A stretch of DNA of 64,000 nucleotides, from NCBI GenBank assembly GCA_902728285.1, contig CACVBU010000977.1, positions 124,001 to 188,000 of the forward strand, given 5' to 3'. This DNA comes from Clytia hemisphaerica (Eukaryota > Cnidaria > Hydrozoa > Leptothecata > Clytiidae). The notes under the pieces were generated by a model. The model worked only from the letters and a program-made list of their open reading frames with translations, was not told where the DNA came from and ran no database searches. Below, in pieces: positions 1-64,000 of the stretch (position 1 is its first letter; the number at the start of each line of letters is the position of its first letter). The translations under genes were made by a program, and so were the position numbers.

Positions 1-1270
1 TAAATAGCATCTCCTCCAATGTATCAGTTAGGGAAGCCATCCAGAATTCTGCCAATCTATCAGCCAGCAAAATGTAAATGACACTTGTATGAAACTTAAG
101 TTTCTTACCATTTTCCATCGAAAACAACTGAAAACATTACTACTTCCCAAAGCCGGAGATTAAAACAAATTATCTTCTTTAATAAGGGCGCCCTTTTGGA
201 TCTATTGTTAACTCGTTTAAAATGGTAAACCCAGTTGTGGGTGTCTTTGAGAGTGGTAACACCAAAACACCCAATATGATCAGCCAGCAAAAGGCCAGTT
301 TGTTGCCACACGAGTTATATATGTCATGCACTCCGTCGTAGCAAAAGCACAAACGGCATTTCACGGTTACAAGAATATTTCATGTGATTGATTCTAATTT
401 AACTTTGAGTGCTCCATTGAAGATGAAGAAGGAGAAAAATGCGCTGGCTAATTTTGTATTAAATAGGTTTGTTCTATCATTGTTGAAAGTTGGAGAAATT
501 TCTACCGTTGCAGACGGGTAAGTTATGGCATGTCTTGAAATTACCATAATTTTTAGATCGCATTAGCCGACAGAAAACGACCAAACAAATGACTGAATAT
601 GAAGGGTACTATGATGTAGTTTCTAACCTGATGTGCAACCTAATTGTTTTTTTGCTCATGTTCACAAAAAACTGCAAAAACTGATCATGACGTCATAATT
701 GATGACGTCATAAAAACTAAAAATTGAATTTCTTAAGGATTGTTCATCAAATTGTCTTCAAACTTTCACTAAAGATGTATCTCACTAAAGTCGATCATTT
801 GAGGATTTTTTTTCGAGATTATGATGACGTCATCAAATCATTTTTTTGCTGACGTAATCAGAATTTCGAAAAAAAAATTTAGGAATTTTTTTACAGCCAA
901 TTAAAGGTACAGTCTGCTTATACTTACTTTGTTTGCTATATCGTCTAGGCAAAAATTGCGGCCGCATACAGGAACTCGCTAAATGTTCCTTACTGTATAT
1001 CTGTCATGTTTAAATTTAGAATTTGATCTTGTCAATAAATCTCATGTCCCTTTATCTCAAGCTCTGCTTTTTTATGGGTAAATGATAGCCATGTCTTGCA
1101 ATTGAAGTTAAAGGTCAATCTTTTTTATCTTTTACTATTTTCTTTTGTTCAATCAATACAGCTATTATTTACAAGCTCACAATCGCACAGTGAGCTAGAC
1201 TGTCCCTATAGCCCCTCTGTTGCAATTTCCCCTGGTGCCACATACGTAATACTAAGCCCCAGTGTAACTG
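1..1270. other. Non-coding stretch, no gene seen
   Basis: I see no convincing exon here: the short open frames at 105-364 (minus) lack a start context and paired splice sites. The stretch holds three perfect TGACGTCA palindromes (688-695, 703-710, 825-832) in AT-rich DNA. These match the CRE/ATF consensus but no promoter is evident next to them. Confidence 0.5.
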
Positions 1271-1274
1271 GGTA

Positions 1275-1437
1275 AATAGGGACTACTATTAGACACTGTT
1301 TAACTGTGTTCTTTCAAAGCCATCATCAAGGTAGTGATGGTGGCTTTGTTCTTTGAAATGGCTGTTCTTTGATGGCTGTGTTCTTTGAAAGAACACAGTT
1401 AAACAGTGTCTAATATCAGTCCCTATTTATTTCCAAA
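1275..1437. repeat. Hairpin MITE with about 45-bp arms
   Basis: The left arm (about 1275-1320, starting AAATAGGGACT and containing AGACACTGTTTAACTGTG) is repeated inverted at about 1388-1435 (CACAGTTAAACAGTGTCT then AGTCCCTATTT). The loop carries short repeats of GTTCTTTGAAA and TGATGG. No coding potential. The near-perfect arms suggest a fairly recent non-autonomous DNA element. Confidence 0.75.
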
Positions 1438-1665
1438 TTTTGCTTTGAAAACAGAAGCTGATATTCCAATTCTATGGATGGAGCGACATGCACAAACTTT
1501 TTGAACTAAATTGGTTATTTTTCAGTGCAGCTGGAACTTCGATATTCCTTGATTAGAAGCTATACCTGTTTTCTTTTCTCTTTACAGAATCAACAAGCCA
1601 TCAACATCAACAAATTCCACACATTTCCTCATCACTTAGCACTTTTGATGGGTTTTTTGAGTCTC

Positions 1666-2124
1666 TCAATCATCCAATTTGGAAATTCGATGATTCACCA
1701 TTTCTCTCACACTGTTTGAATCCGCTCTCCTGTAGGGATAATAATTTGGGAGCAGTGGTTCGTCCGGCAATGTGGAAAGAAAAAGGTCAAGTTGTCTTTT
1801 GAATTTAATTTTTGTGCAGTTTGTCATATTACGAATGTAGAATGGGAGAGAATTGAAAAGCTTAGGTCCTTCTTCAGATAGTGAGCCTCTCCAAATATTT
1901 TTGTGTTTAGAATTTACTTCTTTAATGTGACATTTTCGTCCGAGCCTCTGGTTTTCGTAGCAGGTGATACCCCCGTTGTTCTCAGAGTGGTTGAAATTTG
2001 GAGAATATTTTTCTAAGATATACCAAGTATAGATGATTTGATATCTTTCTCTACGTCTTTCCAGACTGTTGTATATTTTTAGAGTTTTAAGTTTTTCCCA
2101 ATAGTATAATAGTATGTTAGCCAT
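1666..2124 (-). pseudogene. LINE ORF2 C-terminal fragment (after the RT core)
   Basis: A 152-codon minus-strand frame. Its sequence (LERRRERYQIIYTW, then LPDEPLLPNYYPYRRADSNS) closely parallels the C-terminus of the LINE ORF2 at 44.5-44.85 kb (LQRRRERYRILYTWKI, then IPDEPQIHGYTGCRRADSNS). This part follows the polymerase thumb in CR1/Jockey-type elements. The reverse transcriptase core expected upstream is absent, so this is a dead fragment. The family link rests on the direct similarity of the two copies in this window. Confidence 0.8.
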
Positions 2125-2559
2125 ACGTTTACTGTCATTTGTAAGTTCATTTGTTGACGGATCTGTTAAGGGTCCAACCTTGGGTTTATGCTTTGAAAAC
2201 TTCTTTGCATAGGCATAGAAATATTTAGGATTAGATTTAATTTTTGAAGTAGCATCAAGTTCTTGCTTTTGTCTTTCATTTATGTGTGATTGTTAAAGCT
2301 TGAGTTCAATATCGATAAGTTTCTGTGCAGTTTTGTTCGTTCGATGCCTTTTTTTCAATTTTGATCTATTACGCCTGATTACGCAATAAGACATGTCTGT
2401 CTCTTGGGATTATTTTATAAGAATGTTTTGGTTTTCGAGCTGGTACTTTGTTTGCTGAAATAACTGATATACACTTATCAATAAAAGTTTCGTATTGTTT
2501 CTCTGGGTCTGAGGTTGAGTGCAAAGTCTTACGCCAGTCAATACATTGTAAATCTTTGT

Positions 2560-2949
2560 TTATGGCTTTTTAAGAAAATTGAAATTATCGAATTTGCTGT
2601 TCAATGATTTTTTGTTTTCAACCTTTCTTGTTTCAGTAAAAGTCAAATGTGTTAAAATGTCTATTATGTGATGATCTGAATGAACTGTAGGAATAACATC
2701 ATAATCAAATATCATTTCATGATTGTTTGTCAATAGAAAGTCTAAAATATTTCCATCTGAATGAGCTTCTTTGTGAATGGATTGATTCAGGTTTAGGTGT
2801 ATCATGAAATCTTGTAAAGTATTTAAAAGTTGTTTATTGCAATTTTCAGTTGGGGTGTATCTGTCATTGATTAAGGTATGAGGAATGTTGAAATCACCGC
2901 AGATTACAATGTCTGGGGTGTGATCTTGAAGTGAGTTAATAATATTCAA
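2560..2949 (-). pseudogene. LINE endonuclease fragment (EEP family, C-terminal part)
   Basis: This frame contains ICGDFNIPH and later HKEAHSDGNILDFLLTNN and HSDHHIID. These are the GDFN, (L)D-TN and SDH motifs of apurinic-like (exonuclease-endonuclease-phosphatase) LINE endonucleases. The intact-looking counterpart is at 41.5-42.5 kb (FGGDFNLP, GNTLDLVFTNN). Only about 435 bp separate it from the C-terminal fragment at 2124, where a full RT would need well over 1 kb, so an internal deletion removed the polymerase. Confidence 0.8.
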
Positions 2950-3401
2950 TATACTATTTTGTATCTCTCAGAAAGTAGAAACTTAAAAAATAAGACGTTT
3001 ATCATTTGTAACACCACCGTATTTCGACCATTCTATCTTGGGCGCAAAATAATGCAAAAACTAAGTAGCACCCTTGGCGCAAGATTGCCGCCCCATCTTT
3101 ATTCGCCGTGCAAGAACGCAAGCTAATCATTTTTTTCTCAAACACTTAAGGGGAAAACGAAAGTGATCGATATTCCTCGAAGAATCAGAAAAAAACCCAT
3201 TAAACCAAAAGATGTATTTTGTTGTTGAAAATCGATCCTGTGAAGATGAAAAGATTTCTGCTACGTTTTTATTTTGGAATGCTGAAAAACTCTAATTTTG
3301 ATCTTCCTTTAAGGTAAAGGGGTTGCGAGATTTGGGTTAGCGGGGCAAAAATCGCTAAAAAGCTGGAAAAATTGTAATCCTCAAATATAGAAGTTCCACT
3401 G

Positions 3402-3797
3402 GTCAAACAGTAATTCCATTAATCAAACTTAATCAAACACTAACAATGAGCTCCTTCGAAAGTAATTGACAATCAACCAAATGTAATCGAACACAATTGG
3501 GCCATTCCAGAAAATTTGTCGTTGGACGGCGTACATTTTTAAATTTTTTTTTCAGTGGTGTTTGGAATGGAAATTCCGATGAAAATCTAGAGGTACTTTC
3601 GCAAAATGTGTTGGAAATTCAACTCTTTTTTGGTCTTTTTTGCCGTTTTTGATTCAATTGTCTTTAAATTCATACATTGTCTTCTCTCACCTTGGAGATT
3701 TTGCATTTTGGTGAAAACTTTTGCCCTCAATTGGAAATCTTGTGTTGTTTGCCCCACCCCCCCCCTTTTACAGACAAATTCTGGAATGGCCCATTGA
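3402..3797. repeat. Left flank rich in AATCAAAC/CAATCGAA, arm of a foldback
   Basis: The stretch 3420-3490 (ATTAATCAAACTTAATCAAA and similar) is related in inverted orientation to 5295-5400 (TTGTTCGATTGACACTAAC). The same CAATCGAA-rich arms flank hairpin elements at 45.1-45.4 and 50.9-51.4 kb. No coding content. Confidence 0.45.
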
Positions 3798-4248
3798 ATA
3801 CCGTGAGTGGTCCTAAATCCGACAGCCCTGCCTAAATCCGACAGCCCTGCCTAAATCCGATGGGGTCTTTCAAAGATACAAACTAAAATAAAAACAAGCC
3901 TTTCGCTGTGACGCAACAAAGATGCCAAAGTGCCAACTAAACTGAGAGATTTGATACATTGAACCAATTGAACCAAATAGAATTAGAAATAATAATAATT
4001 GCTTCTTACACAAAAAATAATTTTTTATTGCAATATCTACAACAGCAGTAACAGCATCATAAAAAGTAATTATTTTTTTACAATTCACACTTTTTAAATT
4101 ACATTAATTGGCATCTTGACATTACAGCCATCTTGTTAGATGTTTTGTTTCGAGAGCTCTTGCAATAGTTTATCGTTCAACTTGGAGAGGGAATGTTTGT
4201 AAACACAGAATTTTTTTCATTATAACAGTTATTTGGGGGGTCGGAATA

Positions 4249-5243
4249 GACCAGGACGTCCTGTTGAATAATTATGTAGTCCAGCCATAAAAACAATGAT
4301 AGAGCCAAGCATAATTACTGTATCATGCATATTGTAATAATTATGAATGGTTTTATCATTGTTTTTCTGCTTGACAGTGTAGCTGGAACCTCGATATTCC
4401 AGGATTAGAAAAAGCTATACCTGTTATCTTTTTTCTTTAAAGAATCAAACAAGCCATCAACATCCATTAATTCCACACATTTCCTCAGAAACTTTCAAAA
4501 TCATCTGCCATTATGACTTTCTTGAAGCCGTTCCGAAATGAACCAATCGGGTTATGTATCGGAATTCCTATGGGAGTTCTTTTCCGAAATTTGTAAATTT
4601 AGCTAAGTCGGCCAAAAAACTTTTCCCGGGGGTTTGAGGAAAAACAGAACTGATATCATTTGTTTCTTATTTAACCAGATATTTAAATTTGGGCTCATAA
4701 ATACTTAAATAAATAAGTTAATAATATTCAATATACTATTTGTATATCTTAGAAAATAAACACTTACAGAACGACATTGTTTATCATTTGGAATACCCCC
4801 GTATTTGGACCATTCTATTGTGGGCGCAAAATAGGGCGGAAACTAAGTAGCATCCTCAGTGCAAGATTGCCGCCTCATCTTTATTCGCCCGCGCGAGAAT
4901 GCGAGCTAATCATTTTTTTCTGGCGCGCTCGAGGGGAAAAGGAAAGTGATCGATATTCTTTGAAGGAAAAACGTCAGAAACAAACCCAAAGACCAAAAGA
5001 TGTATTTTGTTGTTGAGAATCGATCCTGTGAAGATGAAAAATTTTTTGCTTTGCGTTTTTTTCGGAACACTGAAAAACTCTAATTTCGATCTTCCTTTAA
5101 GGTAAAGAGGTTGCGAGATTTGGGTTAGCGAGGCAAAAATTGCTAAAAAGCTGGTAAAATCGTAATCTTCAAAAATCGAAGTTCCAGCCTCACTGCTTGA
5201 CTACATAAATTATTCAACAGGGTTGCCTCTTTGAAAAAAGGTC
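4249..5243. mobile_element. Hairpin MITE (GACCTTTTTTCAAAGAGG family), split by Y2
   Basis: It is flanked by TA on both sides (4247-4248 and 5244-5245). The arms read CCTGTTGAATAATTATGTAG and its complement, the same family as the intact 176-179 bp copies at 36.0 and 51.1 kb. The left end has lost about 12 bp of the terminal repeat. The right half is separated from the left by an 821-bp insertion at 4375-5195. Confidence 0.85.
4375..5195 (+). mobile_element. CAGTG-ended DNA transposon copy Y2
   Basis: Termini are CAGTGTAGCTGGAAC and its near complement GTTCCAGCCTCACTG. It interrupts the arm of a hairpin MITE and is flanked by the direct repeat CTTGA. The match extends to 8 bp (CTGCTTGA) if the terminal CTG is counted as flank. 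hAT elements make 8-bp duplications and often start CAG(T/G)G, so hAT is the likeliest class, but no transposase is encoded. The frame at 4777-5016 is not supported as a gene. Confidence 0.75.
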
Positions 5244-5494
5244 TATTAGGCAGGGCTCTCGGATTTAGGACCACTCACGGTATATTACACAGGAATTAGT
5301 CGTTCAATTGAGATTCGATCACGTGTGAGATTTACAATTGATTGGTTTGATTGCAATTTTTGTTAACTTGTTCGATTGACACTAACTGGATTTTATTATT
5401 CAAGGATATATTTGACCCAGCATCAGGCTTTTCATTGTTATGTTATGTTGCTGATACCCGCATCAGAATATTAGACAAAATTTATGGTACTTAC

Positions 5495-5708
5495 ATTGAC
5501 CTAAGTCTTTGGTTGCACCCATTTCCATAATAGCTGCAACACAGGGTTCGATAGTCGTTGTATTGGTAAGAAGCCTCTTGCTGATCTCAGAAATTATATT
5601 CATCACCTCAATGAAAAAAGGCACAAAGGGTTCTGGAATGTCTGTAACACCGACTGGTGCTGTTGCAATAACCAAAAAAAGAGTAAAAAGAAAACCTGAA
5701 TAGCTCAT
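5495..5708 (-). CDS. First coding exon of a secreted protein, function unknown
   Basis: An ATG at 5708 opens a 71-codon frame that ends at a good splice donor (CAAT followed by gtaagtacc at 5494). It begins with a clear signal peptide: a hydrophobic run SGFLFTLFLVIATAPVGV near residues 4-21, with likely cleavage just after it. The mature part contains NTTT (a possible N-glycosylation site), two cysteines (PCVAAIMEMG, then GQC at the junction) and no domain I recognise. The exon ends after the first base of a codon. I could not find the next exon; downstream DNA (3.4-5.3 kb) is stacked transposons, so the gene may have a long repeat-filled intron or be broken. Confidence 0.55.
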
Positions 5709-5939
5709 CTTGCTTTTTAGTTAAAGCAGAGGAAATCTACTCCTCATTTCATTATCTGGGGCTTTGGTAGGTTCTGGTGGTCTTTCGAGTGTTTCTTCCA
5801 CATTTTCCATTCCAGAAAACACAGTCGTCATGTGATGTGATTACTTGTCTACAGTGTAGTACGAGCTTTATGAATTCTAAGAAATTCGTCGTAATAAAGC
5901 CCTGTCTATACCATGGTGAAAAATCTTTACCGCCTCTGT

Positions 5940-6355
5940 GGTCAGGCGGCCCCACCGCGGATTGGCGGCCGCCAGAGGCAGGGCTGCTATCTGCTGATAC
6001 CACTGAGTTTCAAGCCCGAAGGGCTAGTGGCGAAACTTTAACCTTCCCAGGAAAGAGGAATTGAAGCTACTTATTTCCCATCCAAAACGCGCAAAGAACG
6101 CGCCATAATCATGACACGACGGGCCATGCAGTTCCTTATCCTTTGTTTTGGACTTGGAGGACTACATTTGTTGAAATCTAGCGATCGATAGATTTTAGTT
6201 TCAATGCAGGGTTTGTGTAAAAACTACTCGCGGGTGTTCTGGATGGGAAATAAGTGGTTTCATTTCCCATCCAGGAGTCCTCACCTCTAGCCTTTCGCTC
6301 GGGCTTGAAACTCAATGGTATTAGCCCTGCCTCTGGCGGCCGCCAATCCGCGGCG
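5940..6355. repeat. Foldback element with NotI-like GC-rich arms
   Basis: Left arm: GCGGATTGGCGGCCGCCAGA, GGCAGGGCT, then GTTTCAAGCCCGA and TTATTTCCCATCC (5955-6080). The same blocks recur inverted at 6240-6350 (GGATGGGAAATAA, TCGGGCTTGAAAC, AGCCCTGCCTCTGG, CGGCCGCCAATCCGCGG). One further arm lies alone at 56.31-56.41 kb. The GC content is far above the surroundings. No coding role; the frames at 5752-6064 and 6315-6503 are shadows of the arms. Confidence 0.75.
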
Positions 6356-6826
6356 ACGTGACATTACTATAGAATTTCAGCGCTTGACCAATCAGAAGCT
6401 TTCGCGGGTTTTTGAAAACAGTAGCAACAGTATTGTTTCCGATATTCACTTTTTTTGCCTACGATGGCTTAAAGCGCGACATCTAGCCCTTCGGGATTTA
6501 TAAATCTATGGACCAATACACGTATTTTTCCTATTAGCTGAATCATGTAAAAAAGTCACACAAAAAACGTCGCGTAAAGATCTGATTGGCTGAATATTGC
6601 ACACATAAGCATATTTTTTTTCAAAATATCCAGACTATGGGGTAATCTATGCATGCCAGAGCTTAAATACTCGACGTTTATTCGTGATTTTTTTTATATG
6701 AATCTGTTAATAGGAAATACGTGTATTGGAAACCTTTGTGAGCGTTCTCAGAATCATCAAAAAGCGAGCTAAGGCGTAAGGGATTGGGAACGAGTTAAGG
6801 CCTCTGATACCCGGGGTGTTATGTAG

Positions 6827-7190
6827 GTGAAAATCCTTCAAACCAACACCGAAATCTTCGACATTTGGTTTGACAACTGGATGATCAACCATGTTCCAAA
6901 AATCACTCACCAGCCCAAATGGTTCATCAACGACAGAGACATTGTGGTGGGCGACATCGCGTTGTTCCTCAAAAATGACTCCCTAATCAATTCCACATAT
7001 TAGTACGGTATCGTTCGAAAGTTATTCCCAGGACCAAGGACGCGATTCAAAAGTCGCGTACAAGAACCATAACGAAAGTGTTTTCCGCGAGACGAATCGT
7101 GCAGTTCGTGAGCTAGTAGTTATCCATCAAGTGGATGAAGTTGATCTTATGGATGGTTTAAATGAAATGTTTAACTTGACTAAGTGACTT
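6827..7190 (+). pseudogene. BEL/Pao retrotransposon pol, C-terminal fragment
   Basis: The plus frame from 6827 reads FDIWFDNWMINHVPK, then RDIVVGDIALFLKND, and (after frame changes) RELVVIHQVDE. This is the conserved tail that follows the integrase in BEL/Pao polyproteins of invertebrates, recognised from the GDI-LFLK and RELVVIHPVDE motifs. A TAG at about 7000-7002 and at least one frame change show it is dead. Protease, RT and integrase core are all missing to the left. It is an LTR retrotransposon remnant, not an infectious element. Confidence 0.7.
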
Positions 7191-7210
7191 TTGCATCTGC
7201 CCGGGGGCAG

Positions 7211-7809
7211 TGTTAAAGGATTGTCAAATGAATTCAAAAGTCATTAGTAAATCATTAACATCATTAATAAAATCAATTATTTCATACAACATTATATACA
7301 TTTTAATACATATTTCATTACGTCATATCGTCCCTTGAGACTCTTTTCTCCCATCATAGTCACATTTTCTGTTTTGTCACTCTCACTTCAGTTACACGAG
7401 AGCTATATGAGAGAGAAAACACGTATGGTGTTGAGACATGTTTTGACTTTTTGATTTTTACATCGTTTTTACTTTGAATTTCTTTTACATTTGAAGTACA
7501 TTTTTCATCAGTGACTATACTTGGGCAATCTGGTAAGCATTTATTCTACCTATTCTCCCGCATTCTCATTCGCACGTTCGTGCTCAGGCTTCTTGCGGTC
7601 ACAGCTTTGGTTTTCACCTTGTTCACGTTTCGTGCCTTATTTGTTTGATCACTAGTCATTTTTTCAGTAATTAGTCATTTTCACTAATTAGTCAATTTGT
7701 CAATTTTCTAAATCAATTTCTTTGTATTCATTTCAGTTTGAACACTTCACATCACATATCAAATTCAATATCGTATTACAAACTCCGCTAGCGGTCATGC
7801 CCTGCTACA
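7211..7809 (+). repeat. Probable 3' LTR of the BEL/Pao remnant
   Basis: Right after the pol remnant comes a purine/GC tract (CCCGGGGGCAG) and then TGTTAAAGGATTG. The segment ends CTGCTACA at 7809, so it has TG...CA ends as LTRs do. Length is about 600 bp. No second LTR is present in the window, so the boundaries rest on the polypurine-like tract and the TG/CA rule only. Confidence 0.5.
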
Positions 7810-7813
7810 AGTA

Positions 7814-8032
7814 CCGTGAGAGTGGGTAACTTGCATCAGTGGAGGCTAACATGCATAGCCCTCAAATAAATGACCCGTCTGGTCATTAAAATACAAAGTT
7901 AAATCAAAACAAAAATGGTAGAGTAGAGCTGCGAGCGGAGCTGAATATAGTTTATTTTAATGACCAGCCAGGTCATTCATTTTAGGGCTATGCATGTTAG
8001 CCTCCACTGATGCAAGTTACCCACTCTCACTG
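7814..8032. mobile_element. Hairpin MITE, TA-flanked, 60-70 bp arms
   Basis: TA (7812-7813), then CCGTGAGAGTGGGTAACTTG through CATGCATAGCCCT. The inverted arm ends GTTACCCACTCTCACTG, then TA (8033-8034). The arms are almost identical, indicating recent insertion. A truncated copy is at 30.56-30.62 kb. Mariner-like TA target use. Confidence 0.85.
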
Positions 8033-8040
8033 TACGCTTA

Positions 8041-8344
8041 CTCTTAGGTTCCAAATAAACGGGGGGGTTCGAATAAAACGGGGGGGTTGGAAAATTTTTC
8101 TAGATTTAATAAACGGGGGGGACCTAATTGCCGGGGGGGTTGGAAATTGTACTTCTGAAACCCAAAAATAAGGTAAAAATAGGCTAAAATCAGGCTATTT
8201 AGAGCAAAATAAGGGGCCTTCTCTTTGACAGCTGAAAATATTCTTAGAGATTAATAAACGGGGGGGTCCTAATAAGGTCCGGGGGGTTGGAAAATTTACG
8301 AAAAATTAACAAGCGGGGGGGCCCGTTTATTTGGAACCTAAGAG
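8041..8344. mobile_element. G-run MITE 1, TA-flanked
   Basis: Perfect 24-bp terminal inverted repeats begin CTCTTAGGTTCCAAATAAAC, with TA on both sides (8039-8040 and 8345-8346). It contains eight tracts of six to eight Gs, mostly in the context ACGGGGGGGTTGGAA or its variants. It starts 8 bp after the previous MITE ends. Confidence 0.85.
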
Positions 8345-8522
8345 TACGCAGCTGCACTAGCATTGTTCTTTAGTGATTCATTCTAGACCGAGATTAGAAA
8401 GCACTTATGATTAATATGTGTGTCCGTGTCGCAAGCTGACAATTGGTATTAAACAAAACATGTGCATGAGCTGAAGGCCAATTACGACGTTTCAGATTCA
8501 CTAAGCTTACTCCGTTAGTTAC

Positions 8523-8792
8523 ATGTTTGAAGGCCTTTTTTGCAGCATTTTTGTTTTCGCTAGCAATTTGAGAGGGATTTTTATTAGGAGGTATCGTTTC
8601 ATTCAAATACAACTGTTTTCTGCCTGTTTTATTGAAGGTCAAAATACTAATAGCCAAATCCCCCTTTTAAAAATAACTATCGCAAAAATGAATTGCAAAA
8701 ATAGCGAAAAAATAGCATTACTCATACTCCAAACACATTTTGCAAGTCATGATGTACAATCAAGGACATATATGTTTGAGAAAACCACTTGA
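8523..8792. other. No supportable gene
   Basis: Overlapping open frames exist on both strands between 8394 and 8792, but none has a recognisable domain, splice context or biased composition. The DNA between the MITEs (8350-9235) shows nothing I can name. Confidence 0.4.
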
Positions 8793-9239
8793 AATGACTG
8801 ATAAACCAGTTGGATAAAGGTAATTCTAATCTAAGGGTGTAAAATTTGTAAAATCTGACCAAATTTTGTCTTACCCTTTACTAGGCTTCTGCTCATCCTC
8901 TAGCGAAAAAAGTTTCTTATAGAAATATAGGAAGTATAGGTCTGCGAATCAGACTAACCCTTTACGTGCCATTGTCTGGTATATCGGACATGAGCTATAA
9001 AGGAGGGCGAAGCCGTGGTAGTCTGGTTGGTACAGGCAACAAGGGTCCCAATAAAAAAACAAAAAGTCAATTGTTTCCACTGGAAAGTGGATTTTAAATT
9101 TTGCGAAAGATTGACACTGCAACGACTTTTTAAAAAAAGCACTAATTTTCCAAAGGCTAGACAAGGCGACAAGGTGGAATAACGGCTTAAGAAAAAAAAC
9201 TGAAGAAAAAAACTGAATTTCATTTTTGGGACTCGCATA

Positions 9240-9479
9240 CTCTCGGGTACCTTATAGCCGCCGGGGGGGTTGGAATAAGCAGGGGGGTTGGAATAAAAAT
9301 GTCCTGGGTGGAAAATGTTTGAAAAGGAGGCTAATACAGCCGAATTAAGACAAAAAAGGGAACTTTCAAAAACATTTTCCCAAAAATTGATAAGCGGGGG
9401 GGTTGGAATAAGAATGTCCTGGGTGGAAAATTTTCGAAAAATTAATTAGCGGGGGTGACGGCTATTAGGTACCCGAGAG
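9240..9479. mobile_element. G-run MITE 2, TA-flanked
   Basis: Terminal inverted repeats CTCTCGGGTACC, with TA at 9238-9239 and 9480-9481. The ends are related to MITE 1 (CTCTTAGGTTCC). Internal GGGGGGGTTGGAATAAG repeats occur three times. Confidence 0.8.
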
Positions 9480-9690
9480 TAATGTAAATTTACAAGTGTG
9501 GCCCCCCCCCCACCCGGGGTGCTCGAAGGTTTAACAAATGAATAACTAATGTATGGTTTTGATTTTTTTAAATCATTTTTTATAATGTTGTTTTTAAAAG
9601 AAATCCCAAAATGCAACTTAACGAAAAACTTTAACAAAAATAAGCTTCTTTCGAATGACTGTAACAATTTCTAACTGATATGATATACCT

Positions 9691-9920
9691 TAAAGGGACA
9701 TAACATTACTTGCGAAATTTGTAAACAAACTGTATGCAGCGGATACAAAATCAAAACAAATGTCACATGTCAAAATAAAAAATCAAACCAAATATGGCTA
9801 GTTTTTATTGTTCAATTGTTTTACAAGTTTGTTTTGGACACGTGATTTTCATTGTTCTCTTTAATGACACGTGGTTCGCGCAATGTTTACATTTTACTAC
9901 TGTAATGTCCCTTTAAGGCA
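9691..9920. repeat. TTAA-flanked MITE, copy 1
   Basis: It begins TTAAAGGGACATAACATTA and ends GTAATGTCCCTTTAA. The TTAA ends and the AGGGACAT inverted repeat suggest a piggyBac-like non-autonomous element. It matches 25479-25710 along most of its length (CAATTGTTTTACAAGTTTGT, then TTTAATGACACGTGGTT). No ORF. Confidence 0.7.
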
Positions 9921-9924
9921 TGGA

Positions 9925-10590
9925 GGTATAAAGAAAGACAGGAGAAGTATGCTATTGTAACCAAGCTCGCCCTACGATTAAAAAAGTTACGATGTATGCA
10001 TGCTCATAATCTCATATATCGTGCATTTTTAATGAGCTCTTTTATCCATAGGTTAAATCTTATTGGCTCATTTAAGCTTTAGAAATTAGATGAGACGAGA
10101 TTCATTGTTTCTGACATCAGTGTAAGAAAATATTTGGACTAAAAAAAGGCCTGTAAACTTGGCAATCCTTCATCAAATGATAAGATTTTTCGATCAATGT
10201 TTTCTTTCAGGTGAACTCTTATGCTTGATACTTTCCTCCAAATTCTCCAGCGACTTTATGTCTACACATTGAGTCTGAAATTGTGTGTGCTTATAAAGAA
10301 CTTTTCATTTTCTGGCTTGAGAAAATATCTTTTCAAAACAAAATTGAACGGATAGCGAAATGGAACATAAATTTGTTTCGTGGACGAAGTTTTATCTAAT
10401 TTTCGTATATTAAAAGGCTAGAATCTTCAATACTGATTATTAGAATGTTCAGAGCAAACTTGAGTTCTACTAAAAAGTCTTATTTCATCGGGCGAGCTTA
10501 GAATTTCTTTTGATACATTTTATAAAAGAAATCAAAAGACTTTAACGACCAATTACCGACACATTCAACTCCTGTTTTCTTTATACCTCT
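9925..10590. other. No gene or repeat recognised
   Basis: AT-rich DNA with stop codons in all frames at short intervals. I see no splice-flanked exon, repeat or RNA gene. Confidence 0.4.
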
Positions 10591-10600
10591 ATGCTTAAGG

Positions 10601-10663
10601 GCTCTGATCATAGCGATTTTTCATATTTTTTATTTTTTCACTATGGTCAGAGAGCCCTTAAGG
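10601..10663. repeat. Short TTAA-flanked hairpin
   Basis: TTAAGGGCTCTGATCATAG at the left is answered by CTATGGTCAGAGAGCCCTTAA at the right, around an AT-rich loop of about 25 bp. It could be a minimal MITE or a strong hairpin. Confidence 0.6.
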
Positions 10664-10791
10664 ATTAGATGCATCGGTAGGCTGAATTAAAATCCTTAAT
10701 GAAAACGAAATTAAAGATTTTTTAAATGATGGGAGTATCGCTATCAATCATTGCTTTTCATTGGAATGCACAAAAACTGCAAAAATCACTA

Positions 10792-11147
10792 CTTTAATGG
10801 GATAAACTTTCGCGGGGATTAAATTTCGTGGTTGGGCTTAGGCCTATCCGCGAAATTCAAAAATTTCGCGGGGACTTAATTTCGCGGGTAACACTATTGG
10901 GTGCCATTATTTTCACGATTTTGTGGCTTTTACTGGCAAATCATGCATGTTGGTTGTTGAAATACACATTATTGGCGCTTCTTTGATGCAAGTAACCATT
11001 CAAATAGTATTTATCTGACATATTTTGAGTTTTGTTTAGAAATATTTCGCGGAAGAGGCCCTTCCAAATTTCCATTGGGACTTAATTTCGCGGATTTTCG
11101 CGAAATCTGCGAAATTTAATCCCCGCAAAAAGTTTATCCCATTAAAG
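10792..11147. mobile_element. MITE with CTTTAATGGGATAAACTTT ends
   Basis: Left end CTTTAATGGGATAAACTTT followed by CGCGGGGATTAAATTTCG; the right end is its complement. Internally the unit GGGACTTAATTTCGCGG is repeated several times in both orientations. Length 356 bp, no ORF. Confidence 0.75.
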
Positions 11148-11907
11148 CAGTTTAGGGATAAACGGTTTAAAACTGAAATCGACCAATGAAAAGAATACAC
11201 ACAAAAAAATAGAAACTCATCAATTAAGTATGAAATCGAAATCTCCAAATTAAAGGTTCGATTGAATGACTTTGCAAATTTTGAATATTCTCGGTGTTGA
11301 TATTTGATTCGTCCTTCATTTTTGTTTGAAACTCTTGATTAGAACTTTTGACACACATTGACAATCAAAAAAATAAATTATATTTAAAAAATATCAAAAT
11401 CTAACAAAATGTAACAAAATCTAAAATTCTCATTTTTTTAATGTTCTTAAAAATCTAATAATAACAAAATAATAAATTTCTAAAAATCCCAAATTCATTA
11501 CATGAATTGGGAAAAACTCTTTTAATTTAACTTTTTGGTCTTAATAGTATTTACAGAGAAAATTCTTTGAAATTCAACGAAACCAAAAATAACCCACTTT
11601 CTAAATAAATAATCTAAATAACTAAATCAAAATCACATCAAAAACCACTAAACGCTATCTTGACAGAAAGATACTGCTTTCAAAATAAAAGCCATCATCG
11701 TCTATAATCTCCAGTAATATTTCCAAACAGTGATCACCACAAAATTGATGATTAGAATACAGTATGTCGATTAAGTTTCCCCACTGTATCAATTCTCTAA
11801 CGAATTTACAGTCCAAAACAAGCTGCCATCTTTGCCTCGTCAATGCAGATATATATTATCCGATGGGCAAAGGAAAATAGCTCACCAGTTCAAAGACATA
11901 TCCAACC

Positions 11908-14900
11908 TCAATGCTGCAAACTAGCACCATAATTTGTGGCAAAATAATTATTACTGCAATGCTGGTGATACGAGGGCGGGTAAAGATAACGCACCCCACC
12001 CGTATTGTTTGTATTATTGTAAGGTGCAGAGCCAAGGTTGGGCGGTGTAGAATGTGTAGCGAGGGCGGTGTTGTGATGAACATTTGGATTGTTGTAGTAG
12101 TAATGGTGAGACGAATAGTGGGACGAGTCTTCAAGTCTGAGGGAAAATGAATATATTAAAATGGTTGGTTCTGTTAAGAAGTAATCATTTCAGAAATAAT
12201 TTGACCTTACAATTATACACTGGTTAACTAGGAGGTGACATTTTGCAAGACTTTTATAGTTTCAAAATAGGCCTCGGGTATCAGGGTTGAAGAAAACCGC
12301 CTATGATACCCAGAACATATTTCTGCCAGAGTTCCCTTCCCAAACAGAGAAAGTAGACTCCATTTAAAGAATGCTAATAAAGTATTAAAAACCATGAAAT
12401 AATCTCTTCCACAGAGGCCAAGTTAAAGAAAGAAGTATGACTGATTAACTTGCTAAAATCGCAATCCTGCCCATTAGAGAAGTGGAAACAGGAAATACCT
12501 CAATGGTAGCACTGGGGAATGTATATTGTTCAATGACGAATACCAGGGCGTTGCACCACTACCACCACTACTCACACCACAATTTCCACCACCACCGCCG
12601 CCGCCAACACTATCCATGGATGATGTAGATGACATCACCAGGGAGTCATTATTATTATTGCTACAGTTATTGTTGCCTCCTTGAGGTATATTATCATAAG
12701 AGAAGTAATGATGATAGCTGCTCCCTAATCCTGTGCTACCATGTTGATCACTTGTTGACGACGTCATGGAAACACTGCTCGAAGATGGCGACGGGAGAAG
12801 TGTGCATGATGATGGGCTTCCAGTTTTCCGAGGATCTAAAGTTTAATGAAGATGTTAGGAATTGATGTTAATGAGTTGAGGGAGATGTCTGAAGATCTGA
12901 AGAAAGCAATAGTTCAATTAATTTCAATATATTATTGGGATTAGGAAACATCTTACAACAAAAGTTTATCGCTTTGTATATCGGGTCTGATTACACAGAG
13001 GTTTGAAAATTGAAAGCGTAGATTGATATTAGAAATTCATAAGGTTAAAAGTTTGTGATATTTTCTTCTTAACTGCCTCTTAATGTGAGATCGAGGTCAA
13101 ATATCTTTTAAACGAATGATAAAAAAACTAAAATTGTGCAATAGTTCTTTTAAAAAAAACAGCCTTCCATATTATTGAAATTTGATGTGTTTAAAGTTGA
13201 TACACCTTGACATTTATGAGAAAAATGTCTGTGCAAGAGTAATAGAAATAGAAACGTAAAAATAGAAACAAAGAGGGAGCGTTATTTATTGTTGAGAAAA
13301 TCCTTCCAAAGTCCAATCATTTTTCTTGATAAAACCTTTAAAAATTCTCATGTTTAAAAAGTATTTTGATTTATCTTAAACTAGGTCGAATAAAGAGTAT
13401 TAAAGTAGCAAAAGTAGTAGGTTTGAAACAGGATATAAGATAAAAAAAATTGCTAAAAAATTATGTTTTATCAATAGTTGATCCTGTCTGATCAATTTCG
13501 AGTTTTTCAACCGCAGTTCTATAAACATTTTTCGTCATCTTTATTGCGTTTTTTAGCAGAAACAATAACAAGAATTCACTCCTTAAAGAAGAACGGACAG
13601 AACAGCGAACAGAACATAGGCCATTTGAACATGCTACGATAGCACTGAGCACTTCTGGTCTTGGTAATGAAGCATGGAAAACCATAGAAAAAGAAGTCCT
13701 ACGAGCTTGAATACTTACAAAATGAGGGTTTCAAGGAATTCGAGAAGCCCTCTTCACATCGTTTCATCTTCATTTCGGAATTGGTTTTTGAGCGACGACG
13801 TGCATTGGCAAACCACGTTTTCACCTGAGGGATGGTCAAGCCAGATAGATTTGCCAGCTGCTGTTTCTCAAGTACGCTTGGATATGGATCACTTTTGTGA
13901 TTTATGAGCCAAGTCTTTAGAAGACCAGTTGCTTCCTTAGGTAAGGAACTAGTTTTTCGGATACCATTTAGACATATTGTCCTTGGGGGAGGATTTCTTT
14001 TTCGAACTCGAAATCTGGACAAAGCTGACAACTTTTTGTTTTGTCGGTTTTCCTCCTCAATGTAGTGGGCTTTGTCCCATATTTCCACCAGCTTGTCATG
14101 GTTGGTGAATTGATTCTCCTGAAATGGAAGAAGAGATCGAAAGTTATTTTAATTACTTATCATTTTTGTAATTTATGAGCCGATTTTTATTTTTTAGAAT
14201 TAATTGTTAATAATTTTATTTGTACACATAAAATGGCGTTGATAATATAAAATAAAAAGAGTCAAGTCATAATGATTCGTCACAATCGCTAGGTTTATGT
14301 TTATAGCAAATTTAGAAAATTCTTGTATTTTCAAAGGAAAATCCTCCTTCTAGCTCGGATAGCTAAGCTACTCATTTGTCCAATCTCCATGTCCCCAATC
14401 CCCCGTAATCTCGGAGATCAGCCCAAGAGGAATTTTTATGGCTTGTATCAGGTCATTTTCTAAAACGATGATCTAATGTTTCAAAAGGATTACATATCAT
14501 TGCGATAAGAGTAACAAACCTAGTTATTTTGATGTATTCAGAGAAAGAAAAAAGGGAGGCATCTAATGATCAAATAATGAGTATTGCGTTGGAAATAATC
14601 ATCTTTATAACACCAGGATTTTGTGATTGAAAAGGGGAAAACATTTCATTTTTTGATACATTTTCATTAACTTTCCTACACGTTGAATAGTTTGTTAAAA
14701 GATACGATCTGATTATTTTGAAAAAGGCTCGTTTCAAGCTAAACATGACATGAAGCTTTCAAGATTACGCTACCTTTTCAATAGAAGAGACCAGAGCTAA
14801 AACTCATCAAATAAAAATTCAAATAAAAAAGCTGATCATGTTAGCCCAGACATCAAAGATCTTTTGTCAAGAAATGCATTATTGTGTTTTTCAAGGAAGA

Positions 14901-17900
14901 TTGTTCCTTAGATTCTTGAGAGGAGAAATTCAATAGATTTTCTTGAAACAAAGACAATGACAATTAAAAATGCATGAATGGTTTTCCTTGAGAAATATAA
15001 TTTGATTTTCGAAGGAGGGTTTTATTTGGAAAGTGCGAAGCCCACCTTTCGTTCCAATAAAAATAGTTTTGTATATTATATTTGTCAAGGAACATTGGTC
15101 TGGTGTATTTTCCAAGGAAAGTCATTCTAGAAAAAACTATTGACGAAAATAATTCAATCGATAGGCCATTGATTCGCCTTCATGAAAACAAGAAAGATTC
15201 AATTAAGCTATTGCCTTAAAAAACTGATGGAAGTACAACCAACAAACATGACAACTTTTCTCCCTCATTTCCTATGTTTTGGCATTAGTTATACTGGGGA
15301 GGTGGTTATTAGGGTCGGGAGCTGACGGGTGGTGTACCACCCTACTTTGGACTGACGGACCCTTAAGTATAAGTTTAATCTAAAGGGATACCTGGCTGTT
15401 TTCATTTTCAGATATGTTACACTTATGTACACTTATGTAATTCTGAGGAAAAGTCTTGCTTCAGTATATTTTGAACATGTTGGAATCAATACCGTAATCA
15501 TCTAATCCTTACACCCTTCTTAGGAGATAGGAATAACAGGAAGGTCAGAATGACTGATTGAGAGAAGAAATATAGTTTTCACTCAGTGATTCCAACCTTC
15601 CTTTTTTTCCAAACTCTGAAGGGTATCTGGATTGTTGATATTAGACCAACTTATAGTATTTATTAAAAAAATAGACTTGGGAAGACAATTTGGTTCCCTT
15701 AATGTGACGATGCATTTTTAGTTTGTTGACATTTCTAGAAAAATTAACTATTTTTTTCTTCAAAAACACTCAAGAAATTGAAAGATCTAACCATCTTCAT
15801 TTCATACAAAATTCTGACAATAGTTTGGCTTTAACCCTATTCATACTAGACTTTTAGGGGCGGTTCAGAACTAGGGAGGGGGCTTTTCATGTACCACCCC
15901 TTAACTTGTGATCTAGTGGGTCTTTTTGGATGAAATTTGGCTGAGTTTTCTGAGTCTAAAATGCTTATTTTATCCTAAATATACAATAAATTACGGCTTA
16001 AACAATATATTTGACACAAAAATAAATTTGTATTTGAGATGTGCCAATTTTTGTGACACCTTACTGTCAGAAATGTCATCATGCTCAAGGTGTGAAAAGT
16101 TTTAGGTGTCAAATTTTTTTTTATTTTGAAACTAAATAAAAGTTAGAAATTTACATCACATCACATTTATTTTCATCCCAAAACTTCTATTATTTCGGGA
16201 GCTATTAACAATTGTTTCACCCCTGATCAGAAAAGCCCCCCCCCCTAAGACAAATAGGCTTGATAGACTTTTTGCAGGACATGATGGCATGTTGAATGGT
16301 TAAAAACCCCAGCATCACAACAATGCATTAAATATTTTCTTATCATTGTTTTAGTGATGTAGTCAGTGGAGTTTAGATAATATGCAGCTTGAAGGGTGTC
16401 TAGATTAGATCAGGGATGTAAAATACTTTCCTAACTAGGCAAAAACTCCTTACTATCTGTTGCAACATCCAACATATATATATATATAGCCTTCTCTATA
16501 ACAGTTACTTCTTTAAAAAATTTTCCGTCAGTGTTTTGGCTACTATAGACGGCTTTTGTGATACGCCATTTGTTTACTCATGTGACTTACGGCCAGATCT
16601 TTTAGAGGCAAAAAGACCATAAGCTGGAGGCAAGCAGATTTTTTGTTTTGACAAAGTCTCTGGTAGGACTTTTGAAAAGAAATTTTAGCATGTTTTCTCA
16701 GAGGTAAACAGCCTTACCATTCATAAATTTTGAAGAGATATGACTGGTAGTTGTCAAAAATTTGATTGATATTCACTTGCTTCCATATAAATTGTAAGTC
16801 TTTTTCCTGATTTGCCTCTAATAATCAAGCGCAATCGCCTGCCCACCAGTCACACTAGGAAATCTAGCTTTCAGAAAAAACAACATCAGTCATCTACAGG
16901 ATTTGCAACAACAAGGATGAGAGTTACCTGAATCAAGTTCGGAAGACAATTAATAAAAACTTGAAAGTTTGAAATAAAATAAAACGTGCAGCAGCCAAAA
17001 TCAACCAACCAAAATTTGTCGTTCAATTCCCGAGACGGCGCTTCGATTTTTAAGGCCTAGTTTATACGCTAAAGTAAAAACAATTCCGCACATGAAAATG
17101 GGTCGGTGTTTGAGGTCCGGCAAAATTTCTGGGAAATAGCCTAGATCCGGCGGTGGGTTCCATCTCCTCCGTAGATCTTTTTCTTGGGAAGTTGATCTTC
17201 AAATTAGTTCTCAAGGTTGGCTTGGCTCAAATTATTACATCTATGGCTCAAATTTTAGGCAATTTCTCATAGATTTTGAGAATGTTAATTTCATTTAAAA
17301 GCGCCGGGTTATTTTTCCATGAATCCCTTTAGAGGTTTTGTGGCGCATTTTTTGCTTGAGAGTCAGGTAAACAATATAGCGCTTTCGCAGCATTAATCTT
17401 TGATACACATTTTGGCGGGACGCTAGAGTGACTTAACTGCCCACATCAGTCCGTCCTTACAAAATCAAAACATTGAAACTCCTCTATACCTACCTTACAC
17501 TACTTATCAGGCCTTGCCATGAACAATACCTTGCGTGTGTCAATATAGCACTCCATAAAAGATATGTCATAGATTATGGTGTGCTATTAGCCCTTGCAAA
17601 AAGGATTTTGTACATTCTTTTATATTTTAGGAGTGTTATTTTAGCACTTACAAACTATCTTAGGTGTGTGCCACCATACACGGCAAGGCCCTGCCTATGA
17701 TGTACAAATAAAAAGCATTTTTGTCTAAATATATAAGTCAGTAAGACAAAACTTTTTTTTGGCATGAAATGCTCTTCTATTCAAAATTCACTTTAAAAAA
17801 AAGTGTGACTACTTACAAGCTGTCTTACAAAATAAGTTTCTATTTCAAGAAAAAAAGAACTTTTGATGAGTAAAAAGTGTGTAAAGTTTAGTCCAACAAA

Positions 17901-18475
17901 GATAAAACCACGAGGAGATCAATCATTTTTCATCACAAAGTATTATAATTACCAAAAGTATATCATGTTTCCTCCATTCAATGTTTCTTGTCTTTTGTTT
18001 TTTAAGCTGAATTGTTTTGGTTTGACTCGACCTGAACTGTGAAATGTGTGTGAGAATTGTGGTTCTTTAGCACAGCGAGCGCTTCTGACTTTCACTTTCG
18101 TTTTTTGTTTTTGAAGAAAATTCGAATGTTGCGTATAAGGCCCTATCTACACGAAAAATGGCAAAATAGAATAAGAAAACTGACCTTGAGAATCTTTTTC
18201 ACAGTGTCTGTGTCTTTTTTGTGTAGTGCTACCTCAGCTTTTGCTCGAAGAATACATTCCTCAGTCCAATAAACATCGGTATTTGGAAGTTCATTGAGAA
18301 ACACAGACAAGGCATCCATGCTATTGGTCTTAGAGAGTAAACAACAAATATCGTTTGCAATGTTTTTGACGGAAGTGTCTTCCACAGGGAGAATGTTTGT
18401 ATAATGCCTCCAAAGTTGTAAAAGCTGTTGCACATGTTCCACAGTATTACTGGCTTTTTCCTCTAGGTGGTCCAT
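11908..18475 (-). CDS. SIX-domain homeobox protein with TALE-like three-residue insertion
   Basis: Four exons in phase: 18475-18185, 14118-13719, 12835-12499, 12136-11908, total 1257 nt, 418 aa. Exon 1 plus the start of exon 2 form a SIX domain (LNELPNTDVYWTEECILRAK, VKKIL, then LVEIWDKAHYIEEEN and RFRVRKRNPPPRTI), the protein-interaction domain of SIX transcription factors. A homeodomain follows (KEATGLLKTWLINHKSDPYP, then GLTIPQVKTWFANARRR). Compared with SIX homeodomains it has three extra residues before DPYP, the length of the TALE loop, and WFANARRR as in Iroquois/Mohawk, not the SIX WFKNRRQR. Exons 3 and 4 encode a disordered Ser/Gly/Asn/His/Tyr-rich tail ending at TGA 11908. The frame is open 42 nt upstream of the ATG to an acceptor at 18517, so an extra 5' exon is possible. 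Intron 1 is 4.1 kb. Nuclear DNA-binding role is inferred; ANHX-like or a diverged SIX are both possible. Confidence 0.85.
15283..15380. repeat. GT/AC-rich fragment in homeobox intron 1
   Basis: GGGTCGGGAGCTGACGGGTG, followed by GGACTGACGGACCC, resembles the inner MITE at 19.66-20.0 kb (GGACCGACGGGTATG). It is probably a degraded relative. Confidence 0.35.
15835..16270. repeat. Degraded MITE-like inverted repeat in intron 1
   Basis: The left segment CATACTAGACTTTTAGGGGC with GGGGGCTTTTC is loosely mirrored by GAAAAGCCCCCCC, then CCTAAGACAAATAGG near 16230. The ends are imperfect. No coding content. Confidence 0.4.
17505..17698. repeat. MITE-like inverted repeat in intron 1
   Basis: CAGGCCTTGCCATG near 17508 is mirrored by CACGGCAAGGCCCTG near 17680. 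Inner blocks (TGTGTCAATATAGCACTCC against GGAGTGTTATTTTAGCAC) are also inverted. It accounts for the open frame at 17473-17700. Confidence 0.6.
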
Positions 18476-18519
18476 TTTCCACCCAGAGCCTAAACTTTGC
18501 TTTAATCTTCGACGATTCT

Positions 18520-19600
18520 GTAGAAAAGAAAATTATCAAGATAAACAATTAATGCTAAACAAAAAAGTCCAAACAAAAAATGTTAAAACTTTTAATTATC
18601 CACATTCAACTTTATTCTAACATTTTTTCTGTATGCAAAAAATTGTTATTGTTATGACCCAGCATAAAGTATAAGATTTCCCTTTCCAAACAAATTCCAA
18701 AAAGACATTCCAAATAAAAAGATATCGCATCACAAAAAGTGTGAAGCGATATGTTTAACGGTGAATAACAAAAGAAAAGAATTTCAAAACGATCACCTCC
18801 TAATAAATGCGATTGCCTTCTGCTCTCCACCACTGTGTCAAAATATATTCATTTTTTCTTCCCTCAGACAGTAAAGACAATAGAAAATTAATATTTTCAG
18901 ACAATAAACATGAGAACATTTCTATGGAGGATTTTCCATACTTTCTACACTTAAGGTTTTCCAACAAAGGTTTCTAGCGTAGACCGTTTTCCGGGATGAA
19001 ATAAAAGTCTAGCCTATCCAAAACTCATCAGAGCGCATGCAAACTTTTCCAAAAGCTCAAAATCTTTATATCCAAAACACTTTATCAAATTGGACATTTT
19101 TTTTTCAATTTTTGACTTTGAGAACCACCCACCTGTGCAAAAATGTCTCTGCGAATCGAATTTCCATCAAATTACTACTTTCTACAAGGTCAATCAAAAT
19201 TTAACAAGATTATGAAAAATCTAACAAAAGGGTATGGCAATCCAATTTTTGACCATTTCACTTTCCCAGTCACTAAAAAACCAGCGCGCCAGACTAAAAA
19301 ACTCATACAAACAACAAACTTTTCTACCAGACAGTAATGTTTTAACATACATTCGAAAATTCGAAAAAGTAAAAAAACGTTCGATTAGTATCTAGTTTTG
19401 TTTACATGCCACAACATTTTACAAGAACTTTTTCATTTCCGGGTTGTTCATTGACATCGGAGAAAAAGTTGGGTTGAAATAAATTGTTTCTTGCAAAAGA
19501 TTTTATGCTACGAGTATTTATTGCCTACAAAAACACAGGCTTTCTTGAATTTCGTTTGGAAAAAGGGAGCTTTAGGATCGCTCCTGGCCACGGTCTCAGT
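18520..19600. other. Upstream flank of the homeobox gene
   Basis: No further exon of the homeobox gene is evident. The acceptor before 18517 implies at least one upstream exon, perhaps untranslated, whose position I cannot fix. No TATA box in a convincing position. Confidence 0.35.
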
Positions 19601-19610
19601 CGTTATTTAC

Positions 19611-20212
19611 TTATAGGTTCCAAATAAACGGGCAGAAAATTTTCCAACCTCTCCCCCGGGGGGGGGGGGCAGCTGGGCAAAAGGACCGACGGGTATGTGC
19701 GGGTCCTAAGGGTACCTTTTCCAATATGTTTAAAATGCACTGAAAGGGTCGGAAAAACTAGAGATGCACTGTAAGGGTAGAAATTTCAGAAAATTCTTGA
19801 AAAATCTAGATATTTTGACCAAAAATGCTAGAATTTTGACCATTTTTTGCACGAAAGGGATCGAAAATTTGGGGGAAAATGCACTCTAAGGGTATGATTT
19901 TCACTGATTTTTGCTGCACTGTAAGGGTGCAATTTTAAAAGCCAATTTTTGGCCCGCACATACCGTCAGTCCGCAAACCCAGTGCCCCCCCCCGGGCCCC
20001 TCCCCCGGACCTTATTAGGACCACCCCCGCCCCCGTTTATTAATTTTTAAGAATTATTCAGCTTTCAAAGAGAAGGTCCCTTTTTCTGCTGTAAATACCC
20101 TGATTTTAGCCTACATTTACCTTATTTTTGGGTTTTAGTAATAAATAACAATTTCCAACCCCCGCCCCGGTAATTAGCTCCCCCTGTTTATTTTGAACCT
20201 TAGAACCTATTG
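19611..20212. mobile_element. G-run MITE 3 carrying a nested MITE
   Basis: The outer ends (ATAGGTTCCAAATAAACGGG, and CTGTTTATTTTGAACC on the other side) are the MITE 1 family. Inside (about 19660-19995) sits another inverted repeat, with AAAGGACCGACGGGTATG facing CATACCGTCAGTCC, bounded by runs of 9-11 G and C. The inner part repeats GCACTGTAAGGGT-like units (19735-19935). Confidence 0.65.
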
Positions 20213-21090
20213 CCTGAAATTTAAAATGGAACAACACAGCAGGAAACTAGAGATAAATGAAACCTTTGACTTCTATCTAAAAAACTTTTCTAAGAAGATA
20301 AGCATAATTGACAAATGTGTTTTTGGAATTGAAAAAGGCACTTGATCAATTTCGGTGAAACTAACACACTTCAACATACTAAGAAGGTATCAATCGAGGC
20401 ATCAAAAGGCCAGATGTGGTCAATTTCATCAAGAAATGAAGGCTCGTGACCCAACGCTAATGAGAAAAACACTTTTATTTGATAGAAATTGATTATCAAA
20501 TAAATGCATTTTGCCTTATTGCATGGATTTTTTGAAGTTAAGTGTAGGAGCTGATGCACTTTGATCAAAGATTTTAACATTTATGCAAAATATTGGCATT
20601 GAATATCCGACTCTAAACTACTTAAGGGAGTATTTTCCCTAGTCACCTATGGAATTAAGAAAACGTCAAAATTTGTAGGTAAGATTGAATAAGGAATAAA
20701 TATTTTCTAAAATCCTCTGACGTGTAAATATGCATCTTTAAACAATATATAACAGCTGATAAAAACCTTCCAAATCTCCTAGTCCTAAAAAAATATTTCT
20801 TATCTGCCGTAAAAAATTGATACTTCCAAACAGTGCCGAAACAAGATGCAACTAACAATCACTACCATTCCATCAGAAGTTAACAACGCTCGCTTAGAGT
20901 TTCTAGCAGAATCCATTTCAAATTACCATTCATAAATGAATCATCAGTTCATTTTCTAAAAAGAAGTTAAGCGAACCAAATGATGATCTTCGACAACTAA
21001 ACCTGATTTCGAAATCCAGATATATTTCCTGAAAAAAAACCATTCTCATTTTCCGTTCGTTCCAGATGACAAGTAGCATTATTTATCCCG

Positions 21091-24000
21091 TCAATCGTTA
21101 TGATGTTTCTTCTTGATGATTGTGGCCACTAATCGATTCTCGTAAATGAAAGATTTCACGTGACCGAAAATAAACATGAAAATGAAAAGGATGGCCAGAT
21201 ATTGAATCCAAGCGTGTTTCAAGAGTTGCCAAAATCCCGGTCGATAGCTAGATTTGAAATCAAGAGGTTAAGGATGGTTAAGAATCTAGAGATAACCTAA
21301 ATCACTGAGAAATGCCTTAAATTTTTTAAAAATATTTTCTACAGATTCTACATTTTGACGAAGTTCGAATCTGTTACATTTTTTCAAAACATACACTGAA
21401 AACTGGCTGCAATGACCGAAAGTTGACCCTTTCAAATAATAACATTCAAAATGTAATGAATTATCGACCCTAGCGTGATATTTTTGGGGCTTGAGCAGAA
21501 AAGAGACCTTGATTAGCGGCAAACCCCGGTTCCTCAATGTTTCCTGAGCGATTCCCCTCGAAAACACTGCAACAAATAACGTCTAGCTTGAAAACAAAGG
21601 AAACTAAATTAAACGGTCACACCTTTTAAACTTTTAAAGAGAGAGAGTATTTTGAGGTCTACCAAAAGAAAAATTTAGCCAAAACAAGAACTCCCTTTTT
21701 TTGTTTATGTTTAGAATAATGTGATTGCAATTCTCTACAAAACACATTTCGCATGTTAGGATGGGTATGTATCCATCTATTCAACTTCATTCAGGATGCC
21801 AGTAACCTCAGTTTAAGACCACCTTTCTCCGATTAGCGTTAAAGTTAAACAAAATGCCCCCAAGCAAAGGTAAAAAAAGCGAGGAGCAAGTTTTGAAAAA
21901 GATACATTATAGTTTGTTCGGGGTAATATATCTTCGTCTGTATTTTGAATGTGGTTGATTTTCCAGAAATCCATGATGGGTAACGTCCAATGAAATCCGT
22001 CGTCACTGTATTAAATAAATTATGATAAAAAATCATGTATTGTATTTTCTCAAGAGAGCAGCTCAATTTATCACCTTTAAAAGCTCAATCTGTTTGCATC
22101 CTTAGCTTTGAAACCAAGCATCATGGCAGACCTGCACTATAAACTCTAAACACCATTACTCTGAGCTCTCTTAATTCACTAAAAATGCTATTGCTTAAAG
22201 TTCACGTTCCAATTTTGAATGGACACTATATGGATTTCACGGCTTTGTGGCTTGAAGGAGCTGAAGAAAAGGATTTTTTTCGTTCCTGTCAATAGGAAGG
22301 CTGGATTGGAAGGTTCTTAAAAAAATCGAATAAAAAATGTTATTTTCTCATTCTCAGCCTCAGCATGTTTCTTAGATGTTTCTTAGTTTTAAGGCATTCT
22401 GAGCCTCATGTTTCTTAAAAGTGTTTCCTAAAAAAAGTGAGTAGCCGCGGATGCCTGTTAAGGGACTAAGATCTGAGGCAGACATAAGAAAATCCAGGAT
22501 TTATCGAAACTTTCCAGGGACCCTTTTACTTCCATTGGCCACCTTATTTTCCAAAAAGAAAATAAATGTTTGACGGCGAGTATTGATTGAGATAATCCAG
22601 GTATTACTACTTTATCCGGGGAAAGACTTGAGGGTTAGTGACTAATTTTTTTATTAACTAGGGAAAATTGACCAAAATTTTTCCAAGTGCTAATTTTTTC
22701 CAAACCGAAACAGTAGAGTCTCCATAAAGCGAATAACTAGAACATACTCGAGTTCCCCGTTATTTTTCTAAGTTATGGAGAGACAACTTTATTTCCCCCG
22801 AGTCCAATGAAACGCAATGTTCTTAAAACGCTAATTGGAACACCAGAGACACAAAAGATGTAACAACTTAACAAGATTTCGAAATCTTCTAATGGTATGA
22901 ACAGACCTTCGACAATCAGATTAATATAGTAATTGATAAAGCAATTGATTAAAAACGTTGCATCTTAGATAGAGATCTACATCAGTACACGACAGGGTAC
23001 ATGTTGTCATTACACTTGAAATATGAGACTCAAAATTTGAATAGTCAGATAATAGTTTTAAGTAATTACACTCTGTGCGCTTGAGATAACTCATTTTCTC
23101 AAGCAACTAGGGCGGTGGTCTTATAAAATGGGACTTTAGTTACAGAACTTTCTAGGGATGGCGCTAGACGTAGAGGAAATAAGGTAACGAACTTAAAGCG
23201 AGTTGATCAAATTATAAAGTAAAAGTGACAAGCAGATGACAAGAGGCTTGTCGAAAAAGATTTTTGATTCGTCTTTAAAGCCCTCCCATTTTATTGAATG
23301 GAACAGAGCATTTCTAGGAGATAACGGTTGAAATTACAAGAGTTGGGGTCAACTAATTCAACTCTCCAATTGCAAACATGTTCTTTTTAAATCTTATAAA
23401 ATATATAAAACCATTAACGTGGTAGCAGGGGGCGGTAAGGGGATAAATTCAAGTGGCAGCTGGTAAATTGGAAACAGTTGACCACGTAGAGAAAATTAAG
23501 ATAGAAAAGTAGACCTCTAAAATCCGATTTTCCGTTTCGCTGTCATAATGGGGAAATAAGAACCGAAACATGACTTTTCCACTAACATCGAGAATGAAAT
23601 TCAATTTCACATATCATAGAATAACATGTGGTTTATTTCATGTTAATGAATGCACAATGTAGACATTTTATGAAAACATTTCAGATAAGATCTCGCACAC
23701 GTTGCACGTTTCACGTACTAAGCTCCAGAGTTGATTGAGAATTAAAATCCTTAAACCAGTATCAAGTCTGCTTTAACGATTTAAACTCTTAAGTAATCTC
23801 TTTCAAATTTCGGAGAATATCTTTTTCAAATATATATTCATGGTAGAAATAAAACTAATCGGTTTTTTATCAGCAAGTTACAAACCGCAACGAGCACTTA
23901 TCAGTACCGAATTCCTGGTATTACAGTCGTAAATTTTTTAATGAGCATGATATTTTCCAAAACCTACTGGACAATAAGTAAGAACATTAGGGCTTTAGTT

Positions 24001-27000
24001 TTTAGACATAGCTAAGAGAAGGATGATTTGGGTCATTTTCAAAGAGAAAAGGATATTTGAGACCATATGTAATCATATGCACACACTCCTGTCGACTCAG
24101 AAGATTCCCCGATGTATAAAAGATTTCCGGGGCTTTGACCTAGCTTTCCTTTATTTGATAAAAACTCCTTGAGCCACAAATTGTTTTTTGTTCTTTAAGA
24201 ATTCTTGATTGAACCGGTTATTTGCTCAAATTCAGTGCTTCCAAGTGCAATGGGTCAAAAGTTGAAATAAGGATTGCGACAATCTGTTGCAAACGGCAAC
24301 TGTGTAAGAATCGTCAATTTTGGCCAAAAACTATTGAAAGTTGAAAGTATGAGCAAGAAACCACAGAACCACGTTAACAGCATGCAAATTTCACTAAACT
24401 GACTTTCCTAGGATATAAAGGAAGAAACGAAACAAAGCAGAAGGTCTGAAACGTGCAAGTGAAACCACCAGAAAGAGAATTGAGGACCCCTCCCCATCGA
24501 ACTAGAAAACCTTCATGTTTCCTTGCCAAAATGAATATGAATATGCCACGAAATAGCAATTTTTAAATACGAAAACTTTAAAAAAGGAAGAATTATGTTA
24601 GTTTCATTACTAAAGTAGTAAAGTACCATTTTATTCGATATTCATTTTTTTTAACAAAATAAACCAATAGACTACTCGATACTTAACCCTTTAATACGAT
24701 GCAGGTTATAATGGTTATAAGCTACTCAAAAGCTTTCGAAGTGAAAAACACACATGGAAAAGGAAAAGCTAAATTGAATTATTTATCAAATTTTACCACT
24801 TAATTAGTCACCAAAAAAGCAGTTGATGCCATAAATTGAATTTCAACCTTCTTGATACTTTTGCTAAACGGCTGTCAGATTTTCCTTCACTTTTTGAGCA
24901 ACGCGCTCCTTTTCACCAAGTTCCTTGTTTTCGCCGAGGTCAAACCGAAAAAGATTTGTTTTGCTTTTTATAATGAAACTTGCCTGTTAAGAGAATAGCG
25001 CTCCGCGTCTCACTTGTCATAATTATTTCAACTAGAAAATTGTACGAGTTCCAATATCACAGCAGCTCATTTCGAAATGATTTGAAAACCCTTTAAGCTA
25101 TTACCTTTCCTTTGACAACGCAAGTAATCAACGTGCAAAAGCAAAGTAGGATGGGATTACAAGTCGTCCAAACGAATAAATTTGTGCAGATTTGATACTT
25201 TTTTTAGATTCCCTGTCTTGTGCAGTCTTGTGCTATTCGAAACAAAGTGGCCAGAATCTTCTCGGAGTAAACGCTTTCCCCGATTTTACCCTGACTTCTT
25301 TATTCGATGACTAGATAATTTGCTACTTACAGTTTCGTGCTTGGTAGTTAGTGAGAATAGAGTGAAGGTTCAAAGCATTGACGTCCGTGTTCGTCCTGTC
25401 AACGATTCCCGTCTACAAAAAAAAAGAGAGGAGACCTAAGGTACTATGTTTGTAATGATTGTGTTAATGATGTGCGTTTTAAAGGGACATAAAAGTAATG
25501 ACGAAATTCTTAAACAAACCGTATGCAGCGGGATAAAAATCAAAACAAATGTCAGATGTGAAAATAAAAAATAAAAACAAATATGGCCGATTTTGATTGT
25601 TTCAATTGTTTTACAAGTTTGTTTCAGACACGTGATTTTTATTGTTCTCTTTAATGACACGTGGTTTGCGTAATGTTTACATTTTACTAATTTTATGTCC
25701 CTCTAATGACTTCGAGTATGATTTAAAGCCTTAAGTGAGATCATTACCTTTAGTATGTAGTGGCTTAGAACAAATCCCCCAAATCAAGTTGTAAATACTG
25801 CTAATTATTATTTAGCGCAGAAATTTCACAATGATTTTAAATCAAATTTAGAAACGTTTAGCTGAGATAAACAGAAAAACAAAATATCGAAAAATTGCAA
25901 CCTACATTGAATTTAGTGAAGCTTCCTTTGTGAGATAAGGGATTCTTTTGTTTCAACAATAGGTCACCGTCCGTGTAAAATGAAGACCCAGATATTCCAG
26001 AATCGTAATGTAAATAAGCCAACGACTCTAGCTCAACGCTACTATATTTCTAAAAATGAGATAAAGGTTTGTTAAGACTCCCATCGATTCCTAGGACTTC
26101 CTTATGAGATGGTTTTATACCCTGTATTATATACCCGATGATGCGCCAACTTTTAAAAAAATTGATCGCAAAGTCATGCTTCAGTCAGAAGAACACTTTC
26201 AATCCGTAAAGTATCAGAAAAAATTTCATCAAAACGGCTTTAGAATTGTGAACAAGACAACGAGATAGGAGTGTTGATTTAGAGAAAAATTATGAAACTC
26301 ACGTGCAATTTATAATGGAAAAATAGCAATAATTGCACGGATCGAACATCTTCGTTAGCATTGATGGGCATTTCTAAAGTGAACTCCAAATAATCGTATC
26401 TGCCATCGCTGTTCTCGTCAACTTCTTGCGACTGTTGAATAGAAAAATATTATTATTATTATGATTTAAATTTTCTATTGGCCAATCATAAACCATAAAT
26501 ATTTCTGTTGAGGCCATACACGAGTTTACCCGTCTTCGTTTATGGCGTTCTACTTTAGTTGGGTTATGTACTTGCTGTACTATCATCACGCATATGAGAA
26601 GTCACCAGCGCTAGATAATGGACTCTGTGACTACACTCACCAATGGAACAGTAACGCGCTACTCCACTTGCCATTCTTATCCATTTAAATTTTACTATTT
26701 TTCCACTCTAATTTGAGATAATATATTCACAAAAAGTTTACTTAAATCGCACATTGTTAACAAACAATTTCAGGAGGGTGGTAAGTGGTTAAAGCATAGA
26801 CTTTCAGCTTGAAAGCATTAGCATACCTTTATAGTTGACGTTCGAAGCCTGTTTCGCAAAATGGTATTGAAATTATTGTAGGTGCTGTATCCAAGAACTG
26901 TAGAGGTGCCTTGCAAGACCAATATCAAATCGTGTTTGAACCTCACTTCTGGTTGTTCACGGTAAGTGCTTTCTTTCAACCAAAATCCTGAATGTGAGAA

Positions 27001-27505
27001 AATTAAATTGAGCATTTATCAACTATTCGATATTTAAACGAAAGAATGTTCAGTAGCAAGTAACGAAAAATCATTTCGTAAGAAAAGTTAGTCGGTCGAA
27101 AATTAATTGTCGGTCAAAAATAATCGTCGGCCAAAAAAGTTATCGCCTATTAAAATTTGTCGGTATAGAAATTTCGCGATTTTTTCGTCACTAATTCACT
27201 TGCATATGAGTATAATCAGAAGAATATGTAAGCCGAAGAAATATCTTTCCAACTACCTTTTGAAGTGTAGACGTATCTTATAATAAATTCGGATTATTTA
27301 CCATCAGTGATTTTAACTTTTTTCCGTAACTTTGGGCCGTGCAACATAAACAACAAATTGGCATACCTAGAGAGTAGTAGGCGATCAGTAACGGTCCGAC
27401 GTACGTGATTACGCCGACGCAAATGTAAAAGATGGTCGCAAAACTCCAAAAATGAGTGTGGTATTTTCGGGTCACCAGCTCGTTGTAGATATTGAACATT
27501 GCCAT
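21091..27505 (-). CDS. TMEM231: Transmembrane protein 231, ciliary transition zone
   Basis: Seven exons in phase: 27505-27367, 26987-26827, 26431-26303, 26049-25906, 25412-25331, 22005-21906, 21247-21091; 912 nt, 303 aa (human about 316). All junctions are GT/AG. TMEM231 belongs to the MKS/B9 tectonic-like complex at the ciliary transition zone, which gates entry of membrane proteins; human mutations cause Joubert and Meckel syndromes. Diagnostic stretches are FWLKESTYREQPEVRFKHD (exon 2), ENSDGRYDYLEFTLEMP (exon 3), a TDGDLLLKQKNPLS segment (exon 4) and YRPGFWQLLKHAWIQYLAIL (exon 7). Membrane spans are predicted near residues 20-42 and 265-285, with a large luminal/extracellular middle and a short basic C-terminus ending at TGA 21091. 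Intron 5 is 3.3 kb; the others are short. The gene looks intact. The upstream neighbour on the same strand, CFAP418, ends about 0.5 kb away. Confidence 0.95.
22010..25325 (-). other. TMEM231 intron 5, AT-rich, no feature seen
   Basis: Open frames such as 24374-24559 lack splice context and domain similarity. I see no repeat family members, RNA genes or conserved blocks here. Confidence 0.5.
25479..25712. repeat. TTAA-flanked MITE, copy 2 (in TMEM231 intron 4)
   Basis: TTAAAGGGACATAAAAGTAA at the left and TTATGTCCCTCTAA at the right; most of the body matches 9691-9920. It lies in the intron between exons 25906-26049 and 25331-25412 and accounts for the minus frame at 25436-25660. Confidence 0.7.
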
Positions 27506-28020
27506 GATGGGATATTTTGGTTATCACCACTTATTCTGAGGCTCTTCTAAATTTAAATTTATTTTTCATATTTTTCATACTGCAAAATAAAGAAAAATTC
27601 AACAGGTATGAAAAATCAAGACAACAGCGCCGAAGAAGGTAGAAAAACTAATTTAAATGTCGGCGCTAAACGTTAAATTTCGTCGAAATCAGAAAGGGAA
27701 GCAAACTAGCAATCGAACATAATGACAAATATTACATTTCTATCCACAAATAAAAAATTCCTAAAATCAAAATATTTCTTACAAAAAAAATCACATCGGT
27801 GCACCAATAATATTTTACAAATTTTTTCACAAATAATTTTTTGCATCTATGTACAATTTTTTAAAAAAACTGAAAACGTTTTCGAAGGGATAGACCTCCT
27901 GGTATCGTTGCACAATACTGGCTTAAATCCAATTTTTGCGTGAGAAACTAGAATTAGCATTTTTACTTTTAATTTCTTAGTCGAAAAAAAACAACAAGTC
28001 CTATGGAAAGAAACGCATTG

Positions 28021-30169
28021 TTAGTGTTTTGTACAAACCCATTTGAATTCAGGTTTAGCATCTTTCAAAAAAACAGTTTCTTTAGTGCATATCCAACTGC
28101 ACTGACAACAAAAGGCTCGATAACCTAGAAAGAAGAAGAGGCGTTAAAAATGGTAACTACAGTAGTGAAAGCAAAAAATGCATGTACAGCTTCAAACAAA
28201 ATTTCCAAATCTTGTTGATAAAGAACAAAATTTATTTTTGTTATGAATAACTCCAGGAATCTTTCTGACGTTCTCCAGACGTTTTGCTTTTTTATTGCTT
28301 TTAATTAACCCTTAGGTTCCGTGGGACTGTTTTTGGCGTCTTGAAACAGCAAAAATAACAAGTCCCATACGTTAGGTCCCAGCTCCCTACGACTTGATTT
28401 AAAATCTTCTGAAAGACCTTTCAAATGGTACTAAGATCATTGACCAACAATCAGACTACAATCTTTAAAGTCATTTTGAAGTTTTGAGTTTCAAAAAGAA
28501 AACATGGAAATTTTTTAAGATTTTCAAAAATGTTGAGCGTTCAAAGGGTTAAAGTAATGCAACATAAGGATAGGAACCTTTTATCACATTATTACAGAGT
28601 TTCGTATCATAAATTTCTAGCTCAAAAGCACTTGGCTTACCTTTCCTTGGTATTAATATTTTCTTTAGTCTTGAAAAATCAGGATAGTAGTTTCGAAAAG
28701 CCAAGTATTCGCATTGTGATTCATCCCATTTGTAATCGTCAAAGAAAACGATTCGATTGTCGCATGAAGTGCAATGCATTCGATCACAACATCTACAAAA
28801 TGCAAGAAAAATTTAGAGATCGAAGCATCCCCGCAAGCCTAACTTTAGATAAATTCTCTTTAAATTCTTGTAGGACAAGATAAGATATATCAAGAAAATG
28901 GAGAAGGGTGTTAACCTATGTTGGAGATCACTGCACAAGAGAAGGCAAACAGTACAACAAATTTTAAAAACCTTTTTAAAACAAAGCTGATAACCATACA
29001 GTGTGATATAACTTTTATGGTATCCTGATAAAAACCTCCAATTATTTCCCTAAGGGACATCCCGATGAACTTTTCATTGTAGACACTTATGATATGAAAG
29101 CAGTCTTCGATGGTTTACAAGAAAGAGTCTCGATTATATCAAAGTAACTCTTTCAAAAATACTAACACTTACTGAGTATTAGTAGAAGTTGAGGGGCCTT
29201 TTACCAAAGATGTACCACCAATGTGAATGGCAAAACATTTGACTTTCAAACCTTTGTTGACACTTCTACTCGGTGAGATATTGTTCTCTTGGTGGCCACT
29301 TATCTTTAAACTCTATACAAAGTAAACAAAATACACATATTAGAGCTTCGTGCAACTCACTGAAAAACTGTAGAAAAATTGAATAATACAGGCATACAGT
29401 TTGATGACCAAAAGCTCCAAAAGAAGCGCTAGTAAGAAAAGAAAACCAAGGTTCTAGTTTACAAGAAGAGGAAAATGAGGTCAAGTGAGCTTTCCAATGA
29501 ATTCACGTAATTTACGTATAAATTTGAGATTTCTTTCTTAGTTGGGGTGTGTACGCACATTTGACATTACCGGGCCATCACTCGGTAACTTAATAGATTA
29601 TCTCCTACACAAGCCATTTTCTACAGACTATGACATGATGGGTTGATATATACAAGGGAGACTCATATAAAGAAAAGCAACGAAGTCCTCGACAATTAGG
29701 AGAATGGAGTTTGTAGTCAAAAGCTCATTATCAACCAAATAGAGAGAACAAACCTTTAGATTCAATCCATCATCAATCATAATATCATCAATGATGTCAT
29801 CCAGGTTATCATCCGCGCTTGATTTTCTGGCAAAAGAATAATATTCGATGTGGCTTGCTAGCTTTTAGAAAACAATGAAGACAGACATTGAGGGAATGAA
29901 GAGATTAAAGGTCCACATTGTTACTAAATATATTGAGAAGGTAGCTAAAATTCAGAAACTGAAACATCTGATAGCACGCATTGGTATGGGCACAAAAAAT
30001 ATAATAGAATATACTTCTTTCTTTGAACTTTTGGCTGATCAGCAGCAGAACATGTTCCTCTACGCTGTGGTGATTTACAAACTGCTTGCTTTGCGACATT
30101 GGTTTTCTTTTTGCTGGTGCAAAACTTTGATTCCACCTCATCTAACAAGTCATCAATATCATCGCCCAT
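28021..30169 (-). CDS. CFAP418: Cilia- and flagella-associated protein 418 (C8orf37)
   Basis: The ATG at 30169 begins MGDDIDDLLDEVESKFC, matching the signature N-terminus of CFAP418. Exons seen: 30169-30015, 29826-29754 (acidic ADDNLDDIIDDI), 29265-29173 (HIGGTSLVKG), 28792-28641 (CTSCDNRIVFFDDYKWDES, then YLAFRNYYPDF) and 28124-28021 (CCQCSW, then FKWVCTKH, TAA at 28021). The last two join in phase and give the conserved zinc-ribbon-like Cys motifs. Exon 2 ends in phase 0, but the next recognised exon needs two carried bases, so a small exon between about 29280 and 29740 is probably missing from my model or the acceptor near 29265 is misplaced. CFAP418 is linked to photoreceptor and ciliary disorders in humans and binds membrane lipids. 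No disabling change seen. It is co-oriented with TMEM231. Confidence 0.88.
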
Positions 30170-30249
30170 TATATGTTTTTAACTATCTGAATAATAAGTA
30201 GTTAGTGTGCTAGGAAATCAAAATCTTATATAAATTGCAAAGCTCTCAA

Positions 30250-30555
30250 GCTGTTGTGCTCATTATACGTAAAGTGTTTTTGTAAACATAAAAACCAGAA
30301 ACCTTGATGACAGACTCATCAACTAGACTAGAAAATGAAAAATACGGAAGGATTTTTTGTCGTGAAAACAATTCCTATTGAATTCCTCAATTCCTCAGCC
30401 AAAGCCTCGCACTTGGGGCATGCAAATACAGTGTTACAGTATTTCAACCTTGACGACATCATGTTCCCCTGAATACCTTTTAAAGATAATATTTGGGGGT
30501 AAAAGGAAGCGTCAGAAAGGGTGACACCTCCGTGCTGAGTCAGATAAATAAAAGC
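30250..30555. other. Flank upstream of CFAP418
   Basis: Presumed promoter side of CFAP418. I see no TATA box or X-box motif I can defend. Confidence 0.3.
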
Positions 30556-30625
30556 TACTGTGAGATCGGGTAACTTGCATCAGTGGAGGCTAACATGCAT
30601 AGCCCTCAAATGAATGACCTGGCTG
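30556..30625. repeat. Truncated copy of the 7.8 kb hairpin MITE
   Basis: It carries TGTGAGATCGGGTAACTTGC and then GGAGGCTAACATGCATAGCC, matching the left arm of the element at 7814-8032. The opposite arm is absent. Confidence 0.75.
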
Positions 30626-30699
30626 TCACACATCCATCTAAAAATCAGGCAATTGGTGAATGAAAAAAAAACCCATCTTCAATTTGTTTACGTACGGTG

Positions 30700-30828
30700 A
30701 GTTCTTGCAATATAGTTTATTGTTCAACTTGGAGAGGGAATGTTTGTAAACATAGAATTTCTTTCATAGCAGTTATTTGGGGTCGGATTTAGGCAGGGCT
30801 GTCGGATTTAAAGGACCACTCACAGTAA
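30700..30828. repeat. Partial copy of element X
   Basis: Bases 30715-30785 match 4165-4245 (TTCAACTTGGAGAGGGAATG). They are followed by AGGCAGGGCTGTCGGATTTA and GGACCACTCACAG, the right end of element X. The nested MITE seen at 4.2 kb is absent here, so the copy resembles an empty-site allele, internally deleted. Confidence 0.65.
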
Positions 30829-30829
30829 T

Positions 30830-31880
30830 AGTTATCACACGGTACAGAGTACAATGGTGAATGGGATATATTTTTCGAATTCAGAATTTTCGTCATATTT
30901 ATAAAATATAGAACGTCGGAACGAGAAAAATATATACAATATTGTACGAGTGAAAGTATGATAGCTAACTGCTTTTACTCTCCATTTTGTCTTTCTCTAT
31001 GTTTTGTTTATTCACTTCCTGTATTTTGGTGAAATCAACATCAAAACATTCGAAAATGATTCGAATGCTCATTAAAAGATCAAAACAAGATTATTTTTGA
31101 ACTTTTTTATCACTGTATTAAGCTGATTTTTATAGAAATGCTTTCTAACATACTCATCGTTTTGGACAAGTATTTTTTTGAGTAGCAGTTGAAGCTTTTT
31201 TGTCCACAAATAGCCATTTTTCATTTTTGTTGAAAAATCCGTTTTTTTTCATGTGTTGTTGTTGTTGTTGGATCTTTTGAATTCTACTCGTTCTTTTCTA
31301 GAATTTTTTTACACAGTACGGTAAATAGGTCAAGCAGTCTGAATTTAAACTCCTATAGCAGGATTAGAAACTAGGCTAGTCTTATCTCTTTTATCTTTTC
31401 CTTTACAACAATACAATGCTGACAAGTTGACACAACACATGTGTACATGTACTGTCAACTGCTCGACTGGTTTATTTCTGGTCTGTATTTTCACTTACTG
31501 TTAAATCTCTTTGAAAAAAATTTGTTTTGATAATTTCATTAAGTTTATCAATCATACTTCTTCGTCCCTCTTATAGTACACAGACACTCGCGTGTGTTCC
31601 ACTACGGATTTTCATATTTCGAGTTAAAGCCTACTCGGTGCAAAAGAGAAATCGTATTTTTCTTAATACGCCGTTCATTAACTCAAATCAAATGACTTTT
31701 AGTCCGGGAGCCAAACCTGAAAAATGGCATTTTGCTTAACCCTACTACAGGATAAACTATACATTTTTTTGGAATGCTTAACTATCCTAGTTTAAGAAAT
31801 GGTCGGTCCCCAAAGCTAACTCCAGCTCAATTTTTTATACTGGGTCCAAATTTAGGGGGTACTTTTTCCCCTTTGTAAGG
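30830..31880. other. No gene seen
   Basis: AT-rich DNA. The stretch 31340-31410 (GATTAGAAACTAGGC, then CTTTTATCTTTTCC) faintly resembles the left end of transposon Y. The frame at 31527-31739 has no support as an exon. Confidence 0.35.
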
Positions 31881-32587
31881 ATTTGTTAAGGAAAATATCT
31901 TTCCATGTATGATATAATTTGCTATATCTTTTGAATAAATTGAACAAATTGCTTTGAAACCTTGTCAAAAGTTTTAATGAGGCACAAACTTTGTGTTATG
32001 ATAAAATTTGATGTGATACACCAGAAAAATTTCTTGGCAGCTGTATTTAGTATCATTTTCGACGCGTCAGGGGGTAAAAATGCCCATTGATCAGATTGCC
32101 GCGCGGGCGGCATGCATCTAAGCAATCTAAGCAGTGGTTCTTCGATTTTAAATGTTTATTTTGCTGTTAAATGAAAAAAAATTAGTTTGAACGGTGTAAA
32201 AGTCGAGGGATGATGAAGATCCTTTCTGCCACCGTCTGTCAATCAATGAGAGGTTTTTGCAAGTCGCGCGGGCGGAAGGAGTGCTCTTTTAGTGAACGAA
32301 ACTTACCTTGCAAAATCAAGTGGATATTCTATACCGTGAAAAGCACAGGTCAAAATCGTATATTGACGCTGTGCCGACGAATCGAGATTCTATTCATCGC
32401 ACAATCAACGAAGACAAAAGTAACCATGACGACCATCCAAGATCTTGGATGAGGTTCAAAGTTGATATTTTTTGACGTCGTTGAAAACACAACAAAAAAT
32501 ATCATCAATGCTTTTTAAAAAGAGTCAGTGATAGAGAATCATAACATAAAGTCTGTCTATTATTTCGATTCAATTATCAACATAAAA

Positions 32588-34896
32588 GGGGTTGCGGAAC
32601 GACCTTCCGTTTTCGCAAAGCGAAGAAATTTCGACACTAACAAATTATTTTTATAAGTCAAACTTTTATTGATAATGTTTTCCCACTCAACTCTTTTTTT
32701 TTTATAAGAATTTTATAAGAACAATACGAGGCTCAAAAATTAAATACGCCGGGTTTTGAGCAATTCAAAAACAATTTCAGGCTCAAAGTTCAAAAAAGGA
32801 CAGCCAAACCTTTAAAAAAATTTACTGGTTCTTATAAAAAATAGTGCAAGTGACAAAAAAGAACACACATGTTTCTTGTGCAATGGCTGAATGACCAACA
32901 ACAAAGATATTACATTAGGCTTTAGGCTGGTAGTTTATCAGAATAAATTGAAAGACTTTTATCCCATCTTTTAGTGAGTTTTTGAAACAATTACTTAGCT
33001 CTCTATAAAACTTTTACAAAGACAAATTTATCAACAATTCAAAAATTATATTATACATTTCCCTTCAAAATTTAAAAGAGAATAGTGCGTAGTTTGAAAG
33101 ATGATCTTGAGCTTTTCAGCCATTAGAACCTAGTATACAATCTCTCTAAATGTGCTACCTCTTTATGATATCATTCACTTCAAATGTAGTATCAATTTTC
33201 CGAAAAGGAACCAGCATCCTAGCAATAATTTCCAGTAACTTATCAAGAATAGTGAGATTTTTTGCGTGATGAAATTTGGTCTTTTTGTGAGTCTATTTTT
33301 GCGATATTGTGTGTTCGGCAAAAAGATGTTCCCAATGTTTCATTTATAAAATCAATCCAAACCAGTGCAAACTAATTTTTTCTAGAACCTTGCCTTGCAG
33401 AATAAAATTCAAAAACTTCTATAATTCATATAAGTACATAAAGTAATGCCATTACTATTTATTAGGCGGTAATATAATAACAAGCGTTATCTACAATCTC
33501 ACGTCAAAGAGTTTATGAAAATATTTAAGTTGATTTGCCAGTAAAAAACACTTTTTTGTGAAAGATATCTTGTTTGAAAATATATTCGAGCTAGCATCAA
33601 AAGTAACATATACCATAGGTACTTTTATCATTTAAAGTTGTCTTTCGGGCTAAAGTCATCAATCATGCTTTTGTTATCACTTTATCGTACAAATATTAAT
33701 CGGCATTATTCTAATTGATGATGATCAAGCTCCAATGTTAAACAAAAATCTCTCGAGAGTCAGCAAGAAAGCGATTGGAATCAACAATCAATCAAGCCAA
33801 ATCAAAATGATTCCATTATTATCGAATAAATATTGAAGAAATCTTCAATGACGAAAATAGCAACTAGTAATTATCATTTTGATTCTGTTTTCCAGTACAG
33901 TCTTCTCTTTTGTCTCGTAAACATTGCACGGAATAACATGGAACTGGCACAATTTATATTCAGCAGGACCATTTTATTATTCTCCATCAATCACAATCTG
34001 TTCATACAGTCATAATGCTATGTATATTTTGGTTTTATGCTGCTTCTTTGTTGTGTACGTTCACCCACCAAAACTCTGAAACACTGCTGATTCAGCCAGT
34101 CGGCCGATCGGTAAAAGTCACCCATCACATCAATCAAGGCAAGCTCCCCTTCACCTGCCTGAACCCTGAAGACAGAAGAGATGAAAATAATTATAGTTAG
34201 AGTAAAATGAAATAAGCACACGCCCCATATGAATAAAAATAAGCCTGTGGAAAGAAAACATGGCCATGTGATATCCATGAAACACATGGCCGAGAAAAAT
34301 ACATTTTGTTTTGTGAGATGAAATCCAATTTATAAACAAAAAAGTCAACACAAAGAAAAAGTACTAATGTAACATTCCAAAGGTAGTTGAAACTATAAAG
34401 GTGAAAAAGAATGAAGATTTACCTTTCAATGGGCCATAATCAGTCCAAAAGTTAATGCATGCACCTCAAAAACCGAAAAAATTCGTTGGTTTTCAGGGCC
34501 ATCTTTGTTGTTTTGAAAATGAAACGCAGAAAAAAAGACTGGGCCCAGACATCTGGAAGAAGCGGGAAAAAAGCAAAGAAGATAAAGCTTTGACACTCTT
34601 ACTGTTAATTGTACAAAAGTTGCAATTTTAATCAAAAGTCTTACTTTATAATACTTTTGATATCCATCATATTCTATTGCAATAAATATTTTTACAAAAC
34701 AGATACTTTTAATAGTGCTACAGAAAATTGATCCCATCCAACACGAAGCAAAGTCGATATGTCACCCTACGATTTTTTTTTAAATTTTCGTACATATAAC
34801 ATATACAAATTTTTTACGCCACACGCCCAGATCTAGAGAAAGGATGCTACACTCCCTATTCGGGCGCTTCGCGCCCTCAAAACGGTCGTTCCGCAA
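32588..34896. mobile_element. 2.3-kb inverted-repeat insertion inside the 3.9-kb segment
   Basis: Left end TTGCGGAACGACC(TTCC)GTTTT; right end AAAACGGTCGTTCCGCA is its complement. The related copy at 52.7 kb lacks this segment and reads straight through (AATTGAGTCGAAATAATAG on one side, AAATGTCACTTT on the other), so it serves as an approximate empty site. The interior is AT-rich with short frames only. Confidence 0.65.
34015..34178 (-). other. Possible exon-like open segment inside the insertion
   Basis: A strong minus-strand acceptor (tcatctcttctgtcttcag) precedes a frame containing GEGELALIDVMGDFYRSADW that ends at a stop near 34015. The composition is less AT-biased than the surroundings. 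It may be a terminal exon captured or encoded by the element, but I recognise no domain and find no partner exon. Confidence 0.25.
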
Positions 34897-36011
34897 AAAG
34901 TGACATTTTCATAATTAATAGTTTAGTAATTACTGTTATACATTTGGGGATCATGTAAAAGATTTCTTTCGAAAGAAACTCACTCTGATTACACTTGGAG
35001 GTTTCTGGGGAATTCGTAAATAGTAAAATGCATACTGATACAGTCTGCTAGACATTAATAAGGTAATATTTGCTCTTCATCTTTGATTCTTTCTACAGTG
35101 ATTAGATTGACACATGCGAGATAAAATTTCTATTATTGGTCTTCAGAGGTTAATATATTCTTTGAAAACTTAACCTCTGATACTCAGGGTAGATATTCTA
35201 TGATAAAGAAATACGGAGGTAATCAAATTTGTCGAAATTGTCAAGAATTAAATCAAAACTGCCCAAGAACCAACAAGCCATCTTTGTACATTTTTTGTTT
35301 GTTTTATTTTTATGTTTTGATGATTTCGACAGACGATTCGTGATTTGAATAAAAATGTTCGATCATTCGACGAATATCGTTCGATTTTATTAAGGCACCA
35401 TTTATTTACACTAGAATAACTAGAACTAGAAGGAAAAAAAGAGTGATGCGCGGGCGGCGGCGGGTGTTGTGCCGCCGTGGATTATGTGGTGTGTTTGGCA
35501 TTAAGGCTCTTACGACCCTGTCTCTATAGCGGCTTTATTAGAGGGATTTTTAGAGCGTCTCTTATTTTGCTAGCAACTTGCGAATTGAGGTGGAGTCTGG
35601 ATCGCTTCGCAACCCTTATACAATACGGCTAGTTGCCAATGATGATCACCAATGTATCTTGAAACTTTTGGCAAAGTTTCAAAGCAAGTAGTCAATTTAT
35701 TCATGAGATATAGCAAATTATATCATACATGGAAAGATATTTACATACCGAGCAGTGTAGCTCTAAAGCTCTAAAACAGCATCTAATAACATGAAAACCA
35801 GAATATGATTATTCAACTGTTCTTCAATGGGAATCAAAACTATAAAGTGCACTTACAAACATCAATAATCAGATCTAACAAAATTAATAACGGCACTGTC
35901 ATTATTGACAATGAAACAAAAGATTTCTGTCAAGAGTCTTGTAAAAATTCCAACAACTTCCATCGAAATGATCTGTCACAGCTGATCAGTGGATCATCAG
36001 TGGATAGTATA

Positions 36012-36185
36012 GACCTTTTTTCAAAGAGAACGTCCTGTTGAATAATTATGTAGTCCAGCCATAAAAACAATGATAGAGCCTTGCATAATTACTGTATCAT
36101 GCATATTGTATATGCATGGTTTTATCATTGTTTTACTGATGAACTACATAATTATTCAACAGGGTGGCCTCTTTGAAAAAAGGTC
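36012..36185. mobile_element. Intact hairpin MITE, GACCTTTTTTCAAAGAG family
   Basis: TA on both sides (36010-36011, 36186-36187), terminal GACCTTTTTTCAAAGAG and arms with CCTGTTGAATAATTATGTAG, 174 bp. It is the uninterrupted reference copy for the insertions at 4.2 and 41.0 kb. Confidence 0.9.
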
Positions 36186-36891
36186 TATTCAATTATCATT
36201 ATCCTTAGATTTTCATTTCTCAGTGAGGATCTTATCGTGATTCTCAGATTTACGGAAAACACCAGCTTTTTACTGATTTTTGCCTCGATTGCCCAAAACC
36301 CGTAACCTTTTTAGCTTGAGGGAAGAAAAAAATTAGAGTTTTTGGCTTTGCCAAAAAAACGCCTACAAAAATTTGCACCTGTACATCTAGGTAAGTTTGT
36401 TGTAGAACTATTCATATGTTGATAAGTTAGTCTCAATAGAATTACCTATTACACCACAGAACCCACAATAGATGTACCTCAAAACCCACAAGGGAGTTTT
36501 GCAAATTATTTCTCCCCTCGTTACATTTCTACCTGAAACTTTTTGACAATTGATTTTGTATTTCATATAGGTATTTTGTATGTAAAAATTAAGGCTTACT
36601 TGTTTTCCTAATTGTGTTGAAATGATTTTGGAAACTGCATTGACTATTGTTAGCACTCATGAAAGTTACAAAACATCCGTACATAGTTATTTATTGCAAA
36701 TGATAGAAACTTTTTTGCAATGTCTGGATAGTGAATCAAACTGATTTAGGCATTAATTGAAGCAAATGAAACTATTATTTACTATGAAAAGAAGACTTTG
36801 CAAAGCATTTGAGGTTGTTGAAATTACAGTGCAATTACAGTTAAATCTCCACCATAAATATCGAAAAGCTTAAGAACCCCTTTTTAATCCC

Positions 36892-37329
36892 ATGCAAAAC
36901 ATAAATCGTGAGGCTTTTATGACTATCTTGGGAGAGATATGGCCTAAATGGGCAGATAAAGATACATTAGTTTCATGTTCCAAGCGGGTTGGAATAACAT
37001 TAAGTGGATTGAGCGTAAACTTCATGCAGCAAGATAAGTTTGACAGAGCAGTAGCATGTATACAAGAAGAAATCCCTCCATCAACATCTACATCGACTCC
37101 AGACTCATCACTCATCATGTCTCCTTCTGGCAAAAGAAAAAGTTCTCGTGATTATTGGAAGGCTAAATTTGACCAGGCTCAGTCCCTGATAAGGGAGATG
37201 GTAGAAAGAAGCATCCAACTGGAGGAAATTCCTGGCCTTCTGACAATAAAAAAGGTTAAGCCAAATGAAGAAAAGAAAGCAACCACGACTACAAGGGTGA
37301 CTCAGGTACACGACTCAATGAGGGGCTAA
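36892..37329 (+). pseudogene. Element-borne ORF, N-terminal part, function unknown
   Basis: A 145-codon frame from ATG 36892. It has a possible helical N-terminal domain (TILGEIWPKWADKDTLVSCS) and a basic, Ser/Thr-rich middle (SGKRKSSRDYWKAKFDQAQS), then a charged tail. It stops at TAA 37327, but the adjacent frame continues with a Lys/Glu-rich coiled-coil-like stretch to a TAA after GCTTGGCTTTGGGAT near 37480. That indicates a frameshift in a once longer protein. I recognise no family with certainty; proteins of this kind are typically repeated in cnidarian genomes (recollection, not a search). Confidence 0.5.
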
Positions 37330-37558
37330 AGATGCAGCAACTAAGGTCAAAGAAATCAGGGATGAGAAACTGAAGAAGGAAACTGAAAAAGAAGAAGAGA
37401 GAGGAGATCAAAGAAACATTCATCAAATGCAAAAACTTAATGTATCTGTTTACAACAAAAATGCTTGGCTTTGGGATTAAAGCAGTTCCCAGTATGTCTA
37501 TGTTCTTCGTTCAGTTTGCAGCAAAGCAAGCTATAAAGTTAATGGAATCAAACCACTG

Positions 37559-38007
37559 ATGATGTTACCAACCAAACAACATTCAATCTCTAAACGATTG
37601 TTTGAGGAGGATTCGTCATCAGATGAGGAAGGTGAGGAATTTGAATCTAAAGGAAGCGAAATGTCCGAAGATGAAACTGATGATGAAAGCGACATCCAAA
37701 AACTCAAGAATTGCTGGAAAGGCCTGGCACCACCAACAAAAGAGACTGGTATGCTGCCATCTACACCACCAAGAAAAAAAAAAGGTTGTATATTGGTCGT
37801 TTGTTGAAGAGATTCTTAAAAGATGAAGATGGCGCTGTTGACTCAATTCAGTTACACTGTCTAAAGCCTAAAGTTAGGAGTGGCACTGTTATTGAAAACA
37901 CCCCAGACCATCTTCCAGATATAAGCATTTTCCCAGTTCATGACATCATAGCTGAGCCATTAAAGGTCATTCCCATTCGAGGAAAAAATGAACATTCCAG
38001 ATTATGA
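37559..38007 (+). pseudogene. Element-borne ORF, C-terminal part with acidic region
   Basis: 37559-37743 gives an acidic segment (EEDSSSDEEGEEFESKGSEM) leading to a WYAAIYTTKKKKRLYIGRLL segment in another frame (37711-38007), then KRFLKDEDGAVDSIQLHCLK and a conserved-looking end at a TGA near 38005. The frame change near 37745 indicates decay. The Trp-Tyr ... YIG ... FL-DEDG pattern suggests a small chromatin- or DNA-binding fold, but that is a guess. Confidence 0.45.
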
Positions 38008-39499
38008 TTTAATTGAAAATATGTTTAACAAAGTATCAGGACTAAACCGTCTAGCTTTAGTAAATATGATGTAATATCCATACTAAAAGCTTTTGAGTTA
38101 TATAAGCTAAACATTATTGTTGTATTTTTGCATAGTTTTTCTTGAAAATGTGTCACAAAATTGTATTCCAGAAGTATGTTTGAGAAATAGATAAATATTT
38201 TTGTGTTCAACATCAAAAAATTCTAAAACTAGCAATTTTTCTCATATGTACCTCAAAACCCACAATTAAAAAGTGAGTTTTTTGAGAGCAATTAAAATAA
38301 ACACATTGCTTACAGCACTTAGGACTTTTTTCTATATTTGTGTTATGCCTAGAGGTAATAGAAAACGAAAGATTGATAGGTTAGTCAATAGCAAGTGACT
38401 TATCTGACCATTTTTTGAAAAAAATCAAAAATTTTGAAGTTAGAATTCTAGCGTTAAATCTTGATAAAAAACTTTTACCCAATCAATAATGCTCAATTTT
38501 GTTTTAAATAATAAAGAAACTATTATGCCAACATAATCTTAAAAAGTTATGCTGATAAAAACATTTTAGACTTTTCTAGAACTCCTGAAATGAAATTGTT
38601 GGTTTTGAGGTACCTGTGGGTTTTGTGGTACATATACCTGTAGTCAAAATTTTTTCATCTTTGCAGGATCCATTCCCAACCTCAAAATACATCTTTTTGT
38701 CTAGGGGTTTGTTTGGCAAATTCTTCCTTAGAAGAATATCGATCACTTTTGTTTTTCCCTGAAGACCGCGAGAGAAAAAATATTAGGGCCCGCGCTCTAG
38801 GCGGGCGGCCTAGACTCGCTTTCGTTTTGTATAATTTTATAATGACGTATAAGGTAATTCATGCAAACATAATATGATAATCTTTTTGTTTTAATTTTCA
38901 GGTATGCCGCCAAACATTGACGTCATCGTGTGTGGATTTAGCATGAACAATAGGACCGACAGACTCGACAAAAGGAACAAACAATAAGACGACCCGAGAA
39001 TCTTACGATGAGGGCGTTTTGTCTCCTCCTGATATCACGCACACAGAAGACGCTGTTTAGAAAGCGGGGGTAAAAAAAGTAAGTAATAGCTTTTGTAAGT
39101 GTTTATTTTGCGAAATATATAACCATTTTCTAATATGGTCTACAAACTAGTATTTCTAGAATTTTGATAACGGAAACTTAAATATATAATAATGAAGAAA
39201 AAAACAAACCATTTCAATTTTATGTATACGTTTAACCCCCGGAAAAATTATGTATTACCTATTACGTAACTTTACATTTCCCGACTCGCTAACTCCCAGA
39301 GGAATTCCGATTGTAAACCTGATTGGTTAATTTCGGAACATCTCCACAATGGCAGATAATTTAGAAGTGTCTTGTGGAAAGGTCGTGTGAATTTTTTGAT
39401 GTCAGTATTAATTTTGTTGGTTGATGGCTTGATGAATCTGGCAAGAAAAAAGTAAACAGGTATAGCTTTTTCTAACCAAGGATCTGAGGGATTCGAGCA

Positions 39500-40960
39500 A
39501 CACTGTTTCTAGAACTTTTGCAAAAAAAAGAAAAAATAGAAAAGTTGTATTTTTTACTGCTCTATTCACATACTGAATTTGAAAGATCTTCTATGTGGCG
39601 TTCTTTTGCAAACTGCAAAAAACTGATTTTTATTCCGCTTTTCTTCCCGTAATTTTTGTATGAAGAGTTAGGTCTACACTGCCGAGACCTGAATTTGTCT
39701 AAAAAATAAGCATATTACAAGCATATTACTGAGCTTGCTTTTGAGGTGTGTAACTGTAAGTGAAAATTTCTTTTGTTCTATCTTAATCTTAGTATTATTT
39801 CAAGATCATTTGCCATGTTTACACTTGCATCCTTATGTAATTAAAATGTTTAATACAGTACACAGCCTGCATTAAGTTAACAAAAAGTTTCTTTACTGTA
39901 AACTGCATTTTAATTTAAAAAAATACAAGCGTAAACGCGGCACTCATTCACAACTTTCCTGAAAAATCTTTGTGTCATTAGTTATTCCCCTATCCTCATG
40001 TATAGCAAGGACAGATTTGGAAAAATTGGAGACTCAAATTTTTCGGAAAAATAAGCATATGATAAACATACTTCGAGATGAGTCTAAAATATCTGTAAGC
40101 ATAACTGAGCTTGTTTCCCAAAAAAAATATGCTTATAAAAAGAAAAACATGTATTTGTTTCAATCCATGTACCGTGATCATGACTTAGGTTTTTCTCATC
40201 TTTAATTTACTGAAGAAAGCGGGAATTTGACGCAAGAGTTAGATTGTCAACAAAGTGCCGTAAAAAATCATTGAATAAAAGAAGAACTTAAATCTTAAAT
40301 ATTTTAATTTTGAAGAATAGGTGTAAAAAAGTAAAACATAGAAAAGTTTCATTTTTCATTACAGTAATCGAAATGGGTGATTTGGAAAATTTTCTATGTT
40401 TAGTTTTTTGCACAAACCCTTGTAACTATGGGCGAGCACCCTGTTGCTAAGATGTTGGGTTGAAATCGAAAATGAAACCACTCAAAACGAAAGTAAAATC
40501 GGCCCGTACTCAAATATCCTGCAATCTTGATGATATATGAGTTTAAGTCTAATAGTAGGGGGAATTTTGTTCGATTTTTTGGAATCGCTCGAATGTTTTG
40601 TTAGAAGCACTTGTTATACATTTTCGGAAAGCTAAGGGGTAGGGGAATCGAAATTACAATGTTTCCAATTTTTTTTCGGACACTTTGGTGTGATTTTCGG
40701 ACAAATATGACGGTCTCAGGCAAAAATCATAGGGTTAAAAATTAATGAAAATTTTAGCTCAAGAAAATGGAGACCTGTTGTATATTTTTGGAAAGCTCTC
40801 AAAAAATTAAGATTAGAGATATATTGCAAGTATAGGTGATTTCTGTACCTAACTCGAGATATTCACCCTTGAAAACCGTGTTTTTCAGCCAGAAACAGCT
40901 ATTTTGTCCAGTTTTTGCGCTTTTTGAAGCTAACTAAGCTCTTGAGTAAGCCTTACAACA
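39500..40960. other. No gene seen
   Basis: AT-rich DNA with weak open frames (39972-40205) lacking splice signals. 40500-40920 resembles degraded non-coding repeat. No exon of the gene at 46-52 kb was found here. Confidence 0.4.
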
Positions 40961-41081
40961 CAAGGTTAGATTGGTTCGATCAATAGTTGACTATGTTCCA
41001 TAGACCTTTTTTCAAAGAGGCCACCCTGTTGAATAATTATGTAGTCCAGCAGAAAAACAATGATAAAACCATGCATAATGC

Positions 41082-41459
41082 TTTTCAGAATCCTGTCGTT
41101 TTGCTCATGTAAAAGGAACAAAAAGACAACCTCCAACTGTGAAAAGTAGTGTAGCGCACAATAACAAACAATCAAACAATAACAAACAAGAGCCTGGTCA
41201 TTTTTTAGATATGATTCGTCTGTTGAAGGAAGAAATTCTGGAAACACTGGGACAGAAAATCCAAGACATTCAATTTCAAGTACAAAACCTACAACAGACT
41301 CATCAATTACCTCAACAACAGACTCACCAAATACCTCCACAACAGACTCACCAAATACCTCCACAACAGACTCATCTGATACCCCCACAAGGACTACCGC
41401 TCAGACCACCATTCCAAATCCCTCAACTACCATTCAACCCAATGCAAACATTCCAGTAG
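41082..41459 (+). pseudogene. LINE ORF1, C-terminal fragment
   Basis: The frame enters from the truncated 5' end with CRFAHVKG, possibly the last Cys/His residues of a zinc knuckle. It then has a Gln/Asn-rich linker, a short helical segment (DMIRLLKEEILETLGQKIQD) and four tandem QQTHQIPP-type repeats, ending at TAG 41457. ORF2 starts in the adjacent frame almost immediately. RNA-binding chaperone role is known for such ORF1 proteins. Confidence 0.65.
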
Positions 41460-42540
41460 TGAATAGCTTTGCATTTTTTAACATACAAGGGCTTTGTCCA
41501 CAAACAGTACCCAGCAAAGTTCCCTTTATTAAAGATAATGTCTGTAATGAAAACCAACTTTTTGTTGGATTGTCAGAAACTTGGTTATATAACCATAAAG
41601 ACGCAGAACTTAAAGTAGAAGGTTTCACTCCCTTCCGATGTGATTCAACAAGAAAGAAGAAATCTAGAGGCAGATTTACTGGTGGAGTTTGTTTTTATGT
41701 CAGGGATGATATTGCAGCTTCATGCGAAAAAATCTATTCTCACTCCTCACCCAGTGTACAACTTCTTTGCCTATACTCAAGCATCGAAAATCTGGCTATC
41801 CTGGTAGTCTACCGACAACCTGACGACAAAGCAAATGGTAATCCTTCAACCGCAAATGATTTTATCATTCCTATCAATGGTGTAAAAAATGCACTTTCAA
41901 AGTTAGAAACCGTACCAAATATCATTTTTGGAGGTGATTTCAACCTTCCAAAGCAACTTGGCCTGAGGGCCTTCCAAAATCAGGATGTACTATCAACGAC
42001 CGTCTTATTCTAAACTCTTTGAATCAGTTTTGCAACGAATTCTTCATGTCACAATATATCGATTTGCCAACACACAAGGACGGAAATACATTAGACCTTG
42101 TTTTCACTAACAACGAACAAATAATACACAGCTACACAACAGTACCTGTATTGCAAAGCACATCACATCACGAAATTGTACTAGTATCAACAACTCTGAA
42201 AGTTCAAAACTCCTTTCTGGACGACGATCAACAAGAGCCAAGCACAAAATTCAACACACTGAATTATTTTGCTGATGACATTGATTGGGAAACTATTAAA
42301 GATGATCTCAAATATGTCAACTGGCCAAGTGAGTTCGATACTGAAGACCCAGATGTTATTTTGGAAACCTTCAACAACATATGCTACAGAATATGCGAAA
42401 GCAGAGTTCCCGTGAAGGCCAAGACCACATCAAAAACGAAATCAAAAGCTGAGAGATACCGTCACTCTCTTACAAAAAGAAGAAGAAAATTACAAAAAAA
42501 CTTTTACACACCAACTCCAAATCCAAGAAAGACAAGATAA
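41460..42540 (+). pseudogene. LINE ORF2, endonuclease domain, frameshifted
   Basis: Endonuclease motifs in order: FFNIQGLCP (start), LSETWLYN, the GGVCFYVRDD core, LVVYRQPDD, FGGDFNLP, GNTLDLVFTNN and TSHHEIV. A frameshift between about 41950 and 42010 moves the reading to the frame open at 42019-42540, and a second one near 42525 moves it on to the linker. The conserved Glu (SETW) and Asp (GDFN) residues are present, so decay is by indels and not active-site change. Confidence 0.85.
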
Positions 42541-42914
42541 AAGATGAACTTTTACAAATTGAGAAAAAACTTCAAAAATCTTTTAATGAGTCAAAGCGTC
42601 ACGTGGAAAGCAAAGTGATTGACTCAATTAAAAAGAATTCAAAATATTTCTTTACCTATGCAAAAAAGAAATCGAAAATTCGGTCTAATATCGGACCCCT
42701 ATTGAATTGCAATGAAGAACTTACACAAAGAAGCAAAGAAATGGCTGATCTCTTAGCCGACCAATATGCTAAAGTGTTCAGTAAACCAAAGCAACCACAA
42801 CCTCAACCTAACCAAGACAAAACAAACGTCAAGATTGATGAGATTAACGTAACTGAAGACTCCATCGTTAAAGCAATAAATGAGCTGTCTCCATCATCTT
42901 CTGCAGGACCTGAT
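42541..42914 (+). pseudogene. LINE ORF2, linker before the RT
   Basis: Lysine-rich helical region (SKVIDSIKKNSKYFFTYAKK, then SNIGPLLN), then the conserved entry to the RT (NELSPSSSAGPD). The frame is cut here by the nested MITE. The next residues (GFPAMFLKKC) continue after 43337, so the original frame was intact at this point. Confidence 0.8.
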
Positions 42915-43332
42915 CATAGTTCGCACCCCCCCCCCCCTTTATAAAGGGGGGGTAGCGATGTTCAGAAAATCTCAGAAAGGGGGGGGGTAAGAGAATTTTT
43001 TCTAGAAAGGGGGAAGTTTTTAGAAAGGGGGGGGGGGTTCATCTAGAAAGGGGGGGGGGTAAGATGTCAGTGGTATGTTTTTTTTTGTGTTTTCCCAAAT
43101 TAGAAGTTTTATTTTTAATTTACAATGCAACGTCTTCTTTATTAATTGTTTAGTATGTTTGAAACATTCGATTCAAAATGATTCTATTTTTTTCGCAATG
43201 CAGTGTGTTCTATTTTCTTTTGTAGGATTTTAAAATTTTGAGGGGGGTAGCATCAAATTTTAAAAGGGGGAAGAACCTAGGGTAGGGGGTAGCTCTAGGG
43301 TAGGGGGGGTAGTGACCCCCTTCCGAACTATG
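42915..43332. mobile_element. G-run MITE 4 nested in the LINE, CTGAT duplication
   Basis: Inverted ends CATAGTTCG, flanked by CTGAT on both sides (42910-42914, 43333-43337). The LINE reading frame is restored if the element and one duplicate are ignored. It is full of C/G tracts (12 C at 42928-42939, G runs of 7-10 between 42948 and 43068, more near 43310) and AGAAAGGGGGGGGG repeats. The 5-bp duplication distinguishes it from the TA-flanked G-run MITEs. Confidence 0.9.
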
Positions 43333-44600
43333 CTGATGGATTTCCAGCTATGTTTCTCAAAAAATGCAAAGATGAGTTATCCGTTCCACTGTGTTTACTC
43401 TGGAAGAAAAGCCTAGAAATAGGTCTTGTTCCAACTGAACTGAAAAAATGCACCATAACACCAATTCACAAAGGAGGAAGCAGATCTCTGGCTGCCAACT
43501 ACAGACCTGTTGCACTCACCTCGCATGTGATAAAAATTTTCGAGAAAATATTGAAAAATCATATTGTAAATCACATGAACAACAATGACCTTTTCAATCC
43601 AAACCAACATGGTTTCAGAAGTGGGAGATCCTGCCTTAGTCAGCTTCTCGAGCAACACGACCTCATTCTTGACATATTAGATGATGGTTTGAATGCAGAT
43701 GTTGTTTACCTTGATTTCTCAAAGGCTTTCGACAAAGTCGATCATGCAGTTGTACTTGGGAAATTAAAGCAATTGGGTATATCCGGACCAATCCACAGAT
43801 GGATTGAATCATTCCTTACTGAAAGATATCAAACAGTAATAGTAAATGGTGTCAAGTCCAAAGCCCAGAAAGTAATTTCAGGAGTCCCTCAAGGCAGTGT
43901 ATTGGGACCTCTTATATTTCTAATATTGATTGGTGACATTGATGAAAAAGTATTGTACTGTATATTGAAATCATTTGCTGATGATACACGTGCCACCAAA
44001 TCAATCAAAAACACAAAGGATGTTGAAATTCTTCAAAAAGAACTAGAAAAAGTCTATGACTGGACTGAAGAAAACAACATGAAACTAAATGACACAAAGT
44101 TTGAACTTCTACACTATGGTCCAGATGAAGAAATAAAAAACCAAACTCACTACAAATCCCCTTCAGGAGAAAATATTGAAAGGAAGAAATTTGTGAAGGA
44201 CCTGGGAGTACTAATGTCAGATGATGCTGTCTTTACACATCAAATAAATTCAGTCATTGAGAAAGCAAAAAACTTGATTTCCTGGATTCTGCGGACTTTC
44301 TCTTCGCGTTTACCCCAACTAATGATTACTCTTTACAAATCATTGGTTATTCCAGTCATTGAATATTGCTCAGTCCTATGGAGTCCAAGTGCTGTCAGTT
44401 CTACCCAAAGATTAGAAGAAATCCAAAAATCATTTCTCAAAAGAATAACTGGCACTCCAAAAAACTATTGGGATTGTCTGAAAAAGCTAAAACTTTACTC
44501 ACTTCAAAGAAGAAGGGAGAGATATCGGATCCTGTATACATGGAAAATAGCTGAAAATCTGGTTCCAAACATCAACAATAAATTTCAATTCAAGGAACTC
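43333..44600 (+). pseudogene. LINE ORF2, reverse transcriptase domain
   Basis: RT motifs in order: PIHKGGSRSLAANYRPVAL, QHGFRSGRSCLSQL, VYLDFSKAFDKVDH, GVPQGSVLGPLIFL and the catalytic SFADDTRA (FADD box). Then a thumb region (VKDLGVLMSDDAVFTHQI), SLVIPVIEYCSVLW and LQRRRERYRILYTW. The frame is open from 43350 to about 44600, where a frameshift occurs. Order and motifs fit non-LTR elements of the CR1/Jockey group; clade assignment would need a tree. Confidence 0.9.
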
Positions 44601-44851
44601 CAAGATTGGGAAGGATGTGTGTTCGCACCCATAGTTCAAAACTACATGATAGCACACTTGTTGTGCAAGGTGCTAAGTTATTCAATTCAATGCCCAAGAG
44701 TATTAGAGATGTGAAGAATGTTACAGTCGAAAAGTTCAAAAACTCTCTAGACAGACACCTCAGTTCGATCCCAGACGAGCCACAGATTCATGGTTACACA
44801 GGGTGCAGGAGAGCCGACTCTAACTCCATTCTTGACATGAAAACTGTTTAG
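44601..44851 (+). pseudogene. LINE ORF2 C-terminus in shifted frame
   Basis: From 44606 the frame reads MCVRTHSSKLHDSTLVVQGA, then GAKLFNSMPKSIRD and PDEPQIHGYTGCRRADSNS, ending TAG at 44849-44851. It is homologous to the relic at 1666-2124 (GPKLFNSLPFYIRN, YPYRRADSNS). A single frameshift near 44600 separates it from the RT frame. Confidence 0.85.
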
Positions 44852-45089
44852 CTGCCGACATCCTTCCTTTATTCAGGTTTGATGGATGCAGCATTGTGGT
44901 GTGAAGCAGAAAGTTTCTTGCCAGAGCATGAAGCTTGAAGACAACCAAAAGTAACCAAAAGTAATAATTATTACAATATGCATGATACAGTAATTATGCA
45001 TGGCTCTATCATTGTTTTTATGGCTGAACTTGATAACTATTCAACAGGACGGCCTCTTTGAAAAAAGGTAGGTCTATTGGTTCTATTAC

Positions 45090-45395
45090 GATTATGTTCG
45101 ATGAGTTTGATTGCGATTGAATTAAATTGGATCACTCTGTTAGAGCTTTTCAGCGTGGGCGGCGGAGCACTTACTAAGTATCGTACGAAAGCGAATAAGA
45201 TCTAAATCAATCGAACGTACTCGAACATATATATCGATATACAATACGTAATCGAAGCAATCGAACGGCAAATCTTGGGTGATATTCGATTGCGATTCGA
45301 TTGCGTTCGACAATTGAATCGCAATTATTCGATTGTGTTCAATTGCGTTCAATTGATTCGGCGTTCGATTCGTTCGATTGACACTGTCTGCTGGA
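45090..45395. repeat. GATTCGATTG-rich repeat, foldback arm
   Basis: Repeats of GATTGCGATTCGATTGCG, TTCGATTGTG and TTCAATTGCGTT. Similar arms flank the hairpin at 50.9-51.4 kb. The open frames at 45140-45532 on both strands are by-products of the repeat. Confidence 0.6.
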
Positions 45396-45716
45396 AACGA
45401 AAACAGTTCTGGGAAATCACTTCTTCTTTCTACAAATTTGCTACACTGTCTACCTGTTGTCTGACTGGATTTCCAAAGCTTGAGATTCTGCCAATAGATC
45501 GAAAAGGTTAACTTGTGTAGCTTTGTAAACATTTTTATCTAGAAATATCACATCATCCAGTCATCATCATCAGATTTTTAATCGCCATCTTTGTTTTGCT
45601 GCTGATTTCTCTTTCGCGCGTCGTTGGATGACTTCCGCACATCCTCAGCAGGATCATCGGGTAGGCGGTATATCGGACATTTAGGAATATATCATACACA
45701 AAAATTCCTGCAATGT

Positions 45717-45842
45717 GTAAACCAGGGTTCGCGACTGTAAACCTGTATTTACGGCTCGTAAACCGTGGTTTAGTTCTATTAAACCCAGGTTTGCGGTTTG
45801 TAAACAAAGGTTTGCTGCGAGTTACAAATCAAGGTTTACAAA
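45717..45842. repeat. Tandem array, six units of 21 bp, palindromic core
   Basis: GTAAAC-like starts occur at 45717, 45737, 45758, 45779 (TTAAACCC), 45800 and 45821 (GTTACAAA): spacing 20, 21, 21, 21, 21. Most units pair GTAAACC with a following GGTTTRC, giving an imperfect palindrome such as CGTAAACCGTGGTTTAG. The minus frame at 45553-45807 is its translation shadow. Confidence 0.75.
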
Positions 45843-45849
45843 TTATAAA

Positions 45850-46440
45850 ATAACGTAACTCGGTTCATTTTGCTTCCTTTAACTTTCCGAGTTATTTTTC
45901 ATTTTTAAACTCGGGAATTTTGTCAACTACGCAACGTTGTCTACCCTAGGCTGCTCGCATCCACTAACGAATCCGTGCTTCTTTTAGAGGATGCTTAATA
46001 GAGGGTAGATCCTCTTTCCACAGAAATGCCGCTCTTAGTCGTATATGGACTAAGGAGTATTTTAGTTGGCGAGAGCGGACTAGAATTATCTTTCAACAAT
46101 ATTGAATGAGAACCCCACAATTTGATCATGATCTGACCACTAAAGCACGCCCAAACTACCCTAAATCAACCTAAATCTATTAAGATATGATATTAACATA
46201 ATATTTTTTAAATGACGTGACGTCATAAAATCCTCTTTGAATTTTTTCCCAAGATGATGATCCATGTTGTTCAAAAAAAATGGAGCTTAATTTTTTATAC
46301 CCTTAAATTGATTTATTCTAAGATAATTCATATATTCAGAATGTAAACTTAACACTTTATTGTATAATACAGAACCAATATACATATATATTCAATTCAA
46401 AATAATTATTGATGATTCTTATTTTACCACTATTTTAATG
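45850..46440. other. No gene seen
   Basis: Probably intron or 3' flank of the minus-strand gene at 46.46-52.17 kb. A TGACGTGACGTCA block lies at about 46213-46226. No acceptor/exon pair is convincing. Confidence 0.35.
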
Positions 46441-46457
46441 TTAAAATATTACCATAC

Positions 46458-49400
46458 CTGATAATGGAATTTTAGGTTCAGGATCCTCCATTTGACGGTA
46501 CTTTGCCCATTTTGCTGTTTCGTCGTGAAAATTTGTTGGTTTATTGACGACTTCAACTTCGGTCTCTTTCACGGATTCTTTTTTAAAAAGACGCTTTTGG
46601 ATCATTTCGTCGTGACCTTCCCCAAATTCGTCCATTTTCTTGTTGATATATGGATTACTGACAAGTAGCTTCAATGCTCCGAAACGTTTTAGTAGAGACT
46701 AAGGGAAAAAAAATAAATCAAGCCTTTGAAGATCTTCAAATATTCCTTAATAAGGTGCAATGTGTCCCGTATAAAGCGGTCAAGTTTCGAGTATATGAAA
46801 AAATCCTTTTAATTTATGCACTTCCCTTTATCAAGAAGAGAGGAAGTATCTTGTTTGGGTAATTAAAAAAGTCATTTATCAAAAGGTTCTTGTTTTGCAT
46901 GCACAATATAAATGACAATTTGATCGATATTTTCTCTTTTTCTCATGGGTTACGGGGATGCGCCGCTGGTCAGGGTACCTATTTTAACCTCTACGAGTCC
47001 CAGGTAAGGTATAAGGTAGCAAGAACACCAAAATAGAAAAATGATTCCCTCGTAGGGTGCCTTTTTTGAAAAAATTTGGGAAAAAGTAGTAAACTTTCAA
47101 GAACTTGGCTTTTCAAAAAACTTTGCGAGAAAAATCTTTTGCGACCTTTTCTTTGTTTATATCCTAGAGGTATAATTTTCGTGAAAGAAAGGGAGATAAT
47201 TTTTAATTCAGGAGATCATTTTAAATCTGAATTTCACGTATATGGAGGGGTTTGAAAATATTTTTTTTGCGATAAACTTGAATAAGATTGGAAAATTTAT
47301 ATGTTGAGAGATCAGGACATAATGAGGTTTCCTACCGTGGTGGTGTGACAAAAAATTAAAATAACAAAATAGGTGGTATCTATGTGTAAATATTTGAAAA
47401 ACTTTTACTACCTGGGTAGTAAAAACTGGTAAAATTAGCAAATTTTAGCAATTTTTTGCAATTTTTTTAATTTTTGGGATATCTTTACTGAATAAACTTG
47501 AAAAATTTTAAAATTGGAAAAAAAAATTCTGTTGGAAAGTTGTTTGCTGCAAACAAAAAATTCTCAAATTTCTTGTCAATATAATAAAGACTTCCAAGAA
47601 TCTGGGTGGTGGTATGTAAAAATTTGTAAAAATCCTTTTACTACTCATATATGTCTGAGATTTTACTACCGACCCCCCCCCTGGAGAGATAAGATGTGTA
47701 TATAACAACTGGCTGTGCTCTTTCACCTCTGCATTAGAAAAATGAACTCATTTGTATTACTGAATTATACTCTGATTAGATATTTTCAATGCAAAGGTCA
47801 TTGTGAAAGAGTTGGTGCGCCCAGCCTCGCAAGGATTCGATCCTTAGCTCATACTGCACCTTTTCCTTACCCTTACCCTTAATTTCATATTTTTTTAGTT
47901 TTTTATTCTAGCTAAATGTACGATAGTACTTATTTCCAACAAAGTAGAAAAGCAAGTCCGAGAAAATTCATCTAGCCAAGATATTTTGATCTAAAAACAG
48001 CTATATTTCGTATAACATCATATACGGCATTCAGGCAAATGATTTCTGCACAACAAAAAATTTGAGCTTAAAAAGGTTTCCAAACTTTAAAATAATTAAA
48101 TGACCAATAAAACTATGAAAATAGATACAAATCCCTAGAAGTTTTAAGAACACAATTTTAAATGTCTTTGCTTATAACTTCTTTAAAGGAGTTCTTCAAT
48201 CGTAATAAGTTTGGTATCGTTGGAAAGATATTAGTAAGTGTAATAACTTAAAAAATGATTTCTGAAAGGGTACGAAAAACAAAGATGAAAATGAAGATGA
48301 AGTAGTTTTTTTCTTTCAATTTCGAATTATTCCACTCGCTGATATTTTTCCAACGGTCTCAAATTTATTAAGGTTGAGGAATTCTTTAAAAGGTTATAGA
48401 CAAACAAAAGACTGAAGGGGTGGTCAAATAAAAAATGGATTTTGCTTTTTCTTCAAAAAAGGTTTTGTAGAGGAGATAAAGCTTGGAAAATCGTACATCT
48501 CACGTACATTTCTTCAAAATTTTTTTCGCCTTGATTATTCTGTCTATCCATTGTTAGTAATTTCAAACCAAAATATTTTTCTACAAATGAGGATAATTGG
48601 TTTTTGAAAACATTTGGAGTCAAGGCAGGTCAAGGGGGTCTGTACTAAAATTCAAGACATGTATACTAAATCCTGATTTTTGCTAATTTTTGACCCACCT
48701 ATTTTTCAAAATGTTATTTTAGTACACATGTACTAAAATCATTTTTAGCAATTTAACATAGATACCACCCATTTTTTGCCCTTTCCAGATTTAAAATCAT
48801 TGTTACAAAATTTGTCAAGTTTAGTGCATCAATCTACAAAATGGTATCATTTTATTACTAAACTGTAACTATCGAATATATTTGATAAAATACGAAACAA
48901 AGTTGGAAAAATTCTGCAAAAATTTTGAAGATTTTTTCAAAAATTCCCTAAAAAATTCTTTTCTTCAAAATTGTCAAAATATGCTCCATTTTGGCTGATT
49001 TTAGTACACAATACTAAAAATTTTCAAAATTTTCTTTAAGGGACCACCTTTTTTGGTATTTTAGTACACATGGTACTAAATGATTTTTGAGCTTTTTTGC
49101 AGTAGCACCACGTCAGAAAATGTCTGAGATTACTGACCCCCCTGTTGGAGTAAAACAGTAAAATATAATAAGACTTTTTACCGTGTAAGAAGAATGATTT
49201 TGCATCAACGTCAAGTATAACTGGACTGTTGTAACCCTTCTCGAATTGTTCTTGAAGATGATTGCAGCGGCCATCACAATAGCATTTGTTGTTGATATAC
49301 TTGACATTTTGGTGTCATCTTTTGTTGCCGCAACAGACAAAAGACTTTCAAAAACAGGGCATAAAGTCTTGAGTTCATTGTGGGCTTTCTTAAAAGAAAA

Positions 49401-52173
49401 CCCTAAAAGGTCCTCCTTTTTGGTACTCTTGAAGATATTGGGTGCGTATTCGCCATCAATCTAAAATGAGAAATTTGTAAAACCTTCCTTGATAATTCAT
49501 TTTATACTGATTGATCAAGAGATAATTTGGTTTCAACATATATTACTCTAAGAAGAACTGATGTTTATGCACCTTTTACAATGACAGCCAAGCTGAATAG
49601 TTAAAAGCAACTACCACACTTGAACAATTAAAATTAATTTAACAGTTAAAGTATTTTAGAAACTTCCCAAAACCTCTTTAGCTTTACAAAGTACAGGTTG
49701 CATTTCATCTACTGAAAGGGCCTGCACAATATTGACATTAAAAACTATAAGATTACAGTTTGCTATTCACATATATATGAGATTTTTGCTAACACTTTAA
49801 TAACGGATGGAGACCCTGAACTACTGATACATTTTCTTTTCTTCCAAGTTAAATCAACAGAGAGTATATATGTTTACTTCTGAAGTAGCTAAAATGACCA
49901 AAGATTTCTTAAATTCAGACTTTTTTAATACTAAATTTAGTTAAACCTACATTTTTCTAGTTGTCTGTATTAATCTTGTTGACAAACCTTGACTGTAAAA
50001 TATCTGAATTTTAATCAAACCTTTTCCAAACATATTCTTTTGCATTCTTTTCTTATCTCCTTACTAAGTAGATTCAAAATTTCACTCTTAGTGTCTTCCA
50101 TGTGATACACACAAAAGCCAATTGGTTGATTCCTAAGCAATTTTGTTGCCAACGAGTTAAACTGAGGCTGGAGCTAAAATTACCAAAATTTAGAAATACA
50201 AGAATGAAATACTGCCGGTTAGTGTGTTAATGGTGGTCAGTCATAACACTTAGAAAAGCAATAAAAAACAACATAAAGAATAAGTATCAGTTAATGATAG
50301 GCCTAAAAAAATGCAGATCCCAAGATTGAAATCATTGCTGCAAGATTTTTTTTTACCTCTTTAAATCTGGATCCACTTGGCCAACTGACGTAAATGAAGC
50401 TCCTAGTACCAACTTCTCTTAGAGGAATGGAGAGAGATGTTTGACAGGAAATGGATCGAACTTTGACTTGCTGCATTTGTTTTGGTTGCTGATCCTTACT
50501 TTGGCTATCTCCGTTGTTGCTAATCTAGAAGAAATAAAATGTTTTCCATTTTTCAGATCAAGATCTAAAACATAGTCGAATCTTTTTTTGATTTTTGACA
50601 TTCGTTCACCTATGATTTGAAAAGATGACAGGCAAATTAATAGATCACAACCGCATGACTTTCAAAAAAGTTAAAAGCTTATTATTCAAAAAAATACTTA
50701 GGCTGGGATTAAAAATATGTTGTGAATCCTCTTGCACAGAAATATCATCAATAAACAAAAGTGAAACAATTTGAATTGATGGAACACAACTTATACACAT
50801 TGATAGCCTACACATCACTTTGAATTATTTAACATCAAATGATTACAGAATACCTCCAATCAGTTATCAATTATAAAATTATATTAATAAATAATCAATA
50901 CCTATATCCAGACGATCTCAATCGAACTGAATTGAGAATCAAACCAATCGAATCAAATCGAATGCAATGGACCGATTGAAATTCGATTGTCAAACGCAAT
51001 TCAAAAACAATCAAATATTACTGCAATTTTCAGATTGGATTGAAGACATTGAACGTATTAGACTTTTTTTCAAAGAGGACGTCCTGTTGAATAATTATGT
51101 AGTCCAGCCATAAAAACAATGATAGAGCCATGCATAATTACTGTATCATGCATATTGTAATAATTATGCATGGTTTTATCATTGTTTTTCTGCTGGACTA
51201 CATAATTATTCAACAGGGTGGCCTCTTTGAAAAAAAGTCTATCAAACAAGATTGAACGTAGTCGACAGACACCGAACAACATTGAACGCTAAAATGGCAA
51301 TCAAACCTGATCGAACCAATCAAATATTACCTAGAATCTCGCAGTTCGATTGAGATTCGATTGCGTTCGACAATCGAATTTCAATCGGTCCATTGCATTC
51401 AATTTGATTCGATCGGTTTGATTCTCGATTCTGTTCTGTCTGGCTATATAATCAATGAAAAAACTTGATCAATACTTAATCAATAAGAATTAAGCTTCCC
51501 AAAAAATCCTGAGTATCGATTACATATCGATTATCACAGACGATTCGATATCTAATCCATGGATTACTATCGATCATATTTGATAATCGATTTTATCGAT
51601 TAGCTATGTTTTGTCCTGGAATGGAGAGCAAGAAAAACGTGTGGTGTTTTGAGTAAAGAAACTTCATGTGGCAAAATGTGACATAAAAAAACATAAAAAA
51701 ATTCAACGGAAATTTACACCTGATCCCACTCAGAGTATTGGAATACTATTGATGTCCTAAAGCAGGATAAGCTTCAAAGTCCAAAAGAAGTGACTTTTAA
51801 TAAAGGTTTTTATCCACCCATGGCCAGATGCGGCACACAGAGGTGGTCTGTATATATTTCATATCCCTTGCCAACATTGACAGTTCACACAGTTTCATAG
51901 TTGAAAGTCAATCATCACAAGATAAATAATTCTTACCAATGTTTTGTGTTCAGGATTCACCCTTTGCACCAAATTATCCAATGCAACAAATGATGCCTTA
52001 ATTTTCGTCAAACTCTTTTTGCACGATTGGCAAACAAATGAACATTTGGGGGCATTGATTTTGTATGTCCCATGTCTATTCATTACTTCTTGCAGATTAG
52101 CAGTGAAAAAATTCCTGTCCCAGGAATTTGTGGACCTATTCTGGCAGAGGTAACAAGATATCCCCTCCGCCAT
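46458..52173 (-). CDS. Multi-exon zinc-motif protein, function unknown, 3' end missing
   Basis: Six exons: 52173-51937, 50524-50357, 50173-50021, 49721-49674, 49460-49182, 46698-46458; 375 codons so far. The first five junctions are all phase 0. The N-terminus has two Cys pairs (ISCYLCQN, FVCQSCKKS) separated by about 40 residues, likely one zinc site. Then come a Gln/Lys/Ser linker, a helical region, EYAPNIFKSTKKEDLLGFSF, a hydrophobic NAIVMAAAIIFKN helix, and RFGALKLLVSNPYINKKMDE followed by GEGHDEMIQK. This layout (N-terminal CxxC pairs, AIALK-like helix, L...L..GEGHD) resembles large, multi-copy uncharacterised proteins of cnidarians thought to be transposon-derived (recollection only). 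The last exon ends in phase 1 at a good donor; its partner was not found, perhaps beyond the LINE at 41-45 kb. Intron 1 holds a foldback with a MITE. Confidence 0.65.
46900..49140. repeat. Intron region with repeated TTTAGTACA/TGTACTAAA palindromes
   Basis: Between 48640 and 49085, TTTTAGTACACATGTACTAA and variants (TTAGTACACAATACTAAA, TTTAGTACACATGGTACTAA) occur several times. The phrase GGTGGTATCTATGT at 47371 recurs inverted near 48760, and TGTCTGAGATT(TT)ACT.CCGACCCCCC near 47652 recurs at 49120. It looks like one or more decayed inverted-repeat elements filling the intron. Confidence 0.5.
50905..51445. mobile_element. CAATCGAA foldback with MITE in its loop
   Basis: Left arm 50905-51055 (CAATCGAATCAAATCGAATG, GGACCGATTGAAATTCGATT) is mirrored at 51290-51440 (AATCGAATTTCAATCGGTCC, CATTCAATTTGATTCGATC). 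The centre holds the intact hairpin MITE at 51061-51239. Located in intron 1 of the zinc-motif gene. Confidence 0.8.
51061..51239. mobile_element. Intact hairpin MITE, 179 bp
   Basis: TA at 51059-51060 and 51240-51241, ends GACTTTTTTTCAAAGAGG and its complement, arms CCTGTTGAATAATTATGTAG. Same family as at 4.2, 36.0 and 41.0 kb. Confidence 0.9.
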
Positions 52174-52399
52174 CTTGTTTTCCTCACGCGAGTTAGTTTA
52201 GCCGCCTTCATTGATTTTTATCATTCTCTCAATCGTACTGAGCAAATAAGAATGACGTAATCTAGTCAACTCGATTCACTCGCGTTAAAACTTTACACTC
52301 GCCAAGATTCTGTAAAATACATCGAATTAAAAAAAACCGAATCGGAATGCGGTTGGTAGATTATTAAGCAGACCTATACTACCAGCGGTTTTTGTAGAG

Positions 52400-53000
52400 G
52401 TCTGCGATTCAGACTATGTCTACCCTGAGTATCAGAGGTTAAGTTTTCAAAGAAAATAGTAACCTCTGAAGACAAATAATAGAAATTTTATCGCGCATGT
52501 TTCAATCTAATCACTGTAGAAAAAATCAAAGATGAAGAGCAAATATTACCATATTAATGTCTAGCAGACTGTATCAGTATGCAGTTTACTATTTACGAAT
52601 TCCCCAGAAACCTCCAAGTGTAGTTGAAATGAGTTTATTTCGAAAGAAATCTTTTACATGATCCCCAAATGTATAACAGTAATTACTAAACTTTTAATTG
52701 TGGAAATGTCACTTTAATTGAGTCGAAATAATAGACAGACTTTATGTTATGATTCTCTATCACTGACTCTTTCTACAAAGCATTGATGACTTTTTGTAAG
52801 TTGTGTTTTCAACGACGGGAATAAAAATATCGACTATGACGCTCATCCAAGATCTTGGATGGTCGTCGTGGTTACTTTTGTCTTCGCTGATTGCGCGATG
52901 AATAGAATCTCGATTCGTCGGCACAGCGTAAATATATGATTTTGAGCTGTGCTTTTCACGGTAAACGTTGTCAAATTTTGTAGCTTTTCCACAGCCAAAT
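52400..53000. repeat. Second copy of the 31.9-35.7 kb repeat, without its insertion
   Basis: 52420-52600 matches the complement of 35030-35210 (CTACCCTGAGTATCAGAGGT). 52720-52780 matches 32530-32575, and 52840-52960 matches 32340-32460 (ATCCAAGATCTTGGATG, AATCTCGATTCGTCGGCAC), all inverted. It is continuous where the other copy is split. Confidence 0.7.
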
Positions 53001-55900
53001 TTGAAAACGCTTGCCTTTGAAACTAAGAGGGCCTAAGATCCATAAGAGGATCTCAGAGGATGACAAACGAAGGTGGTCTCAAATCTCGTACCCAGACCCA
53101 TTTGTAGCACTTGTTTATTTTACTGACGGATGTGATACAATCGTACCTTTTGTGAACGCCGTCAGAATATTCAAAAAGCAAGTGATTACGAGAAAATTGG
53201 CCAGCGTTTATAACTTCAAATCACACAAGCTTCAATCAATCGGGAGCGCTGCGTAGAATAGGACGCCCCCCTGTGGAAACGTCTCAAAAACAAACATTGC
53301 TTGGGGAATATTGTAGCGCTGCGGAACTATGCAACTTGCTTGACGAACTGGATACGAATAAAAAACAGTTTTTAAGAAGGTAGTCTGAAGACCTCTACAA
53401 AACCCCAGGTAGGTAGTGTACCACGCGCACGAACCCGTCAGTCTACCCTCGTATTTAGGCAAAATGGGTGCCGGTTATATGCGAGCCACATGGTACTTAC
53501 AAACCACAAAAATCCCTTAAAGGGGTACAAATTCGTAGGTTAGTCTCAAACTCGAACCAAGTCTCTTTGTTCTCTTTTGATTCTATCTGATTGATAACTA
53601 TCATGAAATTGTATCAGGTCAGGTATCCCATCAGTAAAATCAAAAATATCTTCTCGATTGAGGTTAGTCTCTCAACTCAAAGGTGCCCAAATTCCTTATA
53701 AATCCTCAAGGGTGTATGAAGAATATTCATCATCCAATCGACCATTACGAGTCGCACAGTTTTTTGTTAACATTAGCGCTTTATCCACGTGTCTAAATTT
53801 CTATGTTTAAGCAGAGCTTATCTAAAGTGAGTTTAGCAGACCAGAAGGATCCGTCCTGTCTCCTTTCTTAGCTGAGCTTGCAGGTTGTAATGACTGAGTG
53901 TAAGGCAAATCGAGTGTGGAGCGATTTGCGCGTAAAGGTACTCATTAAATGAAATTTTAAGCTCGGGCAGAAATGCCTCGGTGGATAAGACGAGACAAAT
54001 TTAATTCCTAGCTCTACGGGAAGACCTTCAGTAAAATATAGGTCGGTCGGTATATTGAAAATTAATTTCATAAAATCTAGGGTCAGAAAATGAAGACCTT
54101 GTGTCACGTGATGAACTGTAGAAAGCCACTAGGCACATATTGTGCATTACTGAACGAAATACGAGAAACAGAGAAACGAAAAGGGTCTTTCAAAATGCCT
54201 CTGATCGAGATGGGTTCTCCCTGTTTGGGGAGATTTAATGTTAGACCCTGAAGAATACATGTAAAATGACGTTGATAAAAGCGTGAAGAAGTGAAATGAA
54301 GCGGAGACACATCAAACTTAAATCTGCTACTACTCGTGCTTTGAATTTATTGATACCTAACCGGTTTTCTTCCACACTTTTTACCACTTTTTTCATTTAA
54401 ATTCTGGGATGAATTTTGACTTTTCAACTTAATGCAAAAATATGGTCTATGGTCGTCTATCCTCCAGCTTTGCAAATTCAATATTAATCATAATTTTTGC
54501 GATATTGGAAAAAGCAGGGTCGGTCGGGCCCGTAAAATAATAAATCAATTTGGTCTCGACTAAACCCGGAGAAAATAATTTTCAAAAATAGCCACCTCTT
54601 AAGCCCCGGTAAGATAATGAGTGAATCCGGTCAAAAATAATTGAAATTCTCTAGCCCGATCAAAACTGGGAGATTTTTTGTTTTACCCCCGTCAATATAG
54701 TTCGCCCAGTCAAAATCGAAAACAAAAATTAGTGGACTCAAGGATTTATTATACACTGGATATACAAGTAACAGATTTTTGCCGATTTCTCGTGTACTAG
54801 CTATGTCCGCAGTAATGATATTATTGTTCACTCTCCTTCCCTCATTAAATGTTTTTTCGAAGCATTTTTATTGCATTTCTTATCAAAAACCACTCATCCA
54901 ATTCCCAAAAGAGACTTAAAACTTTCCTGTGAGAATCAGATTCTTCCACTTAATTGATAATTATAAGTCGTTATGACGTTTCAAGCTGTGAGAAAGATGC
55001 AAAAGACGTGTTGTGTATAAGAAATTGAATGTTGACACTGGAAATTTTCAAACTTCAACCTCAAAAAAACCACCTTGCCACCACGTGCCTCCAAAGGATT
55101 TTTGTACCACAGTGGAGCCAAGACACTCAAGTCTTATGTATGCTAATTTCAGCTCTTCTGGGGACAGTCTTGGAAAGATATTTCTAATTGAAAATTTCGT
55201 GTCACTATAAGCATTTTGTCTGAATTTCTTGTCTAATGATGATTTTCTCACGCCACATTTCACAAATGTATCCAGCTTGATATGCTAGCCTTACTTTCAA
55301 ACTTTTTTTCTGCAAATGTGCAAAAAGAAAGAGCTAGAGAACTTTTTTTAAATAAGACTGATAAACAATTTTTTAAATCAGACATCTTCGAGCCGCCATG
55401 ACAGTTGTCCTTTGCGGACAAAGCTTGAACATCAATTGTTTTCTGAAACAATGAAAATACAATGACCACTCTCCATCGTTTTATGAGTCGTTTATCCAGT
55501 GTATAATAAATCTTTGGTGGACTCTAAGAAAAACAGCCCTCCTGGTGAAAATTGAGTTTAAAAGTTTTCACCCTAGTGAGTTTATGATATCGGTGAAACT
55601 GTTCTTTTTGGGGTCATGAGACATGGGTGTGTTTTTTTTCTTCAAAATATCCAGTTGTTTCGTACTGGAAAGGTTTTGAAATAACTTTGCCAATGTAAAC
55701 CAGCCTAAAGTCATCTGTGAGAAATGTGAATAGGGAATAAGCATGATATATGAGAAGTGATAGTTTCTTTCTTGACGTCAAATGTAACAAATCTTAATGT
55801 ATGACGTCAATTATTTTCCATTAACAGTACTATGTGGTGAAAAGTTTTCAATTTCTTCTTATAATGGTGGAGATATTCAAATAGAGAAGTGGCAGAAGTA
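53001..55900. other. No supportable gene
   Basis: Several short frames on both strands (53011-53462, 53868-54310, 55013-55469) lack domains and splice signals. 53380-53460 carries GTCTGAAGACCTCTACAAAA related to 52390-52420, so repeat material continues. The upstream part of the coiled-coil gene may lie near 55.8 kb. Confidence 0.4.
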
Positions 55901-55920
55901 TTTGGTTATCAATTTTCGTT

Positions 55921-58900
55921 ATGTTATCTGCCGCAAGGAAACTAACACAACAACGTCAATCGATTTTATGGAAAAGGAATGACCTCAAGCTAATTTCACC
56001 AGAAATCTTTGGAGAGTTCAATACGGGGATCCCACTGATCTCGAGCGTCAAGAATGTTGACCAACCAACTAAGATTGAATCAACTTTAGCATGTCGGTGC
56101 TTGAATCGAGTTTCTGCTCTCAAAAATGACCATGCAGACGAAGAAGATTCTAAGAAATCAAATTTCTCTCATAAAGTAAGTACTGGCAAACTTTTTTTTG
56201 CTTTGGACTTCTAAAGATTTTTACCCGTTGTAACCATAAAGCCATTATGGTAATAACCGGGAGGGCACATTGCTATACATTGTACCCGTTGTATTTATAC
56301 GCAAATTTAACAGGGCTGTTGCCATTAAGTTTAAAGCCCGAAGGGCTAGAGGCTAGAGTTGAATCTTTAACCTTTCCCGGGTAAGAAAAGTGAAGCCACA
56401 TATTTCCCATGGAAGTCAATCGTTGTTGCTTTCTTCGCAACTACAATTACAAACTAATTTGTATCACTATTGTATTAAACGTATCAATGAACCCCGGAAA
56501 GATATCCATTTTGAAATCAGCGATGCAGCCACAACACGTTTTCTTCAAAGCTTAAAGCTCAGCTCCTCGACTTTGTTATAAGAACGTACATTACAAATAG
56601 ATGTGAGAAGGATTCCTAACTTGGTTATGTTAAGTTAGAAATTAGAACAGGTTATAGTAAAATGTAGCATGGGAAAGGTCATATGAAAACTCAAAGTTTT
56701 GTTTCTTTTTAGATATGGTCAGATTCGTCCGTGCAAACCCATGAAACTGGTGGTGTTGATGTAGAGCACCTGGAACACATGAATTCCATGAATGAAGTTC
56801 ATGATAAGAAAATGTCTGCAATGGGTGACGACCTTAAATCCAAGCAAAAAATAATCAATCAGCTAAAAGCACAAATTGCTGAGAGTAATGATTTTCACAA
56901 AATCGAAGATCTGAAGAGGGAAATCAAAAAGAAAGATGCTCAGTCGATTGCAGACCAGGCTGCAATCAATCAACTCAGAGAGCTCCTTAGAAGTAAAGAC
57001 AGCAAAACAAGCAAAAAGAAAAACAAGTTGTCTAAAAAAGATAATCCCGTTAAGAATACAGATGAGGGAATTTCTAGTTCAAATGGTGATAAATCAGAAC
57101 AAGGAGCTGTAGCAAAAAATGAAGTTATGAATAACTTGAAACAACAACTTTCATTTAAAGAGTCCCAGTTGGTATCATACAGGAATGAGATCAATTGCTT
57201 TACAGAAACGATTGGAAAAAAGGATATGAAGCACAAAGAAGAGGTGGAATCCCTGAAGAAGAAGATAGAGCATCTCAATAAACTTAATACGAAAGATCTT
57301 CTCAACACCCAAGCTCAAATCCAGGTATTGAACGAATCTTTCCAAGAAAACAATCAAACGATTCAATCCGTCCAAAAGGAGCTTGAACAATCGAAGAAAG
57401 ACGCCAACAAAGGGCTTCTTGAAAATCGGGAGCTAAGAGAGCGTCACGAAATCGAGTGCAGACGTATGGATGAGGTGATCAAACATTTGAAGGAGATGAA
57501 CGTCTCCAAGGACCAGGCACTACAGACACTTGATTCAAAATTTAAGAGGCTTGGACGTAGGTCACAAGCGTATGAAATGAAACATCACGATTTTTGTGCT
57601 GATGCCGAGCATCGCATTCAAACCCTCCAATCGGAGGTTACAAAACTTGGTCAATTACTTTCATGTGAGAAAGAAGAAAAAGCAGCTGCAAGAGAAGGGT
57701 TTCAACAGGAAATGCTGGATCTCAAGAAATCCAACACAAAGGTCAAATACGATGCAGACATGGCTAAGCTGGATAATATCAAATTAAGAAAACAGACGGA
57801 GACCATGAAAAACGAAGTGGAAATGGATAAAATCAAGATCGCTTGTCTGAAAGCAACCATCAGCCAGAACCAACTAAAATATCATAACTCAATGTCTCAA
57901 GCAGGTCGACAAATTGATTTGCTGAAGATGAAAGTAGATATGCTGGAAGATGAGAAGAAAGGTGAAATGGACTCAATGGACAAGCGACTTGAATCGAAAG
58001 GAGTCCAATGCGTTGTTCAAATAAACATGCTTGAAACTGCTGGAAAGATCGACGACGATCCAACATTAGAAGAAGAAGCGAACCTGACAGAAACTAGCGA
58101 CGTTACAACAGCAGGAATTTTGAAGAAAACCGACTTACGTTCTCAAACCGTCCAAATACAGTCTCTCTCAACTAGAGACGTTCTGCCAAAGAATTCTCAA
58201 AAGATTTTAACTCCCTCTTATAAGGACGAGTTCCCTGAACTAATCAAATCTACACCAAGTCAAGAGGTCACCAAAGTTGGAAAGGCATCGAAGAACCGTT
58301 GCTCTGCATCAAGAAAAACACCCGTTGAAGGATGTGAAAATACTGAGACTAAAATGTTTTTGGATAAGATTGAGCGACTTGAGAGTCAGCTAAGACAACA
58401 AAACATTCAACTTACATCGAGAGCCGAGGGGGATGTCAAGAAGAAAAAGATCCTTAGCGATCGCGAAGCGGAGATAAAAAGCAAGGATACTAAGATTACT
58501 AATTTAACTGACCAACTGACGAAGCAAAAAGGGATCAGCAATGCTATCCATAAGCAGCGTGATTATGAAAAAGAAGAAAAGCGCAAAATGGAAAAAGAAT
58601 TATTGAAAGTGCGCGACAAACTGCAAGCGACTAAGTTGCAATGTGAAAATCTTCGTCAAAATCATGCGGCAACACTGAAAGTAAATCCTAAAAGTAACGA
58701 CAAGAATATGTACAACAAACCCAAATTAACTAGCAACATAAATGGTAAGGAAAAATTTAATTTTTATCGCATTGACATTTAGCTTCAAGGAGATAAATTT
58801 CCAAACACAATGATTCTGATTCGCGAAATTGAATTTCATTGAAAAAAGCCGAATTACAGTTCGTAAGTATTTTTCTGGAAGGACTTCTTGAGTACTCTGT

Positions 58901-59389
58901 GACGAATGATATACATACAAAAATAAAGTGGTAGAAATCGTGAAATTTACCCTTCCTGGTCTGGGCACATATTTAGGTCTTTCTATGTTTTTGGAAAGTA
59001 CTTTTGTTGCGAAAATGTGTCTTATTCAATGCATCTATAATCACGCCGTGCAACTTTGTCGCTTTTAGAATTCCTATCTTACATTGCCGCTTATAGTATG
59101 TATAGTATGTTCTTGCTTTTTCTTTATAGCTCTGGATGGTCAATCTACAGGAAACGAATGGGATGACAATCCAACGCTGCAACCTAATGACAACAGTGAA
59201 CAGAATGTTACCACATCTCAAAACAATCTCCAGAAAGGAACAGCTCGTTTGAAGAAGAAGAGGAATAAGAAGAAGAATCGGAGATCAAGATCGAAGAATG
59301 CCAAAATCAAAACAGAACCACACCAATCTGATTGGAGCTGGCCTTTATCCGGATTGGTCTCGTGGTTTACAAAACCTTCGTCCAAATAA
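55921..59389 (+). CDS. Long coiled-coil protein, function unknown
   Basis: Three exons in phase: 55921-56175, 56713-58744, 59130-59389; 2547 nt, 848 aa. Donors are AAA/gtaagt and AATG/gtaagg; acceptors are tttttag and tctttatag. The N-terminal 100 residues look weakly structured. Residues about 105-560 are almost continuous heptad-type sequence rich in Glu/Lys/Gln/Leu (DLKREIKKKDAQ, QKELEQSKKD, RELRERHEIECRR). A Ser/Thr-rich break (residues about 560-630) follows, then a second coil near 635-750. The C-terminus has a basic block (RLKKKRNKKKNRRSRSKNAK) and ends SWPLSGLVSWFTKPSSK at TAA 59387. No enzyme domain or signal peptide. Scaffold, centrosomal or cytoskeletal roles are all possible; I cannot name it. 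The start ATG is the first in the open exon, but an upstream exon is possible. Confidence 0.8.
56290..56410. repeat. Single arm of the 5.9-6.4 kb foldback, in intron 1
   Basis: AAAGCCCGAAGGGCTAGAGG and TTTAACCTTTCCCGGG..AAG, then TATTTCCCAT, match 6010-6075. The opposite arm is missing. Confidence 0.65.
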
Positions 59390-59399
59390 GTGAAATTTT

Positions 59400-59895
59400 A
59401 ATACGTATTCTTTTTAACTTCTATTTTAAATGCTTTCAGGAACATTCTTTATCCATTTTGAATATAAAAATCACAAAAACTACAAAAACTCCCTTCGTGC
59501 ATTTTCTATTGTCTCCTCCCTGACCATGTTGGATTCAAGGATTTCACTACAGCTGGTTTGAATTCCCAGTTTGTTCAGCTGATTTTTGTAAGATTACAAA
59601 GCCACGACCTTGTTTTTGAAACTTTTGTTTTTGAGAGAATCTTTGACCGTTAGGTGAATTTTAAACAGTAATACTACTAAGGGATTAAAATGGTAGTTTT
59701 TCCATTATTTTTAGCGATTTTATCTTTTTCAATTTTCTAAAAAAAACGTAAACAAAAAATATAAAATATTTAAAATCTTTTTCTAGATAAAAGATAATTT
59801 TATGAAAAATAATTTACAAGAAATTTTTCTAAGTAGTTGTTAGGGCGTTAGTGAGTGGTGTTGAAGTTTGCGCCCGATGTGGGTGGAGGAGGCAC
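59400..59895. other. Convergent intergenic stretch
   Basis: About 510 bp separate the stop of the plus-strand coiled-coil gene from the stop of the minus-strand cathepsin gene. It holds both 3' UTRs. I see no clear polyadenylation hexamer assignable to either. Confidence 0.4.
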
Positions 59896-59899
59896 TCAT

Positions 59900-61868
<1,969 letters not shown>

Positions 61869-61890
61869 TCGAACTTCAAGTGATCTGAGC

Positions 61891-61898
61891 TTTTTATA
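61891..61898 (-). promoter_or_regulatory. TATA box of the cathepsin L gene
   Basis: TATAAAAA on the minus strand at 61898-61891, followed by GCTCAGATCACTTG. Transcription would start about 30 bp on, near 61868, matching the inferred first untranslated exon. It is the only gene here with a convincing TATA box. Confidence 0.7.
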
Positions 61899-61909
61899 CT
61901 TTTTCCCCT

Positions 61910-64000
61910 CATTTCTCTCGATCCGAAATCAGATCACAACACAATCACATGATGCCGGAGTCATCTTTCAAACGGTATGTGTAAACAGCCAATCAGATGA
62001 CAGATTCAGTGTGTATTGATCAATCAAAACAAGGGATCCAATTACCATGGGACCAATCAAAACACAGGAAATGGTTGACCATGTGACTCGTGTTCAAAAG
62101 AAGTGAAACAAACTCGTGATTTAGCATACCGTTGGCAAATTTCAAAACACTTGACATTTTAATAGACTCGTTTTTTGAGAATCTCATATTTTTGTCATGT
62201 GACGAAAATATAAGAAGTCATCAGAAAAGCAATAAAATCATGAGGGATAATATATGGCGCAATTCAAGCAACCAAATATTTCCCGACATACGTGACATGG
62301 GACACATTAGACATTCAACTATAGGATTTACTTTCCTTACATAGTCACCATTTGGAAGTAATGTCGCTTACCACAATCATTTGGAAAATCGAAATCCACA
62401 AAAAAATCAATGTTAGAAATGTTGGTTGAAAAGAATTCAAAATCCAAATCTACATGATGATATGAGTGTGTGGGAAAGTTCATTGCGAAGAGAGAGCTTT
62501 GTTTCCATTAATTCCTCGAGACATTACATTGAGAATTATATAAGTAAGATGAAATAATCTCTAACAATCTACAAGGCAATAAAACATACAATGCCTGAAA
62601 TTTGAGTCTCAAATTTATCAACACTTCTCTAATTTCAAATTTGCAAGTCTACGAAGTAAAAGGCAACTGTGGTTCTAAATTTGAAACGACACTTTCAATT
62701 CTGGCATACATGTACTAAATTCAGTATCTTGAAAATTTTAGAAATTTCAGGAGTCAAATTGCAATGTAGGGCGGTTAAATTTCTAATTGACATTTCGACA
62801 TCCCCTTATTACTAAAAATGTCTTTGGAAAAAGGTCACGAGCGTATTTGAAGCAAAAATCTTTAAAAACTGATTTTTGCTGATACCCTCCTCTGTGAAGG
62901 TACACAATAGTTAATCCTATTCGTTAGGCTCCCATCATCTTTGTTTTCTTGAAAAATAAACGACCCTTAGACTAGTAATCGAAAATACAAGGGCATACGG
63001 AAAAAGCATGATATTGATGCTGCAAAAATTCTATCTTTCTGATGAATGAATGCAAAAAATCAATATTTGACGATATTAAGTTGTGTAATTTGTGGTTTTA
63101 AAAGGGATGCGGGGACTTAAGAAATGAACAAACTAATTTGTTATTTTGATCGATAGAAATCACTATGCACTTTCAGCTACAAAATCCAGAAAAAATCCAT
63201 AATCCTAATCCAACACAAAATAAAGTCATACAATTAAACAAACACCTTAAATGATTAAATAACTTCAACCACCCTTCTTTGGGTTAGCATCAGCCGTTCT
63301 TTGCTTTGGTAGATTTTATAATCATTTACATGAAAACTGACTGGTTGATAGCTTTAACTGGCTTTAAATCTGCCGAGTTGTTTTCAGGAATGGGTTTCAT
63401 TTGGAGAAAGATCCTGGTATTTTTCACCGGTTTAATTAAAATTCCCCACTCTTTATTTTCTACAAGGAACGTCTGCAAAAATATTATCATGATATTGTGT
63501 CATGATGATTTTTTGTGGGGAGAATTTGTTTGTTCTTGTGTGTGAGGGGAAACCATGAAAGTCACATGTTAAACACATAAATAAACATGAAATTGTAAAG
63601 CTCTTGAAGGGTCGACGAGATTCAAGTAGAATGTTCTAATATAGTTAAGTGAGATCGTAACTTTATACGAATTAGTAAAAGATTCGGTTGTTTTGTTGAA
63701 CGATCTTTTGAACAACAATAAATTAAAATTAAATTAAATTTTGAAGATCTGAAATGCTGTCTATTGAAGAAAAAATGATTCTTACAATTTTAAAGATTTG
63801 ACAAAATCTGATCACCTTGTTCGCCAACAAAAAACCTGACGAAGAAAGGTTCAAAAATTCAAATTCTAACTCAGACGTAGATAATTTTGGGTGAAATTAG
63901 ATTGAGTTAATTTTTCAATACATCAGCATCGTGTTGAAATATGAAGGGACATGAACATGATATTAAGGCAACATTTTTCATGGCCTTAGAATGTCCAAAT
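61910..64000. other. Upstream flank and window end, no gene seen
   Basis: 61930-62110 holds repeated CAATCA and GACCAATCAAAA blocks (61989, 62023, 62051), which could be CCAAT-type upstream elements for cathepsin L. The rest is AT-rich; the frames at 62132-62344 and 63306-63545 have no support as exons. Confidence 0.4.

Follow-up and report, generated by a model that had tools for sequence, protein, structure and literature searches.

A Clytia hemisphaerica homeobox gene with a SIX domain and a TALE-type homeodomain, a probable counterpart of csSix-X

The window analyzed here, a 64,000-nucleotide stretch of Clytia hemisphaerica DNA, contains on its minus strand a gene that encodes a SIX domain and a TALE-type homeodomain in one frame. 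We consider it likely that this is an apparently intact, single-copy cnidarian gene, probably the counterpart of csSix-X, and that it encodes a transcription factor combining a divergent SIX domain with a TALE-type homeodomain. The gene probably joins an already known SIX-TALE hybrid type; it contributes a locus in a genome, together with the exon structure and the single-copy status, to a homeobox gene type that breaks class boundaries. An earlier note on this DNA had described a mixture of hallmarks of two homeobox classes, and our data bear this out in Pfam matches (SIX1_SD and Homeobox_KN), in search scores (MEIS1 over SIX1) and in homeodomain identity.

Gene model and domain content

Four coding exons joined from the DNA (11908-18475) encode 418 amino acids and are separated by three introns, each GT-AG and with compatible phases (0, 1 and 2), in agreement with the four exons proposed earlier (Table 1). 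Exons 3 and 4 were defined by open frame, splice sites and phase alone, and the tail comprises 198 residues in which the fractions of S, N and G are 0.21, 0.12 and 0.11. A splice acceptor at 18518 lies immediately 5' of the first detected exon, and the nearest in-frame stop 5' of the ATG is a TAA at 18533, within the presumed intron. The sequence between acceptor and ATG is either 5'UTR or an N-terminal extension of 14 open codons, and since it is bounded by an acceptor and then the ATG, an additional exon upstream of 18517 is expected. Judged from its sequence, the hybrid gene is apparently intact.

Table 1. Features of the hybrid gene, in window coordinates
Feature	Position	Strand	Basis
5' part of first detected exon, acceptor to ATG	18476..18517	-	acceptor TTTTCTACAG at 18518-18527
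Coding exon 1, encoding residues 1-97 with the N-terminal half of SIX domain	18185..18475	-	ATG, GT donor, phase 0
Remaining part of SIX domain	18185-18355	-	Pfam residues 41-143
Coding exon 2, a single open frame with the C-terminal half of SIX domain, the linker and the whole homeodomain	13719..14118	-	AG acceptor, GT donor
C-terminal part of SIX domain	13981..14118	-	Pfam residues 41-143; genome match C677:137981-138145
63-residue homeodomain, protein residues 149-211	13777..13965	-	numbering from WFAN; alignment
Three-residue loop extension between helix 1 and helix 2, K-S-D by convention	13888..13896	-	gap against SIX1
Coding exon 3, Ser/Asn/Gly-rich tail	12499..12835	-	open frame, AG/GT, phases 1 to 2
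Coding exon 4, last part of tail, stop codon	11908..12136	-	AG acceptor, phase; stop ends at 11908

We found that the 418-residue protein matches Pfam SIX1_SD over residues 41-143 (1.3e-23, 84.1 bits against a cut-off of 27.4) and that its best-scoring homeodomain profile is Homeobox_KN (1.4e-14, residues 167-206), with Homeodomain also over its cut-off (1.8e-7). A phmmer comparison with SIX1 of PDB 4egc took in the two domains together (1.8e-30). A match to Pfam HTH_56 (0.0025) fell under that profile's own cut-off and was disregarded. Searched separately, exon 1 matched SIX1_SD slightly below the cut-off of 27.4 (6.2e-6, 27.1 bits), and exon 2 matched both SIX1_SD (5.6e-12) and Homeobox_KN (2.8e-15) above cut-off. 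Homeobox_KN is not TALE-specific, as four canonical SIX proteins match it too; in these four Homeodomain (48.1-50.7 bits) outscores Homeobox_KN (40.9-48.3, from profile position 7 or 8), and in exon 2 Homeobox_KN (56.3, from position 1) outscores Homeodomain (33.9).

The earlier note had the SIX domain running across a splice junction into the homeodomain. The SIX domain does cross a junction, which falls after residue 97, inside that domain and not between the two domains, and the homeodomain has no internal junction and lies wholly in exon 2. This strengthens the observation, because exon 2 alone holds the remainder of the SIX domain and the complete homeodomain, and for the same reason a splicing artefact was rejected.

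The SIX domain is divergent in sequence. It retains 21 of 35 residues that do not vary among five canonical SIX proteins, has mostly lost the R-G-R and W-D-G-E residues that are invariant in these proteins, and is weakly conserved in its EYA-facing first helix. Ten sites in the genome match the protein: its own exons account for two (99%), and the best of the others stands at 50%; a second copy of the SIX-TALE hybrid was not found in the same genome by this protein-match search, and the genome also holds canonical SIX genes. The gene order of its mitochondrial contig suggests a hydrozoan. Relatives were not found in the genome contig collection either. The viral contig collection gave two loci (L001 and L002), whose long frames have the short EEENRQNK in common with the protein and look otherwise unrelated by eye; these were judged chance.

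Class features of the homeodomain

Three residues shortly before DPYP, plus one in the linker, are unmatched in the phmmer alignment with SIX1, and the same three-residue gap appears in free alignments with four SIX rows from the same genome, so the three extra residues reported earlier are indeed there, as is WFANARRR in helix 3. The exact spot of the extension shifts with aligner and row, and our fixed alignment sets it after residue 23. An alignment artefact at the loop was rejected, both because the residues are unmatched against SIX1 and the four in-genome SIX rows and because the TALE-like identity persists without the loop. With 63 residues, three of them extra in loop 1, the homeodomain has TALE length rather than the 60 residues typical of SIX/SO.

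Numbered from WFAN, the homeodomain carries T5, T47, A50, N51 and R54, and the last four are identical in the in-genome Iroquois gene (IRX L011). All seven canonical SIX rows of our alignment carry K50, and the seven TALE rows carry R or K at position 5. The sources describe lysine at position 50 for the SIX class (PMC5322547; PMC4901127) and I, A or G for TALE (PMC5322547), and, for fly genes, S, T or V at position 5 in the SIX class and R or K in TALE (PMC4901127); A50 is thus the TALE state and T5 the SIX state. The SIX domain lies N-terminal to the homeodomain, as in the SIX/SO class, and the homeodomain has WFAN, as in Six-X. Positions 3-6 read RKTS, not one of the SIX subclass motifs ETSY, ETVY or QKTH, and the IRO box that marks the IRO class C-terminal of the homeodomain is absent, with neither KPKIWS nor K[PA]K[IV]W anywhere in the 418 residues.

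With the loop excluded, the homeodomain shares 25-29 of 60 positions with the seven TALE rows and 18-22 of 60 with the seven of canonical SIX, so that each TALE row is closer than every canonical SIX row. MEIS1 reaches 29/60 and IRX 28/60, and PBX1 (25/60) is barely closer than SIX1 (22/60). Searched alone, the homeodomain matched MEIS1 at 3.5e-14 versus SIX1 at 1.6e-7. A tree of 17 rows, among them the seven TALE, the seven canonical SIX, two ANTP and the window gene, left the window homeodomain unplaced on a long branch, since neither its union with TALE (p-AU 0.194) nor that with SIX (p-AU 0.444) was rejected.

Origin of the hybrid

The authors of csSix-X proposed two origins in 2012, fusion or alternatively descent from an ancient common gene (PMC3340352), and both are compatible with the explanation that we favor. 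Fusion of a SIX domain with a TALE homeodomain, possibly an Iroquois-type one and with or without loss of an IRO box, strikes us as plausible, if somewhat short of probable. T5 is SIX-like, yet loop and helix 3 are TALE-like, and residues 47, 50, 51 and 54 are those of the in-genome IRX. Against this, the domain junction lies within one exon without an intron, IRX is no closer than MEIS1, the union of IRX/MKX with the window gene lacks support but is not rejected either (p-AU 0.501), and the published tree has csSix-X and its Nematostella relative branching with Six, apart from Irx (PMC3340352).

We tentatively entertain the other origin, in which the SIX homeodomain derives from a TALE-length ancestor, the window gene preserved this form, and canonical SIX genes lost three residues and gained K50. 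The best tree has SIX inside a TALE grade and a starred branch uniting SIX, TALE and the window gene against the two ANTP rows, but of 14 inner branches only one bears a star, there are long branches that meet, the root is formed by two rows, and TALE as a single clade is not rejected (p-AU 0.302). Similar hybrids in calcisponges (PMC4083861) and in a sea anemone (PMC3340352) argue for such retention, as does the mixing of TALE and SINE reported in homeodomain trees, though its authors call it artefactual (PMC2211742).

A reading compatible with the others, possible but viewed here with reserve, makes the gene an orthologue of vertebrate ANHX, which would then be an ancient metazoan family. 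A published table places ANHX within the animal SIX group (PMC5928047 Table 1) and the gene, as LOC647589, is hard to fit into any established class (PMC3141429), but the literature searched gave neither the loop length nor residue 50 of the ANHX homeodomain. A bolder and unlikely proposal unites cnidarian Six-X, the hybrids of sponges and the ANHX of vertebrates in a single ancient class, not found named as such in the literature searched, that keeps the ancestral SIX form of a SIX domain with a TALE-length homeodomain. If true, canonical SIX genes would have descended from TALE, with loss of the loop and gain of K50, and a single family of cnidarian, sponge and vertebrate genes would bear on the rise of the SIX class from TALE-type homeodomains. 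The SIX class is central to eye and sense-organ development.

That the gene belongs to ordinary SIX, having gained its three residues independently and its helix 3 by convergence, seems improbable to us. Such a gene would be consistent with T5, with the unrejected union of SIX and the window gene, with the single-residue loop insertion that the SIX-class gene unc-39 carries (PMC4901127) and with the grouping of csSix-X with Six in the published tree (PMC3340352). However, all seven TALE rows are closer outside the loop than any canonical SIX row, the canonical SIX rows cluster to the exclusion of the window gene (92/99, not starred), the E-value for MEIS1 is over six orders of magnitude better than that for SIX1, and the R-G-R and W-D-G-E residues are mostly lost. 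A pseudogene or gene-model artefact is hardly credible, for although exons 3 and 4 lack homology support, there is no internal stop, phases are consistent, domain scores are strong and the hybrid region lies within one exon.

Predicted function and known hybrids

Our data suggest that the probable csSix-X counterpart described here is most likely a transcription factor of the Six-X type that recognizes DNA in an Iroquois-like way. The earlier note had raised the prospect of altered DNA specificity, and A50 together with R54 makes this a sound inference from sequence. The homeodomain would contact DNA in Iroquois/TALE fashion and not at the SIX core (TCAGGTTTC/TATC type). The Iroquois/TALE site has an ACA-type core. 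The SIX domain may supply a second DNA contact, perhaps also a cofactor surface, and the Ser/Asn/Gly-rich tail may regulate transcription. By analogy with csSix-X, the gonad and the manubrium lips are likely sites of action. The hybrid amounts to a natural swap experiment on the effect of a SIX domain on the DNA choice of another homeodomain.

Canonical SIX/SO proteins (Six1/2, Six3/6 and Six4/5) have 60 residues, K50 and Q54, whereas the window gene has 63, A50 and R54 and has mostly lost W-D-G-E; the SIX frames read in the same genome, unlike the window gene, have no intron within the SIX domain. IRO (Irx) and MEIS/PREP proteins share its loop length and helix 3, but the window gene has a SIX domain, lacks the IRO box core and carries T5 instead of R5. 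The calcisponge genes SciHD35531 and LcoHD71216 are described as joining a sine oculis domain to a homeodomain that resembles TALE and SINE (PMC4083861); by that description their SIX domain is partial, and SciHD35531 has a four-residue insertion versus three in the window gene.

The hydrozoan csSix-X (JF819724, Craspedacusta sowerbyi) is described as having a SIX domain and a WFAN homeodomain that starts with RRTN, without a SIX subclass motif or an IRO motif, and Nematostella XP_001633591.1 as a relative of like architecture with QKST at the homeodomain start (PMC3340352). A lineage-specific SIX derivative, which the earlier note had suggested, is therefore unsupported, given these hydrozoan and sea anemone genes and the similar hybrids of calcareous sponges (PMC4083861). 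As published, csSix-X and the Nematostella gene resemble the window gene in SIX domain, WFAN, the lack of subclass motif and IRO box, and cnidarian provenance, and differ from its RKTS at positions 3-6. By these descriptions, rather than by alignment, the window gene is probably the counterpart of csSix-X.

Domain content and gene structure

The window protein contains a SIX domain at residues 41-143 (SIX1_SD, 1.3e-23; 84.1 bits against a Pfam cut-off of 27.4), with further Pfam matches to Homeobox_KN (1.4e-14) and Homeodomain (1.8e-7) and a single sub-threshold match to HTH_56 (0.0025); its tail is rich in Ser, Asn, and Gly. Against the PDB, residues 1-230 matched SIX1 (4egc, 1.8e-30) across both domains, leaving three window residues unmatched shortly before DPYP and one more in the linker. 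The SIX-domain part alone found SIX1 (2.6e-17) and one further, insignificant chain (0.49); the homeodomain alone found MEIS1 and MEIS2 at the top (3.5e-14) and SIX1 much more weakly (1.6e-7). Homeobox_KN is not TALE-specific: the four canonical SIX proteins that we scanned scored 40.9-48.3 bits with it, aligned only from position 7 or 8, and higher with Homeodomain (48.1-50.7). The window exon scored 56.3 with Homeobox_KN, aligned from position 1, versus 33.9 with Homeodomain.

Taken by itself, exon 2 encodes the remainder of the SIX domain, matched at 5.6e-12, as well as the entire homeodomain, matched at 2.8e-15; therefore, the two classes are joined in one unbroken frame, and a splice artefact is ruled out as the source of the hybrid. 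The earlier note's observation of a SIX domain with a TALE-length homeodomain is correct and on firmer ground than was stated, although the junction said to lead from one domain into the other actually falls after residue 97, within the SIX domain. All three introns are GT-AG, with cumulative phases of 0, 1, and 2, and the predicted product is 418 residues. A splice acceptor lies immediately 5' of 18517, so at least one additional upstream exon is expected, and because all 14 codons between this acceptor and the ATG are open, the N-terminus is uncertain.

Positions of the window gene exons and of other features in the window
Feature	Position	Strand	Remarks
Coding exon 1	18475-18185	-	begins with ATG at 18475
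Coding exon 2	14118-13719	-	SIX domain second half, whole homeodomain
Coding exon 3	12835-12499	-	GT-AG introns on either side
Coding exon 4	12136-11908	-	stop codon ends at 11908
Reverse transcriptase ORF	43299-44714	+	PF00078, 2.1e-32; apparently a non-LTR retrotransposon
Endonuclease-like frames	41183-42944	+	upstream of the reverse transcriptase ORF, judged by eye only; no Pfam match at 0.01 in 41183-42013
Tandem array	41291-41390		24-base unit, 4.2 copies; within a frame of repeated Q-Q-T-H-x-I-P-P peptides
Endonuclease piece	2560-2967	-	PF14529, 5.9e-11; of another non-LTR element (region 1666-2967); no Pfam match at 0.01 in 1666-2292
Cathepsin L-like cysteine protease exons	60172-61601	-	I29 and Peptidase_C1 in 61029-61601; 60172-60504 by eye only
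Open frame, 689 residues	56713-58782	+	coiled-coil-like by eye; no Pfam match at 0.01

Affinities of the homeodomain

According to PMC4901127 and PMC5322547, SIX homeodomains carry K50 and S, T, or V at position 5. In TALE homeodomains, loop 1 is longer by three residues, position 5 is R or K, and position 50 is I, A, or G, alanine being the residue of IRO and MKX. The window homeodomain has the TALE loop and A50, yet a SIX-type T5, and its T47, A50, N51, and R54 are the same as in the in-genome IRX (L011). Outside the loop, it shares 29 of 60 residues with MEIS1, 28 with IRX, 27 each with PKNOX1, MKX, and ara, 25 each with TGIF1 and PBX1, 17 with En, 14 with Antp, and 19, 21, 20, 18, 22, 22, and 20 with seven canonical SIX rows, where MKX, ara, SIX3, SIX4, En, Antp, PKNOX1, and the MEIS1 flanks are sequences entered by hand. 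PBX1 barely exceeds SIX1 and SIX3 (22 each). Free alignment gave 31/61 with IRX, 28/51 with MEIS1, 17/48 with a Pbx piece, and 19-22/60 with four in-genome SIX. Where five canonical SIX are all identical, the window protein agrees at 21 of 35 positions in the SIX domain and at 13 of 24 in the homeodomain part; R-G-R is lost and W-D-G-E is reduced to G.

A tree of 17 homeodomains, with loop columns excluded, set the canonical SIX on one side of a branch that excludes the window row (92/99, not starred) and left the window row among the TALE rows without resolution. Only 1 of 14 inner branches was starred, and a long-branch warning included the window row. Holding the window row with TALE (p-AU 0.194), SIX (0.444), or IRX/MKX (0.501) was rejected in no case. 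At most, this tree indicates that the window homeodomain is not firmly an ordinary SIX one.

Related genes in the genome

A SIX1_SD search of the genome (417 Mb, 951 contigs, window included) returned eight matches, named here from our reading of homeodomain motifs: two Six1/2 copies (L003 on C698, L004 on C894), Six3/6 (L005), Six4/5 (L006, L007), an extra SIX gene (L008 on C321, L009 on C365), and the window gene (L010). The Six1/2 copies, 92% identical in DNA and differing at two homeodomain residues, are alleles or recent duplicates. In the five frames read that include a whole homeodomain (L003, L004, L005, L006, L008), the SIX domain and a 60-residue WFKN homeodomain share one frame; L007 was read on the opposite strand, and the frame of L009 stops within the homeodomain. 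The extra SIX gene is of canonical length with K50, has CMSY at homeodomain positions 3-6 and none of the three subclass motifs, and forms a long branch in the 17-row tree.

Homeobox_KN gave 14 matches, counting the SIX copies and the window gene, among which sequence identified one Iroquois gene (L011) and three exon pieces (Meis, Pknox, Pbx). Searching with the window protein gave 10 matches, of which the two at 99% were exons of the gene itself and the next best reached 50% identity. In this search, which scored best candidates only, no second copy or second allele was found, and within that scope the window gene is single copy.

Contig C900 is mitochondrial. Its COX1 shows no internal stop when TGA is translated as Trp, and translating AGA/AGG as Arg retains conserved arginines, which argues against bilaterian codes. 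One strand carries cox2, atp8-like, atp6, cox3, nad2, nad5, small rRNA, nad6, nad3, nad4L, nad1, nad4, cob, and partial cox1; the large rRNA lies at the far end on the opposite strand (cox2, atp8, atp6, and cox3 named by eye, nad2 and nad4 by position). This order is that of hydroidoline Hydrozoa, and the animal is probably a hydrozoan. Rfam identified two distinct tRNAs on C900, and ARAGORN, using the bacterial code, found no tRNA on locus L036.

Function, origin and known relatives

We infer that the window protein would act in the nucleus as a transcription factor that touches DNA through two of its parts; by analogy, SIX-domain contact would be combined with TALE/Iroquois-type recognition through A50, N51, and R54. 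EYA-like exons exist in the same genome: contig C898 holds three EYA-domain pieces on the same strand, each under the family cut-off, in line with a single intron-split gene. EYA binding by the window protein is doubtful because its first SIX-domain helix bears only a weak likeness to canonical SIX.

Judged by domains and residues, the window gene is a true SIX-TALE hybrid, as the earlier note had proposed, but the kind is already in print, probably from the same animal class, which leaves the note's interpretation half right; the interest left is its origin. We set its relatives beside it by published descriptions rather than by sequence alignment. ANHX, the vertebrate anomalous homeobox gene, is grouped with SIX in PMC5928047, and PMC3141429 did not readily place it. 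The account of csSix-X from the hydrozoan Craspedacusta sowerbyi (2012, PMC3340352) describes a SIX domain and an Irx-like WFAN in helix 3, without a SIX subclass motif or an IRO motif (the Iroquois motif C-terminal of the homeodomain); the gene was seen to be expressed in the gonads, in the gastric cavity, and in four zones where the manubrium opens. The same account names XP_001633591.1 of Nematostella as a close relative; in a tree including Irx, both group with Six, away from Irx. Its authors propose that csSix-X arose either when an Irx gene was fused to a SIX domain or from an ancient gene ancestral to both. The motif at the homeodomain start (positions 3-6) is RRTN in csSix-X and QKST in Nematostella by that account, and RKTS in the window protein.
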